Shown piece after piece: positions 1-40,713 of a DNA stretch of 40,713 nt (position 1 is the stretch's first letter; each line of letters begins with the position of its first letter). The DNA lies in NCBI GenBank assembly GCA_949288855.1, contig CASELS010000005.1, positions 1 to 40,713 on the forward strand, read 5' to 3'. Source of the stretch: an uncultured Collinsella sp. (GTDB lineage Bacteria > Actinomycetota > Coriobacteriia > Coriobacteriales > Coriobacteriaceae). Both the position numbers and the translations under genes were made by a program. The notes beneath the pieces are model-generated. The model had not been told where the DNA came from. It saw nothing but the letters and a program-made list of their open reading frames with translations, and searched no databases.

Positions 1-246
1 CTGGTGCGTGGCGAGCGTAATGGGCAGCGCAACGCAGAACAGAAGCGGCATCTGGTTGAAGAGCGTCCAACCGCCCTGGAGCAGGACGTTCCAGCAGTCG
101 TACCAGGGGTTGCCGGCAACCGCCAGCGACCCAAAGATGGCTTCGGTGGTAAACAGCGTGCCCAGACCGACCACAATGCCCGAGAAGGCAAAGAGGATCG
201 CCGGGGTGTACATGGCACCACCGAACTTTTGGATTTTCTGCATCAT
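1..246 (-). CDS. PTS alpha-glucoside/glucose-family EIIC, N-terminal fragment
   Basis: The reading frame is open to the window edge, so only the first 82 residues are seen. It starts at the first of two adjacent ATGs (246), 9 nt after GGGAGG. The protein begins MMQKIQKFGGAMYTPAILFA and continues with hydrophobic membrane-spanning sequence and the stretch NPWYDCW, typical of the EIIC domain of maltose/alpha-glucoside PTS permeases. Such permeases import and phosphorylate alpha-glucosides using phosphate from HPr and EIIA. The EIIB domain and exact sugar cannot be seen. The gene diverges from the alcohol dehydrogenase at 674, and both promoters carry operators matching the GntR-type repressor at 1891. 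The sugar specificity is inference; the PTS family call is firm. Confidence 0.85.
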   Translation of the reverse strand, partial: MMQKIQKFGGAMYTPAILFAFSGIVVGLGTLFTTEAIFGSLAVAGNPWYDCWNVLLQGGWTLFNQMPLLFCVALPITLATHQ

Positions 247-367
247 GACAGAGAACCTCCCTTTCTCCCCGCAGATACCCGTGCGGGCGCCTGCGTGGTG
301 CAGGTATGAATCCGAAGAGTCCCAAAAGACACATCGCGCCGGCTCGAGTGCCTCCCCTTCTAGCGGC

Positions 368-415
368 ATCATACGCTCTGGTTGTCTAGACATGGTTGTA
401 CCTGTCTAGACAACC
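368..415 (-). promoter_or_regulatory. Promoter of the PTS gene with paired GntR/TreR-type operators
   Basis: On the minus strand a TATGAT -10 box lies at 373-368. Just upstream are two perfect TGTCTAGACA palindromes at 383-392 and 403-412, 20 bp centre to centre, inside a larger inverted repeat (380-392 with 403-415). Operators of this form (TTGT-N4-ACAA) are typical of TreR/HutC-type GntR repressors. Two sites on the same helix face around the expected -35 region suggest repression with cooperative binding. No good -35 hexamer is visible. Confidence 0.6.
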
Positions 416-417
416 GC

Positions 418-449
418 TAAACGGTAGCAATTTACCGGTAAACGGTAGC
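418..449. promoter_or_regulatory. Palindrome flanked by 11-bp direct repeats, probable second operator
   Basis: The 11-mer TAAACGGTAGC occurs at 418-428 and again at 439-449. The perfect 12-bp palindrome TTTACCGGTAAA sits at 431-442 and overlaps the second repeat. A palindrome with a central CG is typical of LacI/CcpA-family sites, so this may be a second input to the divergent PTS/dehydrogenase promoters, distinct from the TGTCTAGACA sites. No LacI-type gene is in the window. The rest of the 247-673 gap holds only promoter-like sequence. Confidence 0.4.
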
Positions 450-570
450 TCATGGGATTATGGCGAGGTTCATCGTCGGAAGACGACCGGTCTTTTTGCT
501 GGTAACTCATATGATTATGTAAGGGCTTCTACGGTCGCTTCTGCTTATTCATTTCAATTCGTAATCGAGA

Positions 571-611
571 TTGAAACTTTACTTGTCTAGATAAGTATGG
601 TTTGTTAGACT
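571..611 (+). promoter_or_regulatory. Candidate promoter and operator of the alcohol dehydrogenase
   Basis: A near-perfect 16-bp palindrome, ACTTGTCTAGATAAGT, covers 581-596 (one mismatched pair) and matches the sites at 383 and 403. It overlaps a plausible promoter: TTGTCT at 583-588, 17 bp spacer, TAGACT at 606-611. TTGAAA at 571-576 is an alternative -35. The same repressor probably controls both divergent genes. Confidence 0.5.
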
Positions 612-673
612 GTCCGCAACATATATCTTTGCCGCGGTTGCGATACCGGGCGAGCAAGCTGGGGAGGACTCAA

Positions 674-1699
674 ATGAAAAGCGCGATGTTCTATGGAAAG
701 CACGACCTGCGCATTGAGGAGGCGCCCAAGCCCGTCGTGGGTCCGCGCGACGTCCTCATCCAGGTGAAGGCGTGCGGCGTCTGCGGGACCGACGTTCATA
801 TCTACGAGGGCGATAAGGGCGCGGCCGACGTGACACCGCCTACGATCTTGGGGCACGAGTTCTCCGGCGTTGTCGCTGAGGTGGGTTGTGAGGTGAGCGA
901 CTTTGCCGTGGGCGATCGCGTTTGCATCGACCCCAACCATCCGTGCGGCTGCTGCGAGCCCTGCCGCGACGGCATCGATCATTACTGCGAGCATATGACC
1001 GGCTACGGCACCACCGTCGACGGCGGCTTTGCCGAGTACTGCGCAGTCGACGCACAGCAGGTGTACAAGCTCGGACCCAATACGAGCTTTGAGCAGGGCG
1101 CCATGACCGAACCGGTCGCCTGCTGCCTGCACGGCATCGACATGTGCAATATCCACCCCGGCAGCTCTGTGGTGGTCATTGGCGGAGGCATGATCGGCCT
1201 TATCATGATGCAGCTCGCCCGCATCTCGGGCGCCACCAAGATCGCGCTTTTGGAGCCCGTTGCGGGCAAGCGCGCCGTTGCCGAGCAGCTCGGCGCCGAC
1301 CTTACCGTCGACTCCATCAACGACGACCCCGTCGCGCGCCTTGCCGAAGCCGGCTTTGGCAACGTCGACGTCGTGATCGAGTGCGTGGGCAAGCCCGTCA
1401 CCATCGAGCAGGCCATTCAAATCGCCGGCCACAAGGCAACCGTCATGATGTTTGGTCTCACCAAGCCCGACGAGACCATTACCGTGAAGCCCTTTGAGAT
1501 CTTCCAGAAGGAGCTTGTGCTCACCTCGTCCTACATCAACCCCTACACGCAGCGCCGTGCCCTTGCGCTCATCGACTCGGGCCGCCTTGATGTGTCGAGC
1601 ATGGTGCACGCCGTCGCAAGCCTGAAGGAGCTGCCGGATATCCTCGGCAATCCCGGGGTCCGCGCCCTCGGCAAGTACATCATCTCGCCCGAGAAGTAA
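674..1699 (+). CDS. Zinc-dependent medium-chain alcohol/polyol dehydrogenase
   Basis: A 341-residue MDR-superfamily dehydrogenase that would oxidise an alcohol or polyol with NAD(P) in the cytosol. Catalytic zinc ligands are visible at Cys37, His61 and Glu62 (GHE motif), with Glu147 nearby. The structural zinc motif is Cys91, Cys94, Cys97 and Cys105. The nucleotide-binding loop GGGMIGL is near residue 172. The ATG at 674 is chosen because GGGGAGG lies 6 nt upstream and the protein then begins at the family N-terminus; an in-frame ATG at 602 would add 24 residues unlike the family. It resembles sorbitol, threonine and butanediol dehydrogenases and the substrate cannot be told from sequence. 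Placement opposite an alpha-glucoside PTS gene with shared operators suggests sugar or polyol use. A strong terminator follows. Confidence 0.9.
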   Translation: MKSAMFYGKHDLRIEEAPKPVVGPRDVLIQVKACGVCGTDVHIYEGDKGAADVTPPTILGHEFSGVVAEVGCEVSDFAVGDRVCIDPNHPCGCCEPCRDGIDHYCEHMTGYGTTVDGGFAEYCAVDAQQVYKLGPNTSFEQGAMTEPVACCLHGIDMCNIHPGSSVVVIGGGMIGLIMMQLARISGATKIALLEPVAGKRAVAEQLGADLTVDSINDDPVARLAEAGFGNVDVVIECVGKPVTIEQAIQIAGHKATVMMFGLTKPDETITVKPFEIFQKELVLTSSYINPYTQRRALALIDSGRLDVSSMVHAVASLKELPDILGNPGVRALGKYIISPEK

Positions 1700-1750
1700 C
1701 GACACGCCAGCCGCCGGGCTGTCGGCAATCCCGCAACCGCCGTGCTCCCG

Positions 1751-1784
1751 CCCTGCTCGCTCTCCCCGCGAGCAGGGCTTTCTT
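1751..1784 (+). terminator. Rho-independent terminator after the dehydrogenase
   Basis: Perfect 10-bp stem CCCTGCTCGC / GCGAGCAGGG (1751-1760 with 1768-1777), 7-nt loop, then CTTTCTT. It separates the dehydrogenase transcript from the GntR gene downstream. Confidence 0.8.
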
Positions 1785-1828
1785 GTAGATGATGGGCGGC
1801 CATGCCAACGGAGGGAACGGTTCGTGCG

Positions 1829-1883
1829 TTGACGCTGCCGGGGCAAGTCGCTACGCTTGGATAGACAAGTTATAGACAAGGAA
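1829..1883 (+). promoter_or_regulatory. Autoregulated promoter of the first GntR gene
   Basis: TTGACG at 1829-1834, a 17-bp spacer and TACGCT at 1852-1857 form a plausible promoter. An operator-like site, CTTGGATAGACAAG (1856-1869), overlaps the -10 and start region. It matches the CTTGtcTAgaCAAG pattern at 581-596, and a further half-site, TATAGACAAG, follows at 1871-1880. The ribosome site AAGGAA (1878-1883) is 7 nt before the ATG. The arrangement fits autorepression. Confidence 0.55.
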
Positions 1884-1890
1884 CAGCAAC

Positions 1891-2625
1891 ATGTCGAAGT
1901 CAGTTTTTCAAGATATCTTCGCCGACATCAAGCAGGCCATCGAAAACGGCGACTACCCTTACCAGTCCTATCTCCCCTCCGAGAACGAGCTGAAGGAGCT
2001 CTACGACTGCTCGCGCACCACGGTGCGCCGCGCGCTCGCGAGCCTTGCCGCCGAGGGCTATGTGCAACCGCAGCAAGGCAGGGGCGTGCGCGTCATCCGC
2101 GACGCCTCCAGCGAGCCGCCGCGCGGCATGGACGGCCTCGAGACCTTCAAAGAAATCGCCCGGCGCCGCGGCTTTACGCTCGTGACCAAGGTGAACGTCT
2201 TTGAGCTGCTGGTTGCCGACGAGGCGCTCTCACGCATCACAGGCTTTCCCGAGGGCAGTGACCTTACCCGGGTGAAGCGTATCCGCTATGCGGATGGCGT
2301 TGCGGTGGGAAGCGACGACAGCTACTACCTCAGCTCAACGGTGCCCGGCCTCACGCCGGAGCTCGCCGAAGACTCCATTTACCGGTATCTGGAGGAGGAC
2401 CTCGGCATAAAAATCGGAACGGGCACGCGCGACGTGACCGTGGAGCACCCCACTAAAGAGGACCGTCGCTGCCTTGATCTGGGCGACTTCGACAGCCTGG
2501 CCGTCGTGCGCGGCAAGACCTACCACATCGACGGCACGCTTATGGAATACACCGAGACCAAGCAGGTGCCCTCATTCTTTGCGCTGCACGAAACGGTGCT
2601 GCGCTCGGGCGTCCCCCGCGGCTAG
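1891..2625 (+). CDS. GntR-family repressor, HutC/TreR subfamily (UTRA domain)
   Basis: A 244-residue transcription factor. Residues about 5-70 form the GntR winged helix (LPSENELKELYDCSRTTVRR, then the wing QQGRGVRVI). Residues about 90-235 form the UTRA effector domain, which in this subfamily binds sugar phosphates or other small ligands. TreR-like members repress sugar-PTS operons and are released by the phosphorylated sugar. TGTCTAGACA-type sites before the PTS gene, the dehydrogenase and this gene make it the likely local regulator, acting on itself as well. Its end overlaps the end of the convergent flavoprotein gene by 4 bp. A paralogue with a different operator lies at 3358. The effector is unknown; an alpha-glucoside 6-phosphate is a guess from context. 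Confidence 0.9.
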   Translation: MSKSVFQDIFADIKQAIENGDYPYQSYLPSENELKELYDCSRTTVRRALASLAAEGYVQPQQGRGVRVIRDASSEPPRGMDGLETFKEIARRRGFTLVTKVNVFELLVADEALSRITGFPEGSDLTRVKRIRYADGVAVGSDDSYYLSSTVPGLTPELAEDSIYRYLEEDLGIKIGTGTRDVTVEHPTKEDRRCLDLGDFDSLAVVRGKTYHIDGTLMEYTETKQVPSFFALHETVLRSGVPRG

Positions 2626-3161
2626 GCGCCCTGCCGCGCGGCAACGGGCCCTGTGGCGGGCAGCGGGAGCCGATGCTCGCCGGGGTGCTCGTTGTCGCGG
2701 AACTTCCCCACCATATCGAGCACCTTCAGGCGCCAGACCGTGGTCGCGGGCACCGTCTTGGGGTTGAAGGGAAAGTCGTCCTCGTGATAATGGCGCATGA
2801 GGATCTTGAGGCCGGCGACCTTTTGGTCGTCCGGCACCATCTCAATCGTGCCGTGGCCAATGACGCTGCGGTATCCCATGGTGCAGCTCATACGTTCGTC
2901 GTAGAAGATGAAGCGGTGGTCGCAGTCCACCTCAAACGTGGCCCGGTTGTCTTGAGCGATAAGGTCGAGCTTTCTGCCCCGGCGGGCGCTGTGAAAGTAC
3001 AGGTAGACCTGCTCGCCCTCAACATCCAGCCCAAAGTTCAGAGGGATCACGTAGGGAAACCCCGTCTCGGGGTCGTTCAGCGCAATGCGGTATGCGTCGC
3101 AGTCGCGCAAGATGGCGAGCTGCTCGTCCAAATCGGTAATCTCGCGGTCTTTTCGAATCAT
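2622..3161 (-). CDS. Pyridoxamine 5'-phosphate oxidase-like (Nim-type) flavoprotein
   Basis: A 179-residue protein with the split-barrel flavin-binding fold of the NimA/PNPOx-like family. It shows the usual order: an N-terminal helix (REITDLDEQLAILRDCDAYR), strand FPYVIPLNFG, strand YLYFHSARRGRKLDLI, then a strand containing YRSVIGHGTIEMV and a C-terminal WRLKVLDMVGK. Relatives bind FMN, and some reduce nitroimidazoles or act on haem-like substrates. The true substrate here is unknown, and resistance should not be assumed. It lies between the two GntR paralogues, converging on the first with a 4-bp overlap and diverging from the second. The operator at 3237-3248 could therefore affect it too. 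Confidence 0.85.
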   Translation of the reverse strand: MIRKDREITDLDEQLAILRDCDAYRIALNDPETGFPYVIPLNFGLDVEGEQVYLYFHSARRGRKLDLIAQDNRATFEVDCDHRFIFYDERMSCTMGYRSVIGHGTIEMVPDDQKVAGLKILMRHYHEDDFPFNPKTVPATTVWRLKVLDMVGKFRDNEHPGEHRLPLPATGPVAARQGA

Positions 3162-3236
3162 GGCCGCCCATCTCCCACAAGTAGATTCTGCCGTACGGGC
3201 ACATCACAGGTACCGATGCATCACATCTTGGCAAAC

Positions 3237-3343
3237 TTGTTCGTACAAAACAAGTGTATAGCGCCTCCCGTAAACGACGCGAAATGACCGTCGCACGGTG
3301 CGCTGCCCGAGAGCGGTATGATGGTAAAAGCATGTTCGTACAA
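3237..3343 (+). promoter_or_regulatory. Promoter region and paired operators of the second GntR gene
   Basis: The 11-mer TGTTCGTACAA occurs twice, at 3238-3248 and 3333-3343. With flanks the first is TTGTTCGTACAA, palindromic in five of six pairs. A TATGAT -10 box lies at 3317-3322, just before the second copy; no clear -35 is visible. The sites keep the TTGT...ACAA frame of TreR-type operators but have a TTCGTA-like centre instead of CTAG, so they should be read by a different repressor, most simply the adjacent gene product. Confidence 0.55.
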
Positions 3344-3357
3344 CAAGAGGTGGTCTT

Positions 3358-4083
3358 GTGCCTAAGACAGTCTTTTTAAACATCTACCGCGATCTGCGCG
3401 AGCGCATCGAGGACGGAACGTATGGCTATCAGGAGTTCCTCCCCTCGGAAAACGAGCTCACGCAGGAGTTCTCCTGCTCGCGGAGCTCAATCCGCCGTGC
3501 GCTCGGCATGCTCGCCCAAGACGGCTACGTGCAGGCACAACAGGGCAAGGGTGTGCGCGTAATCCGCAACCCCGCTATCGCCAAGCGGGAGGGCTACATT
3601 GGGCTCGAGACCTTCAACGAGCTCGCCGGCCGTTGCGGATTCTCTCCCCAAACCGAACCGATCATCTGCGAGGAAGTCGTTGCAGACGAGGAGCTCGCCC
3701 AGCTGACCGGTTTTGAGGAGGGCAGCCGCCTTGCGCACATCCTGCGCGCCCGCTATGCCGACGGTGTCGCCATCTCGACGGATGACAGCTACTATCTGGC
3801 CGACGCGGTGCCCGGTCTCACGCCCGAGGTGGTTGCGCACTCGGTCTACGCCTACCTCGAGGGGACCCTCGGCATACGCATCGCCACGAGCCGCCGCGTC
3901 ATCACCATCGAGGAGGCAAGTGACACCGATCGCCGCATCCTCGACCTGGATGGCCTCAACGCGGTGGGCGTGATGCGCTCGCACACCTTTGACGCCGATG
4001 GCATCATGATCGAATACACTGAGTCCCATCAGAAGCCGGGCTTCTTCGCCTTTAGCGAGACCGCTCTGCGCCCGACCCACTGA
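3358..4083 (+). CDS. GntR-family repressor, HutC/TreR subfamily, paralogue of the gene at 1891
   Basis: A 241-residue winged-helix/UTRA protein clearly paralogous to the 1891 product: both start with a short KTVF/KSVF segment and share LPSENEL, CSR and the wing QQGKGVRVI, and the UTRA domains align along their length. The start is a GTG preceded by AGAGG. The recognition helix differs (RSSIRRALGML against RTTVRRALASL), in line with the different operators upstream. No sugar operon adjoins it, so besides itself its targets are probably elsewhere. Nothing shows its effector. Confidence 0.9.
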   Translation: MPKTVFLNIYRDLRERIEDGTYGYQEFLPSENELTQEFSCSRSSIRRALGMLAQDGYVQAQQGKGVRVIRNPAIAKREGYIGLETFNELAGRCGFSPQTEPIICEEVVADEELAQLTGFEEGSRLAHILRARYADGVAISTDDSYYLADAVPGLTPEVVAHSVYAYLEGTLGIRIATSRRVITIEEASDTDRRILDLDGLNAVGVMRSHTFDADGIMIEYTESHQKPGFFAFSETALRPTH

Positions 4084-4123
4084 GCCCGCGTCGGCAACGC
4101 GCGCGCACCTCGAAAGGACGCCT

Positions 4124-5521
4124 ATGGACCAGCCGGTCTTTATCTTGATGGTGGTTATAGGAGCGCTGCTCGTAGCGCTTATCGTGCTTGTAGCGCTCAT
4201 GTGCGCGCGCCTCGCCGCGGGAGAGCGGCAGGGCGCCCAGCAGCTTGAGCGGAGCGAGGAGCTTGAACGCGCGCTCGCCGACGCGCAGGAGGAGCTCGCC
4301 CAAATGCGCGGCAACCTTGCCCTCATCGCCCAGCACGCCTCGACCGAGTCCGCACTCAGCCGCCAGCGGCACGATACCCTGGTACAGCGCATAGGCGAGT
4401 CCGACGAACGCACCGACGGCGTGCGCCGCGACGTGGCGCAGCAGCTCGACATCAACCGCCAGACGATCGACGCGCGCCTCTCGCAGATGGGCGAGACCCT
4501 AAACACGCAGCTCACCGACGTGCGCGGCAGCGTCGAGCGCCAGCTCACCAATATTCGCAGCGACACCAACACGCAGCTCGACCGCATGCGCGCCACTGTG
4601 GACGAGAAACTGCAGAAAACGCTGAACGACCGTATCGCCCAATCGTTTGCGCTTGTGAACGAGAGCCTCGACAAGGTGGGGCGCGGCCTGGGCGAGATGC
4701 AGAGCCTGGCCTCCGACGTGGGCGGACTCAAGCGCGTGCTCTCGGGCGTGAAGACGCGCGGCATCTTGGGAGAGGTCCAGCTCGGCGCCATCTTGGCCGA
4801 GATGCTCGCACCCGGCCAGTACGACTGCGACGTAGCGACGGTACCCGGCAGCGCCAACCGCGTCGAGTTTGCTGTCAAGCTGCCCGGCGACACCGGAGAG
4901 ACCATCTACCTGCCCATCGACGCCAAGTTCCCCGGCGATACCTATGAGCACCTGCGCGAGGCGCTCGACACGGGCGACACCGCTGCCGCCGAGGCGGCCT
5001 GGAAGCAGCTTGAGCGCCGCCTGAAGGACGAGGCGCGCGACATCCGCGAGAAGTACCTCGAGCCGCCGGCAACTACCGCCTTTGGCATCCTCTTTTTGCC
5101 CTTTGAAGGGCTTTATGCCGAGGTTGCGAACCGCCCGGGGCTTCTTGAGGAGCTGCAACGCACCTACCGGGTGAACGTGGCGGGCCCGAGCACTATGGCG
5201 GCTCTGCTCAACAGCCTGCAGATGGGCTTTCAGACCGTTGCCATCCAGCAGCGTGCCAGCGAGATCCAAACGGTGCTCGCGGCCGTCAAGACCGAGTTTG
5301 GCACCTACCAGAAGATGCTCCGCCAGGCCCAAAAGCAGCTCGGCACCGTGAGCCGCACGGTCGATACGCTCGTGGGCACCCGCACGCGCGCGATGGAGCG
5401 CAAGCTCCGCAGCATCACCGAGCTCGAGGACCCCGCCGAGGCTGAGCGCATCATAGGGGTAGAGGCCCTGGAAGCGGCTCCCGCCCCGGACGAGGAGATC
5501 ATCACCGCAGAGGAGGACTGA
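4124..5521 (+). CDS. rmuC: RmuC-family DNA recombination protein
   Basis: A 465-residue protein with one N-terminal membrane helix (about residues 5-29), a long coiled coil (about 35-200) and the RmuC domain (about 180-430). Family members have a PD-(D/E)XK-like nuclease core and limit recombination between inverted repeats; the biochemical role is poorly defined. The family stretch around GILGEVQLGAILAEML and the PIDAKFPGDTYEHL segment are seen. AAAGGA precedes the ATG. Its stop is one base before the nth start, so the two DNA-maintenance genes are probably co-transcribed and translationally coupled. Confidence 0.93.
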   Translation: MDQPVFILMVVIGALLVALIVLVALMCARLAAGERQGAQQLERSEELERALADAQEELAQMRGNLALIAQHASTESALSRQRHDTLVQRIGESDERTDGVRRDVAQQLDINRQTIDARLSQMGETLNTQLTDVRGSVERQLTNIRSDTNTQLDRMRATVDEKLQKTLNDRIAQSFALVNESLDKVGRGLGEMQSLASDVGGLKRVLSGVKTRGILGEVQLGAILAEMLAPGQYDCDVATVPGSANRVEFAVKLPGDTGETIYLPIDAKFPGDTYEHLREALDTGDTAAAEAAWKQLERRLKDEARDIREKYLEPPATTAFGILFLPFEGLYAEVANRPGLLEELQRTYRVNVAGPSTMAALLNSLQMGFQTVAIQQRASEIQTVLAAVKTEFGTYQKMLRQAQKQLGTVSRTVDTLVGTRTRAMERKLRSITELEDPAEAERIIGVEALEAAPAPDEEIITAEED

Positions 5522-5522
5522 C

Positions 5523-6182
5523 ATGCCCCGCGAAACCAACGCCGCCAAGCGCGCCCGCGCCATTGAGGTCTGCGAGCGCCTGAACCGCCGCTACGGACCG
5601 GTCGAGTGCTTCCTCGACCACGGAAATCCCTTCCGCTTGGTCATCTCGGTCTTGCTTTCCGCGCAGACGACCGACGCCCAGGTGAACAAGGTCACACCCG
5701 AGCTTTTCCGTCGTTGGCCCACGCCCGAGGCCATGGCGTCCGCCACGCCTGCCGAGGTCGCTGAGGTGATCCGCTCGCTCGGCTTCTACAAGACCAAGGC
5801 GGTCCACGCCGTTGAGTGCGCCCAGATGATCGTGGCCGATTACGGCGGAGAGGTGCCCGCCGACATGAAAGAGCTCGTAAAGCTCCCCGGCGTGGGGCGC
5901 AAGACGGCCAACATCGTCCTCAACGTTGGGTTTGGCATTGTGGAGGGCATCGCGGTCGACACACACGTCAACCGCATCGCCCATCGCCTCATGCTCTCGC
6001 CCAAGACGCATGCCAAGGAGCCCTTAAAGACGGAGCAGGACCTGTTGAAGATCCTCCCGCGCGAGTACTGGGACCAGGTCAACCACCAGTGGATCAGCTT
6101 TGGCCGCGAGATTTGCGACGCGCGCAGCCCCAAGTGCGCCGAGTGCCCTCTCGCAGACCTCTGCCCAAGCAAGCGCGCCTAA
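5523..6182 (+). CDS. nth: Endonuclease III (DNA glycosylase/AP lyase)
   Basis: A 219-residue HhH-GPD enzyme that removes oxidised pyrimidines and cleaves the abasic site. The helix-hairpin-helix LPGVGRKTANIVL carries the catalytic Lys127, and Asp146 lies in VDTHVNR. The C-terminal 4Fe-4S cluster motif is complete: Cys198, Cys205, Cys208 and Cys214. Length is normal. It follows rmuC with a single base between, and converges on the HicB-like gene with a 30-bp gap that shows no clear terminator. The second HhH-GPD gene of the window, at 8126, lacks the cluster. Confidence 0.96.
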   Translation: MPRETNAAKRARAIEVCERLNRRYGPVECFLDHGNPFRLVISVLLSAQTTDAQVNKVTPELFRRWPTPEAMASATPAEVAEVIRSLGFYKTKAVHAVECAQMIVADYGGEVPADMKELVKLPGVGRKTANIVLNVGFGIVEGIAVDTHVNRIAHRLMLSPKTHAKEPLKTEQDLLKILPREYWDQVNHQWISFGREICDARSPKCAECPLADLCPSKRA

Positions 6183-6212
6183 CGCTGCCCCACGGATCGC
6201 CTGGAGCCGTCG

Positions 6213-6749
6213 CTACCCAACGGCCGCCTGCGGCGCATCGTCTGTCATATCCTCGTCAACAGAGACATCCGGCTCGCAGGTCTTCTTGGGACGACCTGCG
6301 GAGCGACGGCGCTTCATGTAGTTCTCGAGCGACTCCAAGTCGACCCATGTGCGCGTCCCCTCGCGCCAGCCCGTAATAACGTGGCCCTTAACCATCTGTG
6401 ACACTCGCGCGGGCGTCACGCCAAGACGGCGCGCCGCGTCCGCCGCGGACAGCTTGGGGATGGTCTCCCTACCTGCCGACACGCCGATAACAACGATCTT
6501 GCTGTTCTCGTACCGCGGCGTATTGCCAAAGGTGGCCTTAGGCATGGGCTTCTCGGAGATTTCATGCTCTTCGATAACACACTTGAGCCAGTCCGCCGCC
6601 ATATCGCAGGCGTCGGCAAAGTCTTCACCCTGCGTTCCACCCCCCATATCGAAGGGGAGCACCACATAATAGCCTTCCGTTGGAATAAATTCGAATTCGT
6701 ATACGCAAAACTGCACGATAGCCCCCTGCTTATCTCGCCTTCTTGTCAT
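6213..6749 (-). CDS. HicB-like domain fused to an HTH domain, orphan antitoxin-like regulator
   Basis: A 178-residue protein. Residues about 10-55 resemble the HicB fold: YYVVLPFDMGGGTQGEDFAD, then a helix with DACDMAADWL. Residues about 95-145 form an excisionase/MerR-like helix-turn-helix (SAADAARRLGVTPARVSQMV, then a TWVDLESLENYM segment). The tail is acidic. HicB proteins usually neutralise a HicA mRNA interferase encoded next to them; no HicA-like frame is found on either side here. It may be an orphan regulator that has lost its toxin. GGAGG lies 5 nt before the ATG, and an inverted repeat in the promoter suggests self-regulation. Domain assignment is by pattern and moderately sure. Confidence 0.7.
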   Translation of the reverse strand: MTRRRDKQGAIVQFCVYEFEFIPTEGYYVVLPFDMGGGTQGEDFADACDMAADWLKCVIEEHEISEKPMPKATFGNTPRYENSKIVVIGVSAGRETIPKLSAADAARRLGVTPARVSQMVKGHVITGWREGTRTWVDLESLENYMKRRRSAGRPKKTCEPDVSVDEDMTDDAPQAAVG

Positions 6750-6761
6750 GCAATCCTCCTC

Positions 6762-6789
6762 ACTATACCATAAACATTAACTAGGTTTA
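6762..6789 (-). promoter_or_regulatory. AT-rich promoter with an inverted repeat before the HicB-like gene
   Basis: TATAGT on the minus strand (6767-6762) is a likely -10. Inverted repeat TAAAC (6771-6775) / GTTTA (6785-6789), 9 bp apart, spans the spacer and -35 area. It is a candidate operator for the HTH protein itself. The stretch is much richer in AT than its surroundings. Confidence 0.35.
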
Positions 6790-6793
6790 GTAT

Positions 6794-7237
6794 TTAAGAG
6801 AAAACCGATTGCATGACTTGGGATGCACACGCCTGAAGCGTTGTGGCCACTGAGTAGAAGAGATCATGCAGCAGCTCCCCCACCTCTGCGGGGGTGGCAC
6901 CACTCGCAATACAGGTGAGCGCATAACTGGCAATAAACAGGGCAGTCAAAGCAATAGGGACGAGCACCACCGCGGCAAGCAATCGCACGGCTGCAAGGAC
7001 CCTGCGACGCCGCTGGCGGCGCCTGTCGAAGGCGAGCTCCTCGCGATACGCCTCTTGCTCGAGCGAGTACGACCTATCGGGTCGCTCGCCACGCGCGCCC
7101 TGAGGACGCTTATCGTCCGATGGCTCATTCGATTGTCTAGGAGTTTCTGGCGGTGTAAAAAGCGGTCCCGCCGCCTCACCGACCACATGTGCAAGCCGCT
7201 TTGCCCGCGACTCTTCCGTCTCAATAAACAGGTCCAT
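6794..7237 (-). CDS. Hypothetical single-pass membrane protein
   Basis: 147 residues, not recognised. The N-terminal half is hydrophilic and charged (residues 1-78), ending in a basic cluster RRRQRRRR directly before one long hydrophobic helix (about 80-112). A short C-terminal part with two cysteines (ATTLQACASQ) would then lie outside if the basic cluster stays in the cytoplasm. GGAGG is 8 nt before the ATG. It is on the same strand as the HicB-like gene, 44 bp upstream of it, and they may be co-transcribed. No function can be proposed. Confidence 0.7.
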   Translation of the reverse strand: MDLFIETEESRAKRLAHVVGEAAGPLFTPPETPRQSNEPSDDKRPQGARGERPDRSYSLEQEAYREELAFDRRRQRRRRVLAAVRLLAAVVLVPIALTALFIASYALTCIASGATPAEVGELLHDLFYSVATTLQACASQVMQSVFS

Positions 7238-7280
7238 ACCAAACGCCTCCTCTAGAGAGGAGTGCGGAGACGGAGCCTAC

Positions 7281-7309
7281 AGCATGGAACGCGCAAAGCC
7301 TCTTGTCAA
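7281..7309 (-). promoter_or_regulatory. Candidate promoter of the membrane protein gene
   Basis: On the minus strand a perfect TTGACA (7309-7304) is followed by a 17-bp spacer and CATGCT (7286-7281), a weak -10. It lies 44-72 bp upstream of the start at 7237. Confidence 0.4.
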
Positions 7310-7376
7310 CCCCCACTCAAACGCAGACGCCTCTCGACCCAGACCCCCGGCCCCCGTCCGAGCCTCAAACCAGACG

Positions 7377-7460
7377 AGGCCCCCGAAGGAGATTCCCTAA
7401 GCGAACATTCCGCAGCGCGTAAGCGCGAGGACGTTCGCGTGGGAACTCCTTCGGGGGCCT
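7377..7460 (-). terminator. Long hairpin with a conserved 47-nt core, copy 1 (after rubrerythrin)
   Basis: A perfect 15-bp outer stem (7377-7391 with 7446-7460), one bulged A (7392), a 5-bp stem (TTCCC 7393-7397 with GGGAA 7441-7445), a small internal loop, then GCGAAC (7401-7406) with GTTCGC (7433-7438) and an inner hairpin GCGC-GTAA-GCGC (7415-7426). The base lies 25 nt beyond the rubrerythrin stop. Bases 7396-7442 are identical to 23170-23216 in the second copy, which lies after pyruvate:ferredoxin oxidoreductase; outer stem bases differ but keep pairing. It probably acts as a 3' end or terminator, though the T-run on the minus strand is weak here. Confidence 0.7.
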
Positions 7461-7485
7461 CCCCCTCAGGTGTGAAGCTCAGACC

Positions 7486-8025
7486 TTAGTAGTTGACGAC
7501 CTGCTCCTCGAAGTAGCTCTGCGGATGGTTGCAGACCGGGCAGACCTGCGGGGCAGCCGGACCAACATGCAGATGGCCGCAGTTCAGGCACTTCCAGACC
7601 TTGACGCCCTCGCGATCAAAGACCTCGCCCTTCTCCACGCGCTCAGCGAGCTTGAGATAGCGCTCCTCGTGAGCCTTCTCAACCGCGCCGACGCCACGGA
7701 ACTTGGCGGCGATCTCCTTGAAGCCCTCCTCCTCGGCGGTCTTCGCGAACTCGTCGTACATGGTGGTCCACTCGTAGTTCTCGCCGGAGGCGGCGTCCTT
7801 CAGGTTGTCGAGGGTACCGGGCACCGCGCCGCCGTGCAGGTACTTGAACCAAAGCTTGGCATGCTCGGCCTCGTTAAGAGCCGTCTCCATAAAGATGTTC
7901 TGGATCTGAACGTAGCCGTCCTTCTTAGCCTGCGAGGCGTAATAACGATACTTGGTGTGAGCCTGCGACTCACCGGCAAATGCCGTCTCGAGGTTCTTCT
8001 TGGTCTGAGAGTTCTCAAAGTCCAT
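7486..8025 (-). CDS. rbr: Rubrerythrin
   Basis: A 179-residue non-haem iron protein that reduces hydrogen peroxide in anaerobes. An N-terminal ferritin-like diiron domain (residues 1-140) has the ExxH helices, for instance AGESQAH and [10 protein letters not shown]-terminal rubredoxin-like centre has Cys146, Cys149, Cys162 and Cys165 (CLNCG and CPVC). The ATG at 8025 is chosen because AAGGGA lies 5 nt upstream and the protein then begins MDFENSQT as in the family; an upstream ATG at 8094 would add 23 unrelated residues. The MutY-like and Rrf2 genes lie upstream on the same strand, a sensible oxidative-stress neighbourhood, but a 100-bp gap suggests its own promoter (TATAAC-like -10 in that gap). 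The conserved hairpin follows. Confidence 0.96.
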
Positions 8026-8125
8026 GGGTATCCCTTTCCCTTCTATAAGAACGGTACGTTGCGCGCTACCTGCGCGTCTATTTGTTATACCCATTTATGC
8101 GCAACGCCATCAGCGGCATCCGTTG

Positions 8126-9043
8126 CTACGCAATTGCCCAGACGCCATCGCTCTCAGCACAGAAGCCCTCTCGCGCGAGCGCCGTGAGGATCGCCTCCAC
8201 CTCATCCACCGCAACGGGATCACGCCCCGCCGTCGCCTCGAACGCGTCTAGGCGGGCGCGGACATCGTCGAAGGCAAGCCCGGGCAACCCCTCGTCACGA
8301 GCCGCCAGCAGCAAGCGCACGACCTCTGCCCGCTTCTGACGGCGCGAGCCCTCAAAACGCGACTGCCGCACATGCCCCGCCGAGCGGCGCGAAGGATTAG
8401 GGATGGTCTTCTTGAGATAGGCGCCGTAGTCGAGCAGCGCATAGTACCAGCTGCGCGGCGTATCGAGGGCATCTTGGGGCACCGCATGCAGCTCGTCGGG
8501 CACAGAGTCCCTCCCCAGGGCACCTTCGGGAGCGGCGGGACAGGTTTGCTCAATCAGCGGAATGAGCTCGCGGTCGGGCACGCCGGGAACATCGGGAAAG
8601 AAGTGGTGGAGAAACACGGTCCGCACGTTGGTCTCGAGATACACGCCGGGCAGGTCGAAGGCAAACGCGCGGATGCCCTGCGCCGTAGCGGGCCCGATAC
8701 CGGGAAGCGACACGAGCTCCGCCGTATCGTGCGGGAACACCCCATCAAAGCGTGAGACGATCTGCCCTGCCGCCTCGCGCAACGCAAGCGCGCGGCGATT
8801 GTAGCCCATACCCTGCCAAAGCTCCAAAACATCGGCAACGGGCGCGGCGGCGAGCGCCTCCACGGAAGGGAACCGGTCGAGCCAGCGCGGCAGGTACCCC
8901 TCAACACGCGGTACCTGCGTCTGCTGAAGCATGACCTCAGAAAGCCAGATGATGTAAGGCTCGCGCGTGCGGCGCCACGGCAGATCACGATAGAGACGCG
9001 CGCCCTCGGCACGCATGAGCGTCCTAAAAGCGTTGAGCTCCAT
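8126..9043 (-). CDS. MutY-like adenine DNA glycosylase lacking the iron-sulfur cluster
   Basis: A 305-residue HhH-GPD protein close to MutY: LPWRRTREPY and WLSEVMLQQTQV with the catalytic Glu36, and helix-hairpin-helix LPGIGPATAQGI (about 114-125). MutY removes adenine opposite 8-oxoguanine. Two departures are seen. The four C-terminal cluster cysteines are missing (only Cys168 and Cys295 remain). The catalytic Asp position (LDxNV in MutY) reads LETNVRTV, with Glu137. After residue 210 the C-terminus is basic and then helical, with no NUDIX-like 8-oxoG recognition domain apparent. Clusterless MutY proteins are known in some bacteria. The start at 9043 is chosen because homology begins there; upstream in-frame codons run into the Rrf2 gene. 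The Rrf2 stop is 8 bp upstream, so the two are probably one transcript. Confidence 0.8.
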   Translation of the reverse strand: MELNAFRTLMRAEGARLYRDLPWRRTREPYIIWLSEVMLQQTQVPRVEGYLPRWLDRFPSVEALAAAPVADVLELWQGMGYNRRALALREAAGQIVSRFDGVFPHDTAELVSLPGIGPATAQGIRAFAFDLPGVYLETNVRTVFLHHFFPDVPGVPDRELIPLIEQTCPAAPEGALGRDSVPDELHAVPQDALDTPRSWYYALLDYGAYLKKTIPNPSRRSAGHVRQSRFEGSRRQKRAEVVRLLLAARDEGLPGLAFDDVRARLDAFEATAGRDPVAVDEVEAILTALAREGFCAESDGVWAIA

Positions 9044-9051
9044 AACAGAGG

Positions 9052-9540
9052 CTACTGTTCGAGCTTCCAGGCAGTTCCGCAACCAGCGTAGGAGCAGAAT
9101 GCCTCTCGATCGGCAAACTGACTCTCCACGGCGGGGAACCTGCGGTGCTTGACCACGTCCTCGAGCGTGACAGAGTCGAGGTAGCTCGCCACCAGGGCGG
9201 TGAGGCCGTTCCAGAGCGGATGGTAGCAGCAGTTGTCCATGCGTTCGCAGAAACCATCGGGCGCAGTGCAATCGTTGAAGTACAGCGGGCCCTGGACCGC
9301 CTCGACGATGTCTTTGACGGTAACCTTGGCGGGATCGGCCTTAAGACGCATACCGCCGTGCACCCCGCGCAGGCTCTCGATAATGCCGGCCTGCACGAGG
9401 CCGTGCTGGATGGAGCGGGCAAAGGAGTAGGGCACGTCTACCTGGTCGGCAGCCGTGCGGACAGAGAGCAGCGCGCCGTCGCTCTCAACCAAGATGGAGA
9501 GGATACGCAGCGCGTAGTCGGTCTTTCTTGAGATGTCCAT
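9052..9540 (-). CDS. Rrf2-family regulator with cysteines for an iron-sulfur cluster
   Basis: A 162-residue Rrf2 protein: N-terminal winged helix (MDISRKTDYALRILSILVE, then the wing GVHGGMRLKADP), followed by a cysteine cluster Cys91, Cys98, Cys104, Cys105. Members such as IscR, NsrR and RsrR use three such cysteines to bind an Fe-S cluster that senses iron-sulfur status, NO or redox state. Two further cysteines lie near the C-terminus (149, 154). AAGGGGAT precedes the ATG. It leads the MutY-like gene and lies close to rubrerythrin, so an oxidative-stress role is likely. A half-palindrome GGTA-CTA-TACC at 9627-9637 upstream could be its own site, but this is weak. Confidence 0.88.
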   Translation of the reverse strand: MDISRKTDYALRILSILVESDGALLSVRTAADQVDVPYSFARSIQHGLVQAGIIESLRGVHGGMRLKADPAKVTVKDIVEAVQGPLYFNDCTAPDGFCERMDNCCYHPLWNGLTALVASYLDSVTLEDVVKHRRFPAVESQFADREAFCSYAGCGTAWKLEQ

Positions 9541-9682
9541 GCTATCCCCTTGCCGCTACCCGCTTAAGCGGGCTGTAATCCGGCGACGCCGCGGGCGAAA
9601 CCGGTGGTTGGAAATGATACACGGTAGGTACTATACCATCCGCAAGAGTAGACAGAGCATCCTGCACGAATCGGACAGCTAG

Positions 9683-9709
9683 AAAAAAGACCCCGCCGAA
9701 GCGGGGTCT
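9683..9709 (-). terminator. Terminator after tRNA-Asp
   Basis: Perfect 9-bp stem AGACCCCGC / GCGGGGTCT (9688-9696 with 9701-9709) with a TTCG tetraloop on the transcribed (minus) strand, followed by a six-T run (9688-9683). It lies 12 nt beyond the tRNA 3' end. Confidence 0.85.
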
Positions 9710-9721
9710 CAAAGCAGACAA

Positions 9722-9798
<77 letters not shown>

Positions 9799-9820
9799 CT
9801 CAGCAAATGCTGCGGTGGTA

Positions 9821-9850
9821 AGTATACACAGAAGACAATCGGCGGCGCAA
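9821..9850 (-). promoter_or_regulatory. Promoter of tRNA-Asp
   Basis: On the minus strand TTGCGC (9850-9845), an 18-bp spacer, and TATACT (9826-9821). The expected start point is about 15 nt before the mature tRNA 5' end. Confidence 0.65.
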
Positions 9851-9940
9851 GTACTTTTTTCGATTATTTTGGCAGAGCGCTCAATTCGCACTGCTACCTG
9901 CGCTTTTGTCTCAAGAATCGGCAACGGTAAGACGGACGCG

Positions 9941-10405
9941 CTACTCCCAAGCGCTTGCGATGCGCAAAATGTCGACGGAGACCACCTTGCCGTCCTCGAC
10001 GTACATGCGCGCGATGGAAGGCTTGGCGGAGTCACGCGGACTCGTAGCGGAACCGGGGTTCACCACCAAACAACGTCCCTGCTCGGCCACGCGGGCGCGG
10101 TGCGTATGGCCGCAAACACCCACGTCAATGGCGCCAACAGGAAGGTCCTCGCGATAATGCGAGACCGCAAACACAAGCCCCTCGTACTCAAAGGTGTTGA
10201 GGCGCTTGAGCGGCGGATCGTAGTTGTAGAAGGAGTCGTTGTTACCGAGGACGGCCTTGATGGGGCCGTAGTTCTGGAGCATGTCCCAGTCGGCCTCGGA
10301 GGTCAGGTCCCCCGCATGGATGACAAGGTCGGCACCTTTGATTTCTGCCAGAAGGGCGCGCGAGAGCCGACCGTGGGTGTCGGAGATGATATCGATGCGC
10401 TTCAT
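9941..10405 (-). CDS. YfcE-type metallophosphoesterase
   Basis: A 154-residue calcineurin-like phosphodiesterase of the MJ0936/YfcE family. Metal-binding motifs are in order: DIISDTHG (Asp-x-His), HAGDL, GNND, and near the C-terminus GHTHRA. Members hydrolyse phosphodiesters in vitro with Mn; natural substrates are mostly unknown. The ATG at 10405 gives the normal N-terminus, MKRIDIISDTHG, with AAAGGA upstream; longer in-frame extensions are not family-like. A TGCTCG...CGAGCA hairpin lies in the leader just before the ribosome site. It is separated from the two-component genes by 130 bp, so it may have its own promoter (TACACT at 10447-10442). Confidence 0.9.
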   Translation of the reverse strand: MKRIDIISDTHGRLSRALLAEIKGADLVIHAGDLTSEADWDMLQNYGPIKAVLGNNDSFYNYDPPLKRLNTFEYEGLVFAVSHYREDLPVGAIDVGVCGHTHRARVAEQGRCLVVNPGSATSPRDSAKPSIARMYVEDGKVVSVDILRIASAWE

Positions 10406-10535
10406 GTCGCGAAAATCCTTTGCTCGTGTATCCGAGCAGGCAGTGTAGCACATCTGAGCAGGGCGGACAGATTCTACATCTCGCTCAGCAGGCCCAAAAA
10501 GCCGTTTGATGAACGCGTAGAACCCCACCGCGCGC

Positions 10536-11252
10536 CTACAGGCTGAGCGCCTTTTTAAGCGGCACGACGCGGCGGCGCGAAACGGGCACACGCTCGTCGG
10601 TGCCGGTGATGCCGAGCTGGATCGCACCGGAAGGCACCGTCTCGACGTCCTCAACACAGGCGAGGTTCACGATATAGCGGCGGTGCACACGGAAGAACCC
10701 AAAGTCACCGAGCTTCGACTCAAACTGGGCGAGCGAGGTCGTCGACAGGAAGCGGTCGTCGTCGGTAAAGATACAGGAGTAGTCGTCCTTGGCCATGATG
10801 TAGCGAATCTGGTCGACGGGAATGAGGACCTTGCGGCCGCCCTTCTCCACCGGAATGCGCTCGATGCTCGACTTGGGCTCGGCCTGCGGCTTGACGTGCA
10901 GGGCGACCTTGGCGAGCGCGCGCTCCAGGCGCTCCTCCTCAACGGGCTTGAGCAGGTAGTCGACCGCGTCCACGTCAAACGCCTCCACGGCGTGGTCGCT
11001 GTAGGCGGTCACAAACACAACGGCGGGCGGATTCTTGAGCTTGTGCAGTGCCTCTGCCAGCTGCAGACCCGACGCACTCGGCATGGAGATGTCGAGAAAC
11101 ACCACGTCAACGCGGTTTTCCATGAGCTTTTCGATAGCAGAGCGAACGCTCGAAGCCTCGATGATGGAGCTCGTCTTACCCGTCTGCTCCAACAAGAAAC
11201 GCAACTCGGAGCGGGCGGGAGCCTCATCGTCGACAATCATGGCACGGAGCAT
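10536..11252 (-). CDS. LytR/AlgR-family response regulator (receiver + LytTR)
   Basis: A 238-residue response regulator. The receiver domain (residues 1-120) has the acidic pair DDE near the N-terminus, the phospho-acceptor in VVFLDISMP, the conserved Thr in VFVTAYSDH and Lys in YLLKPVEE. The LytTR DNA-binding domain (about 135-238) has KDDYSCIF and FFRVHRRYIVNL. Such regulators often control cell-wall, carbon-uptake or virulence genes. The ATG at 11252 is chosen because AAGGGA lies 7 nt upstream; a GTG at 11258 is too close to it. The LytS-type kinase is upstream on the same strand. The 106-bp gap between them has short hairpins (for example CCCGG-ATAA-CCGGG at 11307-11320) but no clear terminator. 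Confidence 0.92.
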   Translation of the reverse strand: MLRAMIVDDEAPARSELRFLLEQTGKTSSIIEASSVRSAIEKLMENRVDVVFLDISMPSASGLQLAEALHKLKNPPAVVFVTAYSDHAVEAFDVDAVDYLLKPVEEERLERALAKVALHVKPQAEPKSSIERIPVEKGGRKVLIPVDQIRYIMAKDDYSCIFTDDDRFLSTTSLAQFESKLGDFGFFRVHRRYIVNLACVEDVETVPSGAIQLGITGTDERVPVSRRRVVPLKKALSL

Positions 11253-11358
11253 TGGCACTTCCCTTTCGAACCTCTAACCGATTGCCCCCAGACAGCCGAG
11301 GGCTCTCCCGGATAACCGGGAACTCCATCGATGTGTCCGCAAGCACACGGACAATTTT

Positions 11359-12711
11359 CTATTTTACCCCATCGCCCCGCGCAAAGATGCTGTCGGAGAG
11401 ATCGAGGTGAAGCGTAACCGTCGTCCCCTTACCTGGAGTCGACTCCACCCGCGCGAACGAATGCGGGCCGTAGAAACGGTGGATGCGCTCGGAGATGTTG
11501 CGCATGGCAACACCCGCACCACCCCCCTGAGGAGAGCTCGTATCGGGCTTGGGCAGCGAGGCGTCGAAAAGGCGCGCCGCCGTCTGGTCGTCCATGCCCA
11601 CGCCGTCGTCGGCGACTTCGATGGACAGGGCGTTGTCCTCGCTCGCCTGAACGCGAACGGCGATATGGAGCGCCCCCTCGTCGGAAAGCGCATGGCGCAC
11701 CGCATTTTCAACCAGCGGCTGAATGAGAAACGCCGGCACCGGGGTGTCGGCAACATCATCGCCCACCTCAAAGGTGGCCTGAATACGGTCCTCACCAAAG
11801 CGCGCCTGCTCGAAGGTGAGGTAGCGGCGCGTCTGCGCAATCTCGCGCGTGACGGGGATGAGCGAGCCGGAGTTATCGAGCGTGGAGCGGTAGAACGACG
11901 AGAACTCGCGCAGAAGCTCGCGGGCGCGCGTGGGATCGGTGCGGGTAAAGGAGGCGATGGTGTTGAGCGTGTTGAACAGGAAGTGCGGGTTGATCTGCGC
12001 CTGCAGAGCACGCACCTCGGCACGCGCGGTGAGCTCCTCCTGGACCTCGAGCTCGTGGATGGCAAGCTGGGTGGACAGCAGCTCGGAAAAGCCCGTGACC
12101 AGCGCGTACTGCGTGCGGTTCACCGAGCGCGGGGAGTTGAAGTAGAACTTGAGCGCCCCGACCGTGCGCTCGCCCACCTTGAGCGGCGCGATGATGCCGG
12201 CGGGGATCTTGATCTGGCGCCCGGTCTCACCCACAACACCAAGCGGGTTCATGAACGATTGGACGATGCCATGCTTGATGACGTAGTGGGTCGCCTTGGT
12301 GTGGATGGGAGACCCTGCGGGGAAGTCCTCGGCAAGGTCGCCCACGCAGGCGAGCACGTGCTCGGCGTCGGTGATGGCGATGGTGCTCGCGCGGGTCTGC
12401 GGGATAAGGCGCCGGCAGATCTCTTGGGCGCTGTCGGGCGTAAGGCCGTCTTTGAGGGCCTCGAGCATCTCGGAGGCGACGGAAAGCGTCTCTTCCGTAT
12501 AGCGAGACCGCAGCGTATCGGGGTTGCGGCACAGGCGTGCGAACAGCACGAGGAAGACCACGAACGCCACCGCGGCGACACCCGTGAGCGTGAACTCCAC
12601 ATGCGTGGCAAACAGGTAAAGCAAGATCACAGCGATGATGCAGGCGCACACCACGGTGCCTGCCCAGAGCGCCAGATCGGCGGCGCGCCTTCCCCGGTAC
12701 GTCGATGCCAT
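11359..12711 (-). CDS. LytS-type sensor histidine kinase
   Basis: A 450-residue membrane kinase, partner of the LytTR regulator. It has two N-terminal membrane helices (about 12-34 and 40-60) with almost no outside loop, a GAF-like sensory region (about 70-215), the His_kinase segment QAQINPHFLFNTLNTIASF with phospho-acceptor His243, and a HATPase domain with N-box QPLVENAVRHAL (Asn336) and G-boxes DDGVGMD and GGGAGVAMRN. The short membrane part suggests a cytoplasmic or membrane-internal signal. Its ATG overlaps the TGA of the glycosyltransferase gene by one base (TGATG), so the two are translationally coupled. The signal is unknown. Confidence 0.92.
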   Translation of the reverse strand: MASTYRGRRAADLALWAGTVVCACIIAVILLYLFATHVEFTLTGVAAVAFVVFLVLFARLCRNPDTLRSRYTEETLSVASEMLEALKDGLTPDSAQEICRRLIPQTRASTIAITDAEHVLACVGDLAEDFPAGSPIHTKATHYVIKHGIVQSFMNPLGVVGETGRQIKIPAGIIAPLKVGERTVGALKFYFNSPRSVNRTQYALVTGFSELLSTQLAIHELEVQEELTARAEVRALQAQINPHFLFNTLNTIASFTRTDPTRARELLREFSSFYRSTLDNSGSLIPVTREIAQTRRYLTFEQARFGEDRIQATFEVGDDVADTPVPAFLIQPLVENAVRHALSDEGALHIAVRVQASEDNALSIEVADDGVGMDDQTAARLFDASLPKPDTSSPQGGGAGVAMRNISERIHRFYGPHSFARVESTPGKGTTVTLHLDLSDSIFARGDGVK

Positions 12712-13901
12712 CAGGTCTCCTCAATCAGTGCCGCGAGGTCGCGGTCGTTCCATAGGCCATCGACGATTGTAGGCCAGATGCTCGCAAAACGCAGGTAGGC
12801 ATCTTGGTATTCGCGCGCATACTGCTCGGCCTCTGCACGGCCACGGCGCCATATGCGCAGGTAGCTTGCGTGCTCGCGCGTAACCAGAGCACGCACGAGC
12901 GCCGTTTTGCGCACCCGCTCGTCGAGCTCCGGGGAGATCCATCGCCCCGGATAGGGCATGAGCGACGCCGGCGTGACGGCGTTGAGGTCGTTTTGGCGGC
13001 TCGCGTAGGCGAGCTTGGCGCGCTCGTAGTACCAGCGGTAGATGTCTTGCATAAAGCGCGGGGCGCGCTCGCGGCTCTCCGGCGGCAGATGGCGCACGAC
13101 CCAGCGGTTGTCAAACCAGACGTCGAGGCCCATGAGGCGCATGTTGAACAGATAGTCGAGGTCCTCGCCACGTGTGATGAACGGGTCGAAGGGGATGCGG
13201 CTGTAAGCGCGGGCGTGCAGCGCCAGACAACCGCCGCACACGTAGTTGGACCGGGAGATGCGCGTAGCCGCGAGGGCGCGACGCATCCAGGCGTTGAACT
13301 CCGTCCGCTTTGTCCACCAGCGGTGCTCGATGCCCACGCGCGACTCATCGGCAAGCGGGGAGCCCGCCCGGTCGTAGAAGTACCCGGTCTTGGCGAGAAT
13401 GGGAAGCCCTTGCCGTGTTTGCTGGCCGAGCGCATAGAGCGCCTTGCGCATAAAATCGGGGCCGAGGACGACCTCGTCATCGTCCAAAAAGATAACGGCA
13501 TCGTGGCCAAAGATGGCAGCGACCGCGAGCCCCATGTTGCGGATTGCGCCGTAGCCACGCAGCGAGACGCACTCGCCGGTTGCCGTTGGGGCGAGGTCGG
13601 CGATGCGGTCGGCGATACGCGCCGCCTCCACGTTGGTGACCGTCGTTATCGAAAGCTTGGGGTGCGCGCCCACAATCTCGGCCACGCGGCGGGAGACCTC
13701 GACGGTTGCCGACACGGGGCACACCACAAGAAGAATGATAGGAGCAAGATCGCGCACCTGCTCGAGCGAGGCAAGGCAGCGCTCGAGCTCCGGGTTGGGA
13801 TCGCCCAGCTCAGTTGCATGGTCGTAGGCGCCGGGAGACTGGAGCCCGTCCGCTCCGCTTGCCCAGTACGTCGGGATGACAATCGTGGCCCTCAAAGCCA
13901 T
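12711..13901 (-). CDS. Family 2-like (GT-A) glycosyltransferase
   Basis: A 396-residue cytosolic protein with the GT-A fold of family 2: N-terminal ATIVIPTYW, nucleotide-sugar/metal motif IFLDDDEVVLG (a DxD-type cluster), and a later acidic site ITRGEDLDYLFNMRLMG with the following WVVRHLPP. No membrane helix is evident, so it probably works on a soluble or peripheral acceptor. Donor and acceptor are unknown. The ATG at 13901 is used (GGGAG 10 nt upstream); a GTG at 13910 would lie too near that site. Its stop overlaps the kinase start, which suggests that the two-component pair and this enzyme serve the same envelope function. Confidence 0.85.
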   Translation of the reverse strand: MALRATIVIPTYWASGADGLQSPGAYDHATELGDPNPELERCLASLEQVRDLAPIILLVVCPVSATVEVSRRVAEIVGAHPKLSITTVTNVEAARIADRIADLAPTATGECVSLRGYGAIRNMGLAVAAIFGHDAVIFLDDDEVVLGPDFMRKALYALGQQTRQGLPILAKTGYFYDRAGSPLADESRVGIEHRWWTKRTEFNAWMRRALAATRISRSNYVCGGCLALHARAYSRIPFDPFITRGEDLDYLFNMRLMGLDVWFDNRWVVRHLPPESRERAPRFMQDIYRWYYERAKLAYASRQNDLNAVTPASLMPYPGRWISPELDERVRKTALVRALVTREHASYLRIWRRGRAEAEQYAREYQDAYLRFASIWPTIVDGLWNDRDLAALIEET

Positions 13902-14019
13902 CGCACTCACGCTCCCGCGCTCGGCAGACAGCGCCCGCGCTTGGCGCTATCGGCCAGCTCTGCCCTCGTAAACGTCCCGCACCATGCGCGACTGAAGAAG
14001 CGTGAGGCCAGGCGCGTTT

Positions 14020-14649
14020 CTACCGGTTTGTGCCGGAGTCGCTCGCCAAACCCGCGTGCGTGCCCGACCCGGCGGAGGACTCGTCCGCAAAGGGCGAGAG
14101 GCCGCGGAAGTACGGGGCGCGCGCCAGGGAGCGTCCAAGAGGGTACCCTAGTACATACATGATAACCGCTTCGCCCGCGCCGGTGGTCACGAGGCCAAAG
14201 AGGTACATGAGCGGGTACGCCCCGTCGAGAGAAATCGACGTGAACGGGATGGTGTAGAAGCCGGTCGCGGTGAGCAGGATCGGCAGGTACGCCGGCACAA
14301 TGAGCGCGTTGGCAATGACCGGGCCCGCGAGCGCCACGAGCGGGTGGGCGCGGAACTTCCAGGTAAAGAGCGCACCGGCGCAGGTTGCGGCCGAGCCAAA
14401 GACCACGTCGAGCATGCCGAGCGCACCCGTACCGGAGAGCGCGATGTTGGCGACGTTGGCAATGGCGCAGCCAAGCGTGAGACCAGGCACCGCGGCGGGC
14501 GTAAAGAGCGCGAGCGCGCAGAGTGCCTCGGAGATGCGGAACTGGATGGGTCCCCACGCAAGGTTGCCCAAAAAGAGCATGGTCATGAGCGTGCACGCCG
14601 CGTACACCGCTGCGATCATGCCCGTTTGGGCGATGTCATTCGATTTCAA
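14020..14649 (-). CDS. queT: QueT-family queuosine-precursor transporter (ECF S component)
   Basis: A 209-residue membrane protein with five to six hydrophobic helices, matching QueT: IAQTGMIAAVYAACTLM, then QFRISEALCALALF and the small-residue-rich segments GCAIANVANI and FGSAATCAGALFTW. QueT proteins are substrate-binding S components of energy-coupling-factor transporters for queuosine precursors such as preQ1; the shared ATPase/T module is encoded elsewhere. The start is a TTG at 14649 preceded by AAGGTGAT, with the first likely ATG ten codons inside. A probable preQ1-I riboswitch directly upstream supports the function. The C-terminal 25 residues are polar and probably disordered. Confidence 0.88.
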   Translation of the reverse strand: MKSNDIAQTGMIAAVYAACTLMTMLFLGNLAWGPIQFRISEALCALALFTPAAVPGLTLGCAIANVANIALSGTGALGMLDVVFGSAATCAGALFTWKFRAHPLVALAGPVIANALIVPAYLPILLTATGFYTIPFTSISLDGAYPLMYLFGLVTTGAGEAVIMYVLGYPLGRSLARAPYFRGLSPFADESSAGSGTHAGLASDSGTNR

Positions 14650-14654
14650 GAGAT

Positions 14655-14698
14655 CACCTTCTGTTGTTGGAGGGCTTTACTGATGCCCAGAGCCCTCC
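14655..14698 (-). promoter_or_regulatory. Probable preQ1-I riboswitch controlling queT translation
   Basis: On the minus strand a 7-bp stem GGAGGGC / GCCCTCC (14698-14692 with 14675-14669) closes a loop containing CATCAGTAAA. An A-rich tail AACAACAGAAGG (14668-14657) leads into the ribosome site. A second GGGC (14688-14685) can also pair with GCCC, giving a tight hairpin with CAGTAA before CCC. Both this loop and the AACAA...AAGG tail resemble the Thermoanaerobacter tengcongensis preQ1-I class. Loop TCTG can pair with tail CAGA as an H-type pseudoknot that would cover the ribosome site. There is no T-run, so control is probably translational. Confidence 0.6.
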
Positions 14699-14729
14699 CC
14701 CACCGCAGGTGAGCGCGCACCGCCTACGT

Positions 14730-15980
14730 TTAGGCGACGCCTTTGATGCGAGCGAGCCTCATGAGCATGACAAAGCCCACAACCAGCAAGATCCCGATGG
14801 AAAGCACTCCTAAAGAAGGATCGCCCGTGAGCGATGTCACCACCGATACTAGCAGAGTTCCCATAACAGAGGCGTAGCGCCCAAAGATGTCGAAGAAACC
14901 GTAATACTCGTTGGCGTGCTCCTTGGGGATAAGCTTGCCAAAGTAGCTGCGCGAAAGCGCCTGGATGCCGCCCTGGAACATACCGACCACGATGGCGAGA
15001 ATCCAGAACTCCACCGCCGACTTTAAGAAGAACGCCGCAAAGAGCACGATCGCCACGTAGGCGGCAACGGCGATGATGATCATCTTGAGCGTGCCCTGCG
15101 TCTTGGCGAGGCGCCCGTAGGCGATGGCCGAAGGAAAGGCAACAAACTGCGTGACAAGCAGGGCCAAGATGAGCTGGGTGGAGTCGATACCGAGCGACGT
15201 GCCATAGGTGGTTGCCATCGAGATAACCGTGTGAACGCCGTCGATATAGAAGAAGAAGGCAATCATGAAGATGGCGAGCACGCGGTCGCGCGCAATGCGG
15301 CGCATGGTCCCCACCAGGCCGCGAATGGTCTTGCCGACCTCGCTCGCAAAGGTCTCGCCCGGCGCGAGCTCCTTGCCGTAGCGCTGGCGATAGGTGCGCA
15401 GCAGCGGCAGCGTGAAGGCGAGCCACCAAGCGCCCGTGATGACAAACGAGAGCCTTGTGCAAAGAAGCATGTCGAGGCCAATCACCGCGGGACCGCCCAT
15501 AATGAGCGCGATGCAGACGATAAAGGGCACGCACGAACCCACATAGCCCCAAGCGTAGCCCGAGCTCGACACGGCATCCATGCGCTCGTCTGTTGTGACG
15601 TCGGGGAGCATCGCGTCGTAAAACGTCATCGACGAGTTGAGGCCGATGGTGCAGAGCACGTAGACGACGAGGAAGGGCATGGCCCCCATGGGCAGCGCCT
15701 GCGCGAGGCAGAGCACAAGACCCGTCAAAAAGAACCCGAGGAAAAACTTGATCTTGTTGCCTGCAAAGTCGGCGAGCGAACCCAAGACGGGCATGAGAAG
15801 CGCCACCACAAGAGAGGCGATAGTCTGGGCATTTGCCCATGCGGTCACCAGCTCGGCGGAGTTGGCAGCGGTGTTGATGGCATCGAAGTAGATGGGTACC
15901 ACCGATGTGTTGAGCAAAACGAGGGCTGAGTTGCCCACGTCATACATCACCCAGTTGCGCTCGAGCGTCGTGTACTTCAT
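14730..15980 (-). CDS. UMF1-type (Atg22-like) major facilitator transporter
   Basis: A 416-residue membrane protein with about twelve predicted helices. It begins TTLERNWVMYDVGNSALVLL, the hallmark N-terminus of the UMF1/Atg22-like MFS family, and contains GSLADFAGNK and, in the second half, QGGIQALSRSYFGKLIPKEH. Substrates of the bacterial members are not established; the yeast Atg22 relative exports amino acids from the vacuole. The ATG at 15980 is preferred, with GGGGAGG 9 nt upstream; an upstream in-frame ATG would add 28 hydrophilic residues. It lies 80 bp upstream of queT on the same strand, with the riboswitch between. Confidence 0.88.
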   Translation of the reverse strand: MKYTTLERNWVMYDVGNSALVLLNTSVVPIYFDAINTAANSAELVTAWANAQTIASLVVALLMPVLGSLADFAGNKIKFFLGFFLTGLVLCLAQALPMGAMPFLVVYVLCTIGLNSSMTFYDAMLPDVTTDERMDAVSSSGYAWGYVGSCVPFIVCIALIMGGPAVIGLDMLLCTRLSFVITGAWWLAFTLPLLRTYRQRYGKELAPGETFASEVGKTIRGLVGTMRRIARDRVLAIFMIAFFFYIDGVHTVISMATTYGTSLGIDSTQLILALLVTQFVAFPSAIAYGRLAKTQGTLKMIIIAVAAYVAIVLFAAFFLKSAVEFWILAIVVGMFQGGIQALSRSYFGKLIPKEHANEYYGFFDIFGRYASVMGTLLVSVVTSLTGDPSLGVLSIGILLVVGFVMLMRLARIKGVA

Positions 15981-16079
15981 CGCCTCGTGCCTCCCCCATG
16001 ACCATGCATTCTCACGGTCGCATGCATACCGCACTATGGTACGGCAGACAGGGGTGCGGCGCACGTCACGTTTCGGTAA

Positions 16080-16112
16080 AGAGCGGGACGCCGGCGTCGG
16101 GCGTCCCGCTCT
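16080..16112 (-). terminator. Terminator after the phospholipase-C-like gene
   Basis: A perfect 13-bp stem (16080-16092 with 16100-16112, AGAGCGGGACGCC paired) with a 7-nt loop, 46 bp beyond the stop at 16159. On the minus strand it is followed by TTACC, so the T-run is short. Confidence 0.65.
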
Positions 16113-16158
16113 ATACGCGTTGCGCTCTTAGGGGTGGTCGAGTGGAGCGGCCGCGCGC

Positions 16159-17103
16159 TTACTCCTCGCGGTCGAACTCCTCATGCGCCTCGAGCACGCG
16201 ACCCGAGTAGTTGATGTGATCGGTAATCTCGGCAATGTCGGTACCCATGGTGAAGCGCGATGCCTCGTCCGCAAAATCGTCGAGGGCGCGGTCGAACACC
16301 TCGGGGAAGCTCTCGTGCGATGTCTTCTGGGTGAAGGGGTCGCTCCAAGCGAGGTGCGCGAGGTTGCCGGCCGCCGCCGGGGGCTCGGTGGTGACCCGGT
16401 GCGCAAGCGACGCCGTAAGCGGGTAATCCTTGAGGATGCCCTCGACCGACCCCAGCGCAAAGGAGAGCGGCGAGCCCGCCGGTTCGATAACGCGGTACGC
16501 GAGCTTCATGTCCGCCACCGCACCGCCGTACTCAGAGGCGCCCACGCGCATGCCGTAGACGCTCGAAGCGACAAAACTCATAAGCGCGCCCGCAACCTTG
16601 TTGATGCGCGCCGTTGTCACGAGCTCGCTCTCCGGCGGGTAGTCCGCCGTGGTGGCACCGTCGCGCTTGAGCTGGAGCATGAGCACGTCAAGGTCGCCCT
16701 CGATGATGCCGTGCACCTGCGAGCCCGCGTTGTCGAGCGTGGAGTCCATCTCCTGGATGCCCCACTGCTGCGCATAGACAAAGGGATGCGACGCGCGGTC
16801 GAGCACGTAGTGCGAGAGCAGGCCGAGCACAAACGCGCGGCCCACGCCGGCGTCGTAGCGATGAAGATGTCCCACGCCGTCACGCAGGGCCGTGAACTGC
16901 CGCGTCATGCGACAGCGGTGCATACGCCGCCCAAACTCCATGCAGGCGTGGGAGTTGAGCGTGCGCACACGGAAGAAGAACGGATCGGGGCCCTGGTTAC
17001 CAATGAGAAAGGCCGCACGCTCGTCTTCCGAGGTAATGATGCCCTGCGGGAGACGATCGATGCTCTCCTCGCCAAAAAGATGATGGGTGATCAGTGCGGG
17101 CAT
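16159..17103 (-). CDS. Zinc-dependent phospholipase C-like protein
   Basis: A 314-residue protein with the N-terminal pattern of the zinc-dependent phospholipase C family: MPALITHHLFGEESIDRL, then AFLIGNQGPDPFFF, and further GLLSHYVLDRASHPFVY, which supply the His and Asp metal ligands. There is no signal peptide, unlike secreted clostridial phospholipase C, so it is probably intracellular and its substrate is unknown. AAAGGAGG is 5 nt before the ATG, a strong ribosome site. It diverges from the C39 peptidase gene across a 236-bp gap with no conspicuous operator. Confidence 0.85.
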   Translation of the reverse strand: MPALITHHLFGEESIDRLPQGIITSEDERAAFLIGNQGPDPFFFRVRTLNSHACMEFGRRMHRCRMTRQFTALRDGVGHLHRYDAGVGRAFVLGLLSHYVLDRASHPFVYAQQWGIQEMDSTLDNAGSQVHGIIEGDLDVLMLQLKRDGATTADYPPESELVTTARINKVAGALMSFVASSVYGMRVGASEYGGAVADMKLAYRVIEPAGSPLSFALGSVEGILKDYPLTASLAHRVTTEPPAAAGNLAHLAWSDPFTQKTSHESFPEVFDRALDDFADEASRFTMGTDIAEITDHINYSGRVLEAHEEFDREE

Positions 17104-17339
17104 ATATCCTCCTTTACAGCGGCGCCGCGCATTGCGAATTCGCGCGATGCCGAGGCGCTTGCTAGCTGCCCCTCATTATGCCCAGAACCCGCATCCATCA
17201 ACGGACGACAATCGAACAGGCAAACCTCCAGAAGGCAAAACTGCGTTACCACATCATTGAGCAGCGCCGTAATGCCGCCCATCGCAAAGCGCCCGCCAAA
17301 ATCGGAATCCACTGATAGACTGAAAAGGACAGCAGAAAC

Positions 17340-18215
17340 GTGGTGATTATCATGGCATACATCAATCGAAACTCATCGCGTCCCCACCGGCGTAGCACAA
17401 CGGCGACACCTGCCGAGCATATTCGACGAACGCCGGCGTCCAGACAAGCAAGAAACACCGGAGCGAACAGGCGGCGCACATCTCAGACGTCTCGACGTCA
17501 AGCGGCTCCCGTCCGTCGAACAACGCGCCGTCGACCGAATCGGGCCATGGGTATCTTTGTTGCGCTCATCATTGCTCTTGTATGCCTCATTCTGTGGTTT
17601 GTCGTCAGCTCAATCACACGATGTTCCTCTCCTGCCCCTGTTGAGGAGCAGGAAGCAGCTGCCACCCCTGCGTCCGAGACGGAGGAGCCTTCGGGACCCA
17701 CCTCGACCCCGCGCAACGATTGGGAAAAAGGGACGGTTCCCGAGCTCTTTCAGACCGATCCCGCATGGGCAGATAAGTCTTACGCCGGTGGAACCATGGC
17801 CAAAAACGGCTGCGGGGTCACCTGCATGGCAATGGTCTATATCGCGCTCACGGGAGACACGACCATGGGGCCCGTTGAGATGGCTGCGTTTAGTGAAGAG
17901 GGCGGCTATGTGGAGGGCGGCGGCACACCCTGGCGTTTTATGTCCGATGGCGGAGCGGAGCTGGGCCTTACCGTAGAGACACTGCCCAATGTGGCGAAAT
18001 ACCTCATTGACGAGCTCAACGAGGGACATCCCATCATTGCCAATGTGGGACCCGGCACGTTCACTACCGTTGGCCATTACATTGTACTTACCAAGGCGGA
18101 TGGAAACGACCGGGTCTTCATACACAACCCCAATGCGCCCGAGGACAACGAGACCTCGTGGGACATTAATCTCATCATGGACGAGGCGCGTAACTTCTGG
18201 GCGTTCTCGGCATAG
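17340..18215 (+). CDS. Membrane-anchored C39-type (papain-fold) peptidase
   Basis: 291 residues. Residues 1-70 are strongly basic and low-complexity (many Arg, Ser, Thr), then one membrane helix (about 70-92, MGIFVALIIALVCLILWFVV), an acidic Pro/Glu-rich linker (about 96-125), and a C-terminal peptidase_C39_2 domain. Cys158 in KNGCGVTCMAMV and His246 in VGHYIVL are the likely catalytic pair, with Asn263 in the IHNPN position. The domain should face outside and could cut peptides or act on peptidoglycan cross-links. The start may be the GTG at 17340 (AAGGA 10 nt upstream) or the ATG at 17352. A terminator follows. Whether it is active is unproven. Confidence 0.8.
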   Translation: MVIIMAYINRNSSRPHRRSTTATPAEHIRRTPASRQARNTGANRRRTSQTSRRQAAPVRRTTRRRPNRAMGIFVALIIALVCLILWFVVSSITRCSSPAPVEEQEAAATPASETEEPSGPTSTPRNDWEKGTVPELFQTDPAWADKSYAGGTMAKNGCGVTCMAMVYIALTGDTTMGPVEMAAFSEEGGYVEGGGTPWRFMSDGGAELGLTVETLPNVAKYLIDELNEGHPIIANVGPGTFTTVGHYIVLTKADGNDRVFIHNPNAPEDNETSWDINLIMDEARNFWAFSA

Positions 18216-18251
18216 CGGCACGTCCCCGCACCTCAACCGCATCCTGAAGAC

Positions 18252-18282
18252 AGCCGCCTGCGACGTTCCGTAGGCGGCTTTT
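18252..18282 (+). terminator. Terminator after the C39 peptidase gene
   Basis: 8-bp stem AGCCGCCT / AGGCGGCT (18252-18259 with 18272-18279), 12-nt loop, then a four-T run. Confidence 0.75.
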
Positions 18283-18302
18283 CGTTGCAGCCGAACGGTC
18301 GA

Positions 18303-18339
18303 TTTCCGCCTGCAGGCGGAAAGTCGTGCGTCATATTAT
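18303..18339 (+). promoter_or_regulatory. Promoter of the mur operon with a 20-bp perfect palindrome
   Basis: The perfect palindrome TTTCCGCCTGCAGGCGGAAA covers 18303-18322. TATTAT at 18334-18339 is a likely -10 and the palindrome covers the expected -35 area. The RpiR-type regulator encoded 80 bp downstream is the simplest candidate to bind it. A terminator hairpin is unlikely because there is no T-run and the preceding terminator is complete. Confidence 0.5.
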
Positions 18340-18421
18340 CAAACAGATTTTCATCATCCCCATATCCGGATGACACGTTTGCATGCAACGCCTTAAATGG
18401 AACCATATTGGAGGTATTCCC

Positions 18422-19342
18422 ATGACTCATGGTCTGATTTTGCGACTCAACGAGCAGCGCCCGTACGCAAGCCCGGCGGAGCGCAACATCATCGCCTATG
18501 TTCAGGCGAACCCGCAGGCCGTGCTCTCGCTCAACATTCGGGAGCTCGCCAGCGCAACCTATACCTCCCCCTCCACCATCACCCGCTTCTGCAAGAAGCT
18601 CGGATGCAGCGGCTTTAAAGAGTTCCAGCGCGAGCTCGTCTTTGAGTTCGCGTCCTCACAGGAGCGCGGCGACATGGCGCTCGAGGTGATTGATGCGAGC
18701 GACAGCGCCGACGAAATCGTCGCCAAAGTGGTGAAAAGCGACCTACGCTCCATCGAGGCAACCGGCCGTTTGATTGACGCCGCAACGCTCGAGCGCTGCG
18801 CGCAGCTCATCCTCCAAAGCCGCGTGGTGGGCATCTTTGGCATAGGCGCGTCGCTTCTGGTGGCGCACGACCTCGAGATGAAACTCACGCGCATAGACAA
18901 GATGTGCGTTGTCAACGACGACTGGCACAACCAGCGCCTGTTTGCCAAGAACATGCATCCCAACGACCTGGCCATTGTGATCAGCTACTCGGGTTTTACC
19001 GAGGAGATGATCGAGTGCGCCCGCTATGCGCGCCAACAGGGTGCCCGGGTCATCGCTATAACGCGCATCGGCAACGATGCGGGGCTTGCACGCCAAGCCG
19101 ACTACGTTTTGGGTATCGCAGCGGACGAGCCACTGATCAGAAGCGGCGCCATGGGTTCACGCATGTCGCAGATGGTCATGATCGACGCGCTGTATGCCGT
19201 GTGCGTTGCAAAGGATTTTGAGCGCTGCTCGGCGCTGATCCGACGCAACTACACCGTAAAGGAGGATCCGGAAGGACGCCGTAAGGCATCCAAGGAAAGG
19301 AGGGGAGGATCCGATGCTCGATCTGACAAAGCTGACCACTGA
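18422..19342 (+). CDS. murR: MurR/RpiR-family transcriptional regulator
   Basis: A 306-residue regulator with an N-terminal HTH_6 domain (residues about 1-75, with [20 protein letters not shown]) and a C-terminal sugar-phosphate isomerase (SIS) domain (about 120-255, with [17 protein letters not shown] and [18 protein letters not shown]). In Escherichia coli MurR senses MurNAc 6-phosphate through this domain and represses murQP. The ATG at 18422 is chosen, with GGAGG 7 nt upstream. The last 29 bp overlap murQ. The tail is short and highly charged. It is the first gene of the murR-murQ-murP run and probably controls it through the palindrome at 18303. Confidence 0.88.
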
Positions 19343-20210
19343 GACGCGCAATCCAGACACCATGGACCTGGACGAGATGTCGCCGCTCGAGATCGTCACA
19401 ACGATGAATCGCGAGGACGGCAAGGTCATTGAGGCCATCCGCGAGGAGCTGCCTCACATTGCGCAAGCGATCGAGTGGTCGACGGAAAGCCTGAAGCAGG
19501 GAGGGCGCCTCATCTACATGGGAGCCGGCACGAGCGGCCGCCTCGGCGTGCTCGATGCAGCCGAGTGCCCGCCGACCTTTGGCGTCTCGCCCGACCTGGT
19601 CGTGGGTCTCATCGCCGGCGGCGAGCGCGCCTTCATCCAGGCGGTCGAGGGCGCCGAGGACAGCACCGTACTCGGCGTGGAGGACCTCAAGGCGCTCGGC
19701 CTGACGGAGAAGGACACCGTTGTGGGTCTCGCCGCGAGCGGCCGCACGCCCTATGTCTCGCACGCTCTTGATTACGCGAAGATCGTCGGTGCGCACACCG
19801 TCGCCATCGCCTGCAACAAGAACTCGGTCATAGGCCAGCACGCCGACCTCGCCATCGAGCCTGTTTGCGGGCCCGAGGTGCTCACGGGTTCGACGCGCCT
19901 CAAGGCGGGCACCGCCCAGAAGCTCATCCTCAACATGATCTCGACGGCGACCATGGTCGGTCTCGGCAAGGTCTACCAGAACCTCATGGTCGACGTGCAG
20001 CAAACCAACGAGAAGCTCGTGACGCGCGCGCAGAACATCTGCATGGCGGCCACCGAGTGCTCGCGCGGCGAGGCCATCGAGGCGCTCGCGGCTGCAAACG
20101 GCCACGTCAAGACCGCCATCGTCATGATCTTGAACGGGCAGACGGCGGAGGATGCCAAAGAAGCGCTCGACGCCACCGAGGGACATGTCCGCGGCGCGCT
20201 GAAGGCATAA
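19314..20210 (+). CDS. murQ: N-acetylmuramic acid 6-phosphate etherase
   Basis: A 298-residue SIS-domain lyase that splits MurNAc 6-phosphate into GlcNAc 6-phosphate and D-lactate. It starts [20 protein letters not shown], typical of MurQ, and has the signature [20 protein letters not shown] with Glu84 and a second acid Glu115 (GAEDST), corresponding to the catalytic Glu83 and Glu114 of the E. coli enzyme. A purine-rich ribosome site lies before the start inside the murR end. It is 18 bp from murP, and its substrate is the product of that permease. Confidence 0.97.
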
Positions 20211-20228
20211 CGGATAAGGGAGGAACGT

Positions 20229-21683
20229 ATGGCAAACGAAGAAAAGCTCGTTGAGCAGCTGCTGACCCTATTGGGAGGCAAGGACAACGTGCGCTCGGCC
20301 ACCAACTGCATGACGCGCCTGCGCGTGCGCGTGACCGACGGCGGCAAGGTCGACGAGGAGGGCATCAAGAACGCCGAGGGCGTGCTCGGCCTCGTTCGCG
20401 ACGAGCCCACCTACCTCGAGATCGTCGTTGGTCCCGGCAAGTCGCGCAAGTGCGCCGACGTCTGCGCCGCCATGGGCATCCCGGCCTCTGCCGCGGACGC
20501 CGGCGTCTCCACCGACAACGACTGGCAGGCCAACAAGGCCGCCATCAAGGCGGGCCAGTCCGAGGGCAAGATCAAGCACGCCCTCAAGACCGTCGGTCAG
20601 ATCTTCATCCCGCTGATCCCCGGCGTCGTCGCCGCGGGCATCTGCTCCGGCCTGGGCACGCTTCTGGCCCAGCTCTACCCCGACTACGCAAGCGACGTGG
20701 TCTGGGGCACCGTCTGGAACATGCTCGCTCTCATCAACTCCTCGCTGCTCACCTACATCACCGCGTGGGCTGGTTACCGCGCTGCCGAGCAGTTCGGCGG
20801 CACCCCGATCCTCGGCGGCATGCTCGGCATGATGACCTCGCTCGCCAACATCGACAACATCTCGATGCTCGTCGGGCTCTACAACGAGGCTCAGCCGCTC
20901 GACGCCATCCTGCGCGCCGGCCGCGGCGGCGTCCTCGCCGTCATCCTCGGCGTCTGGTTCATGTGCCAGGTCGAGCGCGCTATCCGCAAGCGCATGCCCG
21001 ACGCGCTGGACATCGTGTGCACCCCGCTGCTCACCCTCATCATCACGGTCGTCCCGTACGTGTTCATCGTCATGCCGATCACCGGCTACATCTCCACCGC
21101 CCTCGTGTGGATCGTCGAGCAGGTCTGCATGAACCCGCTGCTCCCGGTGCGCATCATCGGCGGCTACATCGCCTCCGCGCTCTTCCTGCCGCTCGTCGCA
21201 ATGGGCATGCACCACGGTCTTGTCGCCCTGTACTCCGTCCAGCTTGAGTCCCTCGGCTACGTGACCCTGTACCCGACGCTCGCCATGGCAGGCGCCGGCC
21301 AGGTAGGTGCTGCCATCGCCATCTACCTCAAGGCCAAGAAGGTCAACAACGAGCGCATCCGCTCCGTCATCGACGGTGCGCTTCCCGCTGGCTTCCTCGG
21401 CGTGGGCGAGCCGCTCATCTACGGCGTCACGCTCCCCATGGGCAAGCCCTTCGTCACCGCCGGCCTCGGCGCGGGCTTCGGCGGCGCCTTCGTCATGGCC
21501 TGCCAGATCGGCGCCACGGCCTGGGGCCCCTCCGGCCTCATCGCCATCCCGCTCATGACGCAGGGCGCCAACAGCGCGACCATGTCGATGGTCTTCTACG
21601 TCGTCGGCCTGGTGATCAGCTACATCGGCGGCTTCATCATCACCAACATCTTCGTGAAGCCCGAAGAGGTCGCAGGCGTCTAA
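20229..21683 (+). CDS. murP: MurNAc-type PTS permease, EIIBC
   Basis: A 484-residue PTS permease. The EIIB domain is N-terminal (residues about 1-90) with phosphocysteine Cys27 in SATNCMTRLRV. The EIIC domain (about 105-475) has around ten helices and the loop GFLGVGEPLIYGVTLPMGKP that is conserved in the glucose/MurNAc family. There is no EIIA domain, as in E. coli MurP, which borrows the glucose EIIA. Location directly after murQ supports MurNAc as the sugar. Codon use is strongly biased toward C-ending codons, suggesting high expression. A terminator follows. Confidence 0.93.
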   Translation: MANEEKLVEQLLTLLGGKDNVRSATNCMTRLRVRVTDGGKVDEEGIKNAEGVLGLVRDEPTYLEIVVGPGKSRKCADVCAAMGIPASAADAGVSTDNDWQANKAAIKAGQSEGKIKHALKTVGQIFIPLIPGVVAAGICSGLGTLLAQLYPDYASDVVWGTVWNMLALINSSLLTYITAWAGYRAAEQFGGTPILGGMLGMMTSLANIDNISMLVGLYNEAQPLDAILRAGRGGVLAVILGVWFMCQVERAIRKRMPDALDIVCTPLLTLIITVVPYVFIVMPITGYISTALVWIVEQVCMNPLLPVRIIGGYIASALFLPLVAMGMHHGLVALYSVQLESLGYVTLYPTLAMAGAGQVGAAIAIYLKAKKVNNERIRSVIDGALPAGFLGVGEPLIYGVTLPMGKPFVTAGLGAGFGGAFVMACQIGATAWGPSGLIAIPLMTQGANSATMSMVFYVVGLVISYIGGFIITNIFVKPEEVAGV

Positions 21684-21724
21684 CGCCAGGCCAGGCAATT
21701 CCGTCCAGGCAGCAGCCGACGGTC

Positions 21725-21765
21725 GGGGCGGGTCCGGGCAGAGCGCCGGGGCCCGCCCCTGTTTT
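21725..21765 (+). terminator. Terminator after murP
   Basis: 8-bp stem GGGGCGGG / CCCGCCCC (21725-21732 with 21752-21759) with an internally paired 19-nt loop, then TGTTTTG. Confidence 0.7.
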
Positions 21766-21830
21766 GAGCAACTCGTCGCAGGCGCGCCGCGCATTCAGCT
21801 ATGATGCGGGCAGCGGGAAAGGAGACCGTC

Positions 21831-22886
21831 ATGCAAACCGGAATCTCCCTCTACTTCAGCGAGGGCATAGAGCAAAACGAGCGCACCATTGAGCGCGCCC
21901 ACGCTGCCGGCGTCACCTTTGCCTTCACCTCGCTCCACATACCGGAGGAAACCGGAGTCGCCTATGCGGATGCCGCCCGCCATCTTCTTGTCTGCTGCCA
22001 AGACGCTGGCATCGACCTTATGGTCGACGTGAGCCCGGTCACCCTTGATAAGCTCGGCTGTTCGCGCATCGAGGACCTGCTCGAGCTCGGCATCACCACC
22101 GTGCGGCTCGACTTTGGCTTCAGTGCACGCGAGACCGTGGAGCTGTCCCAGAGCTTCCGCATCGTCTTCAACGCGTCCACCATCTCTACGGAGGACATCC
22201 GCGCCTGGCAAGCGGCGGGCGCGGACTTCACGCGGTTCGCTGCGTGCCATAACTTCTACCCCAAGCGCTACACTGCGCTTTCCATCGATGAGGTGCGTCG
22301 CATCAACCAGCGTCTCACGAATCTAGGGTTTACCACCATGGGCTTCGTGCCCGGCGACGGCAAGCTCCGCGGACCGCTCTTTGAGGGTCTCCCCACCGTC
22401 GAGGAGCATCGCAACCAGAAAGAGCGCGTGGCGCTCAATATGCTGGAGCTCGGTGTTGCCGGCGAGACCGATGTTGTTCTCGTTGGCGATCCGGGGCTTA
22501 CCGATAAATCATGGAGCGCGCTCTCCTGCCTCTCGGCGGGGTATCTCCCACTTCGCGCTGAGATTAGAGAGCCCTACACCTATCTGTACGGGCAAACCCA
22601 TCACGATCGGCCCGATTCGAGCGCATACGTATTCCGCTCGCCCGAATCGCGCACGACGCTCGCCCCTGCGACGCCCTTTGAGCCGGATGCGCCGGCGGCG
22701 CGCCCCTGTGGCACCATCGCTATCTCCAATGCCGCTTACGGCCGCTACGCGGGCGAGATGGAAATATCACGCATCGATCTCCCCGCAGATGCGCGCATGA
22801 ATATTGCGGGCACGGTCATCGAAGCGGACCGCGCGTTTCTCCCCTGCCTCGTGCGCGGAATGGGCATCAAACTCATACGCCCGTAG
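21831..22886 (+). CDS. mupG: MupG-family 6-phospho-N-acetylmuramidase (DUF871)
   Basis: A 351-residue protein: a TIM-barrel N-terminal domain (about 1-240, beginning TGISLYFSEGIEQNERTIER) and a smaller C-terminal domain (about 245-351) with YGRYAGEMEISRIDLPAD. In Staphylococcus aureus MupG hydrolyses MurNAc 6-phosphate-GlcNAc, the disaccharide delivered by MurP, to MurNAc 6-phosphate and GlcNAc. Here it adjoins murQ and murP, which fits the same pathway. The ATG at 21831 has AAAGGAG 6 nt upstream. It has its own -10 (TATGAT 21800-21805) after the murP terminator, so it can be expressed apart from murRQP. A 371-bp gap with the inverted-repeat element follows. Confidence 0.92.
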   Translation: MQTGISLYFSEGIEQNERTIERAHAAGVTFAFTSLHIPEETGVAYADAARHLLVCCQDAGIDLMVDVSPVTLDKLGCSRIEDLLELGITTVRLDFGFSARETVELSQSFRIVFNASTISTEDIRAWQAAGADFTRFAACHNFYPKRYTALSIDEVRRINQRLTNLGFTTMGFVPGDGKLRGPLFEGLPTVEEHRNQKERVALNMLELGVAGETDVVLVGDPGLTDKSWSALSCLSAGYLPLRAEIREPYTYLYGQTHHDRPDSSAYVFRSPESRTTLAPATPFEPDAPAARPCGTIAISNAAYGRYAGEMEISRIDLPADARMNIAGTVIEADRAFLPCLVRGMGIKLIRP

Positions 22887-22924
22887 GCAAAGAGCACTTT
22901 TGCGCCCTCCATAAGAGGTTGCGG

Positions 22925-23119
22925 TGGTCACAGACCCCGACAGAATAATAAAAGACCCCTCTGTTTGAGCGCAGGGCATCCCTTGCCAGAGGGCAGGCGC
23001 AATGTTTTCCCAGATAACGGGTTTTTGAGTCTTTGCCATGACGTCCGAATCGGTCTGTTTGGGGCCATCACGGCGTTCTTAAAGACCCCAAATCATTATT
23101 CTGCGAGGGTCTGTGACCA
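22925..23119. repeat. 195-bp element bounded by 25-bp inverted repeats, MITE-like
   Basis: The left end, starting TGGTCACAGACCC (22925-22949), matches the reverse complement of 23095-23119 in 22 of 25 positions: 13 identical outer bases, three differing, then nine identical (CAGAATAAT). Inside are further related motifs, such as AAAGACCCC at both ends (around 22951 and 23081). No target-site duplication is obvious. It has no transposase. It may be a miniature inverted-repeat element or a large folded RNA, and lies between convergent mupG and the pyruvate:ferredoxin oxidoreductase gene. The remainder of 22887-23257 holds the hairpin element below. Confidence 0.55.
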
Positions 23120-23151
23120 TCATCGGCATTCGATGCCCTCTTTAACACAGA

Positions 23152-23233
23152 AAAGCCCCGGAGGGATTTCCTAAGCGAACATTCCGCAGCGCGTAAGCGC
23201 GAGGACGTTCGCGTGGAAACCCTCCGGGGCTTT
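23152..23233 (-). terminator. Long hairpin with a conserved 47-nt core, copy 2 (after pyruvate:ferredoxin oxidoreductase)
   Basis: A perfect 14-bp outer stem (23152-23165 with 23220-23233), a bulged A (23166), TTTCC/GGAAA (23167-23171 with 23215-23219), then GCGAAC/GTTCGC (23175-23180 with 23207-23212) and the same inner GCGC-GTAA-GCGC hairpin as at 7377-7460. Bases 23170-23216 are identical to 7396-7442. On the minus strand the stem is followed by a TTTTCTG run, consistent with termination. Its base is 24 nt beyond the stop codon, nearly the same distance as in copy 1. Confidence 0.75.
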
Positions 23234-23235
23234 CC

Positions 23236-23263
23236 GTTAGCCGTTAGCCCTTAGCCCTTAGAC
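23236..23263. repeat. Four 7-bp tandem repeats at the stop codon
   Basis: GTTAGCC, GTTAGCC, CTTAGCC and CTTAGAC follow each other. On the minus strand each unit gives a TAA; since 7 is not a multiple of 3, the stops fall in all three frames at and directly beyond the real stop of the gene at 23258. Confidence 0.6.
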
Positions 23264-26200
23264 CTCTGCGTAGACGTCCTTGAGCTTGAGCAGGTGCTGG
23301 TAGCGCGCCATAGCCGCGGCCTCGTTGGCCTGGAAGAGCGCGTCGACCTGATCCTGCGGCAGAACACGGCTGAGCGAAGCGTAGCGGGCCTCGTTCATCA
23401 GGAAGTCCTGGTAGCCGCCCTTCGGCTCCTTGGAGTCGAGGGTGAACTTCTTGCCCACCTCGGCGGCGGGGTTGAAGCGGAAGAGGTTCCAGTAACCGCA
23501 GTCCACGGCCTTCTTCATCTCGGCCTGGCAGTTCTGCATGCCGCCCTTCTTGATGGAGTGCATCTCGCAGGGAGCGTAGCCGATGATGATGGACGGGCCG
23601 TCGTAGGCCTCGGCCTCCTGGATGGCCTTGAGGGTCTGAGCGGGGTTGGCACCCATGGCGACCTGCGCCACGTAGACGTAACCGTAGCTCATCGCGATCT
23701 CGGCGAGGCTCTTCTTCTTGGTGTGCTTACCAGCAGCGGCGAACTGGGCCACCTGGCCGAGGTTCGAGGCCTTGGAGGCCTGGCCACCGGTGTTGGAGTA
23801 CACCTCGGTGTCGAAGACGAAGACGTTGACGTCGTGGCCAGAGGCGAGGACGTGGTCCAGGCCACCGAAGCCGATGTCGTACGCCCAACCGTCGCCACCG
23901 AGAATCCAGAAGGACTTCTTGGTGAGGAAGGACTTGTCGGCGAGGATCTTCTTGGCAGCGTCGCAGCCGCAGGCCTCGAGGGCCTCGATGTAGGCGGCGG
24001 CAGCGGTCTTGCTGGCCTCGGCGTCCTTACGGGCGTCGATCCAAGCCTGACCAGCGGTCTTCACAGCCTCGGGCGTGCCGTCGGCAGCGATGAGCGCCTC
24101 GGTCTCGGCGACGAGCTTGTCCTGGACGGCCTCGTAACCAAGAGCCATGCCCAGACCGTGCTCGGCGTTGTCCTCGAAGAGGCTGTTGTTCCACGCAGGA
24201 CCATGGCCGTCCTTGTTGACGGTGTAGGGGCTGCGAGCCGCGGGGTTGCCCCAAATCGAGGAGCAGCCGGTGGCGTTGGAGATGAACATGCGGTCGCCGC
24301 AGACCTGGGTGACCAGGCGAGCGTACGCAGTCTCGGCGCAGCCGGCGCAGGAGCCGGAGAACTCAAGCAGCGGCTGGACAAACTGGCTGCCCTTGACGTT
24401 GTTGGACTCGAGGACCGGCTTGGGAGCAACGTTCTCGACGCAGTAGTCGAAGACCTGCTGCTCGGCGAGTTCCTGCTCGGTCGGCACCATGGTGAGGGCG
24501 TCCTTCGGGCAGACCTTCGCGCAGTTGGTGCAGCCCATGCAGTCGAGCGGGCTGATGGCCATCGTGAACTTGAGGCCCGTGTCCTTCGGAACCTTGATGT
24601 CGATGGTGCGCAGGTTCTCGGGCGCAGCAGCGATCTCGTCCTCGGTGAGGCCGAACGGGCGGATCGTGGCGTGCGGGCAGACATAGGAGCACTGGTTGCA
24701 CTGGATGCACTTGGTCTCGTCCCAGTGCGGCACCATAACGGCGACGCCGCGCTTCTCGTAGGCGGAAGCGCCCTGCTCGAACTGACCGTCCTCGTGGCCC
24801 TTGAACGCGGACACGGGGAGCTCGTCGCCCTCCATGCGGTTGATGGGCTCCATGATCTCCTTGACCTGCTTGATGAGCTCGGGGCGACCCTTGAGCTCAG
24901 CGGCGGGAGCGTCGTCGGAGGCGTCGGCCCACTCAGCGGGGACCTCGTGCTTCTCGAACGCGGTAGCGCCGGCGTCGATGGCCTTCCAGTTGGCCTCGAC
25001 GACATCCTGGCCCTTCTTGGCGTAGGACTTCTCGGCAGCGGCCTTCATGTACTGGATCGCGTCCTCCTGCGGAAGGACACCGGCCAGCGTGAAGAACGCG
25101 GACTGGAGGATGGTGTTGGTGCGCTTGCCCATACCCACCTGGACCGCCAGGTCGATGGCGTTGATGGTGTAGAGCTGGATGTCGTTCTTGGCAATGTAGC
25201 GCTTCTCAGCCGCGGAGAGGTGCTCGGCGAGCTCGTCGAAGCTCCACTGGCAGTTGATCATGAGCGTACCGCCGGGCTTCACACCCTGAGCGATCTTGAA
25301 GTGCTTCGTGATGTAGCTCGGGTTGTGGCACGCCACGAAGTCTGCCTTGGTGATGTAGTACGGGCTCTTGATGGGCTTGTCGCCAAAGCGCAGGTGGCTG
25401 ATGGTCACGCCGCCCGTCTTCTTGGAGTCGTACTGGAAGTAGGCCTGGACGTACTTGTCGGTGTGGTCGCCGATGATCTTGATCGAGTTCTTGTTGGCAC
25501 CGACGGTACCGTCGCCGCCGAGACCCCAGAACTTGCACTCGATGGTGCCCTCAGCAGCGGTGTTGGGCGCATCGGCGTCCATGGGCAGCGACAGGTTGGT
25601 GACGTCGTCCACGATACCGATGGTGAACTCGCGCTTGGGCTCGTCGGCCTTGAGCTCCTCGTAGACCGAGAACGCAGCCGCGGGCGGCTCGTCCTTGGAA
25701 CCGAGGCCGTAACGGCCGCCGACCACGACGATGTCGGTCTTGCCCGCCTCGTAGAGCGAGGAGACGACATCCTCGTAGAGGGGCTCGCCGAGGGAGCCGG
25801 CCTCCTTGGTGCGGTCGAGAACGGCGATCTTCTTGACCGTCTCGGGGAGAGCGGCCATGAAGTGCTCGAGCGACCAGGGGCGATACAGGCGGACCTTGAC
25901 GAGGCCGACCTTCTCGCCGTGAGCGTTGAGGTAGTCGATGACCTCCTCGAGGGTGTCGCAGAACGAACCCATGCAGACGACCACGCGGTCGGCGTCAGCG
26001 GCGCCGTAGTAGTCGAACAGGTGATAGTTGGTGCCGAGCTTGGCGTTCACCTGGTTCATGTAGTCCTCAACGACAGCGGGGAGCTCGTTGTAGGTGGTGT
26101 TGCAGGCCTCACGGTGCTGGAAGAAGACGTCGCCGTCCTCGTGCGTACCGCGGTTGTTGGGATGCTCGGGGTTGAGCGCGTGATCGCGGAAGGCCTGGAC

Positions 26201-26797
26201 AGCGTCCATGTCGCACATCTCGGCGAGGTCGGCGTAATCCCACGTGGCGACCTTCTGAATCTCATGGGAGGTGCGGAAGCCGTCGAAGAAGTTCAGGAAC
26301 GGCACGCGACCCTTGATGGCAGAGAGGTGCGCGACGGCCGAGAGGTCCATGACCTCCTGGACGTTGGTCTCGGCGAGCATGGCAAAACCGGTCTGGCGGC
26401 AGGCCATGACGTCGGAGTGATCACCGAAGATGTTGAGCGCGTGCGAAGCAACGGTACGCGCGGAGACGTGGAACACGCCCGGCAGGTTCTCGCCAGCGAT
26501 CTTGTACATGTTCGGAATCATGAGCAGAAGACCCTGAGACGCCGTGTAGGTGGTGGTCAGCGCACCCGCGCAAAGCGAGCCGTGAACGGTGCCCGCGGCG
26601 CCAGCCTCGGACTCCATCTCGATGACGTTCACCTTCGTGCCAAAGATGTTCTTCTTGCCCTGAGCTGCCCACTGGTCGACGTGGTCGGCCATCGGGCTGG
26701 ACGGCGTAATCGGGTAGATACCCGCAACCTCGGTGAATGCATACGATACGTATGCAGCCGCCTCGTTGCCGTCCATGGACTTGAACGAACGCGCCAT
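23258..26797 (-). CDS. nifJ: Pyruvate:ferredoxin (flavodoxin) oxidoreductase
   Basis: A 1179-residue single-chain enzyme that oxidises pyruvate and CoA to acetyl-CoA, CO2 and reduced ferredoxin, the central step of anaerobic pyruvate use. Domain order is normal: N-terminal pyrimidine-binding domain (GIYPITPSSPMADHVD), gamma domain with WGLGGDGTVGANKNSIKI, a two-cluster ferredoxin domain (CIQCNQCSYVCPHATIRP and CMGCTNCAKVCPKDAL), then the thiamine-diphosphate domain with CAGCAETAY, NATGCSSIWG and GGDGWAYDIGFGG. The ATG at 26797 gives the usual MARSFKSMDGNEA start, with GAGAGGGG upstream. Codon bias is strong, as for a highly expressed gene. A conserved hairpin follows and a leader stem-loop precedes it. 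Confidence 0.97.
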   Translation of the reverse strand: MARSFKSMDGNEAAAYVSYAFTEVAGIYPITPSSPMADHVDQWAAQGKKNIFGTKVNVIEMESEAGAAGTVHGSLCAGALTTTYTASQGLLLMIPNMYKIAGENLPGVFHVSARTVASHALNIFGDHSDVMACRQTGFAMLAETNVQEVMDLSAVAHLSAIKGRVPFLNFFDGFRTSHEIQKVATWDYADLAEMCDMDAVQAFRDHALNPEHPNNRGTHEDGDVFFQHREACNTTYNELPAVVEDYMNQVNAKLGTNYHLFDYYGAADADRVVVCMGSFCDTLEEVIDYLNAHGEKVGLVKVRLYRPWSLEHFMAALPETVKKIAVLDRTKEAGSLGEPLYEDVVSSLYEAGKTDIVVVGGRYGLGSKDEPPAAAFSVYEELKADEPKREFTIGIVDDVTNLSLPMDADAPNTAAEGTIECKFWGLGGDGTVGANKNSIKIIGDHTDKYVQAYFQYDSKKTGGVTISHLRFGDKPIKSPYYITKADFVACHNPSYITKHFKIAQGVKPGGTLMINCQWSFDELAEHLSAAEKRYIAKNDIQLYTINAIDLAVQVGMGKRTNTILQSAFFTLAGVLPQEDAIQYMKAAAEKSYAKKGQDVVEANWKAIDAGATAFEKHEVPAEWADASDDAPAAELKGRPELIKQVKEIMEPINRMEGDELPVSAFKGHEDGQFEQGASAYEKRGVAVMVPHWDETKCIQCNQCSYVCPHATIRPFGLTEDEIAAAPENLRTIDIKVPKDTGLKFTMAISPLDCMGCTNCAKVCPKDALTMVPTEQELAEQQVFDYCVENVAPKPVLESNNVKGSQFVQPLLEFSGSCAGCAETAYARLVTQVCGDRMFISNATGCSSIWGNPAARSPYTVNKDGHGPAWNNSLFEDNAEHGLGMALGYEAVQDKLVAETEALIAADGTPEAVKTAGQAWIDARKDAEASKTAAAAYIEALEACGCDAAKKILADKSFLTKKSFWILGGDGWAYDIGFGGLDHVLASGHDVNVFVFDTEVYSNTGGQASKASNLGQVAQFAAAGKHTKKKSLAEIAMSYGYVYVAQVAMGANPAQTLKAIQEAEAYDGPSIIIGYAPCEMHSIKKGGMQNCQAEMKKAVDCGYWNLFRFNPAAEVGKKFTLDSKEPKGGYQDFLMNEARYASLSRVLPQDQVDALFQANEAAAMARYQHLLKLKDVYAEV

Positions 26798-26831
26798 ATA
26801 CCCCTCTCCTCTCGTGTAGGTATACAGTCCC

Positions 26832-26855
26832 CCGACATGCTCCCTTGCATGCCGG
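26832..26855 (-). promoter_or_regulatory. Stem-loop in the oxidoreductase leader
   Basis: On the minus strand CCGGCATGC pairs with GCATGTCGG (9 bp, one G-U) around an AAGGGA loop, 35-58 nt before the ATG at 26797. A TACAAT -10 candidate lies further upstream at 26976-26971, without a good -35. The hairpin would sit in the 5' untranslated leader. Its role is unknown. The rest of the 26798-27076 gap shows nothing further. Confidence 0.35.
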
Positions 26856-27076
26856 ACAATCAACGGCGCTTGCGAATTTCTGCAGGTCATCTACCGAATT
26901 CGGAAGCTGGCGGAGCGACGGCGGCGAAAACGTCGAGCGCACCTTGCAACAGAAATACGCATGCAGGGTTATTGTACCGCGAGACGGACCGAATAATTCG
27001 CTCGCGCGCCAACGTTTTGGACGAGCGGGTAATCGCAAGCCGTGGCACCCGCCCGATTGCCCATCAAGCGAAAGCG

Positions 27077-28177
27077 CTACGCCTCATCGTCTGAAAGATA
27101 TTCGCGCAGCAGGGGCATTTCAAACGTTACGTAACCGCGACGTGGAACATCGATAACGCCCTGCTCGAGCAGGCGCGTGCGATATACGCGCACGTAGTTT
27201 GTGCTCTTCCCCATACGCTCGGCAATGTCTGCGACCAGACTCGGGCGTCCTTCGTCAGCAAGCATTGCCTCAAGAAACGCCATGTCCCCATCGGAAAGCT
27301 CCTGGCAGGTCTTTTTGACAACACCGTTGATGAAGTCCTGACGCGCAAGGGCCGCCCCACGACGTGCGTGCTCTGCAGTCATTACCTTCGTATCGCCCAT
27401 CGCCGCCCACGCCCTGAAGCCCACAAGCTGCATCATATAGGCAAAACCATCAGCCGCAGCAACCGCAATATCGAGAGCCTCGTCGTTAACAAATCTTCCC
27501 GCATCCTCCACCGTCTCTTGGAAGGCGTCACGCACGTCATGATTGGCGATGCGCCCTAAAGAATGCTGAGCGGCACGTCGCAAGAACGATGCCGACCTAT
27601 CAGACAGCAATGCAGAAACGTGAGCCGGAAGACCCGCCATGAACAGCGCCACATCACGCTGCTCGCGAACGAAATGCTGAAATGTTGCCGCGAAGTCAAT
27701 CAGCTCGTCCAGATTGGGGTCGACCTCGTCAATCGTGACAAGTAGCCCAATCCCATTAGCGGAGAGAACATCTAGCAGCTTGTTCATCCTTGTGCGCCAA
27801 TTACCCGAGGAGGGATCACGATACTCCCACGTCATGCCAAACAACTTGGGCACTGTAACCGACGTAATCCTGCGAAACGCCGGCCGCTCAACAAAGTCAT
27901 CCGCCGCCTCGGTGGCGCGCTCGATGATGTCTTCGAGCATACCTGGACGAGCGGTAACGTTGGCAGAAATCCACCCGAACGACTCGGCTTGCGATGCCAG
28001 ATACGAGAGGAGCACCGTCTTGCCCACACCTCGAGCACCTGTGAAAAGGCTGCAAAGGTTTGGATCGGAGCCATGGGATTCCAATGCTGCGACAAGATCG
28101 CGGACAAGCTCTTTTCTGCCCGCAAGAACTGCCGGCATCCTACCGAACGTTGGCGTAAAGGGATTATCGACCCCCAT
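27077..28177 (-). CDS. AAA-type ATPase with C-terminal winged helix
   Basis: A 366-residue protein resembling the Orc1/Cdc6-like ATP-binding proteins common in actinobacteria. Walker A is GARGVGKT (residues 47-54). Walker B is GLLVTIDEVD. A lid with FLRRAAQHSLGRI follows, and a C-terminal winged helix (about 300-355, with DIAERMGKSTNYVRVYRTRLLEQGVIDV) suggests DNA binding. Its partner and role are unknown; such genes occur both alone and beside defence genes. GGGGGAG lies 5 nt before the ATG. A 19-bp tandem duplication rich in A/T lies upstream. It is on the same strand as the HIRAN gene but separated by 106 bp. Confidence 0.8.
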   Translation of the reverse strand: MGVDNPFTPTFGRMPAVLAGRKELVRDLVAALESHGSDPNLCSLFTGARGVGKTVLLSYLASQAESFGWISANVTARPGMLEDIIERATEAADDFVERPAFRRITSVTVPKLFGMTWEYRDPSSGNWRTRMNKLLDVLSANGIGLLVTIDEVDPNLDELIDFAATFQHFVREQRDVALFMAGLPAHVSALLSDRSASFLRRAAQHSLGRIANHDVRDAFQETVEDAGRFVNDEALDIAVAAADGFAYMMQLVGFRAWAAMGDTKVMTAEHARRGAALARQDFINGVVKKTCQELSDGDMAFLEAMLADEGRPSLVADIAERMGKSTNYVRVYRTRLLEQGVIDVPRRGYVTFEMPLLREYLSDDEA

Positions 28178-28231
28178 GGCACTCCCCCTTCCATCATTGG
28201 CACTTCAATCGTAACAGCATTGCGCACCTAC

Positions 28232-28269
28232 TTTTTTATTTTTTGCTCTTTTTTTTATTTTTTGCTCTT
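28232..28269. repeat. Exact 19-bp tandem duplication, very AT-rich
   Basis: TTTTTTATTTTTTGCTCTT occurs at 28232-28250 and again, without a gap, at 28251-28269. On the minus strand it reads as two A-tracts 55-92 bp upstream of the ATPase start, where it could act as an upstream promoter element. Copy number could change by replication slippage. Confidence 0.75.
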
Positions 28270-28283
28270 TTGCATTTGCGCTG

Positions 28284-29534
28284 TTAGACGATATCATTTT
28301 CCTCCCAAGCGAGGGCTGCGGGCGCCTGAAGAAGCCCGCAAGCGCCCGCCTCGGCATCCGCCTCCGCCGCATGCCGAAGCAGAGCCTTGAGACCGCGGGG
28401 ATGCGCGTTGGCGAGGAGCTCGGCCGCAAACGCATATTCCTCAGGCGCGAGCCCTTCCCACGTGAACGCGCCAAACCCCTTGCCAAGGCGCGGGGCAAAA
28501 GCGCACAGGAACACCCATGGCAGCGCGCAGCGAACAGCGGCGCTCTTAAGGGCATCGCTCGCCCAAAAGACGGCCTTCTCGGGCAGAAGCTCGGCTACGT
28601 TGCCGTTTTTTGCCGCATAGCCCCCGGCGCGGACTACCTCAACAATCGCGCTGGCAGAGCCCAAAAGCTCCGTCCACTCGGCATGCTTCTCGCGCAGGAA
28701 CGTTACGCGGTCGATGCCGTAGCGCTCGCGTTTGAAGTCTGCGCTCCCGTCGGTATCGCAAAGGATGCGCAGGGTCTCAGTAAGCAGCGCCGAGCACTCT
28801 TCGCGCGAGAAGTGCTCGCCCGCGTCTGTAAGGGCACGGCACGAAGCGGCGAGGCGCTGCAAATCCGCCGGGTCCCCGTAGAACACCTCCACATCGGGCC
28901 ACCCCTTGACGGGCGCACCGCGACGTCGCGCAACGGCTGCCGGGACGGCCTTACCCGCCGCCATAAGACGACGCGTGATATCTGGATCGCGGGCAAGAAG
29001 TGGCGTTCCCAACTCCTCGCTCATAAGGAGGGCGATGAGCAGATTCTCGGAACCCGCAAGCTCCACCACCGCCTCAAAGCTCCAGGGCAGTTCCTCCTCA
29101 TGCCAGCCATCCTCAGGATAGAGCGCGCTCGCCACGCGGCGGGCGAGTGAGTCCGCCGCCAACGCCTGCTCCGGGCTTTCTGGTACCTCAACAATCAGGC
29201 GCCCGTTGAGATTAACGTAGGGGCCCGACTCCTCGCAGCTTATGACCTCGCAACGCACATCAACAGCGTCCGCAATGCGCTCGAGCTCGCTGAGCACCGC
29301 GCGCATTTCCCGAGCGAACGTACGAGGAATGTAGCCCACCTTACCATCGCCGCGCGCAGTCGGCACCACCACCGCAACGGCATTTGGATCGTGAGGATTC
29401 TCCGGCTCCGGCACGAGCTTGAGCGGCTTGCCCACAGGGTCCGCGCCCAGCGCGGCGATGCCCTCCGGGTAAAAGCGCGCGCCCGCCACCCAGAACTCAC
29501 GCCAGAACGAAACGCATGTGTCCACAGCGCCCAT
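28284..29534 (-). CDS. HIRAN-domain protein of unknown function
   Basis: A 416-residue protein. Residues about 10-105 match a HIRAN domain: VAGARFYPEG, LKLVPEPENPHDPNAVAVVV and GKVGYIPRTFA. HIRAN domains are found in SWI2/SNF2 helicases such as HLTF, where they bind the 3' end of single-stranded DNA, and as standalone bacterial proteins. The remaining 300 residues are mostly helical, with repeated Ala/Leu-rich segments, and match nothing I recognise. Its start abuts the stop of the 62-residue gene upstream. It sits next to the restriction-type operon on the same strand, so a DNA repair or defence accessory role is possible but unproven. Confidence 0.75.
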   Translation of the reverse strand: MGAVDTCVSFWREFWVAGARFYPEGIAALGADPVGKPLKLVPEPENPHDPNAVAVVVPTARGDGKVGYIPRTFAREMRAVLSELERIADAVDVRCEVISCEESGPYVNLNGRLIVEVPESPEQALAADSLARRVASALYPEDGWHEEELPWSFEAVVELAGSENLLIALLMSEELGTPLLARDPDITRRLMAAGKAVPAAVARRRGAPVKGWPDVEVFYGDPADLQRLAASCRALTDAGEHFSREECSALLTETLRILCDTDGSADFKRERYGIDRVTFLREKHAEWTELLGSASAIVEVVRAGGYAAKNGNVAELLPEKAVFWASDALKSAAVRCALPWVFLCAFAPRLGKGFGAFTWEGLAPEEYAFAAELLANAHPRGLKALLRHAAEADAEAGACGLLQAPAALAWEENDIV

Positions 29535-29723
29535 CTACGCCTCAAACCGCCGCAGATCCCATCCGCGCTCCTCTGCCTCGCGGATGAGGTCATGAGGGCC
29601 GGCGTCTTCCAGCTCGGCCACATCGGCAATCGCCCATGGCGAGCCTACAAACACGGCTGAACCCGTATCATCCACCAACGCCTCACGCAGTTTATCAATG
29701 TCAACTAGAATCTTCTCGTCCAT
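29535..29723 (-). CDS. Small hypothetical protein
   Basis: 62 residues, acidic, no recognised domain: MDEKILVDIDKLREALVDD at the start and HDLIREAEERGWDLRRFEA at the end. The ATG at 29723 has GGAGGGG 7 nt upstream, a strong site, which supports translation. Its stop codon is immediately followed by the HIRAN gene start with no bases between, so the two are coupled. It could be a partner of that protein. Confidence 0.65.
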   Translation of the reverse strand: MDEKILVDIDKLREALVDDTGSAVFVGSPWAIADVAELEDAGPHDLIREAEERGWDLRRFEA

Positions 29724-29860
29724 AGGGCACCCCTCCAACCACCTCAAGCAGGTCGCTGCCTCTCAATGGTTACAGTATCCCCCGTCGTGCGGACATAAGC
29801 AGGGCGCACCAACCGCAGAGACGAACCTGCGATATACCGCCTCCCGCGGTGTGGCTCCTG

Positions 29861-29913
29861 TCCCTCACCACAACGAGGGAGGGTTAAGTCTGATGTGCAA
29901 AGTGCCCACATCA
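29861..29913 (-). terminator. Two hairpins after the SIR2 gene, possible end of the defence operon
   Basis: TGATGTG/CACATCA (29891-29897 with 29907-29913) and TCCCTC/GAGGGA (29861-29866 with 29875-29880) follow the stop at 29924. Neither is followed by a T-run on the minus strand, so intrinsic termination is uncertain. Confidence 0.3.
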
Positions 29914-29923
29914 ACAATAAGTG

Positions 29924-30886
29924 CTAACGCATTTCGATTTCTTTCTCAATCTCGTCGAAAGCCTTATCGTAGCCAACCTCATACGTATCTGCAGCTATGG
30001 GACGGTACTCTACTTGCAAACCGCTGAGGGCAATTGCCTTAGCCGTCCCCTTTGCCCTGTTTTGCACATCTCGTTTTTGCTCTTTTTGCTTGTCGTATTC
30101 CATCACGTCGAAATATACGATCGAGTTCATCCGGCCTTTAATCTTTGGACTTGCAGTTTTGAAATATGAGGCTCGCAATGTGAGTAGCCACCACAGGTCA
30201 ATTTCGGAAAAATCGAGTCCCAGACCGATGACATAAACGTTTGAAGAGAAGAACAGATTTGGCCAATAGGCCTCTTCAGATTCCCCGCTCAAGACAATTT
30301 CATCGATCTTCTCGGTAGATGAACTGTGCTTTTCATCGGGCTTATTCAGAAAGTGGCTGCGCATTTTCTGAACATATCCGATGTAGTGCTCGTACCCTAT
30401 GCAAATAGATGACGCATTCTCTAACAAGCCATGGGCATGGAAAAAGCGCACTCCCCCTCTGATGCAAGAGTCTCCAAATAAGTACTTGCTCCCGCCAGGC
30501 CAGTCCCTACGAAAAGTTTCGCTGTCGTCCGGAAATGCCTTTTCGAGCGTACTGTCATAATTCGTCGTGATGATATTGTTCAGCGCCAACGACCTTATCC
30601 GATTATGCAGGGACCTGCACTTTATATCACTTGCCTCCAGCCCATCTTTCACCTGTCTCTTCAGCGCGCTATAAGCGTCCCCGCCCAGTCTTCTCTGCTG
30701 CCCTTCCGTCAAATTGGCACCAATCATCTCAAACTGAATGGGCGCAGGTATTTTCCCGCCTTCTGCATCGGGTTCGATACGGAGGCAGCTTGGGCAAAGA
30801 TCCTTCAAGAGATTGTCCCAAGACACTTCCGGATTACTCGCACGGTTCAGACCGTTGCCAACAAGAAGCGTGTTTTGCTGCAGCAT
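29924..30886 (-). CDS. SIR2-like (NAD-binding) protein, last gene of the defence operon
   Basis: A 320-residue SIR2-fold protein. NAD-site motifs are seen in order: VGNGLNR (residues 9-15), TTNYD (107-111) with the likely catalytic Asn109, FFHAHG (148-153) with His152, and VIGLGLDFSEID (about 219-230). In defence systems such as Thoeris, DSR and SIR2-HerA, SIR2 domains degrade NAD when triggered, causing growth arrest. Here it starts 3 nt after the stop of the Res gene, so it is translated with the restriction operon. GC content is about 42-50% in sampled 60-base lines, well below the Res gene at about 60%, so it probably arrived separately. NADase activity is inferred from motifs. Confidence 0.8.
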   Translation of the reverse strand: MLQQNTLLVGNGLNRASNPEVSWDNLLKDLCPSCLRIEPDAEGGKIPAPIQFEMIGANLTEGQQRRLGGDAYSALKRQVKDGLEASDIKCRSLHNRIRSLALNNIITTNYDSTLEKAFPDDSETFRRDWPGGSKYLFGDSCIRGGVRFFHAHGLLENASSICIGYEHYIGYVQKMRSHFLNKPDEKHSSSTEKIDEIVLSGESEEAYWPNLFFSSNVYVIGLGLDFSEIDLWWLLTLRASYFKTASPKIKGRMNSIVYFDVMEYDKQKEQKRDVQNRAKGTAKAIALSGLQVEYRPIAADTYEVGYDKAFDEIEKEIEMR

Positions 30887-30889
30887 CGC

Positions 30890-33800
30890 CTAATCCCTCA
30901 CAATTGACAGCAGGTCATCAAAATTACTCACCGTGTCAAATCGAACATCCTCGCCACTCATCTCGTTAAAAAGCTTTTTGGCGCAGGCAATTTTTGCGTT
31001 CTCAACGCCACGTAAATCCATGGTTCTCATAGAACCCTTGGTCTCGGCAACAAAGAACACGTGCTTCACGCTTTCCCGCTTGAAGGCAATGGCCCAGTCG
31101 GGAGCATAATTGCCAACTGGCGTTGGAATCTGGAACGAGCGCGGCAGCTTGGCGTAGACAACCACCTCGTCAGCGGCGTCCAGGTCCTCGGCAAACCGGC
31201 GTTCCACGGACTTCACCGCCGTCCCATCCGGAAACACGTAGTCCTGCACATTCTTCTTGGAACGATAGGCGCGCGCCATACTCTCAGGCATGGCATCCGT
31301 GAAGATGGCAGCATCGTAGCGTTCCTCAAGGCGGTTGTAGCTAATATGCTCCACAACCATCGTTGCCTTCTCGTCGACGATGGCATCCCCCACTTTTGCA
31401 ATAAACTCCTCAGGGTTCTCCTTGAAGAGGGCGAACTTCACAGGGCTCATCTCAGAGAGAATCCTCGCCGCGCTACGACGCGTGATGGCAGCACGCTTGG
31501 CAACCTCACCCACTAGGTCGTACTTGACGTGAATGGGAGATACCTCAGAGAAGCTATGCGTCTCCGTCAGCCTCTTCTCGAAGTGACTCTTCGAGTCGAG
31601 CTGCTCGGCACTCCCCCGCTCGGCCTGCTCACCGGTGACGATGCGATACGTCACCTTGGGGACCATAAGGTTGCGGTTAATGTTATCCACGGCCTTGCGC
31701 CGCAGCTCATCGTCATCAAAGTGGACGGTATACGCCTGTTTGAAGTTGATCTTATTCCAAAGCTCCTGAAACTCTCGCTTGCCAAAGTTCTCGTTAAGAG
31801 GATTGGAAAGGACCTTCGTCTCGAGACCGTTGCCCACCATGTCATCAAGCACTGAGCTGTCAAAGACGCTCGTCAGGGCGGTCTCGATAAGCGGAAGCTT
31901 CTGCTCGATAACCGTGCGCGCGGCATCGGGGAGTGCCCCGATCTCCTCACGCCTGATGCCCTCGGTCTTGAACTTGTCGGTAACGCTGCCATCAAGCCCG
32001 ACGTACTCAAGCTTCACAAGTACGTTGTGCACAATTTCCGCCTGTTCGCTATTCAACTCAAGTTTCACGCCATTCGAACCAACAAAGTGAAAGTCCTGGA
32101 GGAACTCCCTCGTGACCTTCTTCGGTCGCTCGCGCAGCTCTGCACGGATGTCCTTCTGCAGGTCGTTCACGAAGCTCGAATAGCTCTCGGATGCGATGAC
32201 CGTGAGGAGGTTTACCTTCTGGACCATGTCCTCGCCAAGCGCACCAACATCCTGACGGTCGCCTTCCTGATTCACGCACAGACGCATGCCACGGCCTACC
32301 TCCTGGCGCTTGCTCGTCTCGGAACCAGACTCCTTGAGCGTGCATATCTGGAAGACGTTAGGGTTGTCCCATCCTTCGCGAAGCGCTGAGTGGGAGAAGA
32401 TAAAGCGCGTAGGCTCGTCAAAGGAAAGCAGGCGCTCTTTGTCCGTTAGGATGAGGTCATAAGCACTTTCGTCGTCGGAATACTCCGACCCGCGTTTTGT
32501 TGCGCTGTCGATTGCGCGGTGTTTTTTATCTATAGAGAAATATCCTTTATGAACCTGACTCGCCTCGAACCTCCCAAGGTACGAGGCGTAAGATCCAGGA
32601 GCATCATCTTCGAAGCGTGGGGAAGCAAGCCGTTCCGCAACAGCGGCGGCGTATTCCTCCTCGAACACTCGACCGTATCCAACCGTCAGCTCTTCTCCGT
32701 CGTCCGAGTATGCGCGGTATTTCGCGACCTCATCGATAAAGAAAAGTGAGAGGCACTTGATGCCCCGCGAGTAGAGCTGCTCCTCCTTCTGGAGATGGCT
32801 CTTAATAGTCTCGCGAATCTGAACGCGACGGATGTCCTCACCGGCAGAGTCACCGACAACCTCGCCGCAATGCAACTCCTCGCCATTGCGGAAGCGCACA
32901 TAGCCGAGAGCGCCGTCTTGATCGGCGCGAATCTCAGACACGACGAAATCGTTGCGATAGGCCTCGAGCTCGCCCGAGGCAATGTAGATGTCGTCACCCT
33001 CGTTAAACGAACCAATGACCTTCTTCACGCTGCCGTTAGCCATGAGCTTCTTGAACTCGATGCGCGCAACAGGAGCGGCCTTGCTCACCTTGATCTCTTG
33101 CAGACAGAGGTAGCCGTCCGTACCGCGCATGCCTCGCACCTCAAAGCCCTTGACCTCGATGCGCTTCACGAGGCGCATGTTGTAGGCGTCGAGCGCGTCG
33201 AGCGCGTAGACCTCGTTGTGGTGCTCCGCATGCGTAGCCGAGTAGTTGAGCGAGAAGAGCGGACGGAACTGCTGCATCGCCTTGCGCGTCGCGCTGTTCT
33301 TCTTCCCCATCTTCTGCGGCTCGTCGAGAATGAGGATGGGGTTGGTAGCTGCCAGGACGTCGATGGGGCGGCGGCTGCCAAAGTCGTCACGCTCGGAGAA
33401 CATGATGCGGGCGGTCTTGTCGCCCCCACGCCCCTCCTTGCTCTTGGACTCGTCGAACGCGTTGAACGCCTGCATGTTAATGACCATGACGGAGATGTCG
33501 CTTCTGCTGGCAAAGGCATCGAGCTCGTTCAGGCGCGAGCTGTTGTAGACAAACCACCAGATGCGCTTCCCGTAGCGATCGGCAAAGTGCCGCTCGGTCA
33601 TAGCGAACGACTTTGCCACGCCCTCGCGAATGGCGACGCTCGGCACCACGATAATGAACTTAGACCACCCGTAGCGCTTGTTGAGCTCGAAGATGGTCTC
33701 GGTATAGACGTAGGTCTTGCCGGTGCCTGTCTCCATCTCAACGTCCAGCTCGCAGGCGCCAAGCGCATGACTGAGCTTGCCCGAGCGCTCGATACCATTG

Positions 33801-34057
33801 CGGTCCTGGATCTTCTTGATATTGTCGAGAAGAACCTCGGAGTCCATCGTCAACGGAGCGTTTTTGTAGCCATCAGAAGCATCGGCATCAAGACTGTCGA
33901 AGTTGCCAATGAACGCCTGGCCCCTCTTGTTATAGAACCCGGCCCCCAGGTCACGAACGAACTGCTGTCCATTAACTTTGGGCTGGCCTTTGAAGACATC
34001 GGCAACTGCGTCTGCTGCCAGAGTCTGGTACTGCTGGACCTTGAACTTGAACTCCAT
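30890..34057 (-). CDS. Type III-like restriction subunit (Res), helicase-nuclease
   Basis: A 1055-residue protein. The SF2 translocase has Walker A in METGTGKT (about 108-115), the DEAD-like box ILDEPQKMG, a SATH motif III, and helicase-C motifs SALREGWDNPN and QEVGRGMRL. A C-terminal PD-(D/E)XK nuclease is visible: Asp987 in APDWAIAF, and Glu1005 and Lys1007 in VAETKG. This is the layout of type III restriction subunits, which translocate and cut DNA when paired with Mod at unmethylated sites. It starts 3 nt after the Mod stop. Length is within the usual 900-1100. Catalytic residues appear intact. Confidence 0.9.
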   Translation of the reverse strand: MEFKFKVQQYQTLAADAVADVFKGQPKVNGQQFVRDLGAGFYNKRGQAFIGNFDSLDADASDGYKNAPLTMDSEVLLDNIKKIQDRNGIERSGKLSHALGACELDVEMETGTGKTYVYTETIFELNKRYGWSKFIIVVPSVAIREGVAKSFAMTERHFADRYGKRIWWFVYNSSRLNELDAFASRSDISVMVINMQAFNAFDESKSKEGRGGDKTARIMFSERDDFGSRRPIDVLAATNPILILDEPQKMGKKNSATRKAMQQFRPLFSLNYSATHAEHHNEVYALDALDAYNMRLVKRIEVKGFEVRGMRGTDGYLCLQEIKVSKAAPVARIEFKKLMANGSVKKVIGSFNEGDDIYIASGELEAYRNDFVVSEIRADQDGALGYVRFRNGEELHCGEVVGDSAGEDIRRVQIRETIKSHLQKEEQLYSRGIKCLSLFFIDEVAKYRAYSDDGEELTVGYGRVFEEEYAAAVAERLASPRFEDDAPGSYASYLGRFEASQVHKGYFSIDKKHRAIDSATKRGSEYSDDESAYDLILTDKERLLSFDEPTRFIFSHSALREGWDNPNVFQICTLKESGSETSKRQEVGRGMRLCVNQEGDRQDVGALGEDMVQKVNLLTVIASESYSSFVNDLQKDIRAELRERPKKVTREFLQDFHFVGSNGVKLELNSEQAEIVHNVLVKLEYVGLDGSVTDKFKTEGIRREEIGALPDAARTVIEQKLPLIETALTSVFDSSVLDDMVGNGLETKVLSNPLNENFGKREFQELWNKINFKQAYTVHFDDDELRRKAVDNINRNLMVPKVTYRIVTGEQAERGSAEQLDSKSHFEKRLTETHSFSEVSPIHVKYDLVGEVAKRAAITRRSAARILSEMSPVKFALFKENPEEFIAKVGDAIVDEKATMVVEHISYNRLEERYDAAIFTDAMPESMARAYRSKKNVQDYVFPDGTAVKSVERRFAEDLDAADEVVVYAKLPRSFQIPTPVGNYAPDWAIAFKRESVKHVFFVAETKGSMRTMDLRGVENAKIACAKKLFNEMSGEDVRFDTVSNFDDLLSIVRD

Positions 34058-34060
34058 AAC

Positions 34061-36109
34061 CTAGATCACCTCGACCTCGGTAATGGAGCTGTAGTTCTTA
34101 AAGATCTCAGCGAAGTTCGAGACGGCATCGTCGCCGGCGAAGGAGGCGTCGCGCATGACCGCGTAGTCGGGCTCCATCTTAGCCATTGCCGTCATGACCT
34201 CGACAGGCACGTCCCTGTCGAAGCTGGCGACAAGACGGCCGCCGTCGACCGAGAAGACCGTGCAGCCGTCGACATCAAGCCGCTCGATGGGCGCTGAGAG
34301 TTCAATCTGCTTCTTAAGCATCACTTGGATAATGAGGTCATCCGCCGTGCGCCCCGGTTTGAGGTTGTCCGCCATGCCAGCGAGCATTTGCTGAGAGTAC
34401 TTCGCTGGTTCTGCGGACACGTCTTCGAAGTTCGAGGAGTCAATCTTGAGTACGCGGAAGCCAACATCGGGAATCCTCTTCGGCTCCTCTCCGAGCTTGA
34501 GCTGACGGTTGGACTCCTCTACTTCAGCAGCAATCTTCTTGCCCGCGCGGCGGATGCGCTCCTTACCAACGCTTGAAACGGAATGGGGTGAGCATGTTTC
34601 TTCGCAGAGTGCTATCGCGTTCTTGATTATTTTCTCGGCACTCTTCTTTTTCGTTCGGGCTAGATTTGCATCCAAATCTTCAGGAATTTGAACCAAGATG
34701 AAACGCCGAGACGATTGGTCACCGAGATTGCTTAACCACATGGCGTGAGCAAATGATCCCGACCCCGAAAAGAAGTCCATTACAATGTCGTCGCCATCAC
34801 TCATCATCGAAATCAGGCGACTCAGAATCGTCTCGTCCTTAGGGTTGGAAAAGACCTCACCTCCCATAAGCCTTGCAAGACGCTTCGAAGCAGCGCGACC
34901 GTCCTGATAGAACACGCTATAAGGAGCAGAATACTCGTGATCTTTGAGATATCGCTTGAAACACGGCACCTTTGCTTCGTCCTCACCAAATTGGACAAGG
35001 TCTTCGGAAATAACCTCCTGCATCCTTCTTTCTGAAAATAGCCAGCCGCGCGAGGGAATGGTCACAGGTTTGCGCGTTACAGGATGCAGGACCTCGTATC
35101 GTGGACCGCCGCCACCAGGCCATGAAATGTCCCCCGGAAAGAAGATTCCCCTATCATCGACCTCGCAATAATGACTGTGATTCTTCGCCGGGTCATTTAC
35201 TGGGAGAGAGCGGTACCAGGCTTTAAGCCCAGTCGCAACAGCTCCATTATCTGAACCGTATTCTTTACGAAGCTTCTCGTACTCAGCATATATTTCGTCG
35301 ATGCCGCTCTTGCGTTCACGCCACATCACACCTCGGTCTTTAAGAATGGCAAGGGAACGAACATAGCAAATGATGTATTCATGAGAAACCGAAACATACT
35401 TTGAATCGTTCTTTCTGCCGGCGGCCCAGATAAACTCAGCAACAAGGTTTCCCTGCCCGAAGATTTCATCCACAATCTTCCTGAGGTTTTCAACCTCGTT
35501 TTCGTCAATGCTAATAAAGAGGGCACCATCATCTGTAAGAAAGTCTCGCGCCAAAAGCAGACGAGAATACATCATTGAGCACCAGTCGGAATGAAACCGA
35601 CCATTGGTCTCGCGATTCACGACTAAACGAGCCCCAGTGTCGTCATAATCTGCGCTCATCTTTTCGTATTCCCCGGGTGACAGTGCAAAGTCGTCTTGGT
35701 AAATTAAATCGTCCCTTGTGTTATAGGGCGGGTCGATGTAAATCATCTTGACCTTGCCGGCGTAGGTGTTGCGCAGGAGCTTGAGCGCGTCGAGGTTGTC
35801 GCCCTCGATGTAGAGGTTGCCGGTCGTGTCCCAGTCCACGCTCTCCTCAGGACACGGGCGCAGGCACTTGTCTATCTGGCGGTATGCCTCCTGCTTGGCT
35901 TCGCGCTTGCCCGGCCAGGTAAACTGGTAGCGCTCCCTCTGCCCCTCGGCGACATCGCCCACGCGCTCCTTGAGGGCATCGACGTCGATGGCGTGGCGAA
36001 GGGTGCCATCGGGCTCGCGGACCTCAGTCACGACCTCGGGAAAGAGCTCGGCGAGCTTCTCGACGTTCTCATCGATGATGTTCTCGGTAGTGTGGGACAG
36101 CTTTTCCAT
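34061..36109 (-). CDS. Type III-like adenine DNA methyltransferase (Mod)
   Basis: A 682-residue beta-class amino-methyltransferase: catalytic DPPY at residues 126-129 (MIYIDPPYNT) comes before the AdoMet site FFSGSG at 446-451, the order found in type III Mod subunits. The stretch between them is the target-recognition domain. Mod should set sequence specificity for itself and Res by methylating adenine on one strand. Its start overlaps the DUF4391 stop by one base. GC of the central part, about 34600-35700, falls to around 37-53% in sampled lines, compared with over 60% in the flanks, which points to exchange of the recognition domain. Confidence 0.92.
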   Translation of the reverse strand: MEKLSHTTENIIDENVEKLAELFPEVVTEVREPDGTLRHAIDVDALKERVGDVAEGQRERYQFTWPGKREAKQEAYRQIDKCLRPCPEESVDWDTTGNLYIEGDNLDALKLLRNTYAGKVKMIYIDPPYNTRDDLIYQDDFALSPGEYEKMSADYDDTGARLVVNRETNGRFHSDWCSMMYSRLLLARDFLTDDGALFISIDENEVENLRKIVDEIFGQGNLVAEFIWAAGRKNDSKYVSVSHEYIICYVRSLAILKDRGVMWRERKSGIDEIYAEYEKLRKEYGSDNGAVATGLKAWYRSLPVNDPAKNHSHYCEVDDRGIFFPGDISWPGGGGPRYEVLHPVTRKPVTIPSRGWLFSERRMQEVISEDLVQFGEDEAKVPCFKRYLKDHEYSAPYSVFYQDGRAASKRLARLMGGEVFSNPKDETILSRLISMMSDGDDIVMDFFSGSGSFAHAMWLSNLGDQSSRRFILVQIPEDLDANLARTKKKSAEKIIKNAIALCEETCSPHSVSSVGKERIRRAGKKIAAEVEESNRQLKLGEEPKRIPDVGFRVLKIDSSNFEDVSAEPAKYSQQMLAGMADNLKPGRTADDLIIQVMLKKQIELSAPIERLDVDGCTVFSVDGGRLVASFDRDVPVEVMTAMAKMEPDYAVMRDASFAGDDAVSNFAEIFKNYSSITEVEVI

Positions 36110-36723
36110 CAGGACTCTCCCTCCAGACGGGACAGCTCAGCCTCGATCGCACGCTTGCGGTCGAAAAGAGCGTTCCTCTTGGTAATTTGCTTTTCTGACT
36201 TGCGCTTTCGTTCAACCTGTTCAAGCTCGAGCCGCAGCGCCTCGCTCCGCCTCTTGCGCTCAAGGCGCCCGGTAAGGTCAACGGAGTTGGCGTCGCCAAA
36301 AATGACCTGAGACGAGATGGAATTCCAGAGCTCTCCCAAGGTCGATCCCGTCAACTCGAGCTTGGCGTCATCAGCCGACACCCATTTCGTCTCATAGAGA
36401 CGATCTCGCCTCACGAGCAACTTGCAAGACTCATCCGTTAGACAAACGAAGAGCAGCTTGTTGGGTATCGAGCGGGCAACCAACTCGATTGCCCCATAGG
36501 GGACATCAGTACCTTTGAGGCGGAGCGCGAGAACATCTATCTCCGCCACGTCCTGGTCACTGGGGATGTGGATGCTGGCCTCCTTGATGGAGGCAACCAT
36601 CTCGATGCGTTCGACCTGCTGGACGAGCTGTTCCTTGATGGCAGCCGTCGTCTTAAGGTGCTCGTAGAACGCCTTCTTGGGCATCACACGGTTAACGAGA
36701 ACCGTGCTCGGCAAGTTAAGCAC
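36109..36723 (-). CDS. DUF4391-family protein of the restriction operon
   Basis: A 204-residue protein of the DUF4391 family, seen mainly next to type III-like Mod/Res genes and SNF2-type helicases; its function is unknown. It has a mixed N-terminal part (LPSTVLVNRVMPKKAFYEHL, then IHIPSDQDVAEIDVLALRL) and a charged C-terminal coiled coil (about 150-200, LERKRRSEALRLELEQVERK) suited to protein contacts. The start is a GTG overlapping the helicase stop by 8 bp, with GAGG a few bases upstream. Its end overlaps the Mod start. It is likely a scaffold or adaptor, which is inference. Confidence 0.8.
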   Translation of the reverse strand: MLNLPSTVLVNRVMPKKAFYEHLKTTAAIKEQLVQQVERIEMVASIKEASIHIPSDQDVAEIDVLALRLKGTDVPYGAIELVARSIPNKLLFVCLTDESCKLLVRRDRLYETKWVSADDAKLELTGSTLGELWNSISSQVIFGDANSVDLTGRLERKRRSEALRLELEQVERKRKSEKQITKRNALFDRKRAIEAELSRLEGES

Positions 36724-39700
36724 GAGTCCTCACCACCAAGAAACAAACAAGCTCGAAGTCGTCGAGGCCAGCGACGTCGTTCTCCAGGAAGCTCGTGGTG
36801 CCGCCGGAGAAGAAGCTGTCGAGATCGGCCTCGGCCTTCTCCTCCACGATCGACTCGATGGCGCTGCGCAGCAGACTTGAGGCGGCGCGCATGTCTCGCC
36901 CGTTCTTCGTAGCCTTGTTGTAAGCACGGCAGAGCGACGAATCGGGCTCGGACTTGCCTTTACACAGGCGTCTCATGGCGTCGAGAGACTCTTTGGGATC
37001 GAGGTAGCCGTGCACCACCTCGCCGTCATCGCTTACGTACACCAGGTAGAACGGGTGAATCTGGTTGCGCGTCTTGGCGTCAAGCTCCTGGTTCACGTTG
37101 CGGAGCACGAAGATGATGCCCGGCGTGTCACCCTCTACCACGGCATCAATGCCCGTGGGAACGTGGTCGATATCCGGGTTCTCCTGGTAGTAGGAGACGA
37201 GGTCCATCCGGAAGTCGTTGAGGCCGAGGTCGGTTATCGAGACTCCGCCCGAAACGTCCTCGAGGTCAACGACCTCGTGTTTCATCTGCTCGAGTTGCTG
37301 CTTGCGGTACTCGAGGTCACCCTTCTCGTCCTCGTTGATGTAGTCGTCGTCGCCGGTCGAGGTCATGACAACGGCGTGCATGCGGTTCTCGACGCGCGCC
37401 TTGAGGTTGATGTAGTTATCCAGGTCCTCGTCCGGCCAGAAATTGACGAGCTGAATGACATCGTTCCTTGAGCCGATACGGTCCACGCGGCCAAAGCGCT
37501 GGACGATGCGCACCGGGTTCCAATGGATGTCATAATTCACCAGATAGTCGCAGTCCTGGAGGTTCTGCCCCTCTGAGATGCAGTCCGTGGCAATAAGGAT
37601 GTCGATGTCCTTGTCACGCAGGCGCGGGTAGACCTTGTCGCGGTCCTTGGAGACAGGCGAGAAGCAGGTGAGAATCTCGGAGAGATCACCGCGAACCCCG
37701 TCAACGTTGGTCTTGCCGCCACCCGATCCTGTGACCTCCGCTACCCCCAAGCCGAGTTCACGGGATGCGAACTCAGAAACGTGTTCATAAAGGTAATTCG
37801 CAGTGTCAGCGAAGGCAGTGAAGACAATGACCTTCTTGTTGCCCGAGTTGATGGGATTCTCTGCCTTCTCAGCGATGAGGCGTTCGAGACGCAAGAGCTT
37901 GTCGTCATGCTCGGCATCGATGCCGCGGATCATCTCAATCAGACCCTCAATGGTCTGGGCATCGTCCCGAACATCCTTTTCCCAACTCTTCCAATCGAGA
38001 TCGCGCAAATCGAACTGTGTTTTACCGCCCACGGAAAAGTCCATGAAATCGGCGTCCTCGTAATCAAAATCAAAGCCGGTCCCAAACGAGGACGAATCAA
38101 CGCTCTTAGAAACAGCGCCCTCCGCCTTGAACACCTCAATGGTGTTGAGGCACTGGTTCATGACAGAAAAAACGCGCTCGAGCGTGAGCCTGAACGACGA
38201 GACGGAGCTCTCGAGGCGCTTGAGCAGGTTGGCTGCCATGAGCTTACGGACACCCGTCTCGCGGCCGCTTGTGGTGAGGTTGCCGTTCTTGTCCTCGTAC
38301 TTACCTCGAGCCGACGGGAGCAGATAGTGCGAGGGAATGTAAACAGCAAGCTTGATCAAATCAAGCGAGCTGGCAATCTCACTGTATGTGGTGCTGTTTG
38401 GCAGCGTTGAGAGCTTGGGATAGACTGAGATTGGGTCGTTGCGCCGCGGGAACGGGCCTATGGCGTTCACATCGTAGTAACGCTGGATGTGCTTGCGCGA
38501 GCGAGCAACTGTCACTTGATCGAGAACCCTAAAGAAGTCGAAGTCGAGCGAGTCAGTGAGTGCCTCGGTGCTGCGTTCCTCAGCTGGGAGCTTAGACCAG
38601 GCCGTGAAGGCGCTTTGGGCGCTCCTGAACACGTCCTCGATGTCGGAAGAGAGCCCGAGCTTCTCCGACCATCCAGCCGGATCCCCCTGGTAAGCGAGCC
38701 TCAGCTGATTTCGCAGGTCACGGAAGCGGTTGTTGACAGGGGTCGCGGAGAGCATGAGCACCTTGGTGGGGACTCCGCCGCGAATGACGTGGTTTATCAG
38801 ACGCTGATAGCGATTCTCGGTACCACCGGTCCCGTCTTCCTTTGCCGCAGTTGCCGTGTCTTCACCATTACGGAAGTTGTGAGACTCATCGATGACGACG
38901 AGGTCATATCCGCCCCAGTTGATTGTCTCCAAGTCTATGCCCGTGACGGTCCTGCCTCGCTTGCGTGAGAGGTCGGTGTGATAGAGCACGTCATAGCGGA
39001 GACGATCGCTGGCTATGGGATTATTGACCTGATTGTTGCGGTACATCGTCCAGTTGTCCGAGAGCTTCTTGGGACAAAGGACAAGCACATTGCGATTGAG
39101 CGACTCATAGTACTTGATTACAGCGAGCGCTGTGAACGTCTTGCCGAGGCCTACGCTGTCGGCAAGGATGCAGCCATCATAGGTCTGGAGCTTGTTGATG
39201 ATGGCGAGAACCGCATCCCTCTGGAAGTCGTAGAGGAGGTTCCAAATGGCACTTTCGCGGAATCCAGTCCCCTCCTTGGGAAGATTGTCCGCCGAGACGT
39301 CATCAAGGAACTCATGAAAGATTCGATAGAGCGCTGCATAGTAAACGAGCTCGGGCGCGTTCTCCCGATACATTGCTTGGATGTTGTCGATGACCGTAGC
39401 TGTGACGTCCTCGAGCGCTTCGCTCTCCCAAGCCTGGTCGAACATAGCGAGGTACTGTCGCGACTGGTCGGAACTCTGCCGCCACACGCCCGTCATAACC
39501 GGATGGTCACCCACTCCGAGCGCCCCCACCGAGAAGCTCTGGACACCCAGATATGCTGCAGCGTCTTCACCTTCGACCGCAAGACCCGACATCACTGGGG
39601 CGATCCCCGACTTTGAGGATTTGAAACGAGCCTTCGCCTTAATCCAGCTCGCACACTCAGAAGCGACAGCCTTTTGCGTGAGCTCATTGCGAAGTTTGAT

Positions 39701-39970
39701 TTCAAACTCCGTACCGTAAAGTCCTTGCTCGCGCGAGAGACGCGGGATGTAGAACTCGCGCTGCTCCTTCTTGGCGCGTTCCTTGGCGAAAGTCGGCTCA
39801 GTATAGATGAATCGGAATTCATCAAGTGACTCAAGCTGTTCGCGGAGCTCGTTGAAGGCGTACATCGAGAACACCGACGCCGCGACAGAAACCGTATCCC
39901 CTTCTTTGATAATCCTTACGAGATCATCCTTTAGGATATTGGTCCTATTATCGAAAAACGCATTGTCCAT
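36716..39970 (-). CDS. SNF2-like helicase with N-terminal PLD-like domain, first gene of the defence operon
   Basis: A 1084-residue protein. Residues about 10-190 resemble a phospholipase D-like domain as found in restriction helicases, but without an HxK catalytic motif (VQSFSVGALGVGDHPVMTG in the expected place). The SNF2/RapA-type motor follows: LADSVGLGKT (about 269-278), DESHN (361-365), LSATPVNNR, and helicase-C motifs ATDCISEGQNLQDCDYLVN and QRFGRVDRIGS. The C-terminal 200 residues are of unknown fold. Related helicases occur in DISARM and other defence loci and move along or remodel DNA. It leads the operon, overlapping DUF4391, and is downstream of a run of nine G on its strand. The weak ribosome site AAGGGGG lies about 13 nt from the ATG. 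Confidence 0.88.
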   Translation of the reverse strand: MDNAFFDNRTNILKDDLVRIIKEGDTVSVAASVFSMYAFNELREQLESLDEFRFIYTEPTFAKERAKKEQREFYIPRLSREQGLYGTEFEIKLRNELTQKAVASECASWIKAKARFKSSKSGIAPVMSGLAVEGEDAAAYLGVQSFSVGALGVGDHPVMTGVWRQSSDQSRQYLAMFDQAWESEALEDVTATVIDNIQAMYRENAPELVYYAALYRIFHEFLDDVSADNLPKEGTGFRESAIWNLLYDFQRDAVLAIINKLQTYDGCILADSVGLGKTFTALAVIKYYESLNRNVLVLCPKKLSDNWTMYRNNQVNNPIASDRLRYDVLYHTDLSRKRGRTVTGIDLETINWGGYDLVVIDESHNFRNGEDTATAAKEDGTGGTENRYQRLINHVIRGGVPTKVLMLSATPVNNRFRDLRNQLRLAYQGDPAGWSEKLGLSSDIEDVFRSAQSAFTAWSKLPAEERSTEALTDSLDFDFFRVLDQVTVARSRKHIQRYYDVNAIGPFPRRNDPISVYPKLSTLPNSTTYSEIASSLDLIKLAVYIPSHYLLPSARGKYEDKNGNLTTSGRETGVRKLMAANLLKRLESSVSSFRLTLERVFSVMNQCLNTIEVFKAEGAVSKSVDSSSFGTGFDFDYEDADFMDFSVGGKTQFDLRDLDWKSWEKDVRDDAQTIEGLIEMIRGIDAEHDDKLLRLERLIAEKAENPINSGNKKVIVFTAFADTANYLYEHVSEFASRELGLGVAEVTGSGGGKTNVDGVRGDLSEILTCFSPVSKDRDKVYPRLRDKDIDILIATDCISEGQNLQDCDYLVNYDIHWNPVRIVQRFGRVDRIGSRNDVIQLVNFWPDEDLDNYINLKARVENRMHAVVMTSTGDDDYINEDEKGDLEYRKQQLEQMKHEVVDLEDVSGGVSITDLGLNDFRMDLVSYYQENPDIDHVPTGIDAVVEGDTPGIIFVLRNVNQELDAKTRNQIHPFYLVYVSDDGEVVHGYLDPKESLDAMRRLCKGKSEPDSSLCRAYNKATKNGRDMRAASSLLRSAIESIVEEKAEADLDSFFSGGTTSFLENDVAGLDDFELVCFLVVRTRA

Positions 39971-40040
39971 CCGCTACGCCACCCCCTTGGGACAGCGTGG
40001 CTGGATATACAGGGTTAAGCCGACACCCCTACTCGGAGCG

Positions 40041-40049
40041 CCCCCCCCC
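40041..40049. repeat. Nine-base homopolymer (C on plus, G on minus)
   Basis: An uninterrupted run of nine, 71-79 bp upstream of the helicase ATG. Such runs are prone to slippage; the location before a restriction operon makes phase variation worth considering. A count error in assembly is also possible. Confidence 0.7.
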
Positions 40050-40101
40050 GCTACGTTTTTCCAGTTCACAAGCGACACCATGTGCTCGCTCCCCTTATTG
40101 C

Positions 40102-40159
40102 CCGGTATACCTCTTACACCGGTATGTCTAAAGATTAATCAACAGTACCATGATACCGG
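40102..40159. promoter_or_regulatory. Three CCGGTAT repeats, candidate operator cluster
   Basis: CCGGTAT occurs at 40102-40108 and 40119-40125 (17 bp apart, same direction) and inverted at 40153-40159. The first is part of GGTATACC. They lie between the two divergent starts and could bind a regulator of either the amylase gene or the defence operon. Confidence 0.35.
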
Positions 40160-40371
40160 GTCATCCATGTTCTGGCCTTCATTGATTGCACGGAAGATTG
40201 CTTCGCCTCTTCGCCCCGAGAGGACGGCAGCGCCTTTGGATTACTCCGTCCAAACGATTCTCAGAACCGCCCTCAACGCATGGCTCACGCCACCATCCCT
40301 GCACACGCGGGCGAATCCGGTCGCGTATCATATGCCGAGCGCATACGACGCGCAATCATAGGAGGACATTC

Positions 40372-40713
40372 ATGAACGGAACTATGCTGCAGGGCTTCTC
40401 TTGGTACCTGCCTGCCGACGGATCGCACTGGCGCCGCCTGGCCGAGCAAGCGCCCACCTTTGCCTACGAGGGCATCACCGCCGTGTGGATGCCGCCCGCC
40501 TACAAGGGCGAGCACGGCGCCGAGGACGTGGGCTACGGGGTCTACGACCTGTACGACCTGGGCGAGTTTGACCAAAAGGGCAGCGTTGGCACCAAGTACG
40601 GCACGCGCGCCGAGTACGAGGCCGCCATCGAGGCGCTGCATGCGAACGGCATCCAGGCGCTCGCCGACATCGTGCGCCGCAAGGACATGATAGTCATCGC
40701 CGACGAAATACAC
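40372..40713 (+). CDS. Alpha-amylase (GH13) N-terminus running into a MalY/PatB-like segment
   Basis: The frame is open at the window end. Residues 1-101 match the start of a cytosolic GH13 alpha-amylase: LQGFSWYLPADGSHW, VWMPPAYKG, VGYGVYDLYDLGEFDQKGSV and TKYGTRAEYEAAIEALHANG, and then ADIV. A true amylase would go on with xNHKxGAD. Instead, from codon 102 (40675), it reads RRKDMIVIADEIH, the typical sequence of MalY/PatB aminotransferases (around their IxDEIH motif). Rare ATA codons appear there too. AGGAGG lies 6 nt before the ATG. The gene start is sound; the last 39 bases probably belong to another gene, through misassembly or deletion. Confidence 0.75.
   Translation, partial: MNGTMLQGFSWYLPADGSHWRRLAEQAPTFAYEGITAVWMPPAYKGEHGAEDVGYGVYDLYDLGEFDQKGSVGTKYGTRAEYEAAIEALHANGIQALADIVRRKDMIVIADEIH

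Follow-up and report, generated by a model that had tools for sequence, protein, structure and literature searches.

A SIR2-like gene occupies an exchangeable slot at the end of an SNF2-DUF4391 type III-like restriction operon

Proteins with a SIR2 domain act in several bacterial defence systems. ThsA of Thoeris and the SIR2 protein of Nezha both defend against phage and consume NAD+ (PMC7272460, PMC11559045). The ThsA residues that match Asn109 and His152 of the protein described here are required for NAD+ cleavage (PMC7272460). The Nezha SIR2 depends on a partner; deletion of herA abolishes immunity (PMC11559045). Defence systems can also be embedded in others. Examples are DarTG2 or PrrC in type I restriction-modification systems (preprint of Payne et al., 2024, cited in PMC12255303). 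Close likenesses of the operon described below also include the type III restriction-modification system EcoP15I and the PADLOC entry C3a139.

The operon lies in a 40,713 nt stretch of DNA (hereafter the window) from an uncultured Collinsella sp., a bacterium of gut type. The source genome is a draft of 126 contigs that is 89% complete, and the window is one contig. Its nearest named relatives are Olsenella and Atopobiaceae. The features of the locus are as follows.

36716..39970, minus strand: SNF2-type helicase/translocase, first gene; 1084 aa (Pfam, PADLOC)
36109..36723, minus strand: DUF4391 protein; 204 aa, GTG start, 8 nt overlap with the helicase gene (Pfam)
34061..36109, minus strand: Mod, type III DNA methyltransferase; 682 aa (PADLOC, EcoP15I match, DPPY)
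30890..34057, minus strand: Res, type III restriction subunit; 1055 aa (PADLOC, EcoP15I match, motifs)
29924..30886, minus strand: SIR2-like protein, occupant of an exchangeable fifth-gene slot; 320 aa (Pfam, AlphaFold2, Foldseek)
29798..40266, no strand: variable stretch within a chromosomal site of exchangeable content, holding little besides the five-gene operon (flanks compared with G056)

The five genes occupy positions 29924-39970 of the minus strand, in the order helicase, DUF4391, Mod, Res and SIR2. Successive junctions measure -8, -1, +3 and +3 nt. The sequence-only reading had described five coupled genes with these spacings, and the open reading frame list and domain searches bear it out. 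Scans for promoters and terminators gave matches no more numerous than those in shuffled sequences. The operon fills an exchangeable site, with a HIRAN-domain gene at one border and an amylase-like gene at the other. A genome from the same genus, G056 (C6), is alike on the left as far as position ~29797 (97% nucleotide identity) and on the right from position ~40267 (98%). Between the same flanks, G056 carries a BREX operon ~21 kb long. A PglZ gene adjoins the same right flank in G053 (C17).

Mod and Res have the features of a type III system. Mod has adenine/cytosine-N methyltransferase motifs and its own recognition domain, and Res has an SF2 ATPase and a nuclease. Mod matched Pfam N6_N4_Mtase (1e-24), PADLOC MTase_III (7e-193) and the EcoP15I Mod subunit (3e-69). 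Its DPPY motif is at residue 126, and its hypervariable part, the target-recognition block, spans residues ~205-425. Res matched Pfam ResIII (3e-12) and RE_endonuc (3e-29), PADLOC REase_III (3e-278) and EcoP15I Res (1e-69). The SF2 helicase is joined to a C-terminal PD-(D/E)XK nuclease, with PD...ETK corresponding to Asp987, Glu1005 and Lys1007. The residues singled out earlier for mutation (Mod DPPY, Res Asp987 and SIR2 Asn109/His152) were all located in the sequences. The matches to the EcoP15I subunits cover the catalytic regions, and mod precedes res in both cases. Unlike EcoP15I, the window has an SNF2 helicase and DUF4391 gene before mod, and a coupled SIR2 gene after res.

The product of the first gene matched Pfam SNF2-rel (1.5e-9) and Helicase_C (9e-16), and contains the motifs GKT, DESH and SATP. 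It had been called PLD-like. We rejected this description. Pfam found no PLD domain, the HxK(x)4D motif is absent from the sequence, and the N-terminal 240 residues have no conserved His across 66 homologues. Furthermore, the match to the 'HKD+Snf2' model of PADLOC C3a139 (2e-125) is confined to residues 176-1080. Alongside this model, which the helicase matches, Mod and Res of the window match the PADLOC type III models MTase_III and REase_III. Conversely, the window helicase lacks the HKD nuclease motif, no PADLOC model matched the DUF4391 protein, and the PADLOC SIR2 models gave only weak matches to the window SIR2. The locus also differs from DISARM; the helicase reached 130 bits where the cut-off for DrmD is 610, and no DrmABC was found among the operon genes and two neighbours. 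Separately, helicase residues ~100-200 form a block that is 57-70% identical between the window and G549, with the remainder mostly above 90%. One version of this block is common to the window and G043, and another occurs in the other close relatives.

The second gene encodes a protein matching Pfam PF14335 (7.7e-34). The AlphaFold2 model (pLDDT 91) has an alpha/beta domain and a C-terminal helical hairpin. Comparison of the model with the PDB gave no significant fold match (best E 0.09, low TM scores). We did not accept a nuclease assignment by fold, the weak match to a Holliday-junction resolvase being no evidence of one.

For the fifth protein, Pfam SIR2_2 (7e-7) was the sole domain match in 320 aa. 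The protein contains GNG at residues 10-12, Asn109 and His152. All are invariant in nine aligned members of the family, and the catalytic residues are intact in every SIR2 of the recurring operons described below. The AlphaFold2 model (pLDDT 81, pTM 0.85) was used in a Foldseek search, which returned ThsA (9e-9), KomC and DSR2, each with a probability of 1.00. A single-sequence search of the PDB found nothing; a profile of the family picked up ThsA, KomC and human FAM118B by sequence. The window SIR2 shares its fold and the conserved Asn and His with ThsA, DSR2 and KomC at ~10-17% identity. It is a single chain of 320 aa, and differs from ThsA in having no SLOG domain and from DSR2 in having no long C-terminal part. 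The catalytic Asn and His are also shared with Nezha. Conversely, the window operon has no HerA, and the PADLOC SIR2-HerA models do not recognise its SIR2. Since fold and catalytic residues match ThsA, which requires these residues to cleave NAD+, the window SIR2 is likely to be an NADase.

In four species, the gap between Res and the SIR2 gene measures -1 to +3 nt: G000, G549 (an uncultured Olsenella), G531 and G368. In G543 (L004/L047 3544-4721), a remnant retains only the final ~73 residues of Res; the SIR2 gene that comes next contains an in-frame TAG. A ToxN gene is not far from this remnant. The coupled fifth gene proposed by the sequence-only reading is therefore not peculiar to one strain, since it occurs in three further species and the remnant. 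Its recurrence in four species also makes the five-gene order more than chance. A phylum-wide draw of 346 genomes yielded no relatives beyond those already found.

The first four genes are far more widespread. Of 397 Coriobacteriales genomes, 73 have a homologous helicase, as do 102 plasmids, including plasmids of Listeria, Enterococcus, Escherichia and Acinetobacter. The survey covered chromosomes of Actinomycetota, and other phyla through plasmids only. The order helicase-DUF4391-Mod-Res, which the sequence-only reading had called recurrent, is indeed the rule, with or without extra genes in between. SIR2 was absent after Res from all nine core-bearing plasmid records inspected. In-frame stops were flagged in many helicase homologues. 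These are probably terminal stops, because the genes concerned read open for more than 1000 residues.

Defence genes occur at other positions of the core. These include OLD, AbiJ_NTD4, SLFN_AlbA, GmrSD, HEC-01A/B (PARIS-like) and SIR2-HerA. In G528 (L104 5028-7753), a Nezha-like SIR2-HerA pair lies between DUF4391 and Mod, and is thus embedded in the same core as that of the window. A homologous pair, 65% and 72% identical, has an equal position in G562 (L092 12182-14886). The Aeromonas plasmid pE31A (L018 21694-23485) carries HEC-01A/B, a PARIS-like pair of AAA and DUF4276 proteins, between Mod and Res. Finally, G560 (L127) and G643 (L128) belong to different species, but the ORF layout of their helicase-DUF4391-Mod regions agrees to the base, and their slot proteins are identical. 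This likeness suggests very recent transfer.

The position after Res was compared in nine operons with a helicase at least 90% identical to that of the window. All nine have a gene there, coupled to Res at -4 to +7 nt. Its product is SIR2 in four cases, weakly HTH-like in two, a member of a 172 aa family in two and a 190 aa protein in one. Res of G043 and G060 is 98% identical, and the fifth genes are different. Similarly, across seven operons Res is 91-96% identical and the fifth genes are of four kinds. More widely, 53 operons have a complete helicase and Res. In 32 of these a same-strand gene is coupled to Res (here, from -31 to +30 nt), compared with 52 of 190 background same-strand neighbour pairs. 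The fifth position is an exchangeable accessory slot, and SIR2 is one occupant. The core does not need SIR2, because operons whose Res is 95-98% identical have unrelated genes in fifth place. Several slot proteins, of 172, 190, 377 or 667 aa, have no family or a marginal match only (L085 10219-10734, L083 9197-9712, L084 10254-10823, L098 10282-11412 and L117 7707-9707).

A recurrent position in a host defence operon, with cargo swapped between close relatives, is what marks an embedded accessory gene, and both are found here. As far as embedded defences are described in the source that cites the preprint, they too are accessory defence genes inside or at the end of a restriction-modification operon, at a recurrent position. 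Compared with that account, the host differs, being a type III core with SNF2 and DUF4391, and swapping affects not only which kind of cargo is present but also the alleles within one cargo family. The literature searched, which did not extend to the main embedding preprint, contained no description of the fifth-gene slot of this core or of SIR2 there. The core itself is almost absent from that literature, with DUF4391 found in one paper, as a table listing. In this literature the slot appears to be undescribed, while the embedding of defences in one another is an already known theme.

The SIR2 gene itself also varies between operons. Among SIR2-bearing operons, the SIR2 proteins are 41-53% identical and dS is saturated. 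Identity is 88-97% for the helicase, DUF4391 protein and Res, and dS ranges over 0.32-0.79 (0.33-0.79 for Res alone); the dS figures are from three of the four operons. Of the operon parts, only the Mod recognition block diverges like SIR2, being 19-28% identical between flanks that are 78-93% identical. Judged from synonymous sites, which are saturated in SIR2 and unsaturated in Res, SIR2 is replaced by divergent alleles, as is the Mod recognition domain. For the same reason, and given the unsaturated helicase, we rejected a vertically kept, fast-evolving SIR2 gene. SIR2 type can be set against Mod recognition type in four operons only, and their recognition blocks are all unrelated.

Members of the same SIR2 family directly follow PglX in two BREX operons.

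G056, L037 8623-9597: SIR2 relative directly after PglX
G548, L049 9337-10287: SIR2 relative directly after PglX

SIR2 after PglX may represent a BREX accessory gene not yet on record. Other family members stand alone: in Salmonella on an ICE, and in Vibrio and Sphingomonas on plasmids. A 1140 aa protein is encoded downstream of SIR2 in two settings, the type III-like one of G368 (L030 47-3469) and the BREX one of G548 (L049 4573-7995). The two copies are 95% identical and have no match in Pfam or PADLOC. The occurrence of the family in BREX and alone, together with the exchange of SIR2, argues for a self-contained module. The core may still control SIR2 and be needed to switch it on, because the Nezha SIR2 needs HerA. 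Moreover, each of the seven short SIR2 genes found in Coriobacteriales comes directly after a component of a methylase-based operon (res in five cases, including the remnant, and pglX in two), which could mean functional linkage instead of cargo.

Taken together, we consider it rather probable that the operon encodes restriction-modification of a type III-like form, with SNF2 and DUF4391 as conserved extras, and that in it the slot SIR2 is a co-expressed, exchangeable NADase cargo. The SIR2 would be a second defence layer and not an obligate subunit. Mod would mark host DNA, and Res would cut phage DNA without the marks. SIR2, expressed from the same operon, would be held inactive until infection proceeds. 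Once activated, it would deplete NAD+, and the cell would stop before phage release, an abortive outcome. Most likely, SIR2 is largely self-contained; it would travel with the core and share its expression. The sequence-only reading had instead proposed a two-stage defence, with NAD depletion following failed restriction. An NADase-competent SIR2 remains plausible given the invariant residues and fold. The idea of a fixed second stage is weakened; SIR2 is in four of the nine close operons, Res proteins 95-98% identical have different fifth genes, and the family is also found in BREX and alone. In its obligate form, the restriction complex would itself detect that restriction has failed, whether through inhibition or stalling of Res or through unmodified DNA, and would activate SIR2 directly. 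Coupling in one operon, recurrent in four species, would fit this, as would the invariable place of the seven short SIR2 genes directly after res or pglX and the entry of a SIR2-HerA pair into the same core at another position. We nevertheless think it unlikely, as such a system is at odds with unrelated fifth genes beside near-identical Res proteins, with SIR2 relatives beside BREX or alone, and with the exchange of SIR2 without matching change in Res and the helicase. Similarly doubtful is a core that serves as a platform and switches on a dedicated slot product. The Mod recognition domain and slot effector would then be swapped as cassettes, with the rest constant.

Two further explanations give SIR2 another role, or none. 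SIR2 could act on NAD but serve to stabilise the island, to cause addiction to it or to regulate the restriction system, instead of being a phage-triggered effector. Two other fifth genes weakly resemble small DNA-binding (HTH-like) proteins and not toxins; the slot could thus be one for regulators. Likewise, where the core was lost in G543, the lone SIR2 remnant has an in-frame stop. Because the tested fold relatives, ThsA and the Nezha SIR2, are NAD+-consuming phage-defence enzymes (PMC7272460, PMC11559045), and the other cargo of the core consists of classic defence genes, we regard this explanation as improbable. Least credible is a chance neighbour that was inserted after Res and has no functional link to it. 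The locus is an exchangeable site and relatives of SIR2 stand alone elsewhere, which speaks for this reading, but position and coupling are alike in four species despite differing SIR2 sequence histories, and the catalytic residues are intact in all.

On the cargo reading that we prefer, a widespread core hosts defence genes, both in a coupled slot after res and at other filled positions. Slot proteins still without a name, whether HTH-like or of 172, 190, 377 or 667 aa, are, by position and association, defence candidates. If the core were a platform, one sensing machine would drive many alternative effectors, SIR2 included. Near-identical cores that differ in the fifth gene offer swap experiments made by nature on whether the core controls its cargo.
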